Part shown: positions 1 through 64,000 of the stretch, piece after piece
Position numbering within the stretch: position 1 is the stretch's first letter
Layout: every line of letters starts with the position of its first letter
Assembly (NCBI RefSeq): GCF_000814005.1
Contig: NZ_JWLK01000004.1
Coordinates: 310,001 to 374,000, forward strand
DNA length: 64,000 nucleotides
DNA from: Ruegeria sp. ANG-S4
Lineage (GTDB): Bacteria > Pseudomonadota > Alphaproteobacteria > Rhodobacterales > Rhodobacteraceae
Direction of reading: 5' to 3'
Program-made: the position numbers and the translations under genes
Notes under the pieces: model-generated
Databases searched by the model: none
The model's input: the letters and a program-made list of their open reading frames with translations, nothing else
Told to the model about the DNA's origin: nothing

Positions 1-425
1 CGTTCCGTGGCCGCGCGTTCATCCGCAAGCGTCGATACGGTTGAACCTGCTGCTGAGTACGAAACGAAGTCTGCGACCTGGCCAGAGGTCACGATCTGGC
101 CAGTGGATTCAGAGGTCAACGAGTACCGCGCGACGCCGTTGATGGAATACCGATCCGTCTCGTTTGAGGTTGTGATCGAGACCGCCCGCGTCGTGGTCGA
201 GACATTAACCGCCAGCATGTAATCGCTGCCCGAGGTGGCGCTGCGCCCCAGCTTCTGTTCCAGGTTTTGGACAAGCAGAAAGCTCTCGACGGTGTTCGGC
301 GCCGAGACAGCAACACGACCATCCAGCTCTGTGCCCGCCCCGCCCGGTGCATAGACCGGTTGGAATCCGCAGGCGGCAAGCGCCAGTGGCATCAGCAACA
401 AGGTTCTGCGGTCACACGACGACAT
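1..425 (-). CDS. lptE: LPS assembly lipoprotein LptE (partial, C-terminus outside window)
   Basis: The outer-membrane lipoprotein LptE plugs the LptD barrel that delivers LPS to the cell surface. The frame is open from an ATG at 425 to the window edge, about 141 residues. The N-terminus starts [19 protein letters not shown], which is a short lipoprotein signal with a lipobox (LAAC, then GFQPVY). A [12 protein letters not shown] sequence right after the lipid-anchored cysteine is typical of alphaproteobacterial LptE. The ATG lies inside the last codons of leuS in another frame (14-bp overlap), so translation is probably coupled to leuS. The leuS-lptE order is conserved in this family, usually followed by holA, which would lie outside the window. 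Only the left window edge limits the call. Confidence 0.82.
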
Positions 426-2964
426 TCACGATCCGTCCGGGCACTACGATCACTTTCTTGGGCGTGGCACCATCCAGCGCTCTTTGCACAGCTTCGGTGC
501 TGAGCGCGATTTTTTCAACCTCGGCTTTGTTCAGATCTTTCGCCACGCTGATTTCCGCACGGCGTTTGCCGTTGATCTGGATCGGCAGGGTAATCGTATC
601 GTCGACCAGCATCGCTTCGTCCGCGACCGGCCACTGGGCAACGGCCACAAGGCCCTCACCCCCCAGCATCTGCCACAATTCTTCGGACAGGTGCGGGGTC
701 ATCGGTGACATCAACTGCGCCAGCGTCTTGGCGGCTTCGCGTTTAGCAGTGGTGCCAGCCTTGGATTTCGCCAGCGTGTTGGTGAACGCATAGAGTTTGG
801 CGATAGAGGCATTGAAGCCAAAGGATTCCACACCGCCCGACACATCGTGGACCGCCTTGTGCATCTCGCGCAGCAAGGCTTCGTCCTCGCCATTGGCCGG
901 AACGTCCGACTCGGCGATTTCGGTGGCAATGCGATGTACGCGGCTGAGGTGTTTGAACGCGGCCTCTGCCCCGGATGCGGTCCATTCCACGTCACGCTCG
1001 GGCGGCGAATCGGACAACACGAACCAGCGGGCCGTGTCGGCACCGAAGGCCGAGATGATGCTGACCGGATCGACAACGTTTTTCTTGGACTTCGACATCT
1101 TGGCAGAGGGGATGACCTCGACCTCTGTGCCGTCAGCCAGTTTTCCGTCCGTCACGTCCTCGGGCAAGTGGTAAACCGGGCGACCCTTGTCATCGCGGGT
1201 CTGGTAGATCTCGTGCGTCACCATGCCTTGAGTGAACAGCGCATCGAACGGCTCAATCGCCTTTTCCGGCAAGTGCCCGGTGATTTTCATCGCCCGTGCA
1301 AAGAAGCGCGAGTAAAGCAGGTGCAGAATCGCGTGTTCGATCCCGCCGATATACTGGTCGACATTCATCCAGTACTCCGCCTCGGCCAGATCGGTGGGTG
1401 TCTCGGCATGCGGAGCGGTGAAACGCGCGTAGTACCAAGACGAATCGACAAAAGTGTCCATCGTGTCGGTTTCGCGCTTGGCAGGTGCGCCGCAGGCCGG
1501 GCAGGGCGTGTCGCGCCAATTGGGATGGCGGTCCAGCGGGTTCCCGGGGATCGAGAAGTCGATGGGTTTGCCATTGCCATCATCATAAGGCAGCTGAATC
1601 GGCAGATTCTCTTTCTTCTCGGGCACCGTGCCGCATTTTTCACAATGGACAACGGGAATCGGGCAACCCCAATAGCGTTGGCGGCTCAGGCCCCAGTCTC
1701 GCAGGCGGTATTTGGTAACACCTTCGCCCCATCCCGCCTTTTGGGCAAAATCCACCGTTGCGTTGATGGCCACTTCGCCCGTTGCCTCGGTTAATCCGGC
1801 GAAATGGTTCACCCAACGGACTTTCTCGGTCTTGGGGGGAACAAAGGCAATTTTGTCGACTGGCGTGTCGTCATCCAGCGCAAAGAACGTGTCGATCACC
1901 GGCAGGTCGTATTTGCGGCAGAAATCAAGGTCACGCTGATCGTGGGCCGGACAGGCAAAGATCGCGCCCGTGCCATAGTCCATCAGGATGAAATTGGCGA
2001 TCCAAACCGGCAGTTCCCAATTCGGGTCCAGCGGGTGCTTGACCTTGATCCCCGTGTCATATCCCAGCTTTTCAGCCGTCTCGATCGCCTCTTCCGTGGT
2101 GCCACCCTTGCGGCATTCAGCAACGAATTCAGCGACTTCCGGGTTTTCGGCCTCAAGCTGTTTGGCAATCGGATGATCCGGTGAGATACCAACAAAGGAC
2201 GCGCCCAGCAGCGTATCCGGGCGAGTCGTATAGACCGTGATCGGCGCACCACCATCGGTGCGTTCGAATCCAAACTGCAGACCGCGCGACTTGCCGATCC
2301 AGTTTTCCTGCATCAACCGCACTTTGGTCGGCCAATTGTCCAGCGTATCCAGCGCGTCGAGCAGTTCTTCCGAAAAATCGGATATTTTGAAGAACCATTG
2401 CGTCAGTTCACGGCGTTCCACCAATGCACCTGACCGCCATCCGCGGCCATTTTCCACCTGCTCATTGGCCAGAACGGTCATGTCCACCGGGTCCCAGTTG
2501 ACCACGGCGTTCTTGCGATAGACCAGACCGACATCCAACATATCGAGGAATAAGGCCTGCTGTTGGCCGTAATATTCAGGGTCGCAGGTGGCAAATTCAC
2601 GTGACCAGTCGATCGACAAGCCCAGTGGTTTCATTTGCCCGCGCATGTCGGCAATGTTGCCATAGGTCCAGTCTTTGGGATGGCCGCCAATCGCCATCGC
2701 GGCGTTTTCTGCTGGCATTCCAAAGGCATCCCAGCCCATCGGGTGCAGCACATTGTGCCCGGTCGCCAGCTTGTGCCGCGCAATCACGTCGCCCATCGTG
2801 TAGTTGCGTACATGTCCCATATGGATGCGCCCCGAAGGGTAAGGGAACATCTCAAGCACATAGTACTTTGGCTTATCTGCCTTGTGGTTGGCGGTGAAGA
2901 TACCGGCCTTGTCCCAGGCCTCTTGCCATTTTGCTTCGATTTCGGTGGCCGAGTAGCGCGACAT
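412..2964 (-). CDS. leuS: Leucyl-tRNA synthetase
   Basis: This class I aminoacyl-tRNA synthetase charges tRNA-Leu in the cytoplasm. The 850-residue product has the expected length. The HIGH-type motif is seen as [15 protein letters not shown] near residue 40, a CP1 editing domain fills the middle ([20 protein letters not shown]), and the KMSKS loop is AKMSKSKKN near residue 625. I chose the ATG at 2964 ([21 protein letters not shown]) because it starts at the conserved N-terminus. The frame stays open upstream, but only through the neighbouring lipoprotein gene in another frame. It is followed by lptE with a 14-bp overlap. Confidence 0.98.
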
Positions 2965-3035
2965 CGTGCGGTCCTTCGTGAATGAAAACGCCGGGTGTGA
3001 GCCCGGCGTGTCATAGATTGATTTTCGGCGGGTTG

Positions 3036-3518
3036 CTAGAACTTGTTGTCCGCTATCCGCAGCTGGCGGGCCCGCGACAGAATCGCATCCTCGACCGCGC
3101 GCGTGGTTGCGGCACTGACAGGTGCGCCGCCGCTGGTTTGCAACGCCACGGACAGGGATCGCGCAGCAAGCGCCGGATCGCTGATATGCACAGTGGCCCG
3201 ATAGGACCGCCCCCCGCCCGGCGGCGTTCCATATCCGGTTACGATTACGCCGGTGAACGGATCGATTTCCTGCAACGGAAGGAAGTTCAGAACGTCCAGC
3301 GAAGCAGTCCACAGATAACGGTTAACATTGGTGATCTGTTCAGCTTCGCCGCGGTCAAAGATATCCCATATGGTCGAGCGGTTGGGGTCGTTGAGCTCCC
3401 GCTCGTCGGTGTTGCCGCCAATGAGGTTCGGGTTGACCGTCGACGTGCTGCGATTCTGTCCGCAAGCGGAAAGGGTTGCAGTCAGCACGATCAAAGACAT
3501 AAGCGGTGTCAGGCGCAT
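3036..3518 (-). CDS. DUF3576 domain lipoprotein
   Basis: This 160-residue predicted lipoprotein has a hydrophobic signal followed by a lipobox (TLSACG) and then a soluble domain. The central part ([14 protein letters not shown], then [27 protein letters not shown] cut here into its key words) matches the alphaproteobacterial DUF3576 family, whose function is unknown. It lies directly upstream of leuS on the same strand with a 71-bp gap. I chose the ATG at 3518, which has AGGA upstream. A GTG at 3539 would add seven residues before the signal peptide and looks less likely. It probably sits in the outer membrane or periplasm, perhaps with envelope biogenesis given the lptE neighbourhood. Confidence 0.8.
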
Positions 3519-3798
3519 CGTGAGCGGGTCCTGTTTCACTGGTAATGCATTAGCTGGAGCATACTCCTAGCCAAGGACCCAGTCAGCAACAAGCCTATTC
3601 TTTTGAAATGTCCGTGCGTGGCGGTGGCAAAAGGCCGAAATCCACTGTGACATCCTTGCACCAATTTGGGCCGAATGACGGAAAGTCGCCTAAGCCATAC
3701 TTGCACAAAGGGGGCAAAAAGAGCGACACGGTGTCCGTGCTGAGACATATGCGTGGCATGTGTCGAGTAGAAAAACCTTTGAAACCGAGGGAAACAAG

Positions 3799-4746
3799 AT
3801 GAAAAAAGTTCTCTTCGCAACGACGGCGCTGGTAGCGACCGCAGGCGTTGCAGCAGCTGACGTAAACCTGAGCGGCTACGGCCGTTTTGGTATCGGCTAC
3901 CTGGAAGACCGTTCGACCGACGACAACGTAGACGACACCATCCTGGTTTCGCGCTTCCGTCTGAACATCGACGGCATCACCGAAACCGACGGCGGTGTAC
4001 GCTTTGAAGGCCGCGTTCGTCTGCAGGCTGACGATGACGCCTCGACAGGTGAGCAAGGCGAAGCCGGCCTGAACGGCGCACGCTTCTCGGTCATCTTCGG
4101 TGGTCTTCGTGTTGACGCCGGCAACGTTGCCGGTTCGTTCGACAACTTGGCCAACTACTACGGTAACGAGCCTGGTCTGGAGTCGTTCCTTGGTCAGTAC
4201 TCCGGTGTAGACTATGACTTCCTGGCCTACGATTCGACCGGCACTGGCGCAAACGCTGTGTTCTTCCAGTACGCAGTTGGCGACTTTGCATTCGGTGCAT
4301 CGTATGACACCGACGCAACTGACGGTGCAGACCGCTGGGATATCAGCGCGACCTACACCTTCAACAACATCACGGCCGCACTGGCCTATGGTGCAACCGG
4401 CGACGGCGACAGCGGCATTGATGATCAGAGCCTGCTGGTTCTGACACTGGGCGCAGAATTCGGCGACTTCTCGGGTACCCTGTTTGTTGCTGACGATGAC
4501 GTTGCAGACGATGACGAGAACGGCACTGCATACGGCTTCTCGGTTGCGTACAATGTTGGCGCAGCTCTGACTCTGAACGCTGTTTACGGTGACGGTAGTG
4601 CTGACGCCGACACTCGCAACTATGGTATTGGTGCCATTTACGACCTGGGCGGCGGTGCATCGCTGCGCGGTGGTATCGGTGAAATCAAAACCGGTGACGA
4701 AGACGGTCAGCTCCGTGCAGACTTTGGTGCTCAGTTCAACTTCTAA
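3799..4746 (+). CDS. Outer-membrane porin (Rhodobacter type, Porin_4)
   Basis: This is a 315-residue general diffusion porin. The signal peptide MKKVLFATTALVATAGVAAA ends at a typical Ala-x-Ala site. The mature chain is a run of alternating strands that begins DVNLSGYGRFGIGYLED and ends with aromatic DFGAQFNF, the C-terminal phenylalanine signal read by the Bam machinery. The chain is very acidic, with many Asp and Gly in the loops. Codon use is strongly biased, with repeated GGC, GAC and ACC codons, as expected for an abundant protein. It has its own terminator downstream and 280 bases of non-coding leader upstream, so it is probably monocistronic. Confidence 0.93.
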   Translation: MKKVLFATTALVATAGVAAADVNLSGYGRFGIGYLEDRSTDDNVDDTILVSRFRLNIDGITETDGGVRFEGRVRLQADDDASTGEQGEAGLNGARFSVIFGGLRVDAGNVAGSFDNLANYYGNEPGLESFLGQYSGVDYDFLAYDSTGTGANAVFFQYAVGDFAFGASYDTDATDGADRWDISATYTFNNITAALAYGATGDGDSGIDDQSLLVLTLGAEFGDFSGTLFVADDDVADDDENGTAYGFSVAYNVGAALTLNAVYGDGSADADTRNYGIGAIYDLGGGASLRGGIGEIKTGDEDGQLRADFGAQFNF

Positions 4747-4770
4747 GTTGTCCTGAACCACAAGGTTCAA

Positions 4771-4798
4771 GGGCGGGTCTTCGGACCCGCCCTTTTCT
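4771..4798 (+). terminator. Rho-independent terminator of the porin gene
   Basis: A perfect 9-bp stem (GGGCGGGTC with GACCCGCCC) closes a TTCG tetraloop and is followed by TTTTCTTTT. It lies 25 bases after the porin stop codon and before yggS. Confidence 0.93.
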
Positions 4799-4849
4799 TT
4801 TGCGCCGACATGGTGTTTTTCTGCTGCAAACGCAGAAGGTAAGGGCCCC

Positions 4850-5509
4850 ATGTCACTGCAAGACATCAACACACGCATCGCCAAAGCTGAAACCGCCGCA
4901 GGTCGCGCCCAAGGGTCGGTCAGACTGATCGCGGTTTCGAAGGTGCAACCAAACGAACGGGTCGAAGCCGTGCTGGAGCAAGGCCACCGTTGTTTCGGAG
5001 AGAATCGCGTGCAAGAGGCGTCAGGGAAGTGGCCAGCCTTCAGGGAAAGCTATCCCGACATCGAATTGCATCTGATTGGCCCATTGCAGACCAACAAGGC
5101 GCGACAGGCGATGGACCTGTGCGACGCTATCCATTCCGTGGACCGACCAAAGCTGGCCAAAACCTTGGCCAGATTGGCGCAAGAGATGGGATCCTGTCCT
5201 GATCTGTTCATTCAGGTCAATACAGGCGAAGAGGAGCAGAAGGCTGGAATCCTCCCCAAAGACGCTGATGCGTTTATCGCAGAATGCCGCGACCTCGACT
5301 TGCCTATCCAAGGCCTGATGTGCATTCCGCCGGTTGAAGAGGAACCCGCGCTGCATTTCGCATTGCTCGCCAAAATTTCCGAACGAAACGGATTGACGGG
5401 TTTGTCGATGGGCATGAGCAGCGATTTTGAATCTGCCATTGCGCTGGGCGCAACACATGTGCGCGTGGGCTCTGCAATTTTCGGGGATCGGGTCAAACAG
5501 CCGGGATGA
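4850..5509 (+). CDS. yggS: YggS/PLPBP family pyridoxal-phosphate homeostasis protein
   Basis: This 219-residue PLP-binding TIM-barrel protein of the YggS/PROSC family buffers free pyridoxal phosphate and has no known catalytic activity. The PLP lysine lies in LIAVSKVQPNE (K31). It is followed by the family motifs CFGENRVQEA, LHLIGPLQTNKA and the C-terminal LSMGMSSDFESAIALGATHVRVGSAIFG (key words GMSSD and VRVGSAIFG). The length is typical. It follows the porin terminator, so it should have its own promoter. It converges on the L,D-transpeptidase gene with a 17-bp overlap of the 3' ends. Confidence 0.95.
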   Translation: MSLQDINTRIAKAETAAGRAQGSVRLIAVSKVQPNERVEAVLEQGHRCFGENRVQEASGKWPAFRESYPDIELHLIGPLQTNKARQAMDLCDAIHSVDRPKLAKTLARLAQEMGSCPDLFIQVNTGEEEQKAGILPKDADAFIAECRDLDLPIQGLMCIPPVEEEPALHFALLAKISERNGLTGLSMGMSSDFESAIALGATHVRVGSAIFGDRVKQPG

Positions 5510-5993
5510 TCAATCGCGAACCGGGTACGATTTGGCTGGCAATCCAGCGCAGATGATCGCGCCGAAACGCCACGCAGCCTTCGGTTGGATAATGTGGTCG
5601 GCGCCACTGATGCAGGAATATGGCCGATCCGCGCCCGGGTACGGCGTTCGGCCAGTTCCAATCGGTTATGAATACCAGATCGTAGAGAGGATCGGCGCGC
5701 CATAGCCTTTCATGGCTATGACCATAAGGTGCTTGTACCAAATGATTATAGTCTGCGTCGGCTGGATCATCTGACCATAAATCCGTGGTACCGATCGCGC
5801 GGGCCCAAGAGGCGGGACGCGCCATTCGATCGGAACGGTAAAGCATGCCCACGATGCGATGCTCGCCGATTGGCGTCGCACCGTCACCTTCGCGTTTGTC
5901 CGAACTCAGTCCGCCGCGGCCGATCGAACAGGGAAACCGCCGGCCCAGAAACCGGACACCGCCCGGTGCCAGCACCAGGTCGCCGGGCGTCAC
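5493..5993 (-). CDS. L,D-transpeptidase catalytic domain protein (YkuD, COG3786 type)
   Basis: This 166-residue protein is made of the YkuD fold alone. The catalytic block is IFLHQWRRPHYPTEGCVAF, with the nucleophilic cysteine in TEGCVAF. This differs from the usual SHGCxR signature and is typical of the COG3786 branch. Family members cross-link or modify peptidoglycan stem peptides. No signal peptide or membrane segment is visible, so export is unexplained. The start is a GTG that overlaps the ribA stop codon (GTGA, 4 bp), which indicates translational coupling to ribA. The 3' end overlaps yggS convergently. Confidence 0.85.
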   Translation of the reverse strand: MTPGDLVLAPGGVRFLGRRFPCSIGRGGLSSDKREGDGATPIGEHRIVGMLYRSDRMARPASWARAIGTTDLWSDDPADADYNHLVQAPYGHSHERLWRADPLYDLVFITDWNWPNAVPGRGSAIFLHQWRRPHYPTEGCVAFRRDHLRWIASQIVPGSRLIIPAV

Positions 5994-7084
5994 AGCAGAT
6001 GGCCCGACTTCGCGGCTTTGGTGGCCAAATAGCCGCGGTTATGCGCGGTTTCGCCGACTTTCAGAGGAACGCGTTCGGTGACCGCGATTCCTGTCCGCTC
6101 CATCATCGCGATCTTTGCGGGGTTGTTTGTCAGCAAACGAACGGCGCCGAATCCCAACGATTTCAAAATGTCCGATCCAAGCCGAAAATCGCGCTCATCA
6201 TCCTCGAAACCCAGACGATGGTTCGCCTCGACGGTATCGAACCCCTGATCCTGAAGGAAATAGGCGCGCATCTTGTTCGCAAGCCCAATCCCACGCCCTT
6301 CTTGGTTCAGGTACAGCAAGACACCAGCGCCTTCTGCCCCCATTTGCGCAAGCGCACCGCGCAATTGCGGGCCGCAGTCGCACTTCAGGCTGCCCATCAG
6401 GTCACCGGTAAAGCAGGCCGAGTGCAGCCGCGCCAGAACAGGTTGGGACCGATCCGGGCGACCGATTTCGATGGCATAGTGCTCTTCGCCGCCATCTTCC
6501 GGACGGAACACGTGCAGGCGACCGGCCTCGGACACTTCCATTGGCAACCGGGCCGCAACGACTTCGTGCAGGGCGCTGCGATCGGCAAGATGCGGTGCCG
6601 CGCGGGTGTGGTCGATCCGGGTCAGACCGTGCGCAGCGGCAAAGGCCGGTCCGTCCGCAACCTTTACAACGACGGCGGCGGGCAGCAGGCGGGCGGATTT
6701 CGTCAACGCGATTGCGATTCGATGCAGGTGGGCGTTTCCCTGCCGTTCTGTCATCAACGGGCCCTTCATCGGCGCATTCAAATCATCCGACGGGTCCGCG
6801 ACCGCCCGCACCCAGGCGTGATCTGCGTCCGCCGGGATGACAACCCGGGCCAGATCGCCGTCGTATGCCCGTGCCTTGAGCGTTTCCGCGCGACGGACTG
6901 TGATGGCAACCACCAGATCATCGTCCAGCGCGCGCAGATCGGCAAGGCGCTGCGGGCTCAGCGTCTCGGATGCAAGGGCCAGAACGCTTGTGCCGCTGTC
7001 ATCATTCAGGACGACAGGAACACCCATACGAAGATCAGCCCGCGCACGCGCCAGCAATTCGGTGATGTCGGGAATAAGACTCAT
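5990..7084 (-). CDS. ribA: GTP cyclohydrolase II with a degenerate N-terminal domain
   Basis: It catalyses the first step of riboflavin synthesis, converting GTP to 2,5-diamino-6-ribosylamino-pyrimidinone phosphate. The protein is 364 residues against about 200 for stand-alone RibA. The catalytic half (from about residue 165) carries the zinc motif HSACFTGDLMGSLKCDCG, then LYLNQEGRGIGL and the C-terminal LLTNNPAKIAMMERTGI. The N-terminal 160 residues (GVPVVLNDDSG) look like a worn RibB (DHBP synthase) domain, whose acidic catalytic segment DDxxRExE I do not see. It is coupled to the downstream L,D-transpeptidase gene by a GTGA overlap. Confidence 0.93.
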   Translation of the reverse strand: MSLIPDITELLARARADLRMGVPVVLNDDSGTSVLALASETLSPQRLADLRALDDDLVVAITVRRAETLKARAYDGDLARVVIPADADHAWVRAVADPSDDLNAPMKGPLMTERQGNAHLHRIAIALTKSARLLPAAVVVKVADGPAFAAAHGLTRIDHTRAAPHLADRSALHEVVAARLPMEVSEAGRLHVFRPEDGGEEHYAIEIGRPDRSQPVLARLHSACFTGDLMGSLKCDCGPQLRGALAQMGAEGAGVLLYLNQEGRGIGLANKMRAYFLQDQGFDTVEANHRLGFEDDERDFRLGSDILKSLGFGAVRLLTNNPAKIAMMERTGIAVTERVPLKVGETAHNRGYLATKAAKSGHLL

Positions 7085-7088
7085 TCAT

Positions 7089-7147
7089 GTTACCCTGTAA
7101 CGTTTCGCCTTTCTCCTAACCCGATCCCGGCAAAATGTGAAACATTT
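7089..7147. promoter_or_regulatory. Intergenic palindromes between ribA and the response regulator gene
   Basis: Two short perfect inverted repeats lie in the divergent promoter region. GTTAC-CCT-GTAAC (7089-7101) sits just upstream of the ribA start. AAATGT-GAA-ACATTT (7133-7147) sits midway to the response regulator start. Both have the size of a dimer binding site. I cannot name the binding protein. Confidence 0.4.
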
Positions 7148-7245
7148 CCTATGCGTCAGACACATGGGCGTGAGACGCTTGCAGCAAAGCTTGCTGATTG
7201 CATCTTCCGTAAGCAAGTGATGGAAAAGGCTTAGGAGGACCGCAC

Positions 7246-7932
7246 ATGGCTCAGCTCAAGAAAATCCTGCTTGTGGATGACGACGAAGACCTGCGCGAGG
7301 CGCTTAGCGAGCAATTGGTGATGACCGAGGATTTCGATGTGTTCGAAGCCTTTGACGGTGCATCCGCGATGGAGCGCGCGCGCGAAGCGATCTACGACCT
7401 CGTTATCCTCGATGTGGGCCTGCCCGACACTGACGGGCGCGAGCTGTGCCGTCTGATGCGAAAACAGGGCGTCAAAAGCCCGATCTTGATGCTGACCGGA
7501 CATGACAGCGACGCAGATACGATCCTGGGTCTGGATGCGGGCGCCAACGACTATGTGAGCAAGCCGTTTAAGTTCCCCGTTCTGCTTGCCCGTATTCGCG
7601 CTCAACTACGTCAACACGAGCAATCCGAAGATGCCGTTTTCGTGTTGGGCCCCTACACGTTCAAACCGGCCATGAAGATGTTGATGACCGAAGACGACCG
7701 AAAAATTCGCCTGACCGAGAAAGAGACGAATATTCTTAAATTCCTCTACCGTTCAACCGACGGCGTGGTCGCTCGCGATGTGCTGTTGCATGAGGTTTGG
7801 GGATACAACGCGGGCGTCACAACCCATACGCTTGAGACTCACATCTATCGTCTTCGGCAGAAAATCGAGCCCGATCCGTCAAATGCACGCCTTTTGGTCA
7901 CAGAATCTGGCGGATATCGACTGGTCTCTTGA
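7246..7932 (+). CDS. Orphan OmpR/PhoB-type response regulator (CenR-like)
   Basis: This 228-residue two-domain regulator has a receiver domain (residues 5-120) with the acidic pocket D11-D13, the phosphoacceptor D56 in VILDVGLPD and the switch lysine in YVSKPFKFP. A winged-helix DNA-binding domain follows (TEKETNILKFLY, then HTLETHIYRLRQKIE). No sensor kinase gene is adjacent. Sequence and context suggest the CenR-like envelope regulator of alphaproteobacteria, but that assignment is from memory. A good ribosome site (AGGAGG) precedes the ATG, and a terminator follows the gene. Confidence 0.9.
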   Translation: MAQLKKILLVDDDEDLREALSEQLVMTEDFDVFEAFDGASAMERAREAIYDLVILDVGLPDTDGRELCRLMRKQGVKSPILMLTGHDSDADTILGLDAGANDYVSKPFKFPVLLARIRAQLRQHEQSEDAVFVLGPYTFKPAMKMLMTEDDRKIRLTEKETNILKFLYRSTDGVVARDVLLHEVWGYNAGVTTHTLETHIYRLRQKIEPDPSNARLLVTESGGYRLVS

Positions 7933-8036
7933 CGGAAGGTGGATTGATTGGGCTCAAAGTGATACCCTTGGGCCATAAACAGATTACTCCCAACCCGCGC
8001 ATGTCCGGGTAACGGCATGCACCTCCCTGTTGGACT

Positions 8037-8062
8037 GCCGGGCCGTATGGCCCGGCTTTTTT
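8037..8062 (+). terminator. Rho-independent terminator after the response regulator
   Basis: GCCGGGCC-GTAT-GGCCCGGC is an 8-bp perfect stem with a 4-base loop, followed by six T and TTCTTTC. It may also serve the convergent exported-protein gene. Confidence 0.9.
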
Positions 8063-8082
8063 CTTTCAGGCCAAAACTCAGA

Positions 8083-8538
8083 TTAGCTGGTTTCGCCGTT
8101 TTCAAGAACGGTGCTGTAGGTTATGCCGCTGTTTAGGCTGCGAAAATCTGCGTAGATTTTGCCATCTTCGAAGGTGGCATCAATCAACCCGTTAACCTGA
8201 TTGGTTTCGCCGATCCGGCTTTCGACCATAGCGATCGAACCAGAGCCGTCGCGGCTGATCGTTCCGGTTACCTGACCTTCATTCCAGCTGTCCGAGCTTG
8301 TCCGGCTCCACTTGCTGGTGCCCCAGAACACGTTGTCCTGTTGTTCTTTGATCTCGAGAACCCATTCAGACTGATTGAATCGCGGCGCTCCATCGCTGTT
8401 TTCGTTGGGTAACGCGGCAACGGTGTGTTGTCCGCTCCAGACGCCGCGCAGGTCGGGCGTGGTTTCGGCAGCCGCAAGGGTGGCAAAGGCAAATGTGCTG
8501 GCCAGAGCGGCGGCACCAAGTGTCTTGAATCTGGTCAT
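8083..8538 (-). CDS. Exported protein of unknown function
   Basis: This 151-residue protein starts at the ATG at 8538, which has a strong GGAGGAAATC ribosome site. The N-terminus MTRFKTLGAAALASTFAFA is a clear signal peptide ending at LAAAE. The mature part begins PDLRGVWSGQHTVAALP. It is rich in Gly, Ser, Asn and Trp in alternating strands (WVLEIKEQ, VFWGTSKWSR, QVTGTISRDGSGSIAMVES), which suggests a small periplasmic beta-barrel or lipocalin-like fold. I do not recognise a named family. It is transcribed alone, converging on the response regulator terminator. Confidence 0.75.
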   Translation of the reverse strand: MTRFKTLGAAALASTFAFATLAAAETTPDLRGVWSGQHTVAALPNENSDGAPRFNQSEWVLEIKEQQDNVFWGTSKWSRTSSDSWNEGQVTGTISRDGSGSIAMVESRIGETNQVNGLIDATFEDGKIYADFRSLNSGITYSTVLENGETS

Positions 8539-8711
8539 GATTTCCTCCGTTTTTCCTGTAGCCAATGTTGGCAGTTGTCTGCCTGATTTCTATGCGAAGG
8601 GCGGAACATAAAGGGGAATTCATCTGTGCTTTAAGTTAGCCCGCACCCGTTCCCGTCGCAAAGGGTCGCCGGTTTTCGGCCCGTGTCGCAAAATTCGTTT
8701 TGGCATGGTGC

Positions 8712-8728
8712 ACGCGCAATCTGCGCGT
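8712..8728. promoter_or_regulatory. 17-bp palindrome upstream of xthA
   Basis: ACGCGCA-ATC-TGCGCGT is a perfect inverted repeat with 7-bp arms, placed 34 bases before the xthA start. This is where a promoter core or operator would lie. It is not a LexA site of the alphaproteobacterial GTTC-N7-GTTC type. Confidence 0.35.
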
Positions 8729-8761
8729 TAGTCTGCGCCAACCCCGACGAAGGAATCCCCC

Positions 8762-9550
8762 ATGCCATTCACCCTTGCCACCTGGAACATCAACTCGGTC
8801 CGTCTGCGCGAACCTATCGTGCTGAAACTGCTGCAGGAAGAAGCGCCGGATGTGTTGTGCCTGCAGGAGTGTAAATCGCCGGTCGATAAAATCCCGACCG
8901 AAGGCTTTGCAGAGTTGGGTTACACCCACATGATTGCACGCGGTCAAAAAGGCTATAACGGCGTCGCGATCCTGTCGCGTATTCCGATGGAAGAGGTGGG
9001 CGACAAAGATTTCGCGGGGCTTGGGCATGCCCGTCACATTGCTGGCCGACTGGAAAACGGTGTCACAATCCATAACTTCTATGTCCCGGCAGGCGGTGAC
9101 GTTCCGGATCGCGAAAAGAATGAAAAGTTCGGCCAAAAACTGGACTATTTGACTGATATGCGTGACTGGTTCCATTCCGAAAAGCCCGAAAAATCAATTC
9201 TGGTTGGCGACTTGAATATCGCCCCGCGCGAGGATGACGTCTGGTCGCACAAACAGCTTCTCAAGGTCGTTTCGCACACACCGATCGAGGTGGAACATCT
9301 GGCCGAGACCCAGGATTCTGGCGGATGGGTGGACATCACCCGGCAGGATATCCCCGAAGGAAACCTTTACAGCTGGTGGTCGTATCGAGCGCGCGATTGG
9401 GATGCAGCCGACAAAGGGCGGCGGCTGGATCATATCTGGGCGACGCCGGATATCTCGAACGCGGGCCACTCCAGCCGGATCCTGCGCGAGGCGCGCGGCT
9501 GGGAAAAACCCAGCGACCACGCCCCGGTTTTTGCCGCTTTCGACCTTTAA
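8762..9550 (+). CDS. xthA: Exodeoxyribonuclease III
   Basis: This 262-residue AP endonuclease and 3'-5' exonuclease of base-excision repair has the endonuclease/exonuclease/phosphatase fold. Key motifs are LATWNINSVR (Asn), CLQECKSP (metal-binding Glu), YNGVAILSR, LVGDLNIAP (Asp-x-Asn), LDHIW and the final KPSDHAPVFA catalytic Asp-His. The length matches the family. It is the first of four same-strand genes (thioredoxin, LON domain, Trm112) in a conserved Rhodobacteraceae order, though the next gene is 76 bp away. Confidence 0.97.
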   Translation: MPFTLATWNINSVRLREPIVLKLLQEEAPDVLCLQECKSPVDKIPTEGFAELGYTHMIARGQKGYNGVAILSRIPMEEVGDKDFAGLGHARHIAGRLENGVTIHNFYVPAGGDVPDREKNEKFGQKLDYLTDMRDWFHSEKPEKSILVGDLNIAPREDDVWSHKQLLKVVSHTPIEVEHLAETQDSGGWVDITRQDIPEGNLYSWWSYRARDWDAADKGRRLDHIWATPDISNAGHSSRILREARGWEKPSDHAPVFAAFDL

Positions 9551-9626
9551 CACAGTAACTCTGCCCTTGGTTTCCGCGTCCGGCGGTTGCATATAAGGCG
9601 CAAATTCGAACCAGAGAGTGATTGCC

Positions 9627-10544
9627 ATGGACCTTCTGAACGGCGCAGACAACACCCCAGCCACCGATCTGATCAAGGATGGCTCTGAGGCTACGTTCAT
9701 GACCGACGTGATCGAAGCGTCGCAGGAAACCCCAGTGATTGTCGATTTCTGGGCACCGTGGTGCGGACCTTGCAAGACACTGGGGCCGATGCTGGAAGAC
9801 GCCGTGACTGCCGCGAAAGGCGCGGTCAAGATGGTCAAGATCAATGTCGATGAGGCGCAGATGATCGCGTCGCAGATGCGCATTCAGTCGATCCCGACGG
9901 TCTATGCCTTTTTCAAAGGTCAGCCGGTGGACGGGTTCCAAGGCGCTGTGCCCGGGTCCGAAATCAAGGCGTTTGTAGACCGCGTGGTCGAAGCGGGCGG
10001 GGGCGAAAGCCCCGGTGGCCAACTGGAAGATGCCGTTCAGGCCGCTGAAGAAATGCTGACCGATGGTGCCGCCGTCGATGCAGCACAGACCTTCGCCGCG
10101 ATTCTGGGCGAAGATCCGAACCATGCGGCGGCCTATGGTGGACTGGTTCGGGCGCATATTGCGCTGGGTGATCTGGATCAGGCCGAAGCCATCCTGAACG
10201 GCGCGCCGGCAGAAATTTCCACCTCGCCCGAGATTGAAGCGGCCCATGCGCAATTGGAGCTGGCCAGACAGGCCGCCGATGCCGGACCCGTTGGGGATTT
10301 GACAGCCGCCGTAGAAGCCGATCCTGACAACCATCAGGCCCGGTTCGATCTTGCGCAGGCTTTGCATGCCAACGGCGACGTCGAAGAGGCGGTCGCGCAA
10401 TTGCTGGAATTGTTCCGGCGCGATCGTGAATGGAACGAGGGTGCAGCAAAGGCGCAACTGTTCACGATCTTCGACGCGCTCAAGCCCAACGACCCGATTG
10501 TTCTGAACGGACGTCGCAAGCTTAGCTCGATGATATTTGCCTAA
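9627..10544 (+). CDS. Thioredoxin-TPR co-chaperone (YbbN/CnoX-like)
   Basis: This 305-residue cytoplasmic protein has a thioredoxin domain at residues 20-125 and an alanine-rich TPR-like C-terminal half (residues 130-305). The redox motif is WCGPC with C46 and C49, so it keeps both cysteines, unlike E. coli YbbN (SxxC). YbbN/CnoX proteins hold oxidised substrates and pass them to GroEL or DnaK. I chose the ATG at 9627 with AGAGAG upstream. A GTG at 9618 is possible. The next gene, a LON-domain protein, follows after 27 bp. Confidence 0.92.
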   Translation: MDLLNGADNTPATDLIKDGSEATFMTDVIEASQETPVIVDFWAPWCGPCKTLGPMLEDAVTAAKGAVKMVKINVDEAQMIASQMRIQSIPTVYAFFKGQPVDGFQGAVPGSEIKAFVDRVVEAGGGESPGGQLEDAVQAAEEMLTDGAAVDAAQTFAAILGEDPNHAAAYGGLVRAHIALGDLDQAEAILNGAPAEISTSPEIEAAHAQLELARQAADAGPVGDLTAAVEADPDNHQARFDLAQALHANGDVEEAVAQLLELFRRDREWNEGAAKAQLFTIFDALKPNDPIVLNGRRKLSSMIFA

Positions 10545-10571
10545 ACTCCGTTCAGGGCTAGACTCGGGTTT

Positions 10572-11213
10572 ATGATGCATCCCGCTGATTTGCCGGAAAC
10601 GGTTTCTGTTTTTCCATTGCCCGGGGCGCTGCTGTTGCCGCGCGCGCGCTTGCCACTGCACATTTTCGAACCGCGTTACCTGCAAATGCTGGATGACGCG
10701 CTCAAGACCAAGGAGCGTCTGATCGGAATGGTGCAGCCCAATACCTGTCAGGGCGACGAAACCAAGCTGCATCAGATCGGCTGCGCCGGACGTGTCACAC
10801 AGTTTTCGGAAACGGAAGATGGTCGTTACTTGATCACATTGACCGGAATATCGCGATTTCGCGTGACCTCCGAGCTTGAGGGGTTCACGCCCTATCGCCG
10901 CTGCGCCGTGTCATGGAATGGGTTTGACCGCGATCTTGGCAAGGCCGAAGTCGATGACGGTTTCAACCGCACCAGATTTCTGACGCTTCTCGAGCGTTTC
11001 TTTGCGTCGCGCCAGTTGTCGACCGATTGGGAAACGATGAAAGACGCTGACGACGAGCTTTTGGTGAACTCCCTGTCGATGCTTCTGGACTTTGACCCCG
11101 AAGAAAAACAGGCCCTGCTCGAAGCGCCCTGCTTGCGCACGCGTCGCGAGACATTGGTTACATTGATCGAATTTGCCATGCGTGGCGGCTCGAACGAGGA
11201 AAAACTGCAATGA
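10572..11213 (+). CDS. LON substrate-binding domain protein
   Basis: This 213-residue protein consists only of the Lon N-terminal substrate-binding (PUA-like) domain, without the AAA or protease parts. The start is typical: [26 protein letters not shown] (key words [10 protein letters not shown]), then GMVQP and [17 protein letters not shown]. Stand-alone proteins of this kind are widespread and of unclear role, possibly protein quality control. The thioredoxin co-chaperone upstream and the Trm112 gene, which overlaps by 4 bp (ATGA), suggest one operon. Confidence 0.92.
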
Positions 11214-11395
11214 GCGAACCGGAACACGCCTTTGACCGGCATATGCTTGAGGCGTTGATCTGCCCCAAGACACAAACGACGCTGCACTATGATGCTGACC
11301 GGCAAGAGCTGGTATCCAAAGCTGCGGGCCTTGCCTTTCCGATCCGCAATGGCATTCCCGTTATGCTGGTCGATGAAGCACGCGAATTGGATTAG
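11210..11395 (+). CDS. Trm112 family protein
   Basis: This 61-residue Trm112/UPF0434 protein has the family ending [18 protein letters not shown]. The N-terminal part, [14 protein letters not shown], keeps only one of the cysteines expected of a zinc ribbon, as in many bacterial members. Eukaryotic and archaeal Trm112 stabilise methyltransferases acting on translation factors and RNAs, while the bacterial role is unproven. Its start overlaps the LON-domain stop (ATGA), and its last 4 bp overlap the convergent hydroxylase gene. Confidence 0.92.
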
Positions 11396-12654
11396 ATCGC
11401 GCGACCCTGCAGCAGCCGCGGCAGATCACCGGTCAACCCGGCCGCTTCGCGCACGAACCCGCGACGCAACGCTGGCAGCGATCCGACGAGTCCCATTCCA
11501 ATGTCCCGCCCAATCCGTAGAAGCGGATTGTCGTTGGAAAACAGCTTGTTGAACACGTCCGTGGCCAACGCCAACGATGCGGTGTCGAACCGACGCCATT
11601 CCTGATAACGCTCCAGCACCAAGGTCGAACCTGGGTCTTCGCCCCGACGCACGGCAAGCGTCAGCACCTCGGCCAGCGCGCCGACATCCCGCAGACCTGC
11701 GTTTAGTCCCTGACCCGCAATCGGATGCAGGCCGTGTGCGGCATCTCCGACCAGGGCCAGCCGATCAGCGATAAACGAATTGGCGATGGTCAGGTTCAGG
11801 GGATAAGCAAAACGCTCTCCGGCAAGCTCAATTTCGCCAAGAAAATCACCAAAGCGCGGGCGCAGCACCTGCAGGTAGTCGGGTTTTGGCAGGGCATTTA
11901 TGTTTCGGGCGGTCTCGGCGCGTTCACTCCAGACAATCGAGCTGCGGTTGCCGGTCAGTGGCAAGATCGCCAGCGGGCCGGGCGGCATGAAGAACTGGTG
12001 CGCGGTTCCATTGTGTGGCAATTCATGCTCGATCGCACAGACCAAGGCCGTTTGCCCGTAATCCCAGCCCGTGCGAGTGATGCCGGCGCGTGCGGCTGTT
12101 CCGCTGTTGCGACCATCGCAACCAATCACCAACCCGCCTTGAACTTTGGTTCCGTCATCCAATGTCAGCGAAACGCCGTTCGCGACGGGGTCCTGCGCGG
12201 TGACAGATTTGCCGTCGATCCGAGTAATCCCCTGTTGGTCCGACATGGCGTCCAAAAAGGCGCGGCGCAGGTGGCGGTCTTCTACCATATAGCCCATCGG
12301 GCCTTCTTCGATCTCGGCATGATCGAAGTGCATGAAAAAGGGCGACGGCCCGGCACCTGCATGGCCGTCGGTCACCTTGATCTCCAGCATGGGCTGCGCA
12401 TGTTCAGCGACCCGGTCCCAAACGGCGATTGCATCCAACAAACGTTTTGAAGCCAACGCCAGCGCATAGGCGCGTCCGTCAAAGGCGGCATTTTTGCGGA
12501 TTTTCTCGGCCAGCGCGTCGATCACCGTGACCGAATGACCGGTTTGCGCCAGGGCCAGCGCCAGTGCGGGGCCATTCAAGCCGCCGCCAACGATCAGAAT
12601 CTCGGAACCTGTTGTCATGCCCTGCAATATGCCCGCCGTTTCGGGATTGTCCAT
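11392..12654 (-). CDS. UbiH/UbiF/COQ6 family FAD-dependent hydroxylase
   Basis: This is a 420-residue flavoprotein monooxygenase of the ubiquinone-biosynthesis family. The Rossmann motif is [19 protein letters not shown]. The second motif is [11 protein letters not shown], and the FAD-ribityl motif is [25 protein letters not shown]. Which ring position it hydroxylates cannot be read from sequence. I chose the ATG at 12654 because AGGA lies six bases upstream. An ATG at 12618 ([10 protein letters not shown]) would start closer to the Rossmann motif but has a poorer ribosome site. It is divergent from the amidase gene and converges on Trm112. Confidence 0.9.
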
Positions 12655-12708
12655 GTGCGGTCCTGTCGCTACCGTCGCGCTCACCACGCCAAAGTCAGGA
12701 GGGTGAGG

Positions 12709-14037
12709 ATGCAGGACTGGTTGACCATGACCGCGTGTGATCTGGGCCGCGGAATCGGCATGGGCCAGATCGACCCGGTTGAGCTGACCGAGACCTTTCT
12801 GAGCGCCATTGATGCCCATCCGCATCGCGACGCGATTTTCGCGCGCGTCACCCATGACCGTGCGCGAGCCGAAGCGCAGGCGGCGCAGGGCCGCGTCAAA
12901 TCCGGTTTGCGGCGGTCTTTGCTGGATGGCGTGCCCATCAGTTGGAAAGACCTGTTCGACACGGCGGGGATTGGTACCGAGGCAGGCTCTGCCCTTTTGA
13001 AAGACCGCGTCCCCGACGCTGACGCGTTGGTTCTGCGCAATGCAACGGCAATGGGAACGGTCTGCCTGGGCAAGACACATATGAGCGAACTTGCTTTCTC
13101 GGGCCTTGGTTTGAACCCAACAACCGCGACGCCGCCGTGTATTCATGACGAAACGGCCATACCGGGCGGATCGTCATCCGGTGCCGCTGCCTCTGTCGCG
13201 TGGGGGCTGTCGGCGTGTGGTATTGGGTCTGACACCGGCGGGTCGGTGCGTATTCCTGCGGCTTGGAACGATCTGGTCGGTCTCAAAACAACGTCCGGTC
13301 GGCTAAGTCTTGAAGGCGTCGTGCCCTTGTGTCTGCGGTTCGACACGGTCGGTCCTTTGGCCAAGTCGGTGGAAGACGCGGCGCATATGCTGGCCGTTCT
13401 CGAAGGCGGCACCCCAGCCGATTTGCGCGGCGCGTCGTTGCAGGGATGTCGCTTTGCCGATCTGCAAAACGTCGCCAAGGACGATCTTCGCGCGGAACCG
13501 GGCAAAGCCTACGCGGAAGCTTTGGAGAAACTGAAGGACGCCGGGGCCGAAATCATCCCGCTGGAGGTGCCGGAACTGACCGAAGCGATGGGCCTGTCTG
13601 GTGTCCTTTACACCACCGAAGCCTATGGCCTGTGGCGCGACGTGATCGAGGCCAACCCCGAGGCCATGTATCCCGAGATTCTTGAGCGGTTTCGGGCCGG
13701 AAAAGCTTTTTCAGGACCGGATTACGTCGCGGCGTGGTCAAAGCTCAAGGCGTGCCGCAGCGTTTGGGACGCGGCAACGGCAGAGTTCGACGCTGTTCTC
13801 GCGCCTACGGCACCCATCCTGCCGCCCAATCTGGATCGGTTGATGAACGACCATGACTACTACGTCACCGAGAACCTGCTTGCCCTGCGCAACACGCGGA
13901 TCGGCAATCTGATGGGTCTTGCGGCGCTGACGCTGCCCACCGGAACCCCAAGCTGCGGGCTCATGATGATGGGCTATCCGGGGTCCGAAGAGGCCCTGTT
14001 GCGGCTGGGTTCAGCGGCGGAATCCGCATTGGCCTGA
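12709..14037 (+). CDS. Amidase signature family hydrolase
   Basis: This 442-residue enzyme of the amidase signature family hydrolyses a carboxamide of unknown identity. The Ser-cisSer-Lys triad is complete: K80 in SWKDL, S155 in PGGSSSGAA and S179 in GSDTGGSVRIPA, with the 24-residue Ser-Ser spacing seen in the family. It lacks GatA-specific context (no gatB or gatC nearby), so a role in tRNA amidation is unlikely. The ATG at 12709 has CAGGAGGGTGAGG upstream. It is followed by a hairpin and then the aminotransferase gene. Confidence 0.93.
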   Translation: MQDWLTMTACDLGRGIGMGQIDPVELTETFLSAIDAHPHRDAIFARVTHDRARAEAQAAQGRVKSGLRRSLLDGVPISWKDLFDTAGIGTEAGSALLKDRVPDADALVLRNATAMGTVCLGKTHMSELAFSGLGLNPTTATPPCIHDETAIPGGSSSGAAASVAWGLSACGIGSDTGGSVRIPAAWNDLVGLKTTSGRLSLEGVVPLCLRFDTVGPLAKSVEDAAHMLAVLEGGTPADLRGASLQGCRFADLQNVAKDDLRAEPGKAYAEALEKLKDAGAEIIPLEVPELTEAMGLSGVLYTTEAYGLWRDVIEANPEAMYPEILERFRAGKAFSGPDYVAAWSKLKACRSVWDAATAEFDAVLAPTAPILPPNLDRLMNDHDYYVTENLLALRNTRIGNLMGLAALTLPTGTPSCGLMMMGYPGSEEALLRLGSAAESALA

Positions 14038-14058
14038 ATGCCACAATCCCCTGATTCG

Positions 14059-14086
14059 GCACCTCTTTGTCTGGACGAAGAGGTGC
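14059..14086. terminator. Hairpin after the amidase gene
   Basis: GCACCTCTT and AAGAGGTGC form a perfect 9-bp stem around a 10-base loop, 22 bases after the amidase stop. No T-run follows, so it may be a pause, processing or weak terminator site. Confidence 0.45.
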
Positions 14087-14146
14087 GCGATCTGTAATCT
14101 GCCAGATAAACGGGGCGAGAACGATCCCGGTATTGAGGCAGTTGTT

Positions 14147-15328
14147 ATGAATTTTCCCGAGCGGTTTTCGGACCTACCGGCATATGCATTCCCGCGTCTT
14201 CGCGCCCTGTTGGATCACCATCAGCCGGGCGGCGAGGTTGTTCACATGACCATCGGTGCGCCAACCCATGATTTTCCGGCATGGGTCACGGATGTGGTCA
14301 TGGAGAATGCTGCCGGATTTCAGGGATATCCCCCGAACGAAGGCTCGGTCGAATTGCGCACGGCCATCACCGACTGGATCGGGCGTCGTTACGGTGTGAA
14401 GATGGACCCGGACGCCAACGTGATGGCGCTGAATGGGACACGCGAGGGGTTGTACAACGCCGCAATGACGCTGTGCCCCGAACAAAAGAATGGCGCACAG
14501 CCGATCGTCCTGTGCCCGAATCCCTTCTATCAGGTTTACATGGTTGCTTCGATCTCGGTCGGGGCGCAGCCGTATTTTGTGCCAGCGACTGCGGCGACCG
14601 GTCATTTGCCGGACTACGCAGGCCTGCCAGAGGATGTGCTGAATCGCACCGCCGTCGCGTATATCTGTTCCCCAGCCAACCCGCAGGGTGCGGTTGCATC
14701 GCGTGACTACTGGGCGGATCTGATCCGACTGGCCGAGAAATACGACTTCCGAATTTTCGCGGATGAGTGCTATTCCGAGATTTATCGCGACAGGGCACCC
14801 GTCGGGGCGTTGACCGTCGCGCAAGAGCTTGGCGCCGATCCCGAACGGGTGACCTTGTTCAATTCGCTGTCGAAACGGTCCAATCTGGCCGGTCTGCGGT
14901 CCGGTCTGATTGCTGGCGGACCTCAGACCATCAACCACGTCAAAAAGCTGCGCACCTATGCGGGCGCGCCTTTGCCGCTGCCGTTGCAGGCAGCCGCGGC
15001 CAAAGTTTGGGCGGATGAGGTTCATGTCCGCGAAAACCGCGCACTTTATCAAGAAAAATACGCCATCGCGGATCAGGTCTTTGCCGGTAGCCAAGGCTAT
15101 ATGTCGCCCGAAGCCGGGTTTTTCCTGTGGCTGCCGGTCGAAAATGGCGAAGAAACAGCATTGAAAGTCTGGAAGGAAACCGGGGTACGGGTCTTGCCGG
15201 GCGAATATCTTTCACAAGGGGATCCGGGGCAAAACCCGGGCGAAAACTTTATCCGGGTCGCGCTGGTGGCCCCAAAAACCGAAGTGCAGCGCGGGCTGGT
15301 TACGCTCCGCGACTGCATCTATTCGTGA
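14147..15328 (+). CDS. Class I/II aminotransferase (DapC-like)
   Basis: This 393-residue fold-type I PLP aminotransferase has [14 protein letters not shown] at the N-terminus, the cofactor-contacting [21 protein letters not shown] and the Schiff-base lysine in [14 protein letters not shown]. It resembles the DapC-type N-succinyl-LL-diaminopimelate aminotransferases of this family, which feed lysine and peptidoglycan synthesis. Substrate assignment is by resemblance only. The ftsK start lies 14 bases after its stop, so the two genes are very likely cotranscribed. Confidence 0.88.
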
Positions 15329-15342
15329 GGTACGAGGGCAAA

Positions 15343-18246
15343 ATGGCATCATTGAACGTGCGCAACCGCGATCCATTACTGGACAGCACAACGCAGGCGG
15401 CCATCGAACGGCGCAGCAAGGAACTGATTGGGATCGCCCTGATTCTGTTGGGTCTGGCTGCTGCGGCGATGATCTGGTCCTACACGCCGGACGATCCGAA
15501 CTGGATGGTCTCGACCGACGCACCGGTGCAGAACTGGATGGGCCGTATCGGGGCATCAATCGCAGCACCGCTGTTCATGATCGTCGGATGGGGCAGTTGG
15601 GGTGTTGCTCTTGTGTTGATCGGTTGGGGTGTGCGGTTCACCGGGCATTTCTCGGAAGAACGCGCCATCGCCCGCCTTATCTTTGCACCGATCTGGATCG
15701 CTGTGGTTTCGGTCTATGCCGCAACGCTTGTGCCTGGAGAAGCATGGCGCGCGACGCACAGCTATGGGTTGGGCGGTCTGTTTGGCGATACCGTCATGGG
15801 CGCGTTTCTGACGCTTCTGCCGATCTCGTCGCATTTCATGGTCAAGATGATGTCGCTGACCATGGCACTTGGCATGCTGGCGCTCGGGGTCTTTGTGCTG
15901 GGCTTTACCAAGACCGATGTGAAACGCGGGTTCCGCGCCTTCCTGCTGGGCCTGGTAATGGCGTACGATTTGCTGATGAACCTGCTTGGCCGTAGTGCCA
16001 CGGCGACGGCACAAGCCGCGCGGGACCGACATGCGCAATGGGCGGAACGAAAAGCCGAACGCTCGGTCCCTGTGCAGGCCGGGTTTGACGACGATCTGGC
16101 CTACGCCGACCCAATCTTTGAAGAGCCAATGGTCGAAGCGCCCGAACCTGCGCCAAAGCCGGGGTTGCTTGCACGCATGCCGTCGCTGATCCGTCGGCCA
16201 GAACCGATGCCTGAACCCGAACTGGTGATGCAGGAGCCTGTGCAGGGTTACGACGAAATGCCGGGCGAGGATCGCATTCGTTCGAAAATTTCGGCAGCCG
16301 TTCGAAACCGCAAGGTTGCGGCGGGTGAAGGGGCCCCCGAGCACGATCCGAACCGGCCCCTGACCAAAGGCCGGGGAAGAGGACCGGACCCGTTGATCCT
16401 GAGCGAGCGCCAGAATAGCGAACTGCCGCCGGAACCGCCGATGACGTCGATGGGTTTGCCGCCCGAACCGATGCTTACGTCCAATCCAGAGCCCGCGTGG
16501 GATGAGCCGGACCACCAGGACTATGATCCCGAAACGGATTTTGAAGACGACGCTGTGTTTGAGGATTCGGCTGTTCCTGAGCCCGCGCCGCACGCGCGCC
16601 CTGCGATGAAAATACCGGTTGCAGAACCGCGTAAGCCCGTCGTTGCGCAGCCCGTGCGTCGGACACCGCCGCCGTCGCGTCGCGCGCAAGCCGAAGCACA
16701 GCCGACTTTGTCCTTCGAAGAAAAGCACTCCGACTTTGAATTGCCGCCGCTGGGTCTGCTGGCAAATCCCGCAAACATTCAGCGTCATCATCTGAGCGAT
16801 GAGGCTTTGGAAGAAAACGCGCGGATGCTGGAAAACGTGCTGGATGATTATGGCGTCAAGGGCGAGATCGTCAGCGTCCGCCCGGGCCCGGTGGTCACCA
16901 TGTATGAACTGGAACCCGCGCCGGGATTGAAAGCGAGCCGTGTGATCGGTCTGGCGGATGACATAGCACGGTCGATGTCGGCGCTGTCGGCACGCGTATC
17001 GACCCTGCCGGGGCGGTCAGTCATCGGGATCGAACTGCCCAACGAAAATCGTGAGATGGTGGTGCTGCGTGAAATCCTCGCCAGCCGTGATTTTGGTGAT
17101 GGCAACCACGCGCTGCCGCTGGCCTTGGGCAAGGATATCGGCGGTGAATCCGTTGTGGCAAACCTTGCCAAGATGCCTCACTTGCTGATCGCGGGGACGA
17201 CGGGTTCGGGTAAATCGGTTGCGATCAACACGATGATCCTGTCGCTGCTTTACAAGCTGACGCCGGATGAATGTCGTTTGATCATGATCGACCCCAAGAT
17301 GCTGGAACTATCGGTCTATGACGGTATCCCTCATCTGCTTTCACCCGTTGTGACCGACCCGAAAAAGGCGGTTGTCGCCCTGAAATGGGTCGTGGGCGAG
17401 ATGGAGGACCGCTATCGCAAGATGTCCAAAATGGGTGTGCGCAACATCGCGGGCTACAATGGTCGCGTAAAGGATGCGCTGGCCAAGGGAGAGTTGTTCA
17501 GCCGCACGGTCCAGACCGGGTTTGACGATGAGACCGGCGAACCGATGTTCGAGACCGAGGAATTCGCGCCCGAAGCGATGCCCTACATCGTCGTCATCGT
17601 CGACGAGATGGCCGACCTGATGATGGTTGCGGGCAAAGAGATCGAAGCCTGCATCCAGCGTCTGGCGCAGATGGCGCGGGCCTCGGGTATTCACCTGATC
17701 ATGGCGACGCAGCGGCCTTCGGTCGATGTGATCACCGGGACGATCAAGGCGAACTTCCCCACCCGGATTTCGTTCCAGGTAACCTCGAAAGTCGACAGTC
17801 GCACCATTCTGGGCGAGATGGGCGCCGAACAACTGCTGGGGCAGGGCGACATGCTCTATATGGCGGGCGGGGCCAAGATCACCCGGTGCCATGGTCCGTT
17901 CGTCGCGGACGAAGAGGTCGAGGAAATCGTCAACCACCTGAAACAGTTCGGCCCGCCGGATTATATGAGTGGTGTCGTCGATGGTCCAGCTGAAGAGAAA
18001 GCTGACAATATCGACGCCGTTCTGGGCCTCAACACCGGGGGCAACACCAACGGAGAGGATGCGCTGTACGATCAGGCGGTGGCGATTGTGATCAAGGATC
18101 GCAAATGTTCAACCTCGTACATTCAGCGGAAACTCGCCATCGGCTACAACAAGGCCGCGCGTCTGGTCGAGCAGATGGAGGACGAAGGCGTTGTTTCCGG
18201 GGCCAATCACGTTGGGAAACGCGAAATCCTCGTCCCCGAGCAATAG
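15343..18246 (+). CDS. ftsK: DNA translocase FtsK
   Basis: This 967-residue membrane-anchored motor pumps DNA through the division septum and helps resolve chromosome dimers. The N-terminal 200 residues contain about four or five membrane segments. A Pro/Glu/Arg-rich linker (about 230-460) follows, then the alpha/beta motor domain with Walker [12 protein letters not shown] near residue 617 and Walker [13 protein letters not shown] near 749. The C-terminal winged-helix gamma domain, which reads KOPS, ends [10 protein letters not shown]. The ATG at 15343 follows GAGGGC. lolA follows after 39 bp. Confidence 0.98.
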
Positions 18247-18285
18247 GATATTTAATAACAAGGGCGGAACGCCTATCTGGAGCCT

Positions 18286-18882
18286 ATGAAACAGATTGCT
18301 TTTGCCCTTGCTCTGACACTGGCCGCGCCCGCTGCGTGGGCGGCGGACAAACTGCCGTTGTCTCAGATATCCAACTATCTGAACGGATTGAAAACCGTTC
18401 AGACAACGTTCACCCAAGTGAACGACGATGGTTCGCTCAGCACCGGCAGGCTTTGGCTTGAGCGCCCGGGAAAGATGCGGTTCGAATACGATCCGCCCAA
18501 CGACGCGGTTGTTCTGGCACGGTCGGGATCGGTTCTGATCTATGACGCAAAGTCCAATCAGCCGCCCGAACAATACCCGTTACGGCGCACCCCGTTGTCA
18601 CTTGTATTGGCGCGGAACGTGAACCTCAGCCAAGCCAATATGGTGGTTGGGCATGATTTCGACGGCACTGCAACAGTCGTGACGGCGCAGGATCCCAAGA
18701 ACCCCGAAAGTGGCCGCATTGAGCTGATGTTCACGGACAACCCGATCGAGTTGCGTAAATGGGTCATCCACGACAATGCGGGGACCCAGACAACGGTTTT
18801 GCTCGGGCCGCTTTCCGAAGGCGGCCGACTGGATCAAAGCCTGTTTTCAGATAGCAAGAAACGCGGGTCATCTGACCGCTGA
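18286..18882 (+). CDS. lolA: Outer-membrane lipoprotein carrier LolA
   Basis: This 198-residue periplasmic chaperone ferries lipoproteins from LolCDE to the outer membrane. The signal peptide MKQIAFALALTLAAPAAWA is clear. Family features follow: ISNYLNGLKTVQTTFTQ, LWLERPGKMRFEYDPP and the conserved NPIELRKWVIHDNAG. Its position right after ftsK is conserved in alphaproteobacteria. The last codons and stop form one arm of an 11-bp hairpin. Confidence 0.95.
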   Translation: MKQIAFALALTLAAPAAWAADKLPLSQISNYLNGLKTVQTTFTQVNDDGSLSTGRLWLERPGKMRFEYDPPNDAVVLARSGSVLIYDAKSNQPPEQYPLRRTPLSLVLARNVNLSQANMVVGHDFDGTATVVTAQDPKNPESGRIELMFTDNPIELRKWVIHDNAGTQTTVLLGPLSEGGRLDQSLFSDSKKRGSSDR

Positions 18883-18890
18883 CCCGCGTT
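18860..18890. terminator. Long hairpin at the lolA 3' end (bidirectional terminator candidate)
   Basis: AACGCGGGTCA and TGACCCGCGTT form a perfect 11-bp stem with a 9-base loop. The second arm begins with the lolA TGA stop, and the structure ends 5 bases before the convergent transglycosylase stop. It therefore sits between two converging genes, though no T-run follows. Confidence 0.6.
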
Positions 18891-18895
18891 AAGCC

Positions 18896-19477
18896 TCAGT
18901 AACGGCATCCCGCCAGTTGCGTCTGATACATCTGAGCACGAGCGTCCACGTCGCCGGCAACATTCAGCAACCATGACTTTCTGTTGTAGCTGCCCCTGGC
19001 ATACCCAGTGTGCCCTTCGTGATAGGCCAGATACTGGTTGCGCGTGTCCGTGGGATGGATGCCGTTACGCTCGTAGCTTTTGTTCATGTACCAGCCGATA
19101 AAGTCCGACGCGTCGCGAATGCGATCCCGCTTGGCGCGGCGCTTGCCGGTTTCGCGCTGGTATTCCTTCCATGTTCCGTCCAGAGCCTGGCTGTAGCCAT
19201 AGGCACTGCTTTGCCGCCCCATCGGGATAACGCCCAGAACATATCTGTGCGGCGTGCGCGCATCGTGCTTGTATCGGCTTTCCTGATAGATCGTCGCCAT
19301 CTGAACGTGGACAGGGACACCCCATTTCCGCTCGGTTCTTTGGAAGGCCTTGATGTAGTCAGGCTTTTCGCGCGCAATACTGCACGCGTCATTCAGTCTG
19401 CTGGGCGGTTGTTTCGAACCGCCCCCACAGGATGCCAAAAGCAGCACCCCGAAGAGAACGAAAAGAAATCTGCTCAT
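18896..19477 (-). CDS. Transglycosylase SLT-domain lipoprotein
   Basis: This 193-residue lipoprotein has the signal MSRFLFVLFGVLLLASCGGG (lipobox LASC). The lytic transglycosylase core has the catalytic glutamate in ATIYQESRYKHDARTP, then SAYGYSQALDGTWKEYQ and YLAYHEGHTGYARGSY. It cleaves peptidoglycan glycan strands, probably from the outer membrane. It is short compared with Slt or MltE and belongs to the single-domain branch. It converges on lolA with 13 bp between stops. Confidence 0.9.
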   Translation of the reverse strand: MSRFLFVLFGVLLLASCGGGSKQPPSRLNDACSIAREKPDYIKAFQRTERKWGVPVHVQMATIYQESRYKHDARTPHRYVLGVIPMGRQSSAYGYSQALDGTWKEYQRETGKRRAKRDRIRDASDFIGWYMNKSYERNGIHPTDTRNQYLAYHEGHTGYARGSYNRKSWLLNVAGDVDARAQMYQTQLAGCRY

Positions 19478-19537
19478 GTGCCTCGTGCCTTTTTTCTTTA
19501 TTCTAGCGCAGATTGAGCCCTGAGGAAATCACAATCG

Positions 19538-20419
19538 TTACAGAATAATCGCTAGAATTAACGGCAATGCGGCCACGGACAGCAGCGTTGAGACCATGAC
19601 CATGCCCGCAACAGCATCAGAATCCGCCTTGAAACGCTCGGCCAGTAGGTAAGATGTAACGGCAACGGGCGTGCAGGCCTGTAAGACGACAACGCCAAAA
19701 GCCACCGGTTCCAATTCGAAGGTGACGGCCAAAACCCAACCGGTCGCAAAACACACGGCGAGTTTGAAAAGAGATAACCAAACCGCCTGACGGATCTTGC
19801 GTGTGGTGAGGCGTGCAATCGCCACGCCAACAGTGATCAGCATCAAGGGCACGGCCATTTGCCCCAACAATTCCAGCGTGTTTGTCAGAAACACCGGGGT
19901 CTGCCACCCACGCCACAAAAACAGGGCGCCCAGCAACGTGGCCCACACCATAGGCTCGCGCAGGACCTTTCCAAAAGCACCGCGACCGGCCACCAAGTAG
20001 ATCCCATAAGTAAATGAAAACAAAGCCGTAACAGCGAGAAAAATCACCGCATAGCCCAAACCGGTTTGCCCAAACGCAAATATGCACAGGGGCAGACCAA
20101 GATTTCCGGTATTGCCGAAGATAAGCGGCGACAGGTAGGTACGTTGCTCCAATCCGGTTACGCGCACAAAACCCCAAAAGACCAACGCAAAAACGATATG
20201 CGCGACAATGGCCGCCATCGTGAAACGGGTCAGGTCACCACCGGGAATCTGGGTCTGCATCAGCGCGACAAAGATCAGGCTGGGCACCGCAAGGGTTACG
20301 CCCAATCGGGTCACGAACTCAAGCTTGTATTCGAATCCCAGCTTGACCCACGCGTAGCCAATTCCTGCCAAAAGAAAAACCGGGGCCACGATTTCGAACA
20401 CTGTAGTTAAGAGGTTCAC
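19538..20419 (-). CDS. AEC family transporter
   Basis: This 293-residue inner-membrane protein has about ten hydrophobic segments in two repeated halves. It starts FEIVAPVFLLAGIGYAWVKLG and has the AEC-typical FGNTGNLGLPLCIFAFG in the middle and CTPVAVTSYLLAERF near the end. The auxin-efflux-carrier family exports or imports small organic acids, and the substrate here is unknown. It stands alone, divergent from hspQ. Confidence 0.9.
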   Translation of the reverse strand: MNLLTTVFEIVAPVFLLAGIGYAWVKLGFEYKLEFVTRLGVTLAVPSLIFVALMQTQIPGGDLTRFTMAAIVAHIVFALVFWGFVRVTGLEQRTYLSPLIFGNTGNLGLPLCIFAFGQTGLGYAVIFLAVTALFSFTYGIYLVAGRGAFGKVLREPMVWATLLGALFLWRGWQTPVFLTNTLELLGQMAVPLMLITVGVAIARLTTRKIRQAVWLSLFKLAVCFATGWVLAVTFELEPVAFGVVVLQACTPVAVTSYLLAERFKADSDAVAGMVMVSTLLSVAALPLILAIIL

Positions 20420-20499
20420 AGACTGTTTCCCGGAAATTCAGATCAATTATTGGCATTTCGGCCCGGAACGATGTAGTAAATACTTTGGGGGCCAAGACA

Positions 20500-20826
20500 A
20501 TGCTAAAGACACAAGCCAAGTACCGCCTAGGCCAGGTGGTTCGACATCGCAGACATCCCTTTCGAGGGGTGATTTTTGACGTGGACCCAGAGTTTGCGAA
20601 CTCTGAAGAATGGTATCAGGCCATCCCGGAAGACAGCCGCCCGGTTAAGGATCAGCCGTTCTATCACCTGCTGGCAGAGAACGACCAATCCTTCTATGTG
20701 GCTTATGTTTCAGAACAAAATCTGGTCGAGGATCAATCGGGCGAGCCTGTTGATCATCCCGACATCCCCAACATGTTTGGCCCGTTTCAGGACGGATCCT
20801 ACCCTCTGCATTTTCAGTTGAACTGA
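20500..20826 (+). CDS. hspQ: Heat shock protein HspQ
   Basis: This 108-residue hemimethylated-DNA-binding (YccV-like) protein has the hallmarks YRLGQVVRHRRHPFRGVIFDVDP, PFYHLLAENDQSFYVAYVSEQNL and FGPFQDGSYPLHFQLN (given by key words). In enterobacteria HspQ is a Lon substrate-specificity factor and affects DnaA stability. I chose the ATG at 20500. A TTG at 20485 in the same frame would add five residues and has a weaker case. It stands between the AEC gene (divergent) and ggt (convergent). Confidence 0.93.
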   Translation: MLKTQAKYRLGQVVRHRRHPFRGVIFDVDPEFANSEEWYQAIPEDSRPVKDQPFYHLLAENDQSFYVAYVSEQNLVEDQSGEPVDHPDIPNMFGPFQDGSYPLHFQLN

Positions 20827-20851
20827 CTCGGTCGCAACGTCGTTCTGCACG

Positions 20852-22429
20852 CTAGTAACCCAGTGCGCAGCCATCCTTGCGCGGGTCGCTTGCGCCCTCA
20901 AGAACACCATCTTCGCGGATTCGGATCGCTTGTGCGCCGCCCAATGGTGTGGGTGGTGTTTCAACAGTGTGCCCCAGGTCAGTCAATTGTTGCCTGACGG
21001 CATCAGAGTAGCCGCGTTCGACTTTCAACACGCCAGCATCCGCAAACGCGCGCGGTGCATCAACGCTGTGTTGTAGATCAAGGCCGAAGTCGGTGAGGTT
21101 CGACAACAACCGCGCGTGGCCTGTGGGCTGATACGCTCCACCCATTACGCCGAACGGCATCAGAACCCGCGCGTTCTGCCGCAGCATTCCGGGTATGATC
21201 GTGTGCATGGGGCGTTTGCCGCCCGACAACTCGTTCGGATGGCCAGCTTCGAGCGTGAATCCGGCCCCTCGATTCTGCAGCAGGATACCGAATTTTTCCG
21301 AGGCGATGCCCGACCCAAAGCCGTGAAAAATCGAATAAATCAACGAAACGGCCATCCGGTCGCGATCAACGACCGTGATATAGACCGTGTCCTTGTGAAT
21401 TGCTTCGGTCAGCGCGGCAGGGGCGGGCATTGCACGTCTTGGATCAATCAGAGCCGCCAGGTTTTCGGCCGTTTCAGGTGACAGGAAATGCGCCATCCGG
21501 GTGCTGTAGTCAGGGTCTGCAATGAACCGATTGCGTGCATCATAAGCCAGTTTTGTCGCCTCAGCCTCGATATGAATGCGCTCGGCCCCGAAGGGATCCA
21601 TACCGGAGAGATCAAAATGCTTGAGGATGTTGAGCAAAAGCAATGCGGTCGCGCCCTGACCGTTGGGTGGATGTTCCAAAAGTTCGACATCAGCATATTC
21701 GCCGCTCACTGTGTCCGTCTCATCACATGCGACGTCAGCAAAGTCCTGCAACCTGTGAACACCGCCAAACCCGGTCAAGGCTTCCACCATGTCCTGGGCA
21801 ATTTCGCCGGTGTAGAACGCATCCCTGCCGTCCTTTGCAACGCGCCGCAAAACCTCTGCCTGACCGGGCGCGCGAAAAACCTGCCCGGTGGTTGGCACAT
21901 CTCCATTGATCAAATAGTGCTGACGGGCGGCGCCCTGCAGCGTCTGTTCTCCGACGGCCCAATCAAATGCCACGCGCGGTGCCACGGGCACGCCGGTTTC
22001 GGCATAGTGGATGGCAGGTTGCAAAATCGCATCCAGGCCCAACTGACCCTCGGCTTCGGCAAGATGGCAAAACGCGTCCACTGCGCCGGGTATCGTCACC
22101 GCGTCGGGGCTTGCGATTGGAACAGTCATCAACCCCTTTGCACGCAGGGCTTCCGCATTTGCCGCCGCCGCCGCACGCCCGGACCCGTTCAGAGCGCGAA
22201 TTCTGTCCTCTCCGGCCCGGTTGAATAACACAAAGCAATCGCCGCCAATCCCTGTCATCTGCGGCTCGCAAATGCCCAGCAGAACGGCCCCGGCGATGGC
22301 GGCATCCATCGCGTTGCCGCCTTGGGCCAGAATATCCAGTGCCGTCTTGGCCGCCAGCGGATGCGATGTGGCGCACATTCCATTGGTGGACAAAACTTCG
22401 GACCGGCCCGGCTGATGCAAATCGCGCAT
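20852..22429 (-). CDS. ggt: Gamma-glutamyltransferase family protein
   Basis: This 525-residue Ntn-hydrolase is made as a proenzyme that cleaves itself before a catalytic threonine. Here that is T348 in IHKDTVYITVVD, giving a large and a small subunit. Other family features are GGNAMDAAIAGAVLLGICEPQMTGIGG (key words GGNAMDAA and TGIGG), GKRPMHTIIP and the closing GGAQAIRI. No signal peptide is visible, so it is probably cytoplasmic. It may act on gamma-glutamyl amides or related substrates. The ATG at 22429 has AGGGGA seven bases upstream. A structured 218-base leader precedes it. Confidence 0.88.
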   Translation of the reverse strand: MRDLHQPGRSEVLSTNGMCATSHPLAAKTALDILAQGGNAMDAAIAGAVLLGICEPQMTGIGGDCFVLFNRAGEDRIRALNGSGRAAAAANAEALRAKGLMTVPIASPDAVTIPGAVDAFCHLAEAEGQLGLDAILQPAIHYAETGVPVAPRVAFDWAVGEQTLQGAARQHYLINGDVPTTGQVFRAPGQAEVLRRVAKDGRDAFYTGEIAQDMVEALTGFGGVHRLQDFADVACDETDTVSGEYADVELLEHPPNGQGATALLLLNILKHFDLSGMDPFGAERIHIEAEATKLAYDARNRFIADPDYSTRMAHFLSPETAENLAALIDPRRAMPAPAALTEAIHKDTVYITVVDRDRMAVSLIYSIFHGFGSGIASEKFGILLQNRGAGFTLEAGHPNELSGGKRPMHTIIPGMLRQNARVLMPFGVMGGAYQPTGHARLLSNLTDFGLDLQHSVDAPRAFADAGVLKVERGYSDAVRQQLTDLGHTVETPPTPLGGAQAIRIREDGVLEGASDPRKDGCALGY

Positions 22430-22647
22430 AGTGAATTCCCCTGAGTTTGGCAGGCAGACACTAAGCCCCGGCGCAGGGTTGTCCAATATTTTCGGTAAGA
22501 AGGGAGAGGTCCTCGGCGCCGTTCACTGGGTGGGGGCTGTGACGCTAGGCGCCGAGGGAAGCTATCTGAGCTACCCTCTCTGTTTGGCCGCGCTTTGCGG
22601 CGCGACAATGGTTCGATCTGGGCTTCATTGTGACCATTTGGTGCCCG
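22430..22647 (-). promoter_or_regulatory. Structured intergenic leader between rsbW-like gene and ggt
   Basis: This 218-base non-coding stretch contains two overlapping inverted repeats. CCTCGGCGCC (22511-22520) pairs perfectly with GGCGCCGAGG (22548-22557). GAGGGAAGCT (22554-22563) pairs with AGCTACCCTC (22569-22578) with one mismatch. The two stems share bases 22554-22557, so they exclude each other. In a minus-strand transcript they lie between the rsbW-like stop and the ggt start. This could be an attenuator-like leader or a terminator followed by a promoter. No known riboswitch is recognised. Confidence 0.4.
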
Positions 22648-23097
22648 TCACGGAGGATCGGCAAAGTCGAAGGTCAGGCAGAGGCGATTGATGCCATCCT
22701 CTCTATTGTAGATGACACCGCTGGTCAGCTGGTGGATCATGAACCATCCAAAGCCACCTTCGGGCAGGAGTTGGCGCTCTTTCACGATGTTCGGCGGGAT
22801 ACCGTCTGGAGGATGAAGGCCAGGCATCGCGACACCTTTATCCACGATCTGGATTTCAAGGGCGGTCTGCATCATTCTGCATCTCAAATTGACCATTCCC
22901 GGTTTGGGTCCGGCATAGGCGTGCTCGACTACATTATTGATCGCCTCTGCAACTGCGATTTTGACGCTGTCCACCCATTCCGGGGGAACGCCACGCGACA
23001 ATAACTGCCTGCTGAAATCTGCGATCCCGGCGCTGGCTTGAGCTTCGGTGGCGCGAAAGCTCAGGTCGATGCTGCCTTCTCCGCAGTTCTTGGACAC
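22648..23097 (-). CDS. RsbW-like ATP-binding anti-sigma factor/serine kinase
   Basis: This 149-residue protein has the HATPase_c_2 fold of partner-switching kinases. The N-box is VAEAINNVVEHAYAG, the G1 box is QIVDKGVAMPG and the G2-like region is LLPEGGFGWFMIHQLTSG. Such proteins phosphorylate an RsbV-type antagonist and hold a sigma factor or other target. The start is GTG with AGGAG nine bases upstream. The RsbV-like gene precedes it by 22 bp on the same strand. No PP2C phosphatase or sigma-factor gene is adjacent. Confidence 0.88.
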   Translation of the reverse strand: MSKNCGEGSIDLSFRATEAQASAGIADFSRQLLSRGVPPEWVDSVKIAVAEAINNVVEHAYAGPKPGMVNLRCRMMQTALEIQIVDKGVAMPGLHPPDGIPPNIVKERQLLPEGGFGWFMIHQLTSGVIYNREDGINRLCLTFDFADPP

Positions 23098-23119
23098 GCC
23101 AATCCACTCCTGCCCGGTA

Positions 23120-23458
23120 TCAGTTTGAACCCGCCGCCAGCGCGTCGTCCAAAGAGGCGAACAACCTGAAAACGGTGTCCATTCGTGTCAACCGAAACAC
23201 TTTTTCGACCACTGGGTGCAAACCGGCCAGATCCAAACGACGCCCGTCCCCCAGTTGTTTCATCGACGCGACGATTGCCCCCAACCCGCTGGAATCTATG
23301 AATTCTACTGCCGACAGGTCCAGAACCACGCGCCGGGCGCCGGTGCCGGTTTCAGTGCGCATATCTTCCTTGAACTGAATTGCCATGGCGGCATCGATGC
23401 GGTCGCACTGCACTGAAATCACCTGCGTATCGTCGGTTGTTGTGCTGCTAAGCGACAT
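23120..23458 (-). CDS. STAS-domain anti-anti-sigma factor (RsbV-like)
   Basis: This 112-residue protein is a single STAS domain. The phosphorylatable serine lies in VEFIDSSGLGAIVASMK, the family signature. It should bind and neutralise the RsbW-like kinase downstream when unphosphorylated. The ATG at 23458 was chosen because GGAGGG lies about ten bases upstream. An in-frame GTG three codons earlier is too close to that site. It is divergent from the thiolase gene. Confidence 0.9.
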   Translation of the reverse strand: MSLSSTTTDDTQVISVQCDRIDAAMAIQFKEDMRTETGTGARRVVLDLSAVEFIDSSGLGAIVASMKQLGDGRRLDLAGLHPVVEKVFRLTRMDTVFRLFASLDDALAAGSN

Positions 23459-23556
23459 GGCAGCCACCCTCCGGTCAAATTGGATCGTAGAAATACGCTA
23501 GACGGCAATTCTTACCATTCGGTATCCATGAGGGGAAATCGCTGGGGAGGCATCAG

Positions 23557-24729
23557 ATGAACGAGGTTGTGATTGCGGGGGCCGCGCGCACACCAATGGG
23601 CGGGTTTCAGGGCATGTTCGACGGGGTTGCAGCAGCGGACCTGGGCGGTGCAGCCATTCGCGCCGCGCTGGATGGTGCGGGCGCGCAGACCGTGGATGAG
23701 GTTCTGATGGGCTGCGTTTTGCCAGCAGGTCAAGGTCAGGCCCCGGCGCGCCAGGCTGGCTTCGCCGCTGGGTTGACCGAGGATGTTCCTGCCACGACGC
23801 TGAACAAAATGTGCGGATCGGGCATGAAGGCTGCGATGATGGCCTTCGACCAGATCGCCTTGGGGCAGGCGGACACCATGGTTGCCGGCGGGATGGAGAG
23901 CATGACGAATGCCCCTTACCTGCTGCCCAAAATGCGCGGCGGCGCGCGGATCGGTCATGGCCAGGTCGTGGATCATATGTTCCTCGACGGGCTGGAAGAT
24001 GCCTATGAAAAGGGCAGGCTTATGGGAACCTTCGCCGAAGACTGCGCGGAAACCTACCAATTCACCCGCGAGGCGCAGGACGAATACGCGCTGCAGTCTC
24101 TGTCCAACGCCCTCAACGCCCAGCAAAGCGGAGCATTCGAGGGTGAAATAACTTCGGTGACACTAAAAACCCGCAAGGGGGATGTCAGGCAAAGCGCCGA
24201 CGAGCAGCCGCAATCGGCCCGTCCCGAGAAGATTCCGACCCTGAAACCGGCATTCCGAAAGGATGGGACCGTGACCGCCGCCAACGCATCCTCGATTTCG
24301 GATGGGGCCGCGGCGCTGGTCCTGGCTTCGGCAGGCGCGGCGCAAGCAAACGGCCTGACGGTCCGCGCCCGTATCTTGGGTCATGCAAGCCACGCGCAGG
24401 CGCCGGGTCTGTTTACCACTGCGCCGGTTCCGGCCGCCCAAAAACTGCTGGACCGTATTGGCTGGTCCAAAGACGATGTCGATCTATGGGAAGTCAACGA
24501 AGCCTTCGCCGTTGTTCCGATGGCTTTCATGCAGGAAATGGGCTTGCCGCGCGAGATCGTGAACGTAAATGGCGGTGCCTGCGCTTTGGGTCATCCAATC
24601 GGGGCCTCAGGCGCCCGGATCATGGTCACGCTGTTGAATGCGCTGGAGACCCGAAACCTGAAACGCGGAATCGCCGCAATCTGCATCGGCGGCGGCGAAG
24701 GCACGGCAATTGCGATCGAACGAATTTGA
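23557..24729 (+). CDS. Acetyl-CoA C-acyltransferase (thiolase)
   Basis: This 390-residue thiolase condenses or cleaves acyl-CoA. The acylated cysteine is C86 in NKMCGSGMKA. The other active-site blocks are NVNGGACALGHPIGASGAR (His) and AICIGGGEGTA (second Cys). The length and the GAARTPMGGFQG start fit acetyl-CoA acetyltransferases (AtoB/PhaA-like). No phaB or fatty-acid genes lie next to it, so the pathway stays open. A GGGAGGCATCAG ribosome site precedes the ATG. Confidence 0.93.
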   Translation: MNEVVIAGAARTPMGGFQGMFDGVAAADLGGAAIRAALDGAGAQTVDEVLMGCVLPAGQGQAPARQAGFAAGLTEDVPATTLNKMCGSGMKAAMMAFDQIALGQADTMVAGGMESMTNAPYLLPKMRGGARIGHGQVVDHMFLDGLEDAYEKGRLMGTFAEDCAETYQFTREAQDEYALQSLSNALNAQQSGAFEGEITSVTLKTRKGDVRQSADEQPQSARPEKIPTLKPAFRKDGTVTAANASSISDGAAALVLASAGAAQANGLTVRARILGHASHAQAPGLFTTAPVPAAQKLLDRIGWSKDDVDLWEVNEAFAVVPMAFMQEMGLPREIVNVNGGACALGHPIGASGARIMVTLLNALETRNLKRGIAAICIGGGEGTAIAIERI

Positions 24730-24731
24730 CG

Positions 24732-24757
24732 CTTCATCTTTTTCCAAATACTCGGGG
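24732..24757 (+). repeat. Interspersed 3'-flanking motif, copy 1
   Basis: CTTCATCTTTTTCCAAATAC followed by TCGGGG lies directly after the thiolase stop. A related copy (CTTCATCT, then AAATATCCCGGGG) lies after dapA at 48818-48844. Both follow plus-strand genes. I believe this motif recurs after genes in Roseobacter genomes, but that is from memory. Confidence 0.4.
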
Positions 24758-24783
24758 CGCGGACGCCTGAAACGAGAACCAGC

Positions 24784-25239
24784 ATGACCGCCGACTACAC
24801 AACGCTTGCCAAGACCATCGCTGCCCTGACCGAAGGCGAGACGGATCAGATCGCCCTCATGGCTACGGTCGCGTGCGAGGTCCATCACGCTGACGACAGG
24901 TTCGACTGGACCGGGTTTTACCGTGTGACCCAACCGGGGCTTCTGAAAATCGGCCCCTATCAAGGCGGGCACGGGTGCCTCGTCATCCCTTTCGAACGTG
25001 GTGTCTGCGGCGCGGCGGCCCGCACGGGTGAAGTTCAGCGCGTTGCCGACGTGGACAGCTTTCCGGGTCACATCGCCTGCGCGTCTTCCACACGGTCTGA
25101 ACTGGTGCTTCCTGTTCGGAATGCCGGTGGTGAGATCATTGCTGTCTTTGATATCGACAGTGATCAACCCGATGCGTTTACCGATCAAGACGCTGATCAC
25201 ATTGGCGCGATTCTGACCGGTGTATTCGCTCGCGCCTGA
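24784..25239 (+). CDS. msrC: Free methionine-(R)-sulfoxide reductase (GAF domain)
   Basis: This 151-residue GAF-domain enzyme reduces free Met-R-O with thioredoxin. All three redox cysteines are present: C65 in HGCLVI, C75 in RGVCGAA and C99 in FPGHIACASS. Their spacing (10 and 24 residues) equals that of E. coli fRMsr. GPYQG and SELVLPV are also typical. The following gene is on the other strand. It may help protect against oxidative stress. Confidence 0.93.
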   Translation: MTADYTTLAKTIAALTEGETDQIALMATVACEVHHADDRFDWTGFYRVTQPGLLKIGPYQGGHGCLVIPFERGVCGAAARTGEVQRVADVDSFPGHIACASSTRSELVLPVRNAGGEIIAVFDIDSDQPDAFTDQDADHIGAILTGVFARA

Positions 25240-25256
25240 GGGGCTCTCAAAGGTCT

Positions 25257-26432
25257 TCACAAACTGCGCAATATGGTCCGATATTCGCTGTCAGGCGCGG
25301 ATAGGTCGCTTGGACTCGCAATCCAGCCTCTGTCGATTTCAAGAGAACCCGCCGCAACAACGTGCTTTGCGATGTCCTCAGGGGTCGTGTCGTCGACGGA
25401 TCCCAAAGTCCAGTCATGGAAGGCAGTTGAATATCGAAGCTCGGCGCCACAGTGCTGTAGCGTGACAAGATCGCCTTCGGCAAAAAACGTCGTCCTGTCG
25501 CCCATTTCTTCTCCAAATATCGTCAATCGCTGCCCCAGCCGGTGCTTGAGAAGGGCCACAAAGACAATTGCGGCAGAGAACGTGAATTTGTCTACCAATA
25601 CAGCCACTTGTCGTAATTCTGGGTGCTGAGAAATCGCTTCGATCAAAGGCAATGTCCTGAGAAAATCGCCACCGGTGTTCCCGCGAACATCCAACAGTAA
25701 ACCGTCGCCGCGACAAGCGGACACGCGCTCGGCCGCCTGCGCAATGCAAGGCTCCAGACGATCCCCAGAGGGGTCGAAAAAGCTTGGCAACGCGATGGCG
25801 AGACCAACATCGCATTCATGGATATTGGCAAAGGTTTCAGGTGCCCAATCTGGGTCGGAACGGCCATGTTCATTGCGCGGATACAAAGTTCCTGCGGGGA
25901 CTGCGTCGTCGTGGTCCAACTTGACAATGAAAACGTTCCCGTCGGTGTTTCGAACCCGATAGGTTGTGCAGGGGTTTGCCGATGAAACGCCCAGTTCCGA
26001 CAGGGCAAACGGCCAGCTCAAAAGAATGGGGCCAATGACGCGCTTTCGCTGTTTGGTTCCCGCCAGGTAAGCGGCACTCCGGGACAACACGTCCTCAACG
26101 GGCATATCGTTTACCGCGATCAATTCGCCAATCGGGGTTTCGCCTCCATGCAGTGACGATTTTAGCAGATGGACGCGCGAGCCAATTGAAACAAACCGCA
26201 TGGGAAGCACAGAAATTGCCGCGTTCGGGATCACGCGGGTGTGTCCGTTGTTTGCCAGAGCCATCACGCGCATCGCGGCAAGCACAAAGCCCTGCGGTCT
26301 GTTTGCACTTGCTTGCTGTCGGGCGTCGTCAAGGCAAACCGCAAGCTCGCGCTGGTCCGCGCCGCGAAAGCTCGGGTCAACCGATGATACGATTTCGGCC
26401 AGCAGATCAAAGTCTTCTGTCAACGACACCAC
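25257..26432 (-). CDS. S41-peptidase-like protein without signal peptide
   Basis: This 391-residue protein has a C-terminal half resembling tail-specific S41 proteases. GLLLDVRGNTGGDFLRT fits the LDLRxNPGG block, and VDKFTFSAAIVFVALL fits the TxSASE block, placing a serine where the nucleophile is expected. The N-terminal part has a HTRVIP segment and no clear PDZ domain. The start is a GTG at 26432, with an in-frame stop three codons upstream, so no signal peptide can be encoded. S41 enzymes are normally exported, so this is unusual. Function is not assigned. Confidence 0.7.
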   Translation of the reverse strand: MVSLTEDFDLLAEIVSSVDPSFRGADQRELAVCLDDARQQASANRPQGFVLAAMRVMALANNGHTRVIPNAAISVLPMRFVSIGSRVHLLKSSLHGGETPIGELIAVNDMPVEDVLSRSAAYLAGTKQRKRVIGPILLSWPFALSELGVSSANPCTTYRVRNTDGNVFIVKLDHDDAVPAGTLYPRNEHGRSDPDWAPETFANIHECDVGLAIALPSFFDPSGDRLEPCIAQAAERVSACRGDGLLLDVRGNTGGDFLRTLPLIEAISQHPELRQVAVLVDKFTFSAAIVFVALLKHRLGQRLTIFGEEMGDRTTFFAEGDLVTLQHCGAELRYSTAFHDWTLGSVDDTTPEDIAKHVVAAGSLEIDRGWIASPSDLSAPDSEYRTILRSL

Positions 26433-26471
26433 ATCTGTTTACGCCCGCGATTCAGCCCTGTCCAACCCGGT

Positions 26472-26813
26472 TTAGAACAAACCCCTGAAATCCTTCGAGG
26501 CAATCAAGCAGACCATAAGGACCTGAGCGACAAACCATCCAAACAGCCAGAGCGAGAACCGTCCTTTTCGGGATTTGTGCCGGAAGATCCAGCGCCCGAC
26601 CAGCGCACCGGGGCTTCCGCCCAATGCGGCCAGCCAAAGCAACCTTCGTTCCTTGATACGCCCTCGCTTGCGTCGGGCGCGCAGTTTGTCCCAGCCGAAT
26701 GCCAGCAAGGTCAGGGTGTTGATCACCCAGAGGTAAGAAATCGCGATCCACATCAGCGCGGCATAGCCAATCAGCACCGCCTGACCAAGTGAAAAAACGC
26801 TTGGAATTTTCAC
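26472..26813 (-). CDS. DUF1294 membrane protein
   Basis: This protein of about 113 residues has three hydrophobic segments and the DUF1294 core: NTLTLLAFGWDKLRARR, then LLWLAALGGSPGALVGRW and FRHKSRKGRFSLWL. The best start I see is a GTG at 26813 (VKIPSVFSLGQAVLIG), without a strong ribosome site. The frame stays open far upstream but only through the divergent regulator gene. Family function is unknown. Confidence 0.75.
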   Translation of the reverse strand: MKIPSVFSLGQAVLIGYAALMWIAISYLWVINTLTLLAFGWDKLRARRKRGRIKERRLLWLAALGGSPGALVGRWIFRHKSRKGRFSLWLFGWFVAQVLMVCLIASKDFRGLF

Positions 26814-26870
26814 CGATTCGGGCCATCGTGAAAAAAAGAAAGAAAATTTCACCAAAGTCCGGAGCGCCAC

Positions 26871-27440
26871 TTGAACACCCAGGCCCCCAGTAGTGCCACT
26901 CTTGGTGCCGATATCCGTGCCCTTCGCAAGGCACGCGGATTCACGTTGGTCGAAATTGCAGCGCGGCTTGATCGGTCCGTCGGATGGTTCAGTCAGGTTG
27001 AGCGCGACATGTCGGACCCGTCGATCTCGGACCTGCGTCTGATTGCCGAGTGCCTTGGCGTGCCGATGTCGATGCTGTTTGCGCATTCTGCTGCGCCGGC
27101 GGAGGAACTGGGCTATGTCGTCCGTGCCGGCGCGCGTCGCCCGATGGGATCGGATCGCGAGGGTTTGATCGAAGAGCTGCTCTCCCCGGATCTGACCGAT
27201 GACTTTGAGATGGTACATTCTACGTTCGAGCCCCGCTCGAGAATGCAGACCCCAGCGGACCGACCAACGCAGGAAGTCGGCTATATCGTGTCCGGCCGAC
27301 TCGATCTGACGATCGGCTCGCGCCATTTCACTGTGGGTGAGGGCGACAGCTTTCGCATCAAGAACGAGCCGTATCAATGGGCAAATCCCTATGACGAGCC
27401 TGCCGTGGCTGTCTGGGTCATTGCCCCGCCGGTGTATTGA
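26871..27440 (+). CDS. XRE-family regulator with C-terminal cupin domain
   Basis: This 189-residue regulator has a helix-turn-helix (residues 10-65, ADIRALRKARGFTLVEIAAR) and a cupin ligand-binding domain (110-185, EVGYIVSGRLDLTIG, then GEGDSFRIKNEPYQWANP). Family members such as PuuR sense small amines or amino acids. The start is a TTG with CCGGAG seven bases before it. It is the first gene of a nine-gene same-strand block. The next start overlaps its stop (TGATG), so it probably regulates this locus. Confidence 0.9.
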   Translation: MNTQAPSSATLGADIRALRKARGFTLVEIAARLDRSVGWFSQVERDMSDPSISDLRLIAECLGVPMSMLFAHSAAPAEELGYVVRAGARRPMGSDREGLIEELLSPDLTDDFEMVHSTFEPRSRMQTPADRPTQEVGYIVSGRLDLTIGSRHFTVGEGDSFRIKNEPYQWANPYDEPAVAVWVIAPPVY

Positions 27441-28063
27441 TGAGCTTTGAGGTGTGGACCATATTCGCTCTGTTCTGGGTGGTATTCGTGACCACACCGG
27501 GGCCGAACGCGGTCAATTGCATTTCCAACGGGATGAGCCTGCCTTTCCCCAAGGCGATGCTGGGGGTTCTGGCAATCCTGACGCAGGCCAGCGCGTTTCT
27601 GATCCTGTCTGCTTTGGGTATCACGGCCCTGATTGCAGCGTCGCCCACGGGGTTTTTCATTGCGAAACTGACTGGCGCAGGGTTCCTGATCTGGGTCGGA
27701 ATTCGCGGCTGGATAAATGCCGCGCGCCCGGCTCCGGCGACAGAGCGGCCCGCGCGTCAGGTGTACATGCATGCGCTCGCTGTTGCGACCATAAACCCCA
27801 AAAGCGTGGCAGGTTATCTTGCGGCCTTTTCTCAGTTCGTTCAGCCAGACGTACCGATCTGGCAGCAAATGGTTGTCATCATGCCAACTGCTTTGGTCAT
27901 CACGACGCTGAGCTACACAGGCTTCACCTTGCTTGGCGCGGTGATGGGCAAAGCCGCATTGGGGGCCGTGTTCAACACATGGTTTCGCCGCGTAATGGCG
28001 GGATGTTTTGTCGTTTACGGCGTTTTGCTGGGTTTCAGCACCGCGCCGACGGCCAGGGGGTAG
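27440..28063 (+). CDS. LysE/RhtB family exporter
   Basis: This 207-residue inner-membrane exporter has about six membrane segments. The family signature is FVTTPGPNAVNCISNGMS at the N-terminus. ATINPKSVAGYLAAFSQFV follows in the middle. LysE/RhtB proteins export amino acids or derivatives. The start overlaps the stop of the XRE-cupin regulator by one base, and the GFA-type gene follows after 4 bp, so it is in the same operon. Confidence 0.92.
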   Translation: MSFEVWTIFALFWVVFVTTPGPNAVNCISNGMSLPFPKAMLGVLAILTQASAFLILSALGITALIAASPTGFFIAKLTGAGFLIWVGIRGWINAARPAPATERPARQVYMHALAVATINPKSVAGYLAAFSQFVQPDVPIWQQMVVIMPTALVITTLSYTGFTLLGAVMGKAALGAVFNTWFRRVMAGCFVVYGVLLGFSTAPTARG

Positions 28064-28067
28064 AAAG

Positions 28068-28448
28068 ATGCTTACTGGTTCCTGCCTCTGCGGCGCGGTC
28101 GCGTTTACCATCGACGGACACCTGTCGCCGCCTTCGGTCTGTCACTGCGGTCAATGCCGCAAGCAGTCGGGCCATGTCTGGGCCTCGACCTGGACCCATG
28201 AGGACAACCTGACCTTTACTGCCCGCGACACGCTGCGGTGGTACAGGGCATCAGACACCGCGCGGCGCGGGTTCTGCAGTACGTGCGGCTCGTTCCTTTT
28301 CTGGCAACATAACAAAGAAGACACGATTTCGATTTCCATGGGGGCGCTGGATGAGCCCACCGGACTGAACCTCGCCCGCCACATCTTTGTGGCCGACAAG
28401 GGCGACTACTACGACATCACAGACGATCTGCCTCAGAAGGCACAGTAA
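28068..28448 (+). CDS. GFA family zinc protein (glutathione-dependent formaldehyde-activating type)
   Basis: This 126-residue GFA/CENP-V-fold protein has the zinc ligands in GSCLCGAVAF, SVCHCGQCRKQSG and FCSTCGSFLFW. The family name comes from Gfa, once thought to catalyse the formation of S-hydroxymethylglutathione from formaldehyde. Most members have no proven role. Here it lies 15 bp before an FAD/folate demethylating dehydrogenase whose side product can be formaldehyde, which makes a C1-detoxification role attractive but unproven. Confidence 0.9.
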   Translation: MLTGSCLCGAVAFTIDGHLSPPSVCHCGQCRKQSGHVWASTWTHEDNLTFTARDTLRWYRASDTARRGFCSTCGSFLFWQHNKEDTISISMGALDEPTGLNLARHIFVADKGDYYDITDDLPQKAQ

Positions 28449-28463
28449 CAAGGATCAAAACAG

Positions 28464-30911
28464 ATGAGTGATTTTCCAACTAAGGCCCGCGTGGTCATCA
28501 TCGGCGGCGGCGTTGTCGGCTGTTCATCCCTTTATCATCTGGCCAAGAAAGGCTGGACCGATTGCGTGCTGCTGGAAAAGAACGAGTTGACAGCCGGGTC
28601 GACCTGGCATGCGGCAGGCAACGTTCCGACCTTTTCGACCTCATGGGCGATCATGAACATGCAACGTTATTCGACCGAGCTGTATTCGCGGTTGGCCGAA
28701 GAAGTCGATTATCCGATGAACTATCACGTCTCGGGCTCAATCCGTCTGGCACACAGCAAAGAGCGGATGCAGGAATTTGAACGCGCCATGTCCATGGGCC
28801 TGTATCAGGGAATTCCGATGGAAATGTGGACGCCTGAGGAAGCGAAAGAGCGTTATCCCTTCCTCGAAACCCACGACCTCGAAGGTGTATTGTACGATCC
28901 GACCGATGGTGACATCGATCCTGCGCAGCTGACTCAGGCCTTTGCCAAAGGTGCCCGCGATCTGGGGCAGAAGATTCTGCGCTTCACACCGGCCACCGGT
29001 GTCACGCAACATGAAGACGGCACATGGACGGTTGCGACGGACAAAGGCGACATCGCGTGCGACTATGTCGTGAACGCGGCCGGGTACTATGCGCAGCGCG
29101 TTGGTGAGATGTTCAAGCCCTTCGGCGGACGCACGGTGCCCGCGATGGTCATGAGCCATCAGTACCTGCTGACCGACGAAGTGCCCGAGGTTGAGGCATG
29201 GTCAAAGGAACACGGCGGCAAATTGCCGTTGCTGCGCGACGTGGATATCTCGTACTACCTGCGGCAGGAAAAGAACGGCTTCAACCTCGGCCCCTATGAG
29301 CCCAACTGCAAGGGCCATTGGATGACCGAGGACGACCCGATGCCCGACGACTTCAGCTTCCAGCTCTGGAATGACGATCTGGACCGTATCGAAGACATCG
29401 TCACAGACGCGATGGAACGGGTCCCATTGATGGCAACTTCGGGCGTTGGCCGCGTGATCAATGGCCCAATCCCCTATGCACCAGACGGTCTGCCGCTGAT
29501 CGGCCCGATGCCGGGTGTCAAAAATGCGTTTGAAGCGCACAGCTTTACCTTCGGTATCGCGCAGGGCGGCGGGGCTGGCAAAGTGCTGGCCGAATGGATC
29601 GTTGATGGTCACACCGAATGGGATATGTGGGCCGTCGATCCGCGACGCTATACCGACTACACCGATCAGGACTATTGCAACCAGAAGGGCATGGAAGTCT
29701 ACGGCAACGAATACGCCATGCACTTCCCGCACCACGAATGGCCTGCCGCGCGCGACAAAAAACTGTCGCCGGTTCACGCCAGGGTCAAGGAACTTGGCGG
29801 TGTCATGGGTGCCTATAACGGGTGGGAACGTGCCAACTGGTTTGCGAAACCGGGCGATGATACCTCGCTTGAGGCTACCCATACTTGGGGACGTTCCGGC
29901 CCGTGGGAGCAGCGTATCAAGGAAGAATGTGAAGCCGTCCGCGATCACTGCGGCGTGCTGGACCTGCCCGGCTTCTCGCGCTTTATGGTCAAGGGCGAAA
30001 GCGCGGCTGAGGCGTTGCGCGGGCTGGTCACCGGCGGCCTGCCGAAGGTTGGACGCATCAATCTGGTGTACATCTCGGACGGTCGGGGCCGCATTCTGAC
30101 GGAAATGTCTTGCATCCGCCTGGGTGAGGACGAGTTCGTGATGATCACAGCCGCCACAGCGCAATGGCATGACCGCGACATCTTGATGAACGCAATGCCA
30201 ACCGGTGTCTCGGTTGAGGATGTGACCACAACCCGCGATACGCTGATCGTAACCGGCCCGAAGTCGCGTCAGATCCTGTCCGGTTTGACCGATGCAGACC
30301 TGTCTTCCGGATGGCTGACCCACCAGTCTGCGACAGTTGCGGGCAAACCCGCTTTCCTGATCCGCGTCTCTTTTGCAGGCGAACTGGGATGGGAAGTGCA
30401 CGCCCTGAACGAAGACATGCCGGCGATCTATGGCGCGATCCTTGACGCCGGTGCCACGCCGTTCGGAATGTATGCTCTGAATTCGCTGCGTATCGAGAAA
30501 GGATATCGCGCGTGGAAGGGCGATCTGTCGACCGACTACTCTCTGCTGGAAGGCGGGCTGGAACGGTTCGTCAAACTGGACAAACCACAGGACTTCCCCG
30601 GTAAGGCCGCGATCCTGAACGAGAAACAGCAAGGCGTCAAGAAAGCCTTCGTGACGCTGACGGTCGAGGCCGGGGATTGCGATGCGCCCTATATGTCCTG
30701 CATCTGGCAGGGTGATCAGATCGTAGGCGAGACCACTTCGGGTGCCTGGGGCTATCGCGTGGGCAAGTCCATCGCCCTGGGGATGATCAAGGCAGAGCTG
30801 GCGAACCCGGGTACCGAACTTGAAGTTGAAATTTACGGGCAAAAATTCCGCGCTGTGGTAGAGCAGGATCAGCCGCTCTGGGATCCCCAGAACGAACGGT
30901 TGCGCGCCTAA
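28464..30911 (+). CDS. FAD-dependent dehydrogenase with GcvT domain (dimethylglycine/sarcosine dehydrogenase-like), divergent copy
   Basis: This 815-residue two-part enzyme has a DAO-type FAD domain (residues 8-390, starting VVIIGGGVVGCSSLYHLAKKG) and a GcvT aminomethyltransferase domain (430-815) that would bind tetrahydrofolate. The histidine for covalent FAD is present in GSTWHAAG. The segment after it, NVPTFSTSWAIMNMQRYS, differs from classical dimethylglycine dehydrogenases. The enzyme should oxidise an N-methyl group and pass the C1 unit to folate. Substrate is inferred from context. It is cotranscribed with the GFA and cupin genes. Confidence 0.87.
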   Translation: MSDFPTKARVVIIGGGVVGCSSLYHLAKKGWTDCVLLEKNELTAGSTWHAAGNVPTFSTSWAIMNMQRYSTELYSRLAEEVDYPMNYHVSGSIRLAHSKERMQEFERAMSMGLYQGIPMEMWTPEEAKERYPFLETHDLEGVLYDPTDGDIDPAQLTQAFAKGARDLGQKILRFTPATGVTQHEDGTWTVATDKGDIACDYVVNAAGYYAQRVGEMFKPFGGRTVPAMVMSHQYLLTDEVPEVEAWSKEHGGKLPLLRDVDISYYLRQEKNGFNLGPYEPNCKGHWMTEDDPMPDDFSFQLWNDDLDRIEDIVTDAMERVPLMATSGVGRVINGPIPYAPDGLPLIGPMPGVKNAFEAHSFTFGIAQGGGAGKVLAEWIVDGHTEWDMWAVDPRRYTDYTDQDYCNQKGMEVYGNEYAMHFPHHEWPAARDKKLSPVHARVKELGGVMGAYNGWERANWFAKPGDDTSLEATHTWGRSGPWEQRIKEECEAVRDHCGVLDLPGFSRFMVKGESAAEALRGLVTGGLPKVGRINLVYISDGRGRILTEMSCIRLGEDEFVMITAATAQWHDRDILMNAMPTGVSVEDVTTTRDTLIVTGPKSRQILSGLTDADLSSGWLTHQSATVAGKPAFLIRVSFAGELGWEVHALNEDMPAIYGAILDAGATPFGMYALNSLRIEKGYRAWKGDLSTDYSLLEGGLERFVKLDKPQDFPGKAAILNEKQQGVKKAFVTLTVEAGDCDAPYMSCIWQGDQIVGETTSGAWGYRVGKSIALGMIKAELANPGTELEVEIYGQKFRAVVEQDQPLWDPQNERLRA

Positions 30912-30929
30912 CCACGAACGGAGTTCGCC

Positions 30930-31406
30930 ATGAGCAAACGATATGCCAAATTGGGGCCCGGCGAAGGTCCCAATTATGATTGGGAAAACGACCACACCTT
31001 TGTGAAGGTTTCAGGTCAGGACACCGACGGCGCATACACGCTCATGGAAGACAATCTGAAGGCCAGCTTCGCGCTTGGCCTTCATCGCCATGACACCCAT
31101 GCCGAAACCTTCTACTTTCTGGACGGTGCCGTTGATTTCTACGTGGATGGCGATTGGCACCAGTGTACCGCTGGCACAACCATGCACGTACCGCCCGGCG
31201 TCCCCCATGCCTGTCGTGTGGCAGAAGGCAAACCGGCAAAGATGCTGATGATATTCCAACCGTCGGGTTTCGACGGCTTTCTGGCAGAACTGGCCAAGAT
31301 GAACGAGGCGGATTTTGCCGATGAGACCAAAATGAACGCCCTGAACGCCCGGTATGATATTATCCCAATGGGGCCGGTTCCACCTCATCCGGATGACAAG
31401 AGATAG
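30930..31406 (+). CDS. Cupin-domain protein
   Basis: This 158-residue single cupin has a full metal site. GLHRHDTHAETFYFLDG gives His-x-His-x4-Glu, and the second motif is PPGVPHACR. The rest is unremarkable. It might be a small oxygenase, isomerase or binding protein for the substrate of this locus. It lies 18 bp after the first FAD/GcvT dehydrogenase and 10 bp before the dehydrogenase-family gene. Confidence 0.88.
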   Translation: MSKRYAKLGPGEGPNYDWENDHTFVKVSGQDTDGAYTLMEDNLKASFALGLHRHDTHAETFYFLDGAVDFYVDGDWHQCTAGTTMHVPPGVPHACRVAEGKPAKMLMIFQPSGFDGFLAELAKMNEADFADETKMNALNARYDIIPMGPVPPHPDDKR

Positions 31407-31416
31407 AGGCGCGAGG

Positions 31417-32469
31417 ATGGCAATTCCAAAAGTAATGTCCGGCGTCTACCTCACCCGGCACGGCGACCTTGACGCGCTGGAATGGCATGAGGATATTCCG
31501 GTGCCGGTTCCCGACCCCGGACAGGTTCTGGTTCGCGTCGCGGCAGCAGGGGTCAACAATACGGACATCAACACGCGCATAGGCTGGTATTCGTCGGACG
31601 TGACCAGCGCGACCGAAGATGTGGATCAGGATGTAGAAGTCGGAGGGTGGGGAGGCGTTTTGACCTTTCCGCGTATTCAGGGTGGCGATCTGTGTGGAAT
31701 TGTCGAGATCGCCGGCGCCCAGAGCGGATTCAAGCCGGGACAGCGCGTCACTTGCCCGATCAACCTGCCGCGCCCACGACCAAACAACCCAAACGGCTTT
31801 ATCGCACTGGGATCGGAAGTCGACGGAGCTTTTGCCCAATTTTGTTTGGTCGACGCTGGTGACCTGTACGATGTGACGGCCTCGCCCCTTTCGGATGTCG
31901 AGGTTGCTGCGATCCCCTGCGCGTTTGGCACGGCTGAGAACCTGTTGACCCGCGCGGGTGTTACGACCGGGCAAAAGGTGCTTGTCACCGGGGCATCAGG
32001 CGGCGTGGGTCTGGCTGCCGTTCAACTCGCGACATTGCGGGGCGCATCGGTCTGGGGCGTGACCAGCTCGGCGAAGGCTGGGGTGGTCAAAGCGCAGGGC
32101 GCGGTTGAGACATTTGACCGCGACGCGTCCTTGCCCAAAGATATGTTCGATGTCGTCATCGACGTTGTCGGCGGTCCAGCCTGGCCGAGGCTGATACTGG
32201 CCTTGAGGCCCGGCGGGGACTATGCCGTCTCGGGCGCAATCGCAGGCCCGGTGGTGTCGGCTGATCTGCGCGACATCTATCTGCGCGACATCACCATACA
32301 CGGCTGCACATATCAGGCGTATGAGGTCTTCGGGCGCCTCGTCGAACTTATGAATGCGGGTCGTATCAAACCCCTGATCTCGAAAACCTATGCGCTGCGT
32401 GATATCAAAATGGCTCAGCAAGAGTTTCAGTCCAAGGCGATGCCGGGAAAACTCGTTCTCATTCCTTAA
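31417..32469 (+). CDS. Quinone-oxidoreductase-like MDR family dehydrogenase
   Basis: This 350-residue medium-chain dehydrogenase/reductase has a GroES-like N-terminal part (VRVAAAGVNNTDINTR) and a Rossmann domain with VLVTGASGGVGLAAVQLA. The catalytic zinc cysteine of alcohol dehydrogenases is not evident (VNNTD replaces the Cys-containing motif), which suggests a zinc-free quinone-reductase-like enzyme. It uses NAD(P)H. The substrate is unknown. The ATG at 31417 follows GCGAGG. The homocysteine methyltransferase gene follows after 12 bp. Confidence 0.88.
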   Translation: MAIPKVMSGVYLTRHGDLDALEWHEDIPVPVPDPGQVLVRVAAAGVNNTDINTRIGWYSSDVTSATEDVDQDVEVGGWGGVLTFPRIQGGDLCGIVEIAGAQSGFKPGQRVTCPINLPRPRPNNPNGFIALGSEVDGAFAQFCLVDAGDLYDVTASPLSDVEVAAIPCAFGTAENLLTRAGVTTGQKVLVTGASGGVGLAAVQLATLRGASVWGVTSSAKAGVVKAQGAVETFDRDASLPKDMFDVVIDVVGGPAWPRLILALRPGGDYAVSGAIAGPVVSADLRDIYLRDITIHGCTYQAYEVFGRLVELMNAGRIKPLISKTYALRDIKMAQQEFQSKAMPGKLVLIP

Positions 32470-32481
32470 GGAGGCTTGGTT

Positions 32482-33375
32482 TTGGCGGATATCACACTTC
32501 TGGACGGTTCGATCGGTCAGGAACTGGTGCATCGCAGCGGAAAGACACCGACACCCTTGTGGTCGACCCGCGTCATGATCGACAATCCGGATCTGGTTGG
32601 TGACATGCATGCGGAATACTTCCGGCGCGGTGCAACGGTCGCGACAACCAATACATATGCGGTGCACCGTTCGCGGTTGGAGCGGGTGGGACTTCAGGAT
32701 CAACTGCCAATCCTGATCGATGCCGCGCTTTCCCAGGCCGAGCGGGCACGAAATGGCGGTCAAGGACGGATTGCCGGCGCTTTGGGCCCATTGCTGGCCA
32801 GCTATCGACCGGACCTGAAGCCCGATCCGCAGGATGCGGCCGAAAAATTCGCCGAGCTGGTGAACCTGATGGCGCAACGCGTTGATCTGTTCCTGATCGA
32901 AACAGTGTCGTCCGTTCAAGAGGCCGAAGGCATCCTGCGCGGCACACAGAATTGCGGCAAACCCGTTTGGCTGGCCCTGTCTGTCATGGACAATGACGGA
33001 CACCGCCTGCGTTCGGGCGAGGCTTTGATTGACATCCAGCCTCTGGTCGAACGGTACAAACCTCAGGCGCTTTTGATCAATTGCTCTCGCCCCGAAGCAA
33101 TTCCCGCAGCCCTTGGTATTCTGGCACCCATGGGTGTCACGTTTGGCGCTTATGCCAATGGGTTCACCGGTATTTCGGATGGGTTTTTAAAAGACGCCCC
33201 GACCGTGGACGCTTTGGAAAGGCGACATGATCTTGGGCCAGACGCCTATGCCGACCACGTGATGCTCTGGCTGGATCAGGGCGCGACCATCGTCGGCGGA
33301 TGCTGTGAAGTCGGACCGGATCATATCTCGGCCATTGCCGAGCGCCTGCGCGCCGCAGGGCACCGGATCGTTTGA
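32482..33375 (+). CDS. Homocysteine S-methyltransferase family protein (BHMT-like)
   Basis: This 297-residue zinc methyltransferase is a TIM barrel with the cysteine ligands in LLINCSRPEA and IVGGCCEVGP. The N-terminus LLDGSIGQELVHRSG is typical. Family members move a methyl group from betaine, S-methylmethionine or a sulfonium to homocysteine. Placed between two folate demethylases it most likely takes the first methyl group of a betaine. I chose the TTG at 32482 because a strong AAGGAGG lies seven bases upstream. The next gene starts 10 bp after its stop. Confidence 0.9.
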   Translation: MADITLLDGSIGQELVHRSGKTPTPLWSTRVMIDNPDLVGDMHAEYFRRGATVATTNTYAVHRSRLERVGLQDQLPILIDAALSQAERARNGGQGRIAGALGPLLASYRPDLKPDPQDAAEKFAELVNLMAQRVDLFLIETVSSVQEAEGILRGTQNCGKPVWLALSVMDNDGHRLRSGEALIDIQPLVERYKPQALLINCSRPEAIPAALGILAPMGVTFGAYANGFTGISDGFLKDAPTVDALERRHDLGPDAYADHVMLWLDQGATIVGGCCEVGPDHISAIAERLRAAGHRIV

Positions 33376-33385
33376 GGAAACAGCC

Positions 33386-34369
33386 ATGCAAGCCCGTTCG
33401 TCGTTCGGCAAGGAAGATGAAGTCGATCAGCAAACACATTTTGACATACTTGTCGCGCCGGGCTTTGTGCTTTTGGAGTTTGCCTCTTTGGTTGATGTAC
33501 TGCGTGTTGCCAACCGGGTCTGCCCCAAACCGCCTTTCAGCTACACCTATCGGTCGCTGCGGGGCGGACCCGTGGAAAGCAGCAGCTGCGCGACGATCCC
33601 GACCGAAGCTATTCCGGCCCGACCGCGCGCGGATTATCTGTTCGTGATCGGCAATTCCGATCCGGATCAACCGGAGTTATCCCTCGGGCGTACGGTTTCG
33701 GACTATACCTATGCCGGCGCTCAAGTGTTTTTGCTCGCCGAAGCCGCCAGCCGGTATATCGACGAAAAGGGCAGTGCCGATATGGCGACCCATTGGGAAA
33801 ACGCATCGTTCCTGCGCGAACGTGGGGCTCGTTTCGAAGCGAAGTTGTCGCTGGCGACTGAACAAGGCCCTGTCGTCACCTGCGCTGGGATGGAGGCAAC
33901 CGCGGACGTGGCTTTGGCCGTTATCGGGCGTCACATCTCTGGACCGGCCAAGATGACGGTGGCCGACATCATGCTGCACGAGAACATCCGCGACTTTTCT
34001 TCACTTCAACCGTTTTCCGGTTTCAAGAACACGGCGACGGGGGATGCCAAGCTGGATCAGTGCATCAAACTGATGCAGGCCAACATCGAAGACCCACTGC
34101 CCATCAATGAAATCGTGGGCATGCTGGGACTTTCAAACCGCTCGCTGGAGCGCAAGTTCAAGTCCTTCTTTGGCACCACTCCCAACGGGTTCTACAGAGA
34201 AATGCGATTGGCCAAGGCGAACAATCTGCTTCTCAACACCACCATGAGTGTCCGCGAGATCGGCATGGCCTGTGGTTTCCCAAACGGGTTTTCCTCGGTT
34301 TACAAAAGTTTCTTTGGCATCACGCCATTTGCCCAGCGGCGGGCAAAGCGACAATCCGTACAAAGTTGA
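33386..34369 (+). CDS. GlxA-family AraC regulator (GbdR-like)
   Basis: This 327-residue regulator has an N-terminal DJ-1/PfpI-like sensor domain (FDILVAPGFVLLEFASLVDVLR, key words LVAPGFVL and SLVDVLR) and a C-terminal AraC domain with two helix-turn-helices (GMLGLSNRSLERKFKSFFG, then IGMACGFPNGFSSVYKSFFG). Pseudomonas GbdR, which controls betaine and dimethylglycine catabolism, has this layout. With the neighbouring methyltransferase and dehydrogenases, a betaine-responsive activator is likely. The ATG at 33386 follows GAGGAAACAG. Confidence 0.9.
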   Translation: MQARSSFGKEDEVDQQTHFDILVAPGFVLLEFASLVDVLRVANRVCPKPPFSYTYRSLRGGPVESSSCATIPTEAIPARPRADYLFVIGNSDPDQPELSLGRTVSDYTYAGAQVFLLAEAASRYIDEKGSADMATHWENASFLRERGARFEAKLSLATEQGPVVTCAGMEATADVALAVIGRHISGPAKMTVADIMLHENIRDFSSLQPFSGFKNTATGDAKLDQCIKLMQANIEDPLPINEIVGMLGLSNRSLERKFKSFFGTTPNGFYREMRLAKANNLLLNTTMSVREIGMACGFPNGFSSVYKSFFGITPFAQRRAKRQSVQS

Positions 34370-34457
34370 TTTTAGCGCGGCAATTGACGTTTTTTGCACA
34401 CTTCCCGTCGCCTATCCATGCCATTCAGGGCAAAACCTCAAATTCGGAGTCATCAGA

Positions 34458-36911
34458 ATGGCTGATCTTCCCAACAAAGCACGGGTCGTGATCATCGGCG
34501 GCGGCGTGATCGGATGCTCGGTTGCCTATCACCTGACCAAGAAGGGCTGGAACGATGTGGTCCTGCTGGAACGCAAGCAGTTGACCAGCGGCACGACGTG
34601 GCACGCGGCGGGATTGATCGCGCAGCTGCGCGCGACCGCCAACATGACCAAACTGGCTAAGTACAGTCAGGAACTCTACGGCTCGCTCGAAGAGGAAACG
34701 GGCGTGGCCACCGGGTTCAAGCGCTGTGGATCGATCACCGTTGCCCTGACCGAAGAACGCAAGGAAGAAATCTATAGGCAGGCTGCGATGGCGCGTGCCT
34801 TTGGGGTTGAGGTCGAAGAAATCTCGAACGATCGCGTGGCAGAGCTCTATCCGCATCTGAATGTCGAGGACGTGAAGGGCGCCGTCTACCTGCCGTTGGA
34901 TGGCCAGGGTGATCCGGCAAATATCGCGCTGGCGCTGGCCAAGGGTGCGCGTCAGCGCGGCGGTGTCGTTAAGGAACGCGTGAAAGTCACCGAAATCGTC
35001 AAGAAAGGCCGCAAGGTCACAGGCGTGGACTGGGTTGCCGACGACGGCAGTGCGTCGGGCCATATCGAATGCGGCATGGTGGTGAATTGCGCGGGCATGT
35101 GGGGGCACGAGGTGGGCCGCATGGCGGGCGTCAATGTGCCGCTTCACGCCTGCGAACACTTCTATATCGTGACCGAAGGCATCGACGGAATGACACAGCT
35201 GCCGGTTCTTCGTGTCCCGGACGAATATGCCTATTACAAGGAAGACGCAGGTAAAATTCTGCTGGGTGCGTTTGAACCGGAGTCAAAACCGTGGGCGATG
35301 GATGGTATCCCCGACTCGTTCGAATTTGACCAACTACAAGAGGATTTCGACCACTTCGAGCCGATCCTCGAAAAGGCGGTGGAACGCGTACCTTTGCTGG
35401 CCGAAGCAGGCATCCACACCTTCTTCAATGGTCCGGAGTCGTTCACGCCAGATGATGCCTATCATCTTGGCCTGGCACCCGAGATGGACAACGTCTGGGT
35501 TGCCGCCGGTTTCAACTCGATCGGCATCCAGTCCGCCGGTGGCGCGGGCATGGCGCTGGCCGAGTGGATGGACACGGGCGAGAAACCCTTTGATCTGGGC
35601 GACGTGGACATCAGCCGGATGCAACCGTTTCAGGGCAACAAGAAATACCTGTTTGAACGGTCGAAGGAAACGTTGGGCCTGCTGTATGACGATCATTTCC
35701 CCTATCGGCAGAAGGCGACGGCCCGGGGCGTGCGCAGAACGCCGTTCCACCATCATCTGTTGGAACAAGGTGCCGTCATGGGCGAACTGGCAGGGTGGGA
35801 ACGCGCCAACTGGTTTGCCGATGAGGGACAGGAACGAGAATACAAATACAGCTGGAAGCGCCAGAACTGGTTTGAGAACTCGGCGACCGAGCATCGCGCG
35901 GTCCGCGAAAACGTGGGCATGTACGATATGTCCTCGTTCGGGAAGATCCGGGTCGAAGGACCCGATGCAGAAAAGTTCATGAACTACATCGGCGGTGGCG
36001 ACTATTCGGTGTCGAACGGTAAGATCGTCTATACCCAGTTCCTGAACCGAAGTGGAGGGATCGAGGCGGATGTGACCGTGACACGCCTGACCGAAACTTC
36101 TTTCCTGGTGGTAACACCTGCTGCGACCCGTCTGGCGGATCAGACATGGATGATGCGCAACGCGGGCGGCTTCAACGTGGTCATCACGGATGTGACTTCG
36201 GGCGAAGGCGTTCTGGCTGTCATGGGCCCGAACACGCGCGCGCTTCTCGAAAGAGTCTCTCCCAACGACTTTTCGAATGCAACCAACCCGTTCGGAACCG
36301 CGCAGGAAATCGAAATCGGTATGGGTTTGGCCCGTGCACATCGTGTAACTTACGTCGGTGAGCTTGGATGGGAAATCTATGTCTCGTCCGACATGGCCGG
36401 GCACGTGTTTGAAACATTGCATGAGGCCGGGCAGGACTTGGGTCTGAAACTGTGCGGCATGCACATGATGGACAGCTGCCGGATCGAAAAAGGCTTCCGA
36501 CATTTCGGTCACGATATCACCTGCGAAGACCATGTTGTGGATGCAGGTCTGGGTTTTGCGGTCAAAGTGGACAAAGGCAGCGACTTCATCGGGCGCGAAG
36601 CGGTCATCAAGCGCAAGGAAAGCGGGCCGAAAAACCGCCTTGTGCAGTTCAAGTTGACCGACGCAGAACCCCTGCTGTTCCACAATGAACCGATCGTGCG
36701 CGACGGGGAATACGTGGGGTATCTGAGCTCGGGCAATTACGGCCACACGCTGGGCGGCGCCATTGGTCTGGGGTACGTGCCTTGCGAGGGCGAAAAGGCG
36801 GCGGACGTTCTGGCCTCGACCTACGAGATCGATGTGTGTGGCGTCAAAGTCAAAGCCGAGGCCTCGTTGAAGCCGATGTATGATCCGAAGTCCGAGCGCG
36901 TGAAAGTCTGA
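34458..36911 (+). CDS. FAD-dependent dehydrogenase with GcvT domain (dimethylglycine/sarcosine dehydrogenase-like), classical copy
   Basis: This 817-residue enzyme is a paralogue of the one at 28464-30911. The FAD domain starts VVIIGGGVIGCSVAYHLTKKG. The covalent-FAD histidine lies in GTTWHAAG, followed by LIAQLRATANMTKLAKYSQE, which is close to classical dimethylglycine and sarcosine dehydrogenases. The GcvT part (about 430-817) ends with KPMYDPKSERVKV. It should oxidise dimethylglycine or sarcosine and feed methylene-tetrahydrofolate. An 88-bp gap from the regulator suggests its own promoter. Confidence 0.9.
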   Translation: MADLPNKARVVIIGGGVIGCSVAYHLTKKGWNDVVLLERKQLTSGTTWHAAGLIAQLRATANMTKLAKYSQELYGSLEEETGVATGFKRCGSITVALTEERKEEIYRQAAMARAFGVEVEEISNDRVAELYPHLNVEDVKGAVYLPLDGQGDPANIALALAKGARQRGGVVKERVKVTEIVKKGRKVTGVDWVADDGSASGHIECGMVVNCAGMWGHEVGRMAGVNVPLHACEHFYIVTEGIDGMTQLPVLRVPDEYAYYKEDAGKILLGAFEPESKPWAMDGIPDSFEFDQLQEDFDHFEPILEKAVERVPLLAEAGIHTFFNGPESFTPDDAYHLGLAPEMDNVWVAAGFNSIGIQSAGGAGMALAEWMDTGEKPFDLGDVDISRMQPFQGNKKYLFERSKETLGLLYDDHFPYRQKATARGVRRTPFHHHLLEQGAVMGELAGWERANWFADEGQEREYKYSWKRQNWFENSATEHRAVRENVGMYDMSSFGKIRVEGPDAEKFMNYIGGGDYSVSNGKIVYTQFLNRSGGIEADVTVTRLTETSFLVVTPAATRLADQTWMMRNAGGFNVVITDVTSGEGVLAVMGPNTRALLERVSPNDFSNATNPFGTAQEIEIGMGLARAHRVTYVGELGWEIYVSSDMAGHVFETLHEAGQDLGLKLCGMHMMDSCRIEKGFRHFGHDITCEDHVVDAGLGFAVKVDKGSDFIGREAVIKRKESGPKNRLVQFKLTDAEPLLFHNEPIVRDGEYVGYLSSGNYGHTLGGAIGLGYVPCEGEKAADVLASTYEIDVCGVKVKAEASLKPMYDPKSERVKV

Positions 36912-36924
36912 ACCCTTGGTTCGG

Positions 36925-36941
36925 TGGGGGCTTTGCCCCCA
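36925..36941 (+). terminator. GC-rich hairpin after the second FAD/GcvT gene
   Basis: TGGGGGC-TTT-GCCCCCA is a perfect 7-bp stem with a 3-base loop, 13 bases after the stop. There is no T-run. It ends the nine-gene block. Confidence 0.5.
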
Positions 36942-37102
36942 TCGTTCGAGCAATCACACTGTCCGCGTCAGAGGCGTCCAGAACATTAGGCGTGCACGCG
37001 CTTGACCTATCAAAATCCCTTATGGGGCGCTTCACAGTTTCCGCGGTTCCCAACCGGGCCTGATTTGCCGTAGAGAAGCACGATGTCAGTCGGAGACCTG
37101 TG

Positions 37103-38008
37103 ATGGCCGCACCTCTCACACCGCCGCAGAATGTGGATACGCCAAAAGGGCTGGCCCTGGCGGTGACGGCTTATGTTCTTTGGGGCTTTCTGCCGCTTTA
37201 CATGAAGGCAATGGCGCATATCGGTCCGGTTGAGATCGTGGCGCACCGCATCATTTGGTCGGTCCCTATTGCCGGGCTGTTGCTGGTGGCCCTTGGGCGC
37301 ACTAAGGACCTGAAGGCCGCATTGCGAAACCCTCAGATGCTTGGGATGGCGTGCCTGACTGCGGCCCTGATATCGGTGAATTGGGCAATCTACGTCTGGG
37401 CCATTGCCAGCGGTAATGCGCTGGATGCGGCGTTAGGCTACTATATAAATCCGCTGTTCAGTATCGCGCTGGGCGCGGTGCTGCTGCGTGAACCACTGAA
37501 CCGAACTCAGTTGTTGGCGGTTGGTCTGGCGGCCCTTGGTGTTCTGGTTTTGGTGCTTGAGGCCGGAAGGCTGCCGTGGGCGGCGCTGGGCCTGATGGTC
37601 AGCTGGGGGTTTTATGCCTTTTTCAAACGCTCGCTTCCTATTGGCCCGAACCAGGGGTTCCTGCTGGAGGTTTTGATCCTGCTGATCCCCGCGCTGGCCT
37701 ATGTCACCTGGCTGGGTGCGAGCGGCGCAGGGCATTTCGGAGCACTTGCTGCCGATTCCATGCTGTTGGCCGGTGCAGGCGTGGTGACGGCTGTACCTTT
37801 GCTCGTTTACGCGAACGGAGCAAAACTGGTGCGGCTGTCTACAATGGGTATTCTGCAATACATCGCGCCCACAATGATCTTCATCACTGCGGTTGCGGTG
37901 TTTGGCGAACATATCGATCGGGGTCGGATGATTGCGTTTCCGCTGATCTGGGCTGCTTTGGTTGTCTACAGCATCCCGATGATCCGGCAAATTCGGGCTC
38001 AGGCCTGA
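37103..38008 (+). CDS. rarD: EamA transporter RarD
   Basis: This 301-residue inner-membrane protein has ten predicted segments in two EamA repeats. RarD hallmarks are AYVLWGFLPLYMKAM, VEIVAHRIIWSVPIAG and SVNWAIYVWAIASGNALDAALGYYINPL (key words NWAIYVWA and GYYINPL). RarD proteins are annotated as chloramphenicol-sensitivity permeases, with unknown natural substrate. The ATG at 37103 was chosen. Its end overlaps the convergent SGNH gene by 10 bp. Confidence 0.93.
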   Translation: MAAPLTPPQNVDTPKGLALAVTAYVLWGFLPLYMKAMAHIGPVEIVAHRIIWSVPIAGLLLVALGRTKDLKAALRNPQMLGMACLTAALISVNWAIYVWAIASGNALDAALGYYINPLFSIALGAVLLREPLNRTQLLAVGLAALGVLVLVLEAGRLPWAALGLMVSWGFYAFFKRSLPIGPNQGFLLEVLILLIPALAYVTWLGASGAGHFGALAADSMLLAGAGVVTAVPLLVYANGAKLVRLSTMGILQYIAPTMIFITAVAVFGEHIDRGRMIAFPLIWAALVVYSIPMIRQIRAQA

Positions 38009-38709
38009 CGCAGCAGATCGGCTGCGGCTGCGGCCCATAACTGATATGCTTTTGGGCTGGGGTGATACCCATCCGCTGCGGCCAGCGCTGGATCGTCGGG
38101 AAAGTCCAGGGCGAGATGACGCACGGCGGGAAACGCATCTGCGGCCTGGCGCAGGCCACGATCCAGTCGAGCCGCCTGTTGCCCCAAGACCCAAGCAAGA
38201 GGGTGCGGAAGCGCCGGGAAACGATCCATCTGCGGCACGCCGGTGGCCACGATGCAACGCACGCCCAGTTTGTTTGACAGAAGGTCAAAAAGCCGGGATT
38301 GCCTGCTCTGGAATTGCCGTTGAGTGACGCCCCGCGTTACATCGTTTACCCCCAAAGCCGTCACGGCTGCATCATAGGGACCATCCAGATCCGCTAACCG
38401 ATCCAGAGTATCTCTGGTCGTGTGACCTGTCGTCGCTTCAAGCCGCCATTCGACAGTAAAGTGACGTGCCAGGCAGGCTACCAGTTGGCCGCTCAATGCC
38501 TGTTCCTGCGTGCTTGCGCCAACGCCGGCGGCAGAACTGTCGCCCGCAATCAACAGCCGCACCCGAGGGCCGCGCCCTACGCATCCCGTGCGTGGCCCGT
38601 CGGGTTCGGGCAGCAGCGTTGCCTTGCGGCGCACGGCAACGGCTTGGGCAGCCAAAACGGGCAGCAATGGAATGCGCAGAACCTGATCGACGGAGACAGG
38701 GGATCGCAT
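37999..38709 (-). CDS. SGNH/GDSL hydrolase
   Basis: This 236-residue SGNH-fold esterase has the nucleophile in LLIAGDSSAAGVG (block I), the oxyanion residues in ALGVNDVTRG and the Asp-His pair in ADGYHPSPKAY (block V). The N-terminal 45 residues contain one hydrophobic stretch that may anchor or export it. Its substrate is unknown. It starts 2 bp after the stop of the SnoaL-like gene upstream, so the two form an operon. Confidence 0.9.
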   Translation of the reverse strand: MRSPVSVDQVLRIPLLPVLAAQAVAVRRKATLLPEPDGPRTGCVGRGPRVRLLIAGDSSAAGVGASTQEQALSGQLVACLARHFTVEWRLEATTGHTTRDTLDRLADLDGPYDAAVTALGVNDVTRGVTQRQFQSRQSRLFDLLSNKLGVRCIVATGVPQMDRFPALPHPLAWVLGQQAARLDRGLRQAADAFPAVRHLALDFPDDPALAAADGYHPSPKAYQLWAAAAADLLRQA

Positions 38710-38711
38710 AC

Positions 38712-39122
38712 TCAGCCAAGCGCGTCCTTGAAGGCCAGAAACCTCGGGTCCTGTGTCACGCGCGCCATCATTTCGTCGCGCAGAGCCCCGATCGTTTTGT
38801 ACGGGCGCATGACGACTTCGAACTCCTGTATCAGCCCATCCGCGTTCAGAGTGATCAGGTCGACACCTATTGCGTCCAGATCACCTACCTTGCACTGAAA
38901 CTCCAGCGCCCAATCCCGATCCAGACCCATGATCCGGCGATAGCGAAAGCCGGAAAATACCTGGCCGACATGCCCCAAAACCGCCGTGACTGGCGCGCGC
39001 CCCGTCCAGGTGCTGAAGTAGGTGGGCGGCGAAAATCGCACGTCTTCGGCCAGCAATTCCTGGATCAGGCTTTCATCGCCTTTGGCGACCACCTCCTGCA
39101 TACGCGCGATTGTGGGGTGCAT
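38712..39122 (-). CDS. SnoaL/NTF2-like protein
   Basis: This 136-residue protein has the NTF2-like small cone fold of SnoaL-type proteins: MHPTIARMQEVVAKGDESLI, then AEDVRFSPPTYFSTWTGR and LDAIGVDLITLNADGLI. These serve as small isomerases, hydrolases or binding pockets and cannot be assigned a substrate by sequence. The ATG at 39122 has CAGGAG at good distance. It is followed by the SGNH hydrolase with a 2-bp gap. Confidence 0.82.
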   Translation of the reverse strand: MHPTIARMQEVVAKGDESLIQELLAEDVRFSPPTYFSTWTGRAPVTAVLGHVGQVFSGFRYRRIMGLDRDWALEFQCKVGDLDAIGVDLITLNADGLIQEFEVVMRPYKTIGALRDEMMARVTQDPRFLAFKDALG

Positions 39123-39218
39123 GACAACTCCTGTTTTGTGCAGAAAGAGTTGACCAACAGAGTGCAGAGGGCAAGGACGACGTTGCGGGAGGTCGGAGGC
39201 TGCGTTAGGCAGGCCCGC

Positions 39219-39866
39219 ATGAGCGAAGCATACGACCCCCCCATGACGCCGTTGGATGTGTTGCATGAAGATGCGCAGTTGATCGTGGTGAACAAACCCG
39301 CAGGGCTTTTGTCGGTGCCGGGGCGTGGCGAACATCTTGCCGATTGTCTGCTTGCACGTGTGCAGGCGTCGTTTCCGCAGGCTCTGCTGGTTCACCGGCT
39401 GGATCGCGACACTTCGGGTGTCATGGTATTTGGGCAAACTGCGCATGCGCAACGCCACCTAGGTCTGCAGTTCGAAAACCGTCAGACCCGCAAAACCTAT
39501 GTGGCGCGGGTTTGGGGGCGAGTGGCCCAGAAGACAGGGACGGTGGACTTGCCCTTGATCGTGGACTGGCCCAATCGTCCGCGCCAGATGGTGTGTCATG
39601 ACACCGGCAAACCGGCGGTCACCGACTGGCGCGTGGTTCGATATGATGCCGGCACAACGCGCATTCGCCTGTTTCCCAAAACCGGTCGCTCACATCAGCT
39701 ACGGGTTCACATGAAAGCGCTGGGACACCCGATTTTGGGTGACCCGTTTTATGCGGAAGGGGACGCGCGTGACTTCCCCCGCTTGATGCTGCACTCGGAA
39801 GAATTGCGGCTGAAACACCCCGAAGGTGGTATCGCGATGAAGTTTCGCGCGGCCCCTGATTTCTGA
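39219..39866 (+). CDS. RluA-family pseudouridine synthase
   Basis: This 215-residue enzyme converts uridine to pseudouridine in RNA. The catalytic aspartate lies in LVHRLDRDTSGVMVF. The other motifs are VVNKPAGLLSVPG, GRSHQLRVHM and LGHPILGDPFYA. There is no S4 domain, so it fits the RluA subgroup for 23S rRNA or tRNA, but the site cannot be told. The start at 39219 is supported by the conserved N-terminus rather than by a strong ribosome site. It converges on a small basic gene. Confidence 0.92.
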   Translation: MSEAYDPPMTPLDVLHEDAQLIVVNKPAGLLSVPGRGEHLADCLLARVQASFPQALLVHRLDRDTSGVMVFGQTAHAQRHLGLQFENRQTRKTYVARVWGRVAQKTGTVDLPLIVDWPNRPRQMVCHDTGKPAVTDWRVVRYDAGTTRIRLFPKTGRSHQLRVHMKALGHPILGDPFYAEGDARDFPRLMLHSEELRLKHPEGGIAMKFRAAPDF

Positions 39867-39868
39867 AC

Positions 39869-40060
39869 TCAGGCCCAGCTTGTCCAAAGCAATTTCAGGT
39901 TGCCGAGCGAAAACCGCCTTGCGCGCTTTCGGGTTTGCGATCTGGGCTGAGTGCGGGCGGCGGCCAGTTCGCGTTCGATCTCGAACCCTCGCAGAGTGTG
40001 ATCTTGCGCCCAACGGTCCAGTTTCAGGGTCATCATCACGTGGTTGTCGCGGCTTGGCAT
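39869..40060 (-). CDS. Small basic protein of unknown function
   Basis: This 63-residue protein is rich in Arg, Lys and Trp (KLDRWAQDHTLRGFEIERE, then TRKRARRFSLGNLKLLW). The ATG at 40060 is preceded by AAGGAGA at ideal spacing, which argues that it is translated. It lies 2 bp from the RluA-type stop and is divergent from the WYL regulator. No cysteines, no membrane segment and no family I recognise. The charge pattern could fit RNA or membrane-surface binding. Confidence 0.6.
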   Translation of the reverse strand: MPSRDNHVMMTLKLDRWAQDHTLRGFEIERELAAARTQPRSQTRKRARRFSLGNLKLLWTSWA

Positions 40061-40103
40061 GGCAATCTCCTTTCCTTGAAGTTGCGACCAGTGTGGCGCA
40101 ATG

Positions 40104-40148
40104 CTCCTGACACCACGTTGTCAGTGGGATGTGCTAAACTGTCAGGAG
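40104..40148. promoter_or_regulatory. Candidate operator of the WYL regulator
   Basis: CTCCTGACA (40104-40112) is repeated in inverted form as TGTCAGGAG (40140-40148). A further TGTCA (40119-40123) forms TGACA-N6-TGTCA with the first arm. Three half-sites just before the start of the regulator suggest autoregulation, and the outer arm covers part of the small divergent gene's promoter. Confidence 0.5.
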
Positions 40149-40165
40149 ACGTTAAGGAGGCTGAC

Positions 40166-40858
40166 ATGCGCAGATCGGCGCGGCTGTTTGAAATCATTCA
40201 AATACTTCGGGCATCGGGTGATCCGGTCACGGCGGAAGAGTTGGCTGCCAAACTCGAAGTGTCGGTGCGCACGGTCTATCGCGATATCGCTGCCCTTCAG
40301 GCGCAGCGGACTCCAATCGAGGGCGAGGCCGGTGTTGGTTATCTAATGCGGCGCGGTTACGATCTGCCGCCATTGAATTTTGATGCTGAAGAGGTCGAAG
40401 CGCTCTGGGTAGGGCTGTCGATGTTGGCTCGTACTGGCGACAGTACCTTGCAACAGGCCGCAGATCGGGTGTGTCGCAAGATCGAAGCCCTGCGCGCACC
40501 CGCGGATTGGCTGCAGGTTGCGCCGTGGGGCGCACCGCCGGACGATCCGGCCAAAGGGTGCGTCACCATCGCAACCTATCGCGAGGCGATCCGGGCCGAA
40601 CAAAAGATTCGGATTACCTACGAATCTTCGGACCATAGCCGCACCGAGCGCATCGTCCGGCCAGTTGCCCTGATCTATCATATAGAATGCACCATGCTGG
40701 CCGGGTGGTGCGAATTGCGGAATGGGTTTCGGCATTTCAGGACCGACCGGATTTGGGCCTGCGACCTGGTCGAAGATCATTTTTGCGGACAGGGAGAGCC
40801 ACTGCGCGCGCTTTGGCAGGAACAGAACCGCTGGGCTGAAACTTACGGAGCGGCCTGA
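40166..40858 (+). CDS. YafY-type WYL-domain transcriptional regulator
   Basis: This 230-residue regulator has an N-terminal winged helix (residues 1-60, RRSARLFEIIQILRASGDPV, then LEVSVRTVYRDIAAL) and a WYL domain (130-215, IRITYESSDHSRTERIVRPVALIYH). WYL proteins sense nucleotides, DNA ends or small ligands. The ATG at 40166 follows an excellent AAGGAGG. The gene divergent from it encodes a 63-residue protein that could be its target. Confidence 0.9.
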   Translation: MRRSARLFEIIQILRASGDPVTAEELAAKLEVSVRTVYRDIAALQAQRTPIEGEAGVGYLMRRGYDLPPLNFDAEEVEALWVGLSMLARTGDSTLQQAADRVCRKIEALRAPADWLQVAPWGAPPDDPAKGCVTIATYREAIRAEQKIRITYESSDHSRTERIVRPVALIYHIECTMLAGWCELRNGFRHFRTDRIWACDLVEDHFCGQGEPLRALWQEQNRWAETYGAA

Positions 40859-40977
40859 AACGGCGGGTATTTGCTCATTTCACCGATTTGTTGCTTGAGG
40901 CCACCTGCGGACCGGGTGCTATACTGTGCCAAACGAAGCAAACCCGGCAAACGGGTATCGGAGCAGAAGGTGATTTT

Positions 40978-41649
40978 ATGACCATTTCCAAGTTTGCGCT
41001 GCCATTGGGGCTGTGTTCTGTTTTGGCACTTGCGGCCTGTACGGACCCCGGAACTCTGAACCTGCCCAGCGATCCCAACCAAAACGCCAAGCAGGGGGCC
41101 ATTTTGGGCGGCCTGGTCGGCGCGGGTGTTGGTGCAATTGCCAACGACTCGGATCCATTGTTGGGGGCGCTGGCTGGTGGCGCGATTGGTGCGGCTGGCG
41201 GCGGGCTGATCGGCAACCAGTTGGACAAACAGGCGGCGGAACTGCGTCAGCAGCTTGCCAACGACGGAATCACCATCGTCAATGCGGGTGATCGCCTAAT
41301 TGTCACGGTTCCCAACGACATCACCTTTGACATCGACAGCGCGACGGTGCGCCCGGCGTTGCGTGCCGATCTGGTTCGCGTCGGTCAGAACCTTGTCGAC
41401 TACCCCAATTCGAATGTGCAGATCATCGGGCATACCGACAGCGATGGGGATGCCGCTTACAACCAGGGCCTCTCGGTCCGTCGAGCCGACGCTGTTGCGG
41501 ATATTCTTCAGGCCAACGGAGTGAGCTTTGGCCGGATCACAACAATCGGTCAGGGCGAAAGCAACCCGATTGCGTCGAATCTGACGCCGGAAGGCAAGGC
41601 ACAAAACCGGCGGGTCGAGATTGTCATCGTGCCCAGCGGCAACGCCTGA
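40978..41649 (+). CDS. OmpA-family lipoprotein with glycine-zipper
   Basis: This 223-residue protein has the lipoprotein signal MTISKFALPLGLCSVLALAAC, a glycine-zipper stretch (QGAILGGLVGAGVGAIAN, then GGAIGAAGGGLIGNQ) and a C-terminal OmpA peptidoglycan-binding domain (VQIIGHTDSDGDAAYN, then RRADAVADILQANGVS and NRRVEIVI). It is of the YiaD/Pal-like type, tethering outer membrane to peptidoglycan. An AGAAGG site precedes the ATG. Confidence 0.92.
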   Translation: MTISKFALPLGLCSVLALAACTDPGTLNLPSDPNQNAKQGAILGGLVGAGVGAIANDSDPLLGALAGGAIGAAGGGLIGNQLDKQAAELRQQLANDGITIVNAGDRLIVTVPNDITFDIDSATVRPALRADLVRVGQNLVDYPNSNVQIIGHTDSDGDAAYNQGLSVRRADAVADILQANGVSFGRITTIGQGESNPIASNLTPEGKAQNRRVEIVIVPSGNA

Positions 41650-41783
41650 TCGGACAAAACAGCGGACCAAGGCATCAAAACCCGGAACGTTGTCCGATGC
41701 GCATCGGTTGTGCGGCCACTGGTATTTGGCAGGCAGGCATCTAGGTGTACACAGGAGAAAACAATCTACCGGAGTTTCCCCTG

Positions 41784-42326
41784 ATGTCCGAACCGAACCT
41801 GCTTGGCCTGTCCGGGTCGCTGCGCCAGAATGCCACCAACCGCAAGCTGCTGCGCGAAGCGGCCCGGTTGTTTGATCCTGAACGCTTTGTCGAAGCTGAC
41901 CTGAACCTGCCCCTGTATGATGGTGATCTGGAGGAAGGCGAAGGCATTCCCGAAGCGGTTCGGACACTAGCTGACCAAATCGCCCAAGCCGATGCGGTGA
42001 TCATTTCCACACCCGAATACAACAAAGGTCCTTCCGGCGTTCTGAAAAACGCACTGGACTGGGTCAGCCGGACCGAAGGCAACCCGTGGGCCAACAAGCC
42101 TGTTGCCGTGATGTCGGCCGCAGCGGGGCGCGCTGGTGGTGAGCGCGCACAGATGATCCTGCGGGCCTACATGGTCCCGTTTCAGCCCTGTATCCTTCAG
42201 GGCCCGGAAATTCATCTGGCAAACAGCTCGAACGAGTTCGATGACGACGGCAAGTTGAGCAGTGAACGCTATGAAAAAAGCCTGCATAAACTGATGCAAA
42301 AACTGCGATCCACTGCCGGGTTTTGA
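41784..42326 (+). CDS. NADPH-dependent FMN reductase family protein
   Basis: This 180-residue flavodoxin-fold protein has LLGLSGSLRQNATNRKLLR as phosphate-binding loop and the FMN-contacting STPEYNKGPSGVLKNALDWVS. Family members reduce FMN, quinones, azo dyes or chromate. The ATG at 41784 lies after CGGAG. It is followed after 44 bp by the dehydratase gene. Confidence 0.92.
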   Translation: MSEPNLLGLSGSLRQNATNRKLLREAARLFDPERFVEADLNLPLYDGDLEEGEGIPEAVRTLADQIAQADAVIISTPEYNKGPSGVLKNALDWVSRTEGNPWANKPVAVMSAAAGRAGGERAQMILRAYMVPFQPCILQGPEIHLANSSNEFDDDGKLSSERYEKSLHKLMQKLRSTAGF

Positions 42327-42370
42327 ACGTGCGGGTTGTTCCGTCAGAGCAGGCTGCCTAGAGTCAAAGC

Positions 42371-43183
42371 ATGACGACAAACGCAGCAACCGAGACATGC
42401 CGCGACGTGATGGACCCGGCCCGCGGCGCGGCCTTGCAAACTGCGCTGTCGCAGGCCGTCACGATCTCGGACGGCGCAGTTTTGCCGCCGTTTTTCCACC
42501 AACTTTACTTTTGGTCCCCTCTGCCGCCGAGCGCTCTGGGGCGCGATGGGCATCCAAGTGTCGGACAGGGGCTGATACCCGATATGGGTCTGCCTCGGCG
42601 TATGTGGGCGGGGGGTCGGCTTCGGTTTGACGCACCGTTGATTGCCGGGAAACCGGCGCTTCGCAAGTCGGTTCTGGAGACGTCGCAACAAAAAACGGGC
42701 CGCACCGGGCCGCTGGGGTTTGTGACGCTGCGCCATGAAGTATGGCAGGACGAGGCGCTGTGTGTGACGGAATGGCAGGATCTGGTTTACCGGGAAGACC
42801 CGGCTGGGAACGCGGCAAAACCTCAGCCTCCGATGGCCCGAACGGATGAAACAGATCGCAGGTACCAGACGTTCGATTCAACGCTGTTGTTCCGCTACTC
42901 AGCGCTGACGTTCAACGGGCACCGAATTCACTATGACCTTGACTATGCCAGAGACGTGGAAGGCTATGCAGGATTGGTGGTTCATGGGCCGCTGCTGGCG
43001 CAGATGCTGATGCTTTATGCCTCGGAGCTGTTGGGTCCGTTGGCAACGTTTTCCTTCCGCGCGTCCTCGCCGCTTTTTGACTTTGAAACTGCAACTTTGT
43101 GCCGAAACGGCAGTTCTCTGTGGGTCCGGGGCCCGGACGGGCGGCAATGCATGCAGGCCGAGGCGGGCGCGGCTTCAGAATGA
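42371..43183 (+). CDS. MaoC/HTD2-like acyl dehydratase (FAS1-like N-terminal domain)
   Basis: This 270-residue protein has two hot-dog-like halves. The C-terminal half has FRYSALTFNGHRIHYDLDYAR and GLVVHGPLLAQMLMLYA, which fit the fungal HTD2 / mesaconyl-C4-CoA hydratase branch of the MaoC family. It probably hydrates or dehydrates an acyl-CoA, and the exact substrate is not readable. Its end overlaps the convergent FAD oxidoreductase gene by 9 bp. Confidence 0.85.
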   Translation: MTTNAATETCRDVMDPARGAALQTALSQAVTISDGAVLPPFFHQLYFWSPLPPSALGRDGHPSVGQGLIPDMGLPRRMWAGGRLRFDAPLIAGKPALRKSVLETSQQKTGRTGPLGFVTLRHEVWQDEALCVTEWQDLVYREDPAGNAAKPQPPMARTDETDRRYQTFDSTLLFRYSALTFNGHRIHYDLDYARDVEGYAGLVVHGPLLAQMLMLYASELLGPLATFSFRASSPLFDFETATLCRNGSSLWVRGPDGRQCMQAEAGAASE

Positions 43184-44209
43184 GGCCTCGGGGCGGAACT
43201 CCGGCGGGATCGTATCGCGGCCTTCGAGCATCAGATCGGCGATCACGTCGGCGATTTTGGGGGCCATGCCGAACCCGATCTTGAAACCGCCATTGGCGAT
43301 GAATTGACCTGCGTGCAGCGGATGAGCGCCCAACATCGGGGCCCGGCTTTTGCTGCGCGGACGGACGCCGGCCCAACGTTCGATCACCTCGGCACCGTGC
43401 AACACCGGTACCGCGCGCATCGCACGCTCGATTACGTCATCCAATTGCGTGTCAGTCCGGTTTGCGTCGTCATAATCGCGTTCTGACGTCGATCCGATGG
43501 CCAGGGTCCCGTCTGCATGCGGCACGATATGGATCGCATCGGCAAATAGCTGGGGGGCATCACGAACATCAAAGCGCAACAGCGCCGCCTGACCTTTGAC
43601 GCCATTGCCAATTGTCTTTCCAAAAGCCTCGTTGAGCTCCTTCAACCCCGCGACCCCGGTTGCGTGAACGACCCGCCCTGCGTCCGGTGCTTCGGAGTTA
43701 ATTTCTACGCCCATCACGCCCAAAGCGGCCACCAATGCCGCGCAGGCACGGCGCGGGTGCATCCGTGCGCTAAGGGTGTCGTGTATGACAAATCCCGTCG
43801 GGCTGGGCGGGCACCAAGCACCCACGTCCTGTACTGCGCGAACGCGCCATTCGGCCCGACCCTGCCAGAGGATTTCGGCACTGTTTTCACGTTCGCGCGC
43901 AAGATCAAGGGTTCGCGCGTCGGCAATCGGTTGAATGCGCCCCAGCCGATCGAATCCCGACGATACACCGCCGGTGGCTTCGACCTCTCTCCAGAACGGC
44001 TCGGCCATGATCAGGCTTTCGAACTGAAACGCTTTTTTGACATTCCAGTTTTCCGGCACATGCGGGGCCAGCGCACCGACCAATCCACCGCTGGAGCCTG
44101 AACCCGCGCCAAATGCGTCGACAACCTGTACCCGTGCGCCGCGTCGGGCACACGTCCAGGCGATTGACAGGCCAAAAATACCCGCGCCGCGCACCGTCAC
44201 ATCGACCAT
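43175..44209 (-). CDS. FAD-dependent oxidoreductase (MnmC oxidase-domain-like)
   Basis: This 344-residue DAO-family flavoprotein starts VTVRGAGIFGLSIAWTCARRG. The middle reads GRIQPIADART. GERWAGVRP-type sequence (ERWAGVRPRSKSRAPMLG) and NGGFKIGFGMAPKIADVI lie near the end, as in the oxidase domain of MnmC, which trims cmnm5U to nm5U in tRNA. It is divergent from mnmD with a 55-bp gap, so the two halves of E. coli MnmC appear as two genes. I chose the ATG at 44209 because AGGGAT lies upstream. Confidence 0.8.
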   Translation of the reverse strand: MVDVTVRGAGIFGLSIAWTCARRGARVQVVDAFGAGSGSSGGLVGALAPHVPENWNVKKAFQFESLIMAEPFWREVEATGGVSSGFDRLGRIQPIADARTLDLARERENSAEILWQGRAEWRVRAVQDVGAWCPPSPTGFVIHDTLSARMHPRRACAALVAALGVMGVEINSEAPDAGRVVHATGVAGLKELNEAFGKTIGNGVKGQAALLRFDVRDAPQLFADAIHIVPHADGTLAIGSTSERDYDDANRTDTQLDDVIERAMRAVPVLHGAEVIERWAGVRPRSKSRAPMLGAHPLHAGQFIANGGFKIGFGMAPKIADVIADLMLEGRDTIPPEFRPEASF

Positions 44210-44264
44210 TGCCAATCCCTTTATCCTTGTTCAGTGTCGCGCGGCCTAGCTACAGGAATACCTC

Positions 44265-44930
44265 ATGGCAGACCAGCGCGCCAAACTGACGTGGACCAAG
44301 GATCAAATCCCCGTCTCGGACCGGTTCGATGATCCGTATTTCTCATTGCAAAACGGGTTGGAAGAAACGCGGCATGTTTTTCTTGCGGGCAATGATCTGC
44401 CAGCGCGGTTCGCGCCCGGTTTTCGCATCGCCGAGCTGGGATTTGGCACCGGTCTGAACATGCTGACCGCGTGGTCCGAATGGGAAAAGTCCGGCCAGAC
44501 CACCCCCCTGACCTTCACCAGTTTCGAAGCCTTTCCGATGAACCTTGACGACATGTCCCGCGCCCTGGCCGCGTTCCCGGAACTCGGGCCTTGGAGCACC
44601 CGGTTTTTAGCTGAATGGCAGGGCGGGCATTGCGACTTCGGAACATTGCGGTTGCAGGTTGTCGAAGGTGATGCGCGCGATACGCTGCCCAGCTGGTCCG
44701 GTGCCGCCGATGCCTGGTTTCTGGATGGATTTTCTCCGGCAAAAAACCCCGAGCTTTGGGGCGCGGACCTGATGAAACAAGTCGCCGAGCATACAGCAGA
44801 AGGCGGAACCGCCGCCACATACACTGCCGCCGGTTTTGTCCGGCGCGGATTGCAGGAGGGTGGGTTCACCGTGACCCGAACGCCGGGCTATGGGCGCAAG
44901 CGGCATATGACGCGGGCCAGCCTGCCATGA
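44265..44930 (+). CDS. mnmD: tRNA (mnm5s2U34) methyltransferase MnmD
   Basis: This 221-residue Rossmann methyltransferase methylates nm5(s2)U34 of tRNA with SAM. The N-terminus LTWTKDQIPVSDRFDDPYFS, the SAM motif FRIAELGFGTGLNML and WFLDGFSPAKNPELW (the DGFxPxxNP signature) are diagnostic for MnmC/MnmD. The E. coli oxidase domain is missing and lies in the divergent neighbour. It overlaps the next gene by ATGA. Confidence 0.95.
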   Translation: MADQRAKLTWTKDQIPVSDRFDDPYFSLQNGLEETRHVFLAGNDLPARFAPGFRIAELGFGTGLNMLTAWSEWEKSGQTTPLTFTSFEAFPMNLDDMSRALAAFPELGPWSTRFLAEWQGGHCDFGTLRLQVVEGDARDTLPSWSGAADAWFLDGFSPAKNPELWGADLMKQVAEHTAEGGTAATYTAAGFVRRGLQEGGFTVTRTPGYGRKRHMTRASLP

Positions 44931-45796
44931 CGCAGCAGAACAACATCCGTGCCGGTATCGCATTGATGATCGCGGCAACGGTGGTTTTCGCCCTGCAGGA
45001 TGGTATCTCGCGCCATCTGGCAGGGGCGTACAACACCTACATGGTGGTCATGATCCGCTATTGGTTCTTTGCGGCCTTTGTTGTGACGCTGGCCTTGCGC
45101 ACGACCGGTGGGATCAGGGCAACAGCGCATACCAGTCAACTGGGTCTGCAAATCGCGCGCGGCGTTCTGTTGGCAACCGAGGTTTGCGTCGCCGTATATG
45201 CCTTTACCATCCTCGGCCTGATTGAAAGTCAGGCGGTGTTCATCTGCTATCCGCTTTTGATCGCGGCACTCAGTGGTCCGGTATTGGGTGAAAAAGTAGG
45301 CTGGCGCAGGTGGGCGGCCATCGGTGTTGGCTGTGTCGGCGTGCTGATCATCCTGCAACCCGGAGTCGGGGTCTTTAACCCGTGGGCGGTTATCCCGTTG
45401 ATCTCGGCGCTGATGTTTGCCGTTTATGGCCTTCTCACCCGATATGCAGCACGGAGAGACAGCGCCGCGACCAGTTTCTTTTGGACCGGTGTTGCCGGTG
45501 CCGCCGCTATGACCGTGGTCGGGGTTTGGTTTTGGGAACCGATGCAAATCCATGACTGGGGTTGGATGGGTCTTTTGTGCGTAAGCGGTGTTCTGGGCCA
45601 TTGGCTGCTGATCAAATGCTATGAAATGGCCGAAGCCAGCGCGGTCCAGCCCTTCGCATATTTTCATCTGATGTGGAGCGCGATCCTGGGCATAACGGTC
45701 TTTGGCGAGACGTTGCGCCCGGCGGTGATCGTCGGTGCCGGGCTGGTCATCGCGGCCGGGTTGTTCACCCTATGGCGCGAAAGACGACAGGGTTGA
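44927..45796 (+). CDS. DMT-superfamily (EamA) transporter
   Basis: This 289-residue inner-membrane protein has ten predicted segments in two EamA repeats. It starts IRAGIALMIAATVVFALQDG and has AVYAFTILGLIESQAVFICYP in the first half. Its substrate is unknown. The start overlaps the mnmD stop (ATGA), and the last 27 bp overlap the convergent slt gene. Confidence 0.92.
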   Translation: MTQQNNIRAGIALMIAATVVFALQDGISRHLAGAYNTYMVVMIRYWFFAAFVVTLALRTTGGIRATAHTSQLGLQIARGVLLATEVCVAVYAFTILGLIESQAVFICYPLLIAALSGPVLGEKVGWRRWAAIGVGCVGVLIILQPGVGVFNPWAVIPLISALMFAVYGLLTRYAARRDSAATSFFWTGVAGAAAMTVVGVWFWEPMQIHDWGWMGLLCVSGVLGHWLLIKCYEMAEASAVQPFAYFHLMWSAILGITVFGETLRPAVIVGAGLVIAAGLFTLWRERRQG

Positions 45797-47743
45797 GCCC
45801 ACCAGTTCCTGCGAAAACGGTACCGGCAAGGGCGGCTTGCCAAGACGCGCGCGATAAACCGGCAGGCTTTCCGCCACACGCATCACGTAGTTGCGGGTCT
45901 CGGTAAACGGGATCATTTCGATCCAATCGATCACATCGACTTCGCCCCTGCGCGGGTCACCGAACCGGTTCATCCATGAAATTGGCCGTCTGGGCCCTGC
46001 GTTGTACCCGGCGGACATCATGACGACATTGCCGTTGAAATCCGCCGCTAGCCCTGAAAGATAGTTCGCCCCGAGTTTGGCGTTGTATTGCCAATCCGAA
46101 GTCAGGCGACCGGTCTTGTGACCGCTGAGGATTCCCAGTTCTTTGGCCACCAGTTGTGCCGTCGCCGGCATCACCTGCATCAGGCCACGCGCACCTGCAC
46201 CGCTGACCACCACCGGATCAAATTCGCTTTCCCTGCGGGCGATGGCCAAAGTCATCTCCTTGGCCATTGGAAGACCCATATCGGCGACCGGATGAACGGG
46301 GTAATACGCGGCAGGCAGCACGGTGCCGGTCGTCGCCGCACGTTTTGCAATCATGACCGCAAGATGCGGTTCCTTCAGCTCGATCACCAGATCGCCCAGC
46401 TGGTTGGCCTGAACAGGATCGAGGCTTTCGACCAGATGTGTCAGATACCGTTCCGCCAGATTGTCCTCGCCCGCCCGAAGCAGCAACAATCCGGCTTCAA
46501 GAACACTGGAATCGGCGAATTCGGCTTGTTTCCAATGCGCGGCCCGCCTGGGGTTGGCCAGCTCCGCGTCAAAGGGGCGACCGATCTGCTCGGCAGCCAG
46601 CAAGCCGTAAAACGACGTCTGATAGTCGGCACCGATCGCATAAGCCTCATAGGCTTTGTCCGAGTTGCCCTGTGCGGCGTACGCCCGGCCCAGCCAATAG
46701 CCGCCCCGTCCTTTCGAGATGGGGGATTGGACGGCCGAGGAAAAGTTCTGAAAATGCCGAACGGCAGTGTCGGGGTCATTCAGCATGCGCAGGGCCAGAA
46801 AACCGGACAACCACTCCAGATCGGCATAGCCGTAACCCATCTCGGGGGTCATGTGGTGATTTGCGGCGATGTCATAGGCGCGCGAAGCTTTGCCTTGCCG
46901 CATGACCAGCCGCGCCAGACGGCGGCGACCTTCGGCCCATTGATCCGGTTCCCCCAGCGCATCGGGTCCTGTCGAACGTTGCAGCATCAGGTCGATGGCA
47001 CTGTCATCCAATTCCTTCTTGTCGCGCCACACAAACCGGTCAAAGGCCAGACCCGGAGAATTGGAGAGGGATTTGGGCACTGCGGAAACCTTGCCGTCCA
47101 CTCCGGGCTGGCGTTTCTGCAACGCAATCCGCGCCTCGGCCAGTTTGCGTTCATCCGCGTTGACCAAAGGCAACATGTTTCCGGCACTGACAAGGTGACC
47201 GTCCCACAGCATGCGATCCAATCGCGCCGTATGGTGGGGCCTGAGCAATTTGCCAAAATTTTCGAGGTAGTCGGTTTGCAACCCAGAACCCATGGGCATT
47301 GTCCGCCACGCGGTGACGATGTCGGCCTGTGCTTCGCCCTGTTGACCCTTGGCCATCAGCGCAACAGCATAGTTCAGTGCCCCTTCGGCGGTTTGCGGCG
47401 GGGTCTCGGCATAGAACTTCAAAACGCGGTCTGGGTCCGCACCGGTAAATGCCGGTTCGCTTTTGCGCCGCAACCAGCTCAGGCCGGGCCAGTCCGGGCG
47501 ACGGTCAAGAAAGACCAGCACATCCCCGGATGATCCGAACCCCTCGCGCAGCCAATGCCAAACGATGATGTCGCGCGACACCGATCCACGCGCGCCCGAT
47601 ACGCGAAGCGCCTCGTTCCAATCGCCCTTGCGCATCTCGTGCAACCCGGCGCGCAAATCTGCCGTCGCATCCGCACGGGCAATCTGCGGTTGCAGCGCCC
47701 AGACCATAATCACCGTCATCAAAAGCGCTAGAAAGCGTGTCAT
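45770..47743 (-). CDS. slt: Soluble lytic murein transglycosylase
   Basis: This 657-residue periplasmic enzyme has a signal peptide (MTRFLALLMTVIMVWALQPQ, cut at ARA), a long alpha-helical ring (U and L domains, about 30-470) and the C-terminal catalytic domain. The glutamate lies in AIARRESEFDPVV, then AGARGLMQVMPATAQLVA and YNAGPRRPISWM. It cleaves peptidoglycan with formation of 1,6-anhydro ends. It is divergent from dapA, an order conserved in Rhodobacteraceae. The ribosome site AAGGG lies very near the ATG. Confidence 0.94.
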   Translation of the reverse strand: MTRFLALLMTVIMVWALQPQIARADATADLRAGLHEMRKGDWNEALRVSGARGSVSRDIIVWHWLREGFGSSGDVLVFLDRRPDWPGLSWLRRKSEPAFTGADPDRVLKFYAETPPQTAEGALNYAVALMAKGQQGEAQADIVTAWRTMPMGSGLQTDYLENFGKLLRPHHTARLDRMLWDGHLVSAGNMLPLVNADERKLAEARIALQKRQPGVDGKVSAVPKSLSNSPGLAFDRFVWRDKKELDDSAIDLMLQRSTGPDALGEPDQWAEGRRRLARLVMRQGKASRAYDIAANHHMTPEMGYGYADLEWLSGFLALRMLNDPDTAVRHFQNFSSAVQSPISKGRGGYWLGRAYAAQGNSDKAYEAYAIGADYQTSFYGLLAAEQIGRPFDAELANPRRAAHWKQAEFADSSVLEAGLLLLRAGEDNLAERYLTHLVESLDPVQANQLGDLVIELKEPHLAVMIAKRAATTGTVLPAAYYPVHPVADMGLPMAKEMTLAIARRESEFDPVVVSGAGARGLMQVMPATAQLVAKELGILSGHKTGRLTSDWQYNAKLGANYLSGLAADFNGNVVMMSAGYNAGPRRPISWMNRFGDPRRGEVDVIDWIEMIPFTETRNYVMRVAESLPVYRARLGKPPLPVPFSQELVGSTLSSFAP

Positions 47744-47878
47744 CCCTTGCAATTCCTGACCAACCAAGGATAGAGCCATTCAGGATAAGCCTTGCGCCGC
47801 CGGGATCAACTCACAAACCGTAATTCCTCAGACACCGAGGCGCAAAAACTGCAATTCGCACCTTGAAGGAGTGCACCC

Positions 47879-48751
47879 ATGTTCAAAGGCTCTATGCCAG
47901 CCCTCGTCACCCCGTTCCACAACGGCGAGTTGGACCTGGATGCGCTCAAACAATTGGTGGAATGGCAGATTCAGGAAGGCTCGACCGGATTGGTTCCTGT
48001 TGGTACAACCGGCGAAAGCCCGACGCTGAGCCATGAGGAACATGAGATCGTCGTTGAAGAGGTTGTCAGAACCGCGGCGGGCCGTGTTCCGGTCATCGCC
48101 GGTGCGGGGTCGAACAACACGGTCGAAGCGATCCGTTTCGTGCGCTTCGCCCAGAAGGTTGGTGCGGACGCGGCGCTCGTCGTGACGCCCTACTACAACA
48201 AGCCGACCCAGAAAGGTCTGTTCACGCATTTCCGTGCACTGCATGATTGCGCCGATATCCCGATCATCATCTATAATATCCCGGGCCGTTCCGTGGTCGA
48301 TATGACCCCGGACACGATGGGTGAACTGGCCAAGCTGCCACGCATCATCGGGGTCAAGGATGCCACCGGCGATCTGGCGCGCGTCAGCCAACAACGGGCA
48401 ACCTGCGGTGCAGATTTCTGCCAGTTATCTGGCGAAGATGGCACTGCGCTTGGCTTCAACGCCCATGGCGGTGTGGGCTGCATCTCGGTGACGGCCAACG
48501 TCGCTCCGAAACTCTGTGCCGAATTTCAGAAGGCAACGCTGGACGGAGACTACGTCAAAGCGCTGGCCTATCAGGACCGGTTGATGCCATTGCACGAGGC
48601 GATCTTTATCGAGCCCGGCCTGGTTGGCGCCAAATATGCGCTCAGCAAACTGGGACGGTGTACGGATGAAGTTCGCTCTCCGCTGACGACATTGGAAGAC
48701 AGCACCAAATCCGCGATTGACGCGGCGATGGCACACGCGGGCCTGATCTAG
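47879..48751 (+). CDS. dapA: 4-hydroxy-tetrahydrodipicolinate synthase
   Basis: This 290-residue TIM-barrel aldolase condenses pyruvate with aspartate semialdehyde, the first step to lysine and diaminopimelate. The Schiff-base lysine is K160 in [34 protein letters not shown] and [10 protein letters not shown] are typical. The length is exact for the family. A GGAG site precedes the ATG. It is followed by a double hairpin. Confidence 0.97.
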
Positions 48752-48817
48752 TTCCCGTCAAACCAACGAATGAGCGGCCGTGATCCTTGCGCGCCGCCCA
48801 TTCTCTGCGGATCCAAC

Positions 48818-48844
48818 CTTCATCTGGCCAGAAATATCCCGGGG
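48818..48844 (+). repeat. Interspersed 3'-flanking motif, copy 2
   Basis: CTTCATCT, then a variable part, then AAATATCCCGGGG lies 66 bases after the dapA stop and resembles the copy after the thiolase gene (24732-24757). Confidence 0.4.
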
Positions 48845-48848
48845 GAGG

Positions 48849-48881
48849 CGCGGCTTGCCGCGACGGGGGCAGAGCCCCCTT
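48849..48881. terminator. Double hairpin between dapA and the soeC-type gene
   Basis: CGCGGC-TT-GCCGCG (48849-48862) and GGGGGC-AGA-GCCCCC (48865-48879) follow each other between two convergent genes. No long T-run is present on the plus strand (TTCACCGTTTT). Confidence 0.6.
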
Positions 48882-49768
48882 CACCGTTTTCCGTAGTATA
48901 GCCCCACCACATGTTCTGCCTGCGCGAAGAACAACCAGCGAGAGACCAAAATCCCCGCCAAATGCGACAGCACCGCAAACAGCGCAAAGATATGCTTTAC
49001 GACAACGCCGGTGACAGGGATCAAAATAAGCAGCAGCGGTAGTGCAAAAGCCAGCCCGAAGGAAATCACGCGCAATCTCTGCGCATGTTTACGGCCAACC
49101 ACGTGGACGAACTCGCGAAGCAGATAGTTTGTCCCGGTATGCGGTGGTTCGAAAGCGCGCACGGTTCCACGACTGCCCAATCCTGTGGCCGTAGCCAGGT
49201 TTGTACCGGATCCGTCCAGCGCTGCATCGCCCCTGGTCCAATAGGCAAGCTGAACAGCGCCGGCAACGATCAGCAGCCATGGGGCCAGTGCCTCCGCTCC
49301 GGACAACAATGCGCCGCCCGCAAGGCTGAAGGACAGAAACATCGCGGGCGTCAGGTTCATATTCCAGCGCGGGATCGTCTTCAGCTGGGTGTAAATCATC
49401 GATGTGGTGAACACTGTTGCAAGACTGAGCAGCGCACCGATCCATCCCAGCAGTGTCCAATGGCTGTGCAGGAAAACGGCGCCAAAGGCAAAGAGTCCCA
49501 TAGCGACCAGAGCCGCAACGGCGCAAACGCCTTCGCGGCTGAGCCAGCTGGATCTCCACTGGCTGAACGCCTTCCATGCACGTTCCGGATGTCCCAGATG
49601 GAAGGTCGAAGCAAGCAGCCCCCCGACCGCCAAACCAAAGGCGATCGCATAGAACACGAACGCAACGAGGCCCGTTACCGCCGGTTGGCCGAGGCCCAGG
49701 AAGAACAGCAATCCAAAGCCCAGACCCGAAAAGGTGGTGAAAATGATGACAGAAGGGGCCGGATGCAT
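48881..49768 (-). CDS. soeC: Membrane anchor subunit of sulfite dehydrogenase (SoeC/DmsC family)
   Basis: This 295-residue inner-membrane protein has eight predicted segments and belongs to the DmsC anchor family. It should pass electrons between the quinone pool and the iron-sulfur subunit. HLGHPERAWKAFSQWRSSW is a typical segment. Its ATG overlaps the stop of the iron-sulfur subunit by one base (TGATG). The name soeC depends on the operon, since DmsC-type anchors look alike. It is the last gene of the soe group. Confidence 0.85.
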   Translation of the reverse strand: MHPAPSVIIFTTFSGLGFGLLFFLGLGQPAVTGLVAFVFYAIAFGLAVGGLLASTFHLGHPERAWKAFSQWRSSWLSREGVCAVAALVAMGLFAFGAVFLHSHWTLLGWIGALLSLATVFTTSMIYTQLKTIPRWNMNLTPAMFLSFSLAGGALLSGAEALAPWLLIVAGAVQLAYWTRGDAALDGSGTNLATATGLGSRGTVRAFEPPHTGTNYLLREFVHVVGRKHAQRLRVISFGLAFALPLLLILIPVTGVVVKHIFALFAVLSHLAGILVSRWLFFAQAEHVVGLYYGKR

Positions 49769-50517
49769 CAGAGCTTCTCCAAGGTCTTATCGAGCCAGCC
49801 GAGAAACCCTTTGGGCTCGTCTGCGACAGGGGCAAGCAAAGGCGCCAGAATGTCGATCTGGTCCTCGACCTGATCTTTGGGACGCGGCGGCAGGTATTTG
49901 TTGACCGGCTTAGTGCCCATCTCGGGCATCAGGTCCATGCCGCCGCGCTCGGCAACCAGTTTGCTGACGTCGCTATCAGGATCGCCCAGATCACCAAAGT
50001 GGCGTGCGCCTGCGGGACAGGTGCGTACGCAGGACGGGACGCGATCCACCTCGGGCAGGTTTTCATTGTAGATGCGATCCACGCAAAGCGTGCATTTCTT
50101 CATCACGCCCTCGGCCATATCCATCTCGCGCGCGCCGTAGGGGCAGGACCACGCGCAGAGACCGCAACCGATGCAGTCGCTTTCGTTGACCAACACAATA
50201 CCGTCCTCGACCCGTTTATAGCTGGCCCCGGTGGGGCAAACGGTCACGCAGGGCGCGTCTTCGCAATGCAGGCAGGATTTGGGAAAGTGGATCAATTGGG
50301 CCGGACCGTCGTCTGGCTGAACTTCGTACGAGTGCACGCGGTTCAGGAATGTGCCTGACGGGTTCGCGCCATAGGCGTCCTGATCCGACAACGGCGCGCC
50401 GTAGTTTTCGGTATTCCAGCCTTTGCAGGAAATCACACAGGCGTGACAGCCCACGCACGTGTCCAGGTCGATCACCAGACCCATCTTGCGTTCGGTGGAT
50501 TGGGGGAGTTGGGTCAT
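49768..50517 (-). CDS. soeB: Iron-sulfur subunit of sulfite dehydrogenase (SoeB/DmsB family)
   Basis: This 249-residue protein carries four 4Fe-4S cluster motifs. The first is CVGCHACVISC (from C21), the second CLHCEDAPCVTVCP, the third CIGCGLCAWSCP and the fourth KKCTLC with CVRTC. There is no Tat signal. It relays electrons from SoeA to the membrane anchor. The ATG at 50517 overlaps the stop of soeA (ATGA). Confidence 0.88.
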   Translation of the reverse strand: MTQLPQSTERKMGLVIDLDTCVGCHACVISCKGWNTENYGAPLSDQDAYGANPSGTFLNRVHSYEVQPDDGPAQLIHFPKSCLHCEDAPCVTVCPTGASYKRVEDGIVLVNESDCIGCGLCAWSCPYGAREMDMAEGVMKKCTLCVDRIYNENLPEVDRVPSCVRTCPAGARHFGDLGDPDSDVSKLVAERGGMDLMPEMGTKPVNKYLPPRPKDQVEDQIDILAPLLAPVADEPKGFLGWLDKTLEKL

Positions 50518-53330
50518 TTGCCTACCTTCCACGCCAGGTCTTTGGGGCCGGTCCCGACCGGGGATTTGATCGGCTCAAACTCGGGCTGGCTTTCTGCATC
50601 TGATGGGGCCGCGGCCTTTTCAATTTTGACTTTGAGGTCGAACCAGGCGGCCTGGCCGGTAATCGGGTCCGAATTTGCCCAGCGCATTCCATCGCCCTTC
50701 GAGGGCAGCAATTCGTGAATCAGATGGTTCAGCAAAAAGCCTTTGGTCGCTTCCGGTGCGTCCTCTTGCAACGCCCAGGCGCCTTTGCGTTTGCCGATTG
50801 CGTTCCATGTCCAGACGGTGTTTTCGTTCAGCGCTGCCATCTCCATGACGGGCACGGTGATCTCGCCATGTGGCGAGGTGACCTTGGCCCAGTCGCCGTC
50901 CTGCAATCCGTGCTCGCGCATTAGCTTTGTGGGCACGTAAAGCGGATTGCGCCCGTGCAACTGGCGCAGCCAAGCGTTCTGGGTGCCCCAACTGTGGTAC
51001 ATTGCCATCGGGCGTTGCGTCAGGGCGTTAACGGTGAAGCCTTCGTTGCCTTGTTGGTCGGTTTCATACCAGATTGGCAGGGGGTCCATCGTTTCCTTGA
51101 GGCGCTGTCTCAGGTGATCGGGCGGTTGGCGGTCGCCATGGCCCTCGGCAGCCAACTGGAACCGGCGCATCGGTTCGGAATAGAGCTGGAACAGGTACGG
51201 CTGTGGTGAGTCGTAAAGACCCATGCCAACGGCCCAGTCCTGATAGGCGGTATTCCAAGGTTTGTAGTAGTCCGCGCCTTCCGGAATATGCGCAACAAAG
51301 AACCCGCCGTTTTCGATGTATTGATCCAATTGGTTCGGATTGACCTCGCCACGCCCGACTTTTTCCCCGTTGCCCCGAAATCCGGCAAGGGGGCCGATGC
51401 CCGGCTTGCGCTCGTGATTGACAATGTAGTCTGCGTAATCCTTCCACTTGGGGTTGCCGTCTTCGTTGGTGAAACCGGGAAGGTTCATGCGGTTGGCGAG
51501 TTCAATGAGAACCGACTGAAATCCGCGGACATCCCGGTCAGGCTCCACCACCGGCCAGCGGATCGCATCTGCGGCGGCGTCGGCCTCGCAGATCGGGCGG
51601 TCGAGTAACGAGATACAGTCGTGACGTTCCAGATAGGTGGTATCGGGCAGGATCAGATCGGCATAGGCGACCATTTCCGACGAATAGGCATCCGAGTAGA
51701 TGATCCTTGGGATGACGTATTTTCCGTCCTCGGTCTTAGCGGACAGCATCTCCATCACACCCTTGGTGTTCATGGATGAATTCCACGACATGTTCGCCAT
51801 ATACATGAACAGCGTGTCGATCTTGTAGGGATCGCCAGCGACTGCGTTCGAGATCACCATATGCATCAGCCCATGGGCAGACATCGGGTTTTCCCATGTA
51901 AACGCTTTGTCGATGCGCTGCGGTGTGCCGCAATCGTCCAGCAACAAGTCATCCGGTCCACGCGGGAAGCCCAGATGCGGCCCGTTCAGCGACCGCCCGG
52001 GCCGGCGATCGCCGTGCGGTGTCGGGTGCGCCTCGACCGGCTTGGGGTAGGGGGGCTTGAAGCGAAAGCCGCCCGGAACCTCGACCGTACCCAGAAGTAT
52101 CTGCAGCACGTGCAAGGACCGACATGTCTGGAATCCGTTCGCGTGCGCGGAAATCCCGCGCATGGCGTGGAAGCTGACAGGGCGGCCAGTCATTTTGGCG
52201 TGTGTCTCACCCCGGAAATCGGTCCATTCGTGATCCAGCTCGATGGCTTCTTCGAAGGCGACGCGGGCAATTTCCGCTGCGATGGCGCGGATGCGTTTTG
52301 CGGATATGCCACAGCGGTCGGCTACGGCTTCGGGCGCATGATCGTCCGAGAGGTACTTCTCGGCCATCAGGTGAAAGACGGGGCGATGCGTAACGCCGTC
52401 TTTTTCATAGGTGGCCGAAAGATCCGGGCGCACGCCGGGTTTGTCAAAGGCAGTGGGCGCGCCCGTCACCCGGTCGATGACCAGCGGCTTGCCGTCCGTA
52501 TCACGCAGGAACAGACCCTTTTCCGGTCCTTCAGCGGCGTTTACCAGAACGGGTGCGTTGGTGTAGCGGCTGAGATAGTCGAGGTCGATCTTCCCCGCCT
52601 TCATCAGAACATGGATTAGCGACAGGATGAACAGGCCATCGGTGCCGGGTGTGATGCCGACCCAATCATCTGCGACAGCGTTGTATCCCGAGCGGATCGG
52701 GTTCACGCCGATCACCCGTGCGCCGCGTGCCTTGATCTTGCCGATACCCATTTTGATTGGGTTGCTGTCGTGATCCTCGGCTACGCCAAACAGCATGAAC
52801 AACTTGGTGTGTTCCCAGTCCGGTTGGCCGAACTCCCAAAATGCGCCACCCATCGTGTAGATGCCACCCGCTGCCATGTTGACGGAGCAGAATCCGCCAT
52901 GGGCTGCGTAATTCGGAGTGCCGAAATTCTGGGCCCAGAAGCTGGTGAAGCTCTGGCTTTGATCGCGACCGGTAAAGAATGCCAGTTTTTGCGGCGCTGT
53001 CTCGTGCAATTCGTTCAACCAGCCGACGGCGGTGCTGATCGCCTCGTCCCATTCGATCTCGCGGAACTCGCCCGAGCCGCGCGGGCCAACACGACGCAAC
53101 GGTTTGCGCAAGCGCGACGGCGCGTTGACCTGCATTATTCCTGCGGACCCCTTGGCGCAAAGAACACCTTTGTTGACAGGATGATCCCGGTTTCCTTCGA
53201 TGTAAGCGACCTTGCCGTCTTTCATATGCACGTTGATGCCGCACCGGCAGGCGCACATGTAGCAGGTCGTCTTGCGGACCTCGTCCGAGACCTTCGGCGA
53301 GGTCTCGATCTGGGGTTGCTGGAATGTCAT
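50514..53330 (-). CDS. soeA: Molybdopterin catalytic subunit of sulfite dehydrogenase (SoeA)
   Basis: This 938-residue molybdopterin oxidoreductase has a 4Fe-4S site at the N-terminus (C23-x2-C26-x3-C30, then C58 in KGVLCAKG) and the bis-MGD domains after it (FFTGRDQSQSFTSFWAQNFG is a typical segment). There is no Tat signal, consistent with cytoplasmic SoeABC and unlike periplasmic DmsA. SoeABC oxidises sulfite to sulfate and is used in roseobacters when sulfonates release sulfite. The downstream order xsc-pta in the same strand direction supports this. Confidence 0.87.
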   Translation of the reverse strand: MTFQQPQIETSPKVSDEVRKTTCYMCACRCGINVHMKDGKVAYIEGNRDHPVNKGVLCAKGSAGIMQVNAPSRLRKPLRRVGPRGSGEFREIEWDEAISTAVGWLNELHETAPQKLAFFTGRDQSQSFTSFWAQNFGTPNYAAHGGFCSVNMAAGGIYTMGGAFWEFGQPDWEHTKLFMLFGVAEDHDSNPIKMGIGKIKARGARVIGVNPIRSGYNAVADDWVGITPGTDGLFILSLIHVLMKAGKIDLDYLSRYTNAPVLVNAAEGPEKGLFLRDTDGKPLVIDRVTGAPTAFDKPGVRPDLSATYEKDGVTHRPVFHLMAEKYLSDDHAPEAVADRCGISAKRIRAIAAEIARVAFEEAIELDHEWTDFRGETHAKMTGRPVSFHAMRGISAHANGFQTCRSLHVLQILLGTVEVPGGFRFKPPYPKPVEAHPTPHGDRRPGRSLNGPHLGFPRGPDDLLLDDCGTPQRIDKAFTWENPMSAHGLMHMVISNAVAGDPYKIDTLFMYMANMSWNSSMNTKGVMEMLSAKTEDGKYVIPRIIYSDAYSSEMVAYADLILPDTTYLERHDCISLLDRPICEADAAADAIRWPVVEPDRDVRGFQSVLIELANRMNLPGFTNEDGNPKWKDYADYIVNHERKPGIGPLAGFRGNGEKVGRGEVNPNQLDQYIENGGFFVAHIPEGADYYKPWNTAYQDWAVGMGLYDSPQPYLFQLYSEPMRRFQLAAEGHGDRQPPDHLRQRLKETMDPLPIWYETDQQGNEGFTVNALTQRPMAMYHSWGTQNAWLRQLHGRNPLYVPTKLMREHGLQDGDWAKVTSPHGEITVPVMEMAALNENTVWTWNAIGKRKGAWALQEDAPEATKGFLLNHLIHELLPSKGDGMRWANSDPITGQAAWFDLKVKIEKAAAPSDAESQPEFEPIKSPVGTGPKDLAWKVGK

Positions 53331-53354
53331 CTGGCCTCCCTAATTGATGTTGCT

Positions 53355-54386
53355 TCAGGTCAAGATATGTATTCCCGCGAGGATCAGACCTGCGATAAAC
53401 AGCGTTTCAACGACGATCAGGGCAATCGCGGCCCCGCCGACAGACAGCACCTGTTTCAGGTTCGTCTTCATTCCCACCGCGGCGATGGCCGTCAGCAAAA
53501 GCCAGCGCGATACCTGTCCAAGAAATTCACTAATCTCCAGCGGAATCAAGCCCGCAGAATTCAAGCCGGCCAGAATGATGAACGCGATCACAAAACCCGG
53601 AAGGATCGGTGGGCGTTTCCCGTCTGCGGGCAATTCGGCGTAGGTCCGGATCACGATCGATGCAATCAGAACAATCGGGGCCAGCATCGCCACGCGCATC
53701 AGCTTGACCAAAGTGGCCGTTTCGCCAGCAGCGTCCGAGATCGAAAAACCGGCACCGACGACCTGTGCAACATCGTGAATTGTTCCGCCAAGGAAGACCC
53801 CGGCCTCAAGCGGCGATAACCCAAGCCTGTTGACGATGATCGGATAGAGGATCATCGCGATTGTGGACAGTACAGTGACGCCCAAAACAGTGAAAATCAG
53901 CCGCTCTTCCGAGCGTTCGTCGCGCGGAAGAATGGCGCTGATCGCCATAGCCGCCGACGCCCCGCAAATGGCAACCGAACCAGAAGTGAGCAAGGCAAAG
54001 CGCCACTTGTGGCCAAACAAGGGTGCAACCAGAAACCCGAACAGGATTGTGGCGATAAGGCCGCCGATCACCAGTGCGATCAATTGCGGGCCAAGTCCGA
54101 TCATCAGAACCATCGAAACGCGAACGCCCAGCAGGGCGACGCCCACCCTTAGCAATGTGCGGGATGTAAAGGCGATGCCCGCGACGGCCTTGCCTTCTTC
54201 GCTGAGAAATCCAAGCGCGATACCCAGCAACAAGGCCAACAGCATCGCGGGGGTGGCGTAGTGGTCCGCCAGGAACTGCGCGGTCACTGCGACGATGGCG
54301 GAAACCGCGATGCCGGGAAACAGCGTTCGGGCGGTTCGAGCGGCTTCCAAGCCCATTGGATTTCGCGATTTCGGTGTTGCCAGCAT
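53355..54386 (-). CDS. YeiH-family putative sulfate exporter
   Basis: This 343-residue inner-membrane protein has about ten segments and belongs to the YeiH/UPF0324 (putative sulfate exporter) family. LLRVGVALLGVRVS, SVAICGASAAMAISA and GGTIHDVAQVVGAG are family signatures. Between pta and soeA it most likely exports sulfate or sulfite from sulfonate breakdown. I chose the ATG at 54386. An upstream ATG at 54431 would add 15 hydrophilic residues. Confidence 0.88.
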   Translation of the reverse strand: MLATPKSRNPMGLEAARTARTLFPGIAVSAIVAVTAQFLADHYATPAMLLALLLGIALGFLSEEGKAVAGIAFTSRTLLRVGVALLGVRVSMVLMIGLGPQLIALVIGGLIATILFGFLVAPLFGHKWRFALLTSGSVAICGASAAMAISAILPRDERSEERLIFTVLGVTVLSTIAMILYPIIVNRLGLSPLEAGVFLGGTIHDVAQVVGAGFSISDAAGETATLVKLMRVAMLAPIVLIASIVIRTYAELPADGKRPPILPGFVIAFIILAGLNSAGLIPLEISEFLGQVSRWLLLTAIAAVGMKTNLKQVLSVGGAAIALIVVETLFIAGLILAGIHILT

Positions 54387-54484
54387 TTGCTTGACGCTCT
54401 TTCTATCGTGTTGGCCGAACCTGTCCGGCATATGCGGTTCGGGCCCAAGAACAACGCCTCGCCCGGGTGGGTGCGGTTGCCAGA

Positions 54485-55492
54485 TTATGACTGGCTGTGT
54501 TGCGCCTGCACCGCCGTGACTGCGATCATGTGCAAGACGTCCTCGGCCGAGCAGCCGCGGGATAAATCATTGGCCGGTTTCGCCAGGCCCTGCAGGATCG
54601 GACCGATTGCCTCTGCTCCGCCAATGCGTTGGGCGATCTTGTAGCCAAGGTTGCCCGCATCGAGATTTGGAAACACAAACACATTTGCTTCTCCCCGCAG
54701 AGGAGAGTTCTTGGCTTTCTTGTCGGCAACCTCGGGGACGAATGCGGCGTCGAACTGAAGTTCTCCGTCGATCAGCAAATCCGGCTCGGCTGACTTGGCG
54801 ATCTGCGTGGCCCGGCTGACCTTTGTGACCTTCGGATGGCTGGCGCTGCCACTGGTCGAAAAAGACAGCATCGCAACCCGAGGTGTCTGGGACGTCAGCG
54901 TCTTGAACGATGCGGCAGATGCACGGGCGATTTCCGCCAGTTCCTGCTCGTCCGGATCGACGACCAGACCGCAATCGGCAAAGATATGCGCGCCTTTCAC
55001 CGTATGGTGATCGCGGAAATAGAACATCAGGAAAAAGCTGGAAACCATCGCCGCATCGGGTGCCTTACCGATGATCTGCAGCGCAGCCCGAACGGTGTCC
55101 GAGGTTGTTTCGACCGCGCCGCCTACGGTGCCATCTGCCAGGCCTGTATGTACCAGCATGGCGGCATAGGTCAGGCGATTCCGGATTTGCTGCGCGGCCT
55201 GATCACCGGTCATGCCCTTGTGCTTGCGCAACTCGTAAAGCTCGGTTGCAAACCTTTCGGCGTGTGGCGAGTCATTTGGGTCGTGGATTTCGATGCCATC
55301 AACGGTTTCAGCATCATGTTCTGCCAAAAGTGACCGAACCTTTGCTGCATCGCCTACAAGAATGACGCGCGCAACACCTTCCTTACGCGCCTTCAGCGCA
55401 CCTTCGACAATCCTTGGGTCATCGCCCTCGGCAAGGGCGATGATCTTGTCGGGGCTGCTGGCAGCCCCGAGAATTGTGCGCAATGGCGTCAC
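54485..55492 (-). CDS. pta: Phosphate acetyltransferase
   Basis: This 335-residue enzyme converts acetyl-phosphate and CoA to acetyl-CoA. SFSTSGSASHPKVTKV, LQFDAAFVPEVADKKAKNSPL (key words LQFDAA and KNSPL) and FPNLDAGNLGYKIAQR are family signatures. It is the short single-domain form found in sulfonate clusters. It lies 4 bp after xsc, whose product is acetyl-phosphate, so the pair is one unit. Confidence 0.95.
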   Translation of the reverse strand: MTPLRTILGAASSPDKIIALAEGDDPRIVEGALKARKEGVARVILVGDAAKVRSLLAEHDAETVDGIEIHDPNDSPHAERFATELYELRKHKGMTGDQAAQQIRNRLTYAAMLVHTGLADGTVGGAVETTSDTVRAALQIIGKAPDAAMVSSFFLMFYFRDHHTVKGAHIFADCGLVVDPDEQELAEIARASAASFKTLTSQTPRVAMLSFSTSGSASHPKVTKVSRATQIAKSAEPDLLIDGELQFDAAFVPEVADKKAKNSPLRGEANVFVFPNLDAGNLGYKIAQRIGGAEAIGPILQGLAKPANDLSRGCSAEDVLHMIAVTAVQAQHSQS

Positions 55493-55496
55493 GCGT

Positions 55497-57275
55497 TTAC
55501 GTCCCGGCCTGCGCTGTCATGTCGTCCGACGAAATCCCGGCTACAGCAACGGGCTTCTTCATTGCGTCGCGGCGGAAGGGTTCCCCGAGCTCCTGATTGA
55601 TCATTGCCTCGATCAGGGTGGTTATACCGTTTTTCTGATCTTCAATGGCCTGGTTCAGGGCGGCGGTCAGTTCGTCTTGCGTGCGTGCAACGACACCTTT
55701 CAATCCGCAGGCTTGCGCGATACCGGCATAAGACACTTGCGTGTCCAACTCGGTGCCGACGAAGTTGTCATCGAACCAAAGGGTCGAATTGCGCTTTTCC
55801 GCGCCCCATTGATAATTCCGGAAAACGATCTGGGTCACGGCGGGCCATTCCGAGCGACCGATTGCAGTCAATTCGTTCACCGCGATGCCGAATGCGCCGT
55901 CACCGGCGAAACCGACAACCGGCACGTCGGGTTGCCCGATTTTCGCGCCAACAATTGCCGGCAGGCCGTAACCGCACGGACCAAAAAGGCCGGGGGCCAG
56001 GTATTTGCGGCCTTCGTCGAAATCAGGATAGGCGTTGCCGATGGCACAGTTGTTGCCGATGTCGGACGAGATGATCGCCTCGCGTGGGAGAGCCTGCTGA
56101 ATTGCACGCCACGCCATGCGCGGGCTCATCCAGTCAGGTTTGGCCGCGCGGGCACGTTCGTTCCAAGTCGTGCCCGGATCGTCCTGTTCGTGGGTGAGCG
56201 AGGTCAGTTCCTGAGCCCAAGCCGATTTCTTCTGCGCGATATTGGCTTTGCGTTCGGCGCGGTTGGTGTTTCCAGCTTCGTCTGACAGCTGCCGCAGAAT
56301 GCCGTTTGCAACCTTTGCCGCATCACCAACGATGCCCACGGTGACCTTTTTCGTCAGGCCAATGCGATCTGGGTTTATGTCCACCTGAATGACTGTCGCG
56401 TTCTCGGGCCAATAACTCATGCCGTAGCCCGGCAGGGTCGAGAACGGGTTCAGGCGGGTGCCCAGTGCCAGCACGACGTCGGCGTCTTTGATCAGCTCCA
56501 TTCCGGCTTTCGAGCCGTTATAGCCAAGCGGACCGGCAAACAGGGGATGGTTGCCGGGGAACGCATCATTGTGCTGGTAGCCAACGCAGACAGGAGCATC
56601 CAAGCGTTCGGCAAGCGCGATCGACGCGTCGATTCCGCCTTCGGACAGAACCACGCCAGCACCGTTGAGGATGACCGGGTTCTTGGCATTCGACAGGATT
56701 TCAGCCGCTTTGGCGACCGAGTTTTCGCCGCCCGGGCTGCGCTCGAACTCAACCGGATCAGGGATTTCGATGTCGACGACCTGAGTCCAGAAGTCGCGCG
56801 GGATGTTCAACTGTGCCGGACCGGACAGACGTTTGGCTTGGCTGATCACACGGGTCAGGACCTCGGCCACACGGGTCGGATCGCGCACTTCCTCCTGATA
56901 GGCGACCATATCTTCGAACAGTTTCATCTGTTCGACTTCCTGAAAGCCGCCCTGACCAATCGTCTTGTTTGCCGCCTGCGGCGTTACCAACAGCAGCGGG
57001 GTGTGGTTCCAGTATGCCGTCTTCACAGCGGTCACAAAGTTGGTGATGCCGGGGCCGTTTTGCGCAATCATCATCGACATCTTGCCGGTGGCGCGGGTGT
57101 AGCCGTCCGCCATCATGCCGGCGCTGCCTTCGTGCGCGCAGTCCCAGAACATGATCCCTGCCTTTGGGAACAGATCCGAGATCGGCATCATCGCCGAACC
57201 GATGATTCCAAACGCATGTTCAATACCGTGCTTTTGCAGAACCTTAACAAAGGCCTCTTCGGTCGTCATTTTCAT
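55497..57275 (-). CDS. xsc: Sulfoacetaldehyde acetyltransferase
   Basis: This 592-residue thiamine-diphosphate enzyme converts sulfoacetaldehyde and phosphate to acetyl-phosphate and sulfite. The N-terminus MTTEEAFVKVLQKHGIEHAFG, the catalytic glutamate in DCAHEGSAGMMADGYTRA, and the ThDP-binding GFAGDGAFGIAVNELTAIG through FRNYQWGAEK are seen. The long N-terminal match and the pta neighbour make Xsc certain among acetolactate-synthase-like enzymes. It has a candidate TauR operator upstream. Confidence 0.96.
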   Translation of the reverse strand: MKMTTEEAFVKVLQKHGIEHAFGIIGSAMMPISDLFPKAGIMFWDCAHEGSAGMMADGYTRATGKMSMMIAQNGPGITNFVTAVKTAYWNHTPLLLVTPQAANKTIGQGGFQEVEQMKLFEDMVAYQEEVRDPTRVAEVLTRVISQAKRLSGPAQLNIPRDFWTQVVDIEIPDPVEFERSPGGENSVAKAAEILSNAKNPVILNGAGVVLSEGGIDASIALAERLDAPVCVGYQHNDAFPGNHPLFAGPLGYNGSKAGMELIKDADVVLALGTRLNPFSTLPGYGMSYWPENATVIQVDINPDRIGLTKKVTVGIVGDAAKVANGILRQLSDEAGNTNRAERKANIAQKKSAWAQELTSLTHEQDDPGTTWNERARAAKPDWMSPRMAWRAIQQALPREAIISSDIGNNCAIGNAYPDFDEGRKYLAPGLFGPCGYGLPAIVGAKIGQPDVPVVGFAGDGAFGIAVNELTAIGRSEWPAVTQIVFRNYQWGAEKRNSTLWFDDNFVGTELDTQVSYAGIAQACGLKGVVARTQDELTAALNQAIEDQKNGITTLIEAMINQELGEPFRRDAMKKPVAVAGISSDDMTAQAGT

Positions 57276-57360
57276 CTGATTGATCTCCGCGCAAGTAAGG
57301 ACTGGCCGGGCATGCCGCCCTGCCGTTGCACTTGGTTTTGGAGCATGGCGCGCGGCGGCG

Positions 57361-57393
57361 TTAGGGCCAGACAGAGAGGCGAAATAAGTCCAG
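57361..57393 (-). promoter_or_regulatory. Candidate TauR operator of xsc (two direct repeats)
   Basis: Read on the minus strand, CTGGACTTAT (57393-57384) and CTGGCCCTAA (57370-57361) are direct repeats 23 bases apart, toward xsc. They match 9 of 10 positions each of the CTGGACYTAA TauR site that I recall from Rhodobacter. They end 86 bases before the xsc start. Confidence 0.65.
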
Positions 57394-57400
57394 CGCCGAG

Positions 57401-58861
57401 TCAGTAGTCGCCGATCGCGTTCGCGATCAGTTCCACGCCGGCGGGAATCTGTTCGGCCGCGATCGAGGAGTAGCCAAGGCGATAGAAATTCTGCGGTTGG
57501 TCCGGCTCTGAGAAAAAGGATGCGCCGGGTTCGATATGCACGCTTTGATCTTGTAGCGTTCTTGCTAGTTTCGTTGTGTCGACATGTTCAGGTGCAGACA
57601 TCCAAAGGGAAGACCCGCCGATGATACCGCGCCCGGCGACGGTCAGTCCGAACTGTTCTATTGCCGTATCCAAAGCCTGTCGACGCTCGGCCAGTGTCTT
57701 GGACATGCGTCGGATCTGGGCATCGTAGTGCCCAAGCGAAAGAAAGTAGGCCGCCGTGCGTTGCATATGGCCGGGGGGATGCCGAAGAACCAGCGAACGC
57801 AACGCCCGCGCCTCGCGAATGAAGGGTTCTGACCCGACCATGTAACCCAGACGTAGACCGGGGAACAAAGACTTTGAGAAACTGCCGACGTAGATCACCC
57901 GCCCATCCTGGTCCATGGATTTCAACGCGGGCGAAGGCGCATCCATAAAGGCCATTTCGAACTCATAATCATCTTCAACGACCATCGCATCCAGCGCGCG
58001 GGCGCGATCCAGCAGCTGACGTCGGCGATCCACCGGCATGGTTGCTGTTGTGGGGCTTTGGTGGCTGGGTGTGGTGAATATGACGTCGGTGTTGTCTGGC
58101 AACAGCTCTGGTGGCAGGCCATCGCGGTCGACGCCCAATGGGGTAACGTTGCAATCCCAGTAGTTTAGCAATGTCCGCAACGCGTAATAACAGGGGTCTT
58201 CGATCACCGCATTGCGGTTGTGGGTCAGCAGAATACGCGACGCCAGCCACAGCGCGTTCTGTGCGCCCATGGTGATCAGGATCTCTTCTGGACGCGCGGC
58301 GATGCCCCGGCGCGGCAGGCTGTGACGCGCAATAAACTCGATCAGCAGGGGGTCGTCCTGATCGACGTAGTCAGACGTCAGTGTGTCAAAGTCCTTGTGC
58401 CCCAATGCCCGCACCGCGCAAAGGCGCCAGTTGGCATGATCGAACAGGGTTCTGTCGGCCTGCCCATAGATGAACGGGTACCGGTAGTTTTGCCAATCAC
58501 TGGGTTTGTGCAGAAAGTCACCACCCGAAAACCGCCTGGCCAGCGCGGCATCCCAATCAACGGTTTCGGTTCCGCGCTGCAACGGAGTGTATTTTGGCGG
58601 CACCGGCGCGTTCTGAGACACGTAGTATCCCGAGCGATCCTTGGCGGTAAGGTAATCGTTGGCCAACAATTCGGTATAGGCCAGCGTGACCGTGATCCGA
58701 CTGACACCCAAATGCGCGGCAAGGTTTCTGGAGGATGGCAGCTTCTCACCCACATGAAACCGACCCGACAGAATACCTTCGGCAATCATCTGTTGAATGC
58801 GGGCCTGCAAGGTGCCCTGGCCGTTGGGCTCAAGAAAGAATGTGTCGACTGAGATGCTCAT
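57401..58861 (-). CDS. tauR: MocR-type regulator TauR
   Basis: This 486-residue regulator has a GntR winged helix at residues 10-80 (LQARIQQMIAEGILSGRFHV) and a fold-type I aminotransferase-like domain (residues 120-486). The PLP lysine is K330 in VGSFSKSLFPGLRLG. TauR activates taurine catabolic genes with taurine and PLP. It is upstream of xsc in the same direction. It also lies divergent from an ArsR-permease operon, with tandem TauR-like repeats in between. Confidence 0.9.
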   Translation of the reverse strand: MSISVDTFFLEPNGQGTLQARIQQMIAEGILSGRFHVGEKLPSSRNLAAHLGVSRITVTLAYTELLANDYLTAKDRSGYYVSQNAPVPPKYTPLQRGTETVDWDAALARRFSGGDFLHKPSDWQNYRYPFIYGQADRTLFDHANWRLCAVRALGHKDFDTLTSDYVDQDDPLLIEFIARHSLPRRGIAARPEEILITMGAQNALWLASRILLTHNRNAVIEDPCYYALRTLLNYWDCNVTPLGVDRDGLPPELLPDNTDVIFTTPSHQSPTTATMPVDRRRQLLDRARALDAMVVEDDYEFEMAFMDAPSPALKSMDQDGRVIYVGSFSKSLFPGLRLGYMVGSEPFIREARALRSLVLRHPPGHMQRTAAYFLSLGHYDAQIRRMSKTLAERRQALDTAIEQFGLTVAGRGIIGGSSLWMSAPEHVDTTKLARTLQDQSVHIEPGASFFSEPDQPQNFYRLGYSSIAAEQIPAGVELIANAIGDY

Positions 58862-58875
58862 GAACAGGTTATAGG

Positions 58876-58907
58876 CTGGACTTACAGTGGCTGCAATCTG
58901 GACATAA
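58876..58907 (+). promoter_or_regulatory. Candidate TauR operator between tauR and arsR (two direct repeats)
   Basis: CTGGACTTAC (58876-58885) and CTGGACATAA (58898-58907) are direct repeats 22 bases apart on the plus strand, pointing toward the ArsR-permease operon. Each matches the CTGGACYTAA consensus at 9 of 10 positions. They end 89 bases before the ArsR start and lie 14 bases from the tauR start. Confidence 0.7.
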
Positions 58908-58936
58908 GGCGGATGAAGGGATCTTTGTCTTAAGGG

Positions 58937-58980
58937 TTGACGTGTCTTGCTGATTGAACTAAATAACTAGAAAATTAGTT
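58937..58980 (+). promoter_or_regulatory. Promoter and ArsR operator of the regulator-permease operon
   Basis: TTGACG (58937-58942) is a good -35 element, with a weak TAAATA (58960-58965) after 17 bases. AACTA-N6-TAGTT (58965-58980) is an inverted repeat, with a third AACTA at 58957-58961. It covers the -10 and start region, as expected for repression by the ArsR-type protein. Confidence 0.55.
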
Positions 58981-58995
58981 TAATGGAGAAATCGA

Positions 58996-59304
58996 ATGTG
59001 GGAAACAGCTGCTGCAGGGTTTTCTGCCATGGGGTCCGAAGCCCGGTTGAAAGTTCTGAGAACTCTGGTCCGTGCCGGACAGGCTGGATTGACCGTGGGC
59101 GAAATTCAGGACCGCACCGGAATCGCTCCGTCGACATTGGCCCATCATCTGCGGTTTCTGGCCGCGGGCGGGGTTGTCGAGCAAGAGAAAGTTGGGCGCA
59201 GCACCATCAATCGCGCCTGTTATGATGAGCTTAGAAATCTCGCGCAGTTTATCCTTGCCGAATGTTGCGCTGATGAATTTGGAAAGGCCGCGAACGATGG
59301 CTGA
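58996..59304 (+). CDS. ArsR-family transcriptional repressor
   Basis: This 102-residue winged-helix protein (GSEARLKVLRTLVRAGQAG, then IQDRTGIAPSTLAHHLRFL) has the usual ArsR length. A cysteine pair lies near the C-terminus (ILAECCADEFG), while the classic ELCVCDL metal motif in helix 3 is absent (APSTLAHHL instead). Metalloid or thiol sensing may therefore use the C-terminal cysteines. It overlaps the permease gene by 8 bp. Its AT-rich operator lies just upstream. Confidence 0.9.
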   Translation: MWETAAAGFSAMGSEARLKVLRTLVRAGQAGLTVGEIQDRTGIAPSTLAHHLRFLAAGGVVEQEKVGRSTINRACYDELRNLAQFILAECCADEFGKAANDG

Positions 59305-60328
59305 GCTGACGCAAAACCCGAAAGTGTCGCCCAAGGCGCTTGTCGAAATGATCAAGACGCCGTGGGCGTTGATTTTGGCGCTACTTTTGGCGGTCGCCAT
59401 TCTCGACCCGGGAAACTGGATCGCGGTTGTCACTTTTGCCGGTAAGGCATTGGCGCATACCGGGCAGTATATCCTGTTTGCCGTGCTGCTGTTATCATAC
59501 CTCAAAGCGACCGGGGCCGAGGTCATGGTCGCACGCGCGTTTGAAGGACGCGAGACCCGGATGATTTTTCTGGCTGCCGTGTTTGGTGGTCTGGCTCCAT
59601 TCTGTTCTTGCGAGGTGATACCGTTTATCGCCGGGTTGTTGGCCCTGGGTGCGCCATTGTCGGCGGTCATGGCCTTCTGGCTCAGCTCGCCGCTGATCGA
59701 CCCGCCGACCTTGCTGATCACGGCCGCCGCGCTGGGTTGGCCCTTTGCAATCGGCAAAGCCGTGGCTGCGGTTGCGCTTGGTTTGTTCGGCGGGTTTGCC
59801 GTGCGCTTTTTGATGCGCGGGGGTGCTTTTGCGCAGCCGCTGCGGGAATATAAACCAACTGGCTGCTGTGGTTGCGGCCCCAAGATGGATGACAAACCGG
59901 TCTGGAAGTTCTGGCAAGAACCCGAGCGCCGCATGCGTTTCCGCTCCGAGTTTGTGCACAACGGTCTGTTCCTGCTCAAGTGGCTGGCGTTGGCCTATGT
60001 GCTCGAAGCGCTCTTGGTCAATTACGTACCGGCAGACTTGATTGCGCGTGTCGTTGGTGGCGAGGGGATCGTTCCCATCGTGGTTGCCGCGCTGGTCGGT
60101 ATGCCCGCCTACCTGAATTCGTACGTTGCACCGCCGCTGTTGGCCGGGCTGATGGAGCAGGGGATGACAGCGGGCGCGGCGATGGCATTCATGGTTGCTG
60201 GCGCCGTCAGCTCGATCCCCGCGATGGCGGCTGTTTGGTCGCTGGTTAAACCAAGGGTGTTTGCCACATACCTTGGGTTGGGTATCAGCGGTGCGATTGT
60301 GGCCGGTATTCTGTTTCAGATGCTTTAA
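59297..60328 (+). CDS. COG0701-type permease (ArsP/YraQ-like)
   Basis: This 343-residue inner-membrane protein has about eight to ten segments. The COG0701 signatures are GGLAPFCSCEVIPFIAGLLA in the first half and GMPAYLNSYVAPPLLAGLM in the second. Between the halves lies a cytoplasmic or periplasmic loop with TGCCGCGPKMDD. Family members include ArsP (trivalent organoarsenical efflux) and related permeases. Given the neighbours, a thiol, sulfite or sulfonate-related substrate is also possible. The start overlaps arsR by 8 bp. Confidence 0.88.
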   Translation: MAELTQNPKVSPKALVEMIKTPWALILALLLAVAILDPGNWIAVVTFAGKALAHTGQYILFAVLLLSYLKATGAEVMVARAFEGRETRMIFLAAVFGGLAPFCSCEVIPFIAGLLALGAPLSAVMAFWLSSPLIDPPTLLITAAALGWPFAIGKAVAAVALGLFGGFAVRFLMRGGAFAQPLREYKPTGCCGCGPKMDDKPVWKFWQEPERRMRFRSEFVHNGLFLLKWLALAYVLEALLVNYVPADLIARVVGGEGIVPIVVAALVGMPAYLNSYVAPPLLAGLMEQGMTAGAAMAFMVAGAVSSIPAMAAVWSLVKPRVFATYLGLGISGAIVAGILFQML

Positions 60329-60336
60329 GACAAATC

Positions 60337-60358
60337 CCGCCCGGCAATGCCCGGGCGG
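60337..60358. terminator. Hairpin between permease and membrane-protein gene
   Basis: CCGCCCGG-CAATGC-CCGGGCGG is a perfect 8-bp stem between two convergent genes, without a T-run. Confidence 0.5.
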
Positions 60359-60365
60359 ATTGCCC

Positions 60366-60755
60366 TTACCCTGCCTCGCAATAGCGGGGTAGTTTGAATC
60401 TGTACCGTGCCTCGCCACTCTCGACATAGACCCGTTTTTCCACGCAGGCGCTGGTGCCTACGGTTTGCGCGACCGGCCCCTCGTTCGACGTGATCGATGT
60501 GGCCGTTCCGTCCGGCAATCGGACCGAGGCGATCACGCCGTTCTTTAGATCACCATTCATCGGAGTCGCAGAAAGCACCGCGACAGTCATAAAGGCCTCG
60601 TGTTCATGATCGCCATCATCGCCAAGCAAAAAAAGGCTGGTTACAATCGCGATCATCACGACACCCCCGGCAATCGCCAGAGCCTTTGTTTTCAAAAACA
60701 CATAGATGGAGACGGCACGGTGCGGGCCAAAAATTGCAGATAGTAGGTTCAGCAT
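60366..60755 (-). CDS. Single-pass membrane protein of unknown function
   Basis: This 129-residue protein has one membrane segment (residues 25-45, ALAIAGGVVMIAIVTSLFLL), followed by GDDGDHEHEAF and a soluble domain with two cysteines (TSACVEKRVYVES, LPRYCEAG). I do not recognise a family. The ATG at 60755 was chosen because it starts at the hydrophobic N-terminus with GGGAAAT upstream. It is separated from trcR upstream by a terminator, so it should have its own promoter or be read through. Confidence 0.7.
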   Translation of the reverse strand: MLNLLSAIFGPHRAVSIYVFLKTKALAIAGGVVMIAIVTSLFLLGDDGDHEHEAFMTVAVLSATPMNGDLKNGVIASVRLPDGTATSITSNEGPVAQTVGTSACVEKRVYVESGEARYRFKLPRYCEAG

Positions 60756-60766
60756 AGCGATTTCCC

Positions 60767-60797
60767 AAAAGAAAGACCCCGGCGACAAGGGCCGGGG
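60767..60797 (-). terminator. Rho-independent terminator of trcR
   Basis: On the minus strand CCCCGGC-CCTTGTC-GCCGGGG is a perfect 7-bp stem with a 7-base loop, followed by TCTTTCTTTT. Confidence 0.85.
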
Positions 60798-60808
60798 CCA
60801 GACCTGAA

Positions 60809-61570
60809 TCAGGGGCGCAAATCGTCTTCGTCTTCGTCCTCACCGCCACCCTTGGGCAGGTTGAAGAAGCTGTCCGCATCCACAATGGGCTCTGCTTCTT
60901 CTTTTTCTTCGCCATCATCGGACAGCGAGAAGGTTTCCAGACCCTCAATCGCAGTTGGAATCTTGGGCGTCGAATCCATTTCCAGCGATTGTTCGGTCGA
61001 AACCAGCTTGCGGCGTTCGTCGTCGCTCATCACGCCACCTTCGGCGGCTTTCTTCGCGGCGGCCTTCTGGACGATCGCATCCAGCTCGGACTGTTTGCAC
61101 AGCCCCAGTGCAACCGGGTCAATCGGCTGCATGTTCGAGATGTTCCAATGCGTGCGCTCTCGGATGGACTGGATCGTGGGTTTGGTGGTGCCGACCAGCT
61201 TGGCGATCTGACCGTCGCTGAGTTCGGGATGGAACTTGACCAGCCACAGGATCGAATTCGGACGGTCCTGACGCTTGGACAGCGGAGTGTAACGCGGGCC
61301 GCGGCGTTTTTCCTCGCCCGAGGCGGCCGGATTGAACTTGAGCTTCAGCTTGTGCAGTGGATTGTCCTGCGCCGCTTCGATCTCTTCCTGGGTCAGCTGG
61401 TTGTTGGCAAGCGGGTCAAAACCCTTGACGCCGGCGGCCACGTCACCATCGGCGATGCCCTGCACCTCCAGCTCGTGCATCCCTACGAAATCCGCGATCT
61501 GCTTGAAGCTGATCGTGGTGTTGTCCACCAGCCAAACGGCGGTAGCCTTGGCCATAAGCGGTTTTGCCAT
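60809..61570 (-). CDS. trcR: Cell-cycle transcriptional regulator TrcR (DUF1013)
   Basis: This 253-residue DUF1013 protein is conserved in alphaproteobacteria and known as TrcR in Caulobacter. The N-terminus AKATAVWLVDNTTISFKQIADF and the second helix-turn-helix DGQIAKLVGTTKPTIQSIRERT are typical. The C-terminal 50 residues are acidic (GGGEDEDEDDLRP). The ATG at 61570 has GGAGA upstream. It is divergent from the RNase T2 gene with a 131-bp gap. Confidence 0.93.
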   Translation of the reverse strand: MAKPLMAKATAVWLVDNTTISFKQIADFVGMHELEVQGIADGDVAAGVKGFDPLANNQLTQEEIEAAQDNPLHKLKLKFNPAASGEEKRRGPRYTPLSKRQDRPNSILWLVKFHPELSDGQIAKLVGTTKPTIQSIRERTHWNISNMQPIDPVALGLCKQSELDAIVQKAAAKKAAEGGVMSDDERRKLVSTEQSLEMDSTPKIPTAIEGLETFSLSDDGEEKEEAEPIVDADSFFNLPKGGGEDEDEDDLRP

Positions 61571-61701
61571 CAGCCCGTCTCCTATACATACATCTGTCCC
61601 GTCGCCGGAATTCGGCGGCCCCGCAATTTTTGGGGCAGGTTTCCGTTGTCGGGGAACTTGGGCTGTATATAGTCGCGTCGGGCTGAGAAGGGAAGAGGCG
61701 A

Positions 61702-62343
61702 ATGCGCCAGGGGATTACCGCGTTTGTTCTGTGGATGCTGGCCGCAATGGCGGCGTTTGCCGATGGCGAAAAAGCGGGTGAATTCGACTACTACGTGCTG
61801 GCGCTCAGCTGGTCGCCGAATTGGTGTGCGCGCGAAGGTGATGCGCGAGGTTCTGATCAATGCGATACGCGCCACGATCACGGTTGGATCCTGCATGGTC
61901 TTTGGCCGCAATACCATCAGGGCTGGCCCGCCTATTGCCGCACATCCGAGGCCCCGCCCTCGCGCGCGATGACACGCGATATGGCGGATATTCAGGGCAG
62001 TTCCGGACTGGCCTGGCACCAGTGGAAAAAACACGGGACGTGTTCGGGCCTGTCGCCGCGCGATTACTTTGCGCTATCCCGGCAGGCATTTGAGGGCGTT
62101 GAGCGCCCGCAAGTGTTCCGCAAGCTGGATAGCTCGGTCAAACTTCCGGCCTCGGTCGTGGAAGAAGCGTTTCTGAACGCCAATCCGGGGTTGGAGCGGG
62201 ATATGATCACCGTCACCTGCAAACAAGGCTATATCGAAGAGGTGCGCTTGTGCCTGTCTCGTGATCTTGAACCCGTGCCCTGCGGGCGTGACGTGATCCG
62301 GGATTGCACGGCCACCGACGCGCTGTTTGATCCGATTCGCTAA
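61702..62343 (+). CDS. Ribonuclease T2 family protein
   Basis: This 213-residue exported nuclease has a signal peptide (MRQGITAFVLWMLAAMAAFA) and the family sites CAS-1 WILHGLWPQ (H65) and CAS-2 WHQWKKHGTCSG (H106, H111). The glutamate normally found in CAS-2 is a glutamine here (Q107). Six or more cysteines fit disulfides. It degrades RNA in the periplasm or outside. It overlaps the convergent exported-protein gene by 4 bp. Confidence 0.92.
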   Translation: MRQGITAFVLWMLAAMAAFADGEKAGEFDYYVLALSWSPNWCAREGDARGSDQCDTRHDHGWILHGLWPQYHQGWPAYCRTSEAPPSRAMTRDMADIQGSSGLAWHQWKKHGTCSGLSPRDYFALSRQAFEGVERPQVFRKLDSSVKLPASVVEEAFLNANPGLERDMITVTCKQGYIEEVRLCLSRDLEPVPCGRDVIRDCTATDALFDPIR

Positions 62344-62828
62344 AGTTCGCGATTCTGGCACTCGCGCGCGTATTCCAGTGCCTTGGCGGTTCCGTTCAGA
62401 TCAATCGCCATCACCACGTCGCCCGCCGGGTTGTACACCGTCAGGGTTTTGTTCTGCGCAATTGCGTTGACGAAACTGCGGTCGGTGAAGAATACGGTCG
62501 CGCCGGGTACGTCGCGTTCGTTGAACCCGATGGCAGTCGCGTCGTAACTCTTTCCGTCCAGTTCAAACCGGATCGGATAGCTTTCCCCCTGTTTGATGTC
62601 GCCCCAAGCCTTGTTGTAAACGGCGAAATAGCCGCGATTGTCCAGCGCATCATAGCCAATCCGCACCACCGAGAGGTCCTGATACACTGTCTGGATCAGG
62701 CACCCGTTGCCGAGTGCTGGGTCCATCATGATGTTCCAGCCTTCGACGAAGCCTTTGTCGATGAGGTCTTGGGCGAGGGCGGCGGTTGCGGTGAAGGCGG
62801 CTAGGGTGAGGGCGAGAAGGCGGGTCAT
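62340..62828 (-). CDS. Exported protein of unknown function
   Basis: This 162-residue protein has a clean signal peptide MTRLLALTLAAFTATAALAQ. The mature part contains FVEGWNIMMDPALGNGCLIQ and two spaced cysteines (GCLIQ, ECQNREL). I do not recognise a family. The ATG at 62828 starts the signal peptide. An upstream ATG at 62849 would add seven residues. It stands alone between the RNase T2 and thermonuclease genes. Confidence 0.8.
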   Translation of the reverse strand: MTRLLALTLAAFTATAALAQDLIDKGFVEGWNIMMDPALGNGCLIQTVYQDLSVVRIGYDALDNRGYFAVYNKAWGDIKQGESYPIRFELDGKSYDATAIGFNERDVPGATVFFTDRSFVNAIAQNKTLTVYNPAGDVVMAIDLNGTAKALEYARECQNREL

Positions 62829-62929
62829 TTTGAACTCCAATGAATGCATTCAAATTCTGTTTTCTAACTTTTAGACCCAAATGCCGAAAGGTCACCACGC
62901 ATTTGCAATTTTGCTGAGCTAGCGATCAA

Positions 62930-63490
62930 TCATTTCTGGCCCGGTGCCCTCTTCGGTTTAACTTCCGAATTGAATGCTTTCATATGGCCTTTTTGACGTG
63001 CAGCCGCTCGCCACAATTTCTTACGTGCGTCTGGTGGTTCAAGATGAGAATATGCTCCACCAGAGAATTTGGGCCAATCAAGCGCCAATCCTTGTCGCAC
63101 AAGTTCAGCGGCGACATCGGTCCCATCCGGTAGTACACATTTGGCAACGATGCGGTCGTATGACGGTTCCTCACTGACTATCGCAGTAACTACTTGCCTT
63201 TTGCACATTTGAATCAAAGCAAACTTTGATTTCTTTCCCCATGGGTGCTCCAACTCCGGTGCGTCGATCCCTGCAATTCGAATTTTTGTACCGCTGATAA
63301 CGATCGTGTCGCCATCGATTACGTGACATTTGCCCTTTAAGGTATCGGTCGTTGGTAGTCGCGACGGAGGGGGCGAAGCGTTTCGCTTGATGCTTGGTCT
63401 ACTGGAAGGATTTGTGGCACTGTATCGGCGTGGAATCCTTGAGGGTTTTCGGAAAGATCCGAACAACGCTCTTATCAGAAATCTTATCAT
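62930..63490 (-). CDS. Thermonuclease (SNase-like) family protein
   Basis: This 186-residue protein has an N-terminal hydrophobic or basic stretch (MIRFLIRALFGSFRKPSRIP) and an SNase domain from residue 55. GKCHVIDGDTIVI and IRIAGIDAPELEHPWG contain the calcium-binding aspartates and first arginine, and YDRIVAKCVLPDGTDVA follows. The gene is visibly more AT-rich, with different codon choice from its neighbours, which suggests recent acquisition. AGGAAA precedes the ATG. Confidence 0.85.
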   Translation of the reverse strand: MIRFLIRALFGSFRKPSRIPRRYSATNPSSRPSIKRNASPPPSRLPTTDTLKGKCHVIDGDTIVISGTKIRIAGIDAPELEHPWGKKSKFALIQMCKRQVVTAIVSEEPSYDRIVAKCVLPDGTDVAAELVRQGLALDWPKFSGGAYSHLEPPDARKKLWRAAARQKGHMKAFNSEVKPKRAPGQK

Positions 63491-63592
63491 AATTTCCTGT
63501 CTTCAAACTCAATTGGCAAAAACAGGTCAAAAACTATCGCTCTAAGGCAAGCTGTGTAAACAATTACTTTGAGACTGTTGTGGGGGTTGCGA

Positions 63593-64000
63593 CTACAACT
63601 CCTTACGCGCCCGCAGCGCTGCTGTAATCGTCCCGTCATCCAGATAGTCCAACTCACCCCCAATCGGAACGCCCTGCGCCAATGAGGTCAGGCGGACCTG
63701 TCCCTCAAGCTGATCGGCGATGTAGTGGGCGGTGGTCTGGCCGTCGACGGTGGCGTTCAGGGCGAGGATGATCTCGGTGATACCCTCGGCCACCACTCGA
63801 TCCTTCAGGCGCGGGATGCGCAGGTCTTCGGGGCCGATACCGTCCAGTGCTGACAAGGTGCCTCCCAAAACGTGGTATCGGCCTTTGAACACGCCGGCGC
63901 GCTCCATCGCCCAGAGGTCGGCAACGTCTTCGACCACGCAAAGCTCTCCAGTTGCGCGGGCTTCGTCGTTGCAGATGTCGCAGATATCGGTGGTGCCGAC
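63593..64000 (-). CDS. recR: Recombination protein RecR (partial, N-terminus outside window)
   Basis: The last 135 residues of RecR are present, in frame to the window edge. The zinc-finger end ([12 protein letters not shown]), the Toprim domain ([17 protein letters not shown], then [19 protein letters not shown]) and [21 protein letters not shown] are diagnostic. RecR works with RecO (and RecF) to load RecA at gaps. The N-terminal helix-hairpin-helix is beyond position 64000. Confidence 0.97.

Follow-up and report, generated by a model that had tools for sequence, protein, structure and literature searches.

Two kinds of TauR-type operator in a Ruegeria-like taurine locus: probable activation of xsc and autorepression of tauR, with the divergent arsR-permease operon probably outside TauR control

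Two pairs of direct repeats of the TauR type lie on either side of tauR in a member of a Ruegeria-like genus (54 genomes). One points towards xsc and the other towards an operon composed of arsR and a permease gene. Which genes do they control? A sequence-only reading of the window (the complete stretch of 64,000 nucleotides under analysis) had assigned each pair to the gene that it faces and proposed that TauR may activate the arsR-permease operon as it does xsc. We have compared the positions, periods and conservation of the pairs in related genomes, together with their dependence on gene order. The results make it highly probable that there are two kinds of TauR operator here, one activating at xsc and one autorepressing at tauR, and that the arsR-permease operon is not a TauR target. 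The earlier reading was very probably a correct sighting with a wrong gene assignment.

The TauR protein of R. capsulatus is reportedly the subject of a 2008 study by Wiethaus et al. Its consensus site is CTGGACYTAA, and the TauR regulon described by Suvorova and Rodionov includes xsc, pta, tpa, tauZ, bisC, dmsC and hybA (PMC5320631); we take bisC, dmsC and hybA to be soe-like genes. According to the same source, MocR regulators are often auto-repressors and the distance between repeats can vary slightly inside a regulog (PMC5320631). With self-repression so common among MocR regulators, an operator at tauR itself is to be expected for a regulator of this type. The Rhodobacterales TauR regulon and the system described here have in common the CTGGACYTAA direct repeats and the members xsc, pta, tpa and tauZ, but the main text of the published account does not contain the word 'ArsR' and describes the regulon without the gene-specific split between periods of 22 and 23 bases that is seen here (PMC5320631).

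The genes and predicted control elements are listed in Table 1. The minus strand carries, in this order, tauR, xsc, pta, a gene of the YeiH/TauZ type and three soe-like ones. An overlapping PF03773 permease gene follows arsR on the plus strand. The TauR protein combines the GntR winged helix-turn-helix with a class I/II aminotransferase domain, as expected for the MocR subfamily, its gene adjoins xsc, and CTGGACYTAA direct repeats precede its targets. Relatives (E<=1e-60) occur in 185 of the 294 other genomes of the Rhodobacteraceae draw, and the sample used below consists of the best-scoring 90 of 186 genomes' loci with a tauR match, window included. Among these 90, an xsc start with upstream DNA is present in 68, and a tpa-like gene is the nearest assigned upstream gene in 19. 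For the soeABC-like genes, no NCBIfam model exceeded its cut-off among the matches listed. The best NCBIfam match of the permease is the SO_0444 Cu/Zn efflux model (103.9 bits, below the cut-off of 300); the nearest named NCBIfam models of both the permease and the ArsR regulator are metal-related and score below cut-off, and a sequence search at E 0.01 returned no solved relative.

The TauR protein exceeds the NCBIfam cut-off for PdxR, its best NCBIfam match (346.4 bits against 320), and no TauR model is present among the 25 of 63 NCBIfam matches listed for it. Automatic annotation may therefore call it a pyridoxine regulator, despite its TauR-type gene context and operators.

Table 1. Genes and predicted control elements of the taurine locus (positions in the window)
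Feature	Position	Strand	Details
soeABC-like sulfite dehydrogenase genes	48881..53330 (50514-53330, 49768-50532, 48881-49768)	-	Pfam domains
YeiH/TauZ-like putative sulfate exporter	53355..54431	-	PF03601; TIGR00698 136 bits, below cut-off 232.6
pta, phosphate acetyltransferase, downstream of xsc	54485..55492	-	Profile matches
xsc, sulfoacetaldehyde acetyltransferase	55497..57275	-	NCBIfam TIGR03457 922.7 bits, cut-off 676.4
Putative -10 region of xsc (CAAAAC)	57335..57340	-	20 bases past operator end; TAnnnW at +20 in 26/53 xsc operators
Predicted TauR operator of xsc, period 23	57361..57393	-	CTGGACTTAT (57393-57384), 13 bases, CTGGCCCTAA (57370-57361)
tauR, MocR-type regulator	57401..58861	-	GntR wHTH and aminotransferase domain (Pfam PF00392, PF00155)
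Putative -10 of tauR (TATAAC)	58868..58873	-	17-base spacer; ends six bases before ATG; T 93%, A 97%, sixth base T 85% (60 aligned loci with the pair)
Predicted TauR operator of tauR itself, period 22	58876..58907	+	CTGGACTTAC (58876-58885), 12 bases, CTGGACATAA (58898-58907)
Putative -35 of tauR (TTGCAG)	58891..58896	-	Between the two half-sites; TTGC at 100, 98, 88, 80% (60 aligned Rhodobacteraceae loci with the pair)
Putative -35 of arsR (TTGACG)	58937..58942	+	TTGAY-(16-19)-TAnnnW in 47/51 Ruegeria-like intergenics
Putative -10 of arsR (TAAATA)	58960..58965	+	17-base spacer; sequence and aligned intergenics
Putative ArsR operator, inverted repeat AACTAGAAAATTAGTT	58965..58980	+	Consensus of 75 aligned intergenics
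arsR, ArsR/SmtB-type regulator	58996..59304	+	PF12840, PF01022; NF033788 54.3 bits, cut-off 55
ArsP_1-type permease	59297..60328	+	PF03773 141.6 bits

Both pairs exist at the places and on the strands first described, with periods of 23 and 22 bases, and their reading as TauR-type operators is supported by the R. capsulatus consensus CTGGACYTAA (PMC5320631). The distances originally given, 86 bases to xsc and 89 to arsR, are each one more than the gap: 85 bases separate the first pair from the xsc ATG at 57275 and 88 separate the second from the arsR ATG at 58996. What had been overlooked is the start of tauR. From its ATG (58861, minus strand) to the beginning of the 22-base pair is 15 bases, which places this pair inside the tauR promoter region. 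The genome search proposed at the outset bears out the rarity of such pairs: a strict pattern (CTGGNCNTAN{12,14}CTGGNCNTA) has two matches in the 4,534,555-base genome, precisely the two pairs of the window, and the reversed control pattern has none in the whole genome.

A third, weaker pair in the same genome (period 23, one mismatch) lies about 100 bases upstream of a Tpa-like aminotransferase gene (contig C18, 4582-6104), which is divergent from a gene that, judged by eye, resembles an acyl-CoA synthetase gene. It was retained because it stands before tpa and has counterparts in relatives. A further 23-base site (C2:20654, two mismatches, between genes that by eye are thiD- and dnaJ-like) was treated as a chance match because, at that stringency, the reversed control gave 14 matches against three real ones.

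To which gene does the 22-base pair belong? Within the tauR sample, a 22-base pair with at most 4 mismatches in 18 is present at an offset of 13-17 bases from tauR in 58/90 loci, and no pair with any other period from 17 to 28 occurs at that offset. With 500 scrambled motifs the mean was 0.13 and the largest count 22 of 90. The other 32 loci have no pair at that stringency and place, and some carry one that is weaker or nearer the start; offsets of 7-10 are seen for a 23-spaced pair in three tauR loci, and offsets of 4-9 for a 22-spaced pair in five.

Upstream genes were assigned by tblastn with the proteins of the loci themselves, and gaps were measured up to where the tblastn match ends. The 22-base pair is present in all 13 loci where arsR is divergent from tauR, in 3 of the 6 with another divergent gene, in 15 of the 28 (of 90) without an assigned upstream gene, and in 27 of the 43 with an upstream gene oriented like tauR (21/35 with a gap of at most 300 bases; 15/20 with a gap of at most 100). 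In 15 short gaps (44-88 bases), the pair extends to 45-47 bases from tauR, in some cases as far as the point where the upstream gene ends. With such short gaps and no divergent gene, tauR is the sole gene that the pair can precede.

The distances agree with this. We examined 75 distinct tauR-arsR intergenic regions, limited to 80-200 bases, seeking the pair within 25 bases of tauR (wider scans agree). The pair lies 14-16 bases from tauR (sd 0.8) and 70-136 bases from arsR (sd 12.4). For the 51 most Ruegeria-like intergenic regions, the standard deviation of the offset is 0.4 with respect to tauR and 6.0 with respect to arsR.

The arsR sample contains 109 distinct loci, 93 of them with tauR divergent in the locus; 30 permease loci were taken from the 54 genus genomes. 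Where arsR is close to tauR (under about 370 bases), the pair is found in 82/83 loci; one of the 83 (L192) falls below the pair threshold, and the best-scoring pair of L081 is off register. The repeats are therefore not absent from relatives with the same gene order, an outcome proposed earlier as a test, but this test cannot separate tauR from arsR, and loci with other gene orders do. Where arsR is apart from tauR, the pair is present in 0/26 loci within the 600 bases searched before arsR (0/16 without tauR in the fetched stretch and 0/10 with tauR at least 800 bases away). The genomes behind 12 of the 16 stretches without tauR each contain a tauR relative (in G215 at no better than 1e-101), and G110 has its tauR about 1.6 kb away from the arsR locus. 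The pair is thus locked to tauR and is not kept when the operon is away from it, and the proposal that it drives the arsR-permease operon is not supported. Most likely, judging from its position and conservation, it tunes tauR and not the permease operon.

Three loci of this series have unusual arrangements. L115 and L119 have a second aminotransferase gene divergent from tauR, and the intervening pair is 23-spaced and lies 10 and 7 bases from tauR, respectively, in place of the usual period of 22 and distance of 15; it may be one operator serving both directions. In L016, a gene that by eye resembles that of a sulfide:quinone oxidoreductase is divergent to tauR, with arsR-permease beyond it.

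The sequence of the tauR promoter region is consistent with this assignment. The putative promoter letters (TTGC-17-TAnnnT) are almost as conserved as the half-sites among 60 aligned Rhodobacteraceae loci, which were chosen for having the pair; in the window the sixth base of the -10 element is C, unlike the T in 85% of these loci. The operator would overlap the core promoter of tauR itself, as expected for an autoregulatory MocR operator. There is no space for a ribosome-binding site between the -10 element and the ATG, so that a leaderless mRNA, with +1 on or beside the A of the ATG (58861), is likely from the sequence. In the aligned members the conserved TAnnnT ends some six bases short of the ATG, so that tauR has the same leaderless appearance (58859-58873), and this would explain the fixed distance from operator to ATG.

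We had also asked whether GCAAT, which precedes the second half-site, marks only the -35 element of tauR. This idea is weakened because the tpa operators of the same genome and of two genus relatives carry GCAAT too, and it may be part of the half-site.

The xsc pair can be assigned to xsc, as originally proposed. In an unselected set (the 68 xsc upstream regions from the 90 tauR loci), 53 have a 23-base pair, three a 22-base pair and 12 none. TAnnnW occurs 20 bases past the operator end in about half of the 53, and no other offset between 10 and 34 has it in more than 4 of 53. This layout would fit an activator contacting the polymerase at -35, and the operator very probably turns on xsc, the taurine-breakdown gene. 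The conserved sequence CCAAAACC is found in the 23 genus xsc sequences.

The period also goes with the gene across Rhodobacteraceae, and the equal geometry once ascribed to the two operators must therefore be rejected. The 122 distinct xsc upstream regions have 108 pairs (100 spaced at 23, seven at 22 and one at 25), the 57 tpa upstream regions have 48 (42 at 23, five at 22 and one at 24), and a second aminotransferase gene has three, all at 23; part of the xsc set and two of the tpa loci had been fetched by the pair pattern. With 145 of the 159 pairs at 23, 12 at 22, one at 24 and one at 25, the 23-base rule is not absolute. In the genus, 31 xsc loci gave 23 distinct usable ones (included in the 108-pair set), all 23-spaced; the presence of a pair in 23/23 is circular, since most were fetched by a period-22-or-23 pattern, and only the period and flanks inform. 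Fisher's test of tauR (58:0, period 22 against 23) against xsc (3:53) gives p = 2e-29, a guide only, given the kinship of the genomes and the restriction of the tauR count to period 22. The half-sites differ as well: the seventh base of the promoter-side half-site is C in 53/53 xsc pairs, and at tauR it is T in 41/58 and C in 6 (the xsc logo was built from 46 of the 53 loci). There is, then, a testable regularity in Rhodobacteraceae: 22-base pairs at tauR and mostly 23-base pairs at the activated taurine genes. We claim it for Rhodobacteraceae only, because the same consensus was not found at class-level tauR relatives (0/25 with a pair at tauR, at most three mismatches; loci L272-L296); one of these, L293, carries between its tauR and xsc genes a 23-spaced pair that faces xsc.

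It is tempting to read the spacing as a sign, with TauR acting as an activator on 23-base pairs and as a locked repressor of its own gene on 22-base pairs. We regard this as doubtful. If true, a single base (about 34 degrees of helix turn between half-sites) would separate two outcomes in one regulon.

The arsR-permease operon appears to have control elements of its own. Its putative promoter lies 59-60 bases before the arsR ATG in 45/47 intergenic regions, and an AACTAG-N-CTAGTT palindrome covers the arsR start region; the fixed pattern finds it in 23/26 arsR loci away from tauR. Together, palindrome and promoter would fit ordinary ArsR self-control. The distance from the TauR operator end to the putative arsR -35 element is 6-43 bases (mean 29, sd 6.5; 47 intergenics), although the two shortest may be false picks. 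In 31/47 genus intergenic regions it is 28-31 bases, and in the window 29. This clustering can be explained by shared ancestry; room remains for an effect on arsR. Conservation past the operator towards arsR is low (0.25, 0.36, 0.09 and 0.12 bits per base in successive tens; 51 sequences), whereas past the xsc operator end it is high (0.96, 1.24, 1.45 and 0.77; 23 genus sequences), a difference of which we estimate that sample size explains only about 0.05.

These observations are best accommodated as follows. At xsc, TauR on the 23-base pair would touch the promoter at its -35 region, the -10 being fixed 20 bases further on, and, with taurine, would turn on xsc-pta and the genes behind. In front of tauR, one half-site of the 22-base pair would lie just upstream of the -35 element and the other between -35 and -10. 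TauR bound there would block polymerase and limit its own synthesis. The arsR-permease operon, as a divergent neighbour, would have a separate promoter and, most likely, an ArsR palindrome of its own.

Could the 22-base operator work in both directions, TauR repressing tauR and, with taurine, activating arsR-permease, which would help to export a product of sulfonate breakdown? The pair does point to arsR at an xsc-like distance (88 against 85 bases), it is present in nearly all loci with arsR close to tauR (82/83), two divergent aminotransferase genes have a pair on their side, and MocR regulators are frequently divergent from genes that they activate (PMC5320631). However, the loci with arsR apart from tauR all lack it, and the period is 22, not the 23 usual at activated genes. 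A varying 6 to 43 bases separate it from the putative arsR -35, which differs from a fixed distance to the promoter, arsR has a putative -35/-10 and a palindrome of its own, and the nearest named model of the permease is a metal efflux model, below cut-off. We therefore consider such a dual role improbable. The suggested connection between the permease and sulfonate use finds no support, and the main support for a tie between this ArsP-type permease and sulfonates is removed.

A weaker effect, in which TauR at 58876-58907 would slightly lower arsR transcription by crowding and have no sulfonate role there, is more improbable still: the operator end is only 29 bases from the putative arsR -35 in the window, but this gap leaves the -35 free and the spacing is not strictly kept. 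That TauR does not bind this pair, which would then be a relic or a fortuitous match, is hardly credible, given only two strict pairs in the genome against zero for the reversed pattern and one fixed place in 58/90 Rhodobacteraceae loci (best 90 of 186), also kept in the genus.

With separate operators, probably activating at xsc and repressing at tauR, the system can be compared with known ones. GabR of Bacillus subtilis likewise binds and represses its own promoter at a direct-repeat operator (PMC5320631), as TauR would here. In contrast to autorepressors of the GabR type, the operator is kept here also without a divergent target gene, and each activated gene has an operator of its own, in most cases of a different period. 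The plus-strand genes resemble ArsR/SmtB efflux permease operons in having a small ArsR-type gene that overlaps the permease gene (PF03773) and a palindrome near the arsR start region, but they match no named NCBIfam model (SO_0444 Cu/Zn efflux nearest) above its cut-off. More generally, to find out which of two divergent genes owns an operator, one can determine where it is kept when gene order changes.

In R. pomeroyi, xsc (SPO3561) also lies between pta (SPO3560) and tauR (SPO3562), and soeC, soeB (SPO3558) and soeA (SPO3559) adjoin pta. The arsR and permease genes would presumably be SPO3563 and SPO3564, tags that we guessed from gene order; neither is mentioned in the literature searched for published arsR-permease expression. 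A table for R. pomeroyi, limited to chosen genes, gives 27.2 for xsc and 19.3 for pta (PMC9870897).

The AACTAG...CTAGTT palindrome marks the ArsR-permease operon in the compared loci and could be used for finding its regulon.
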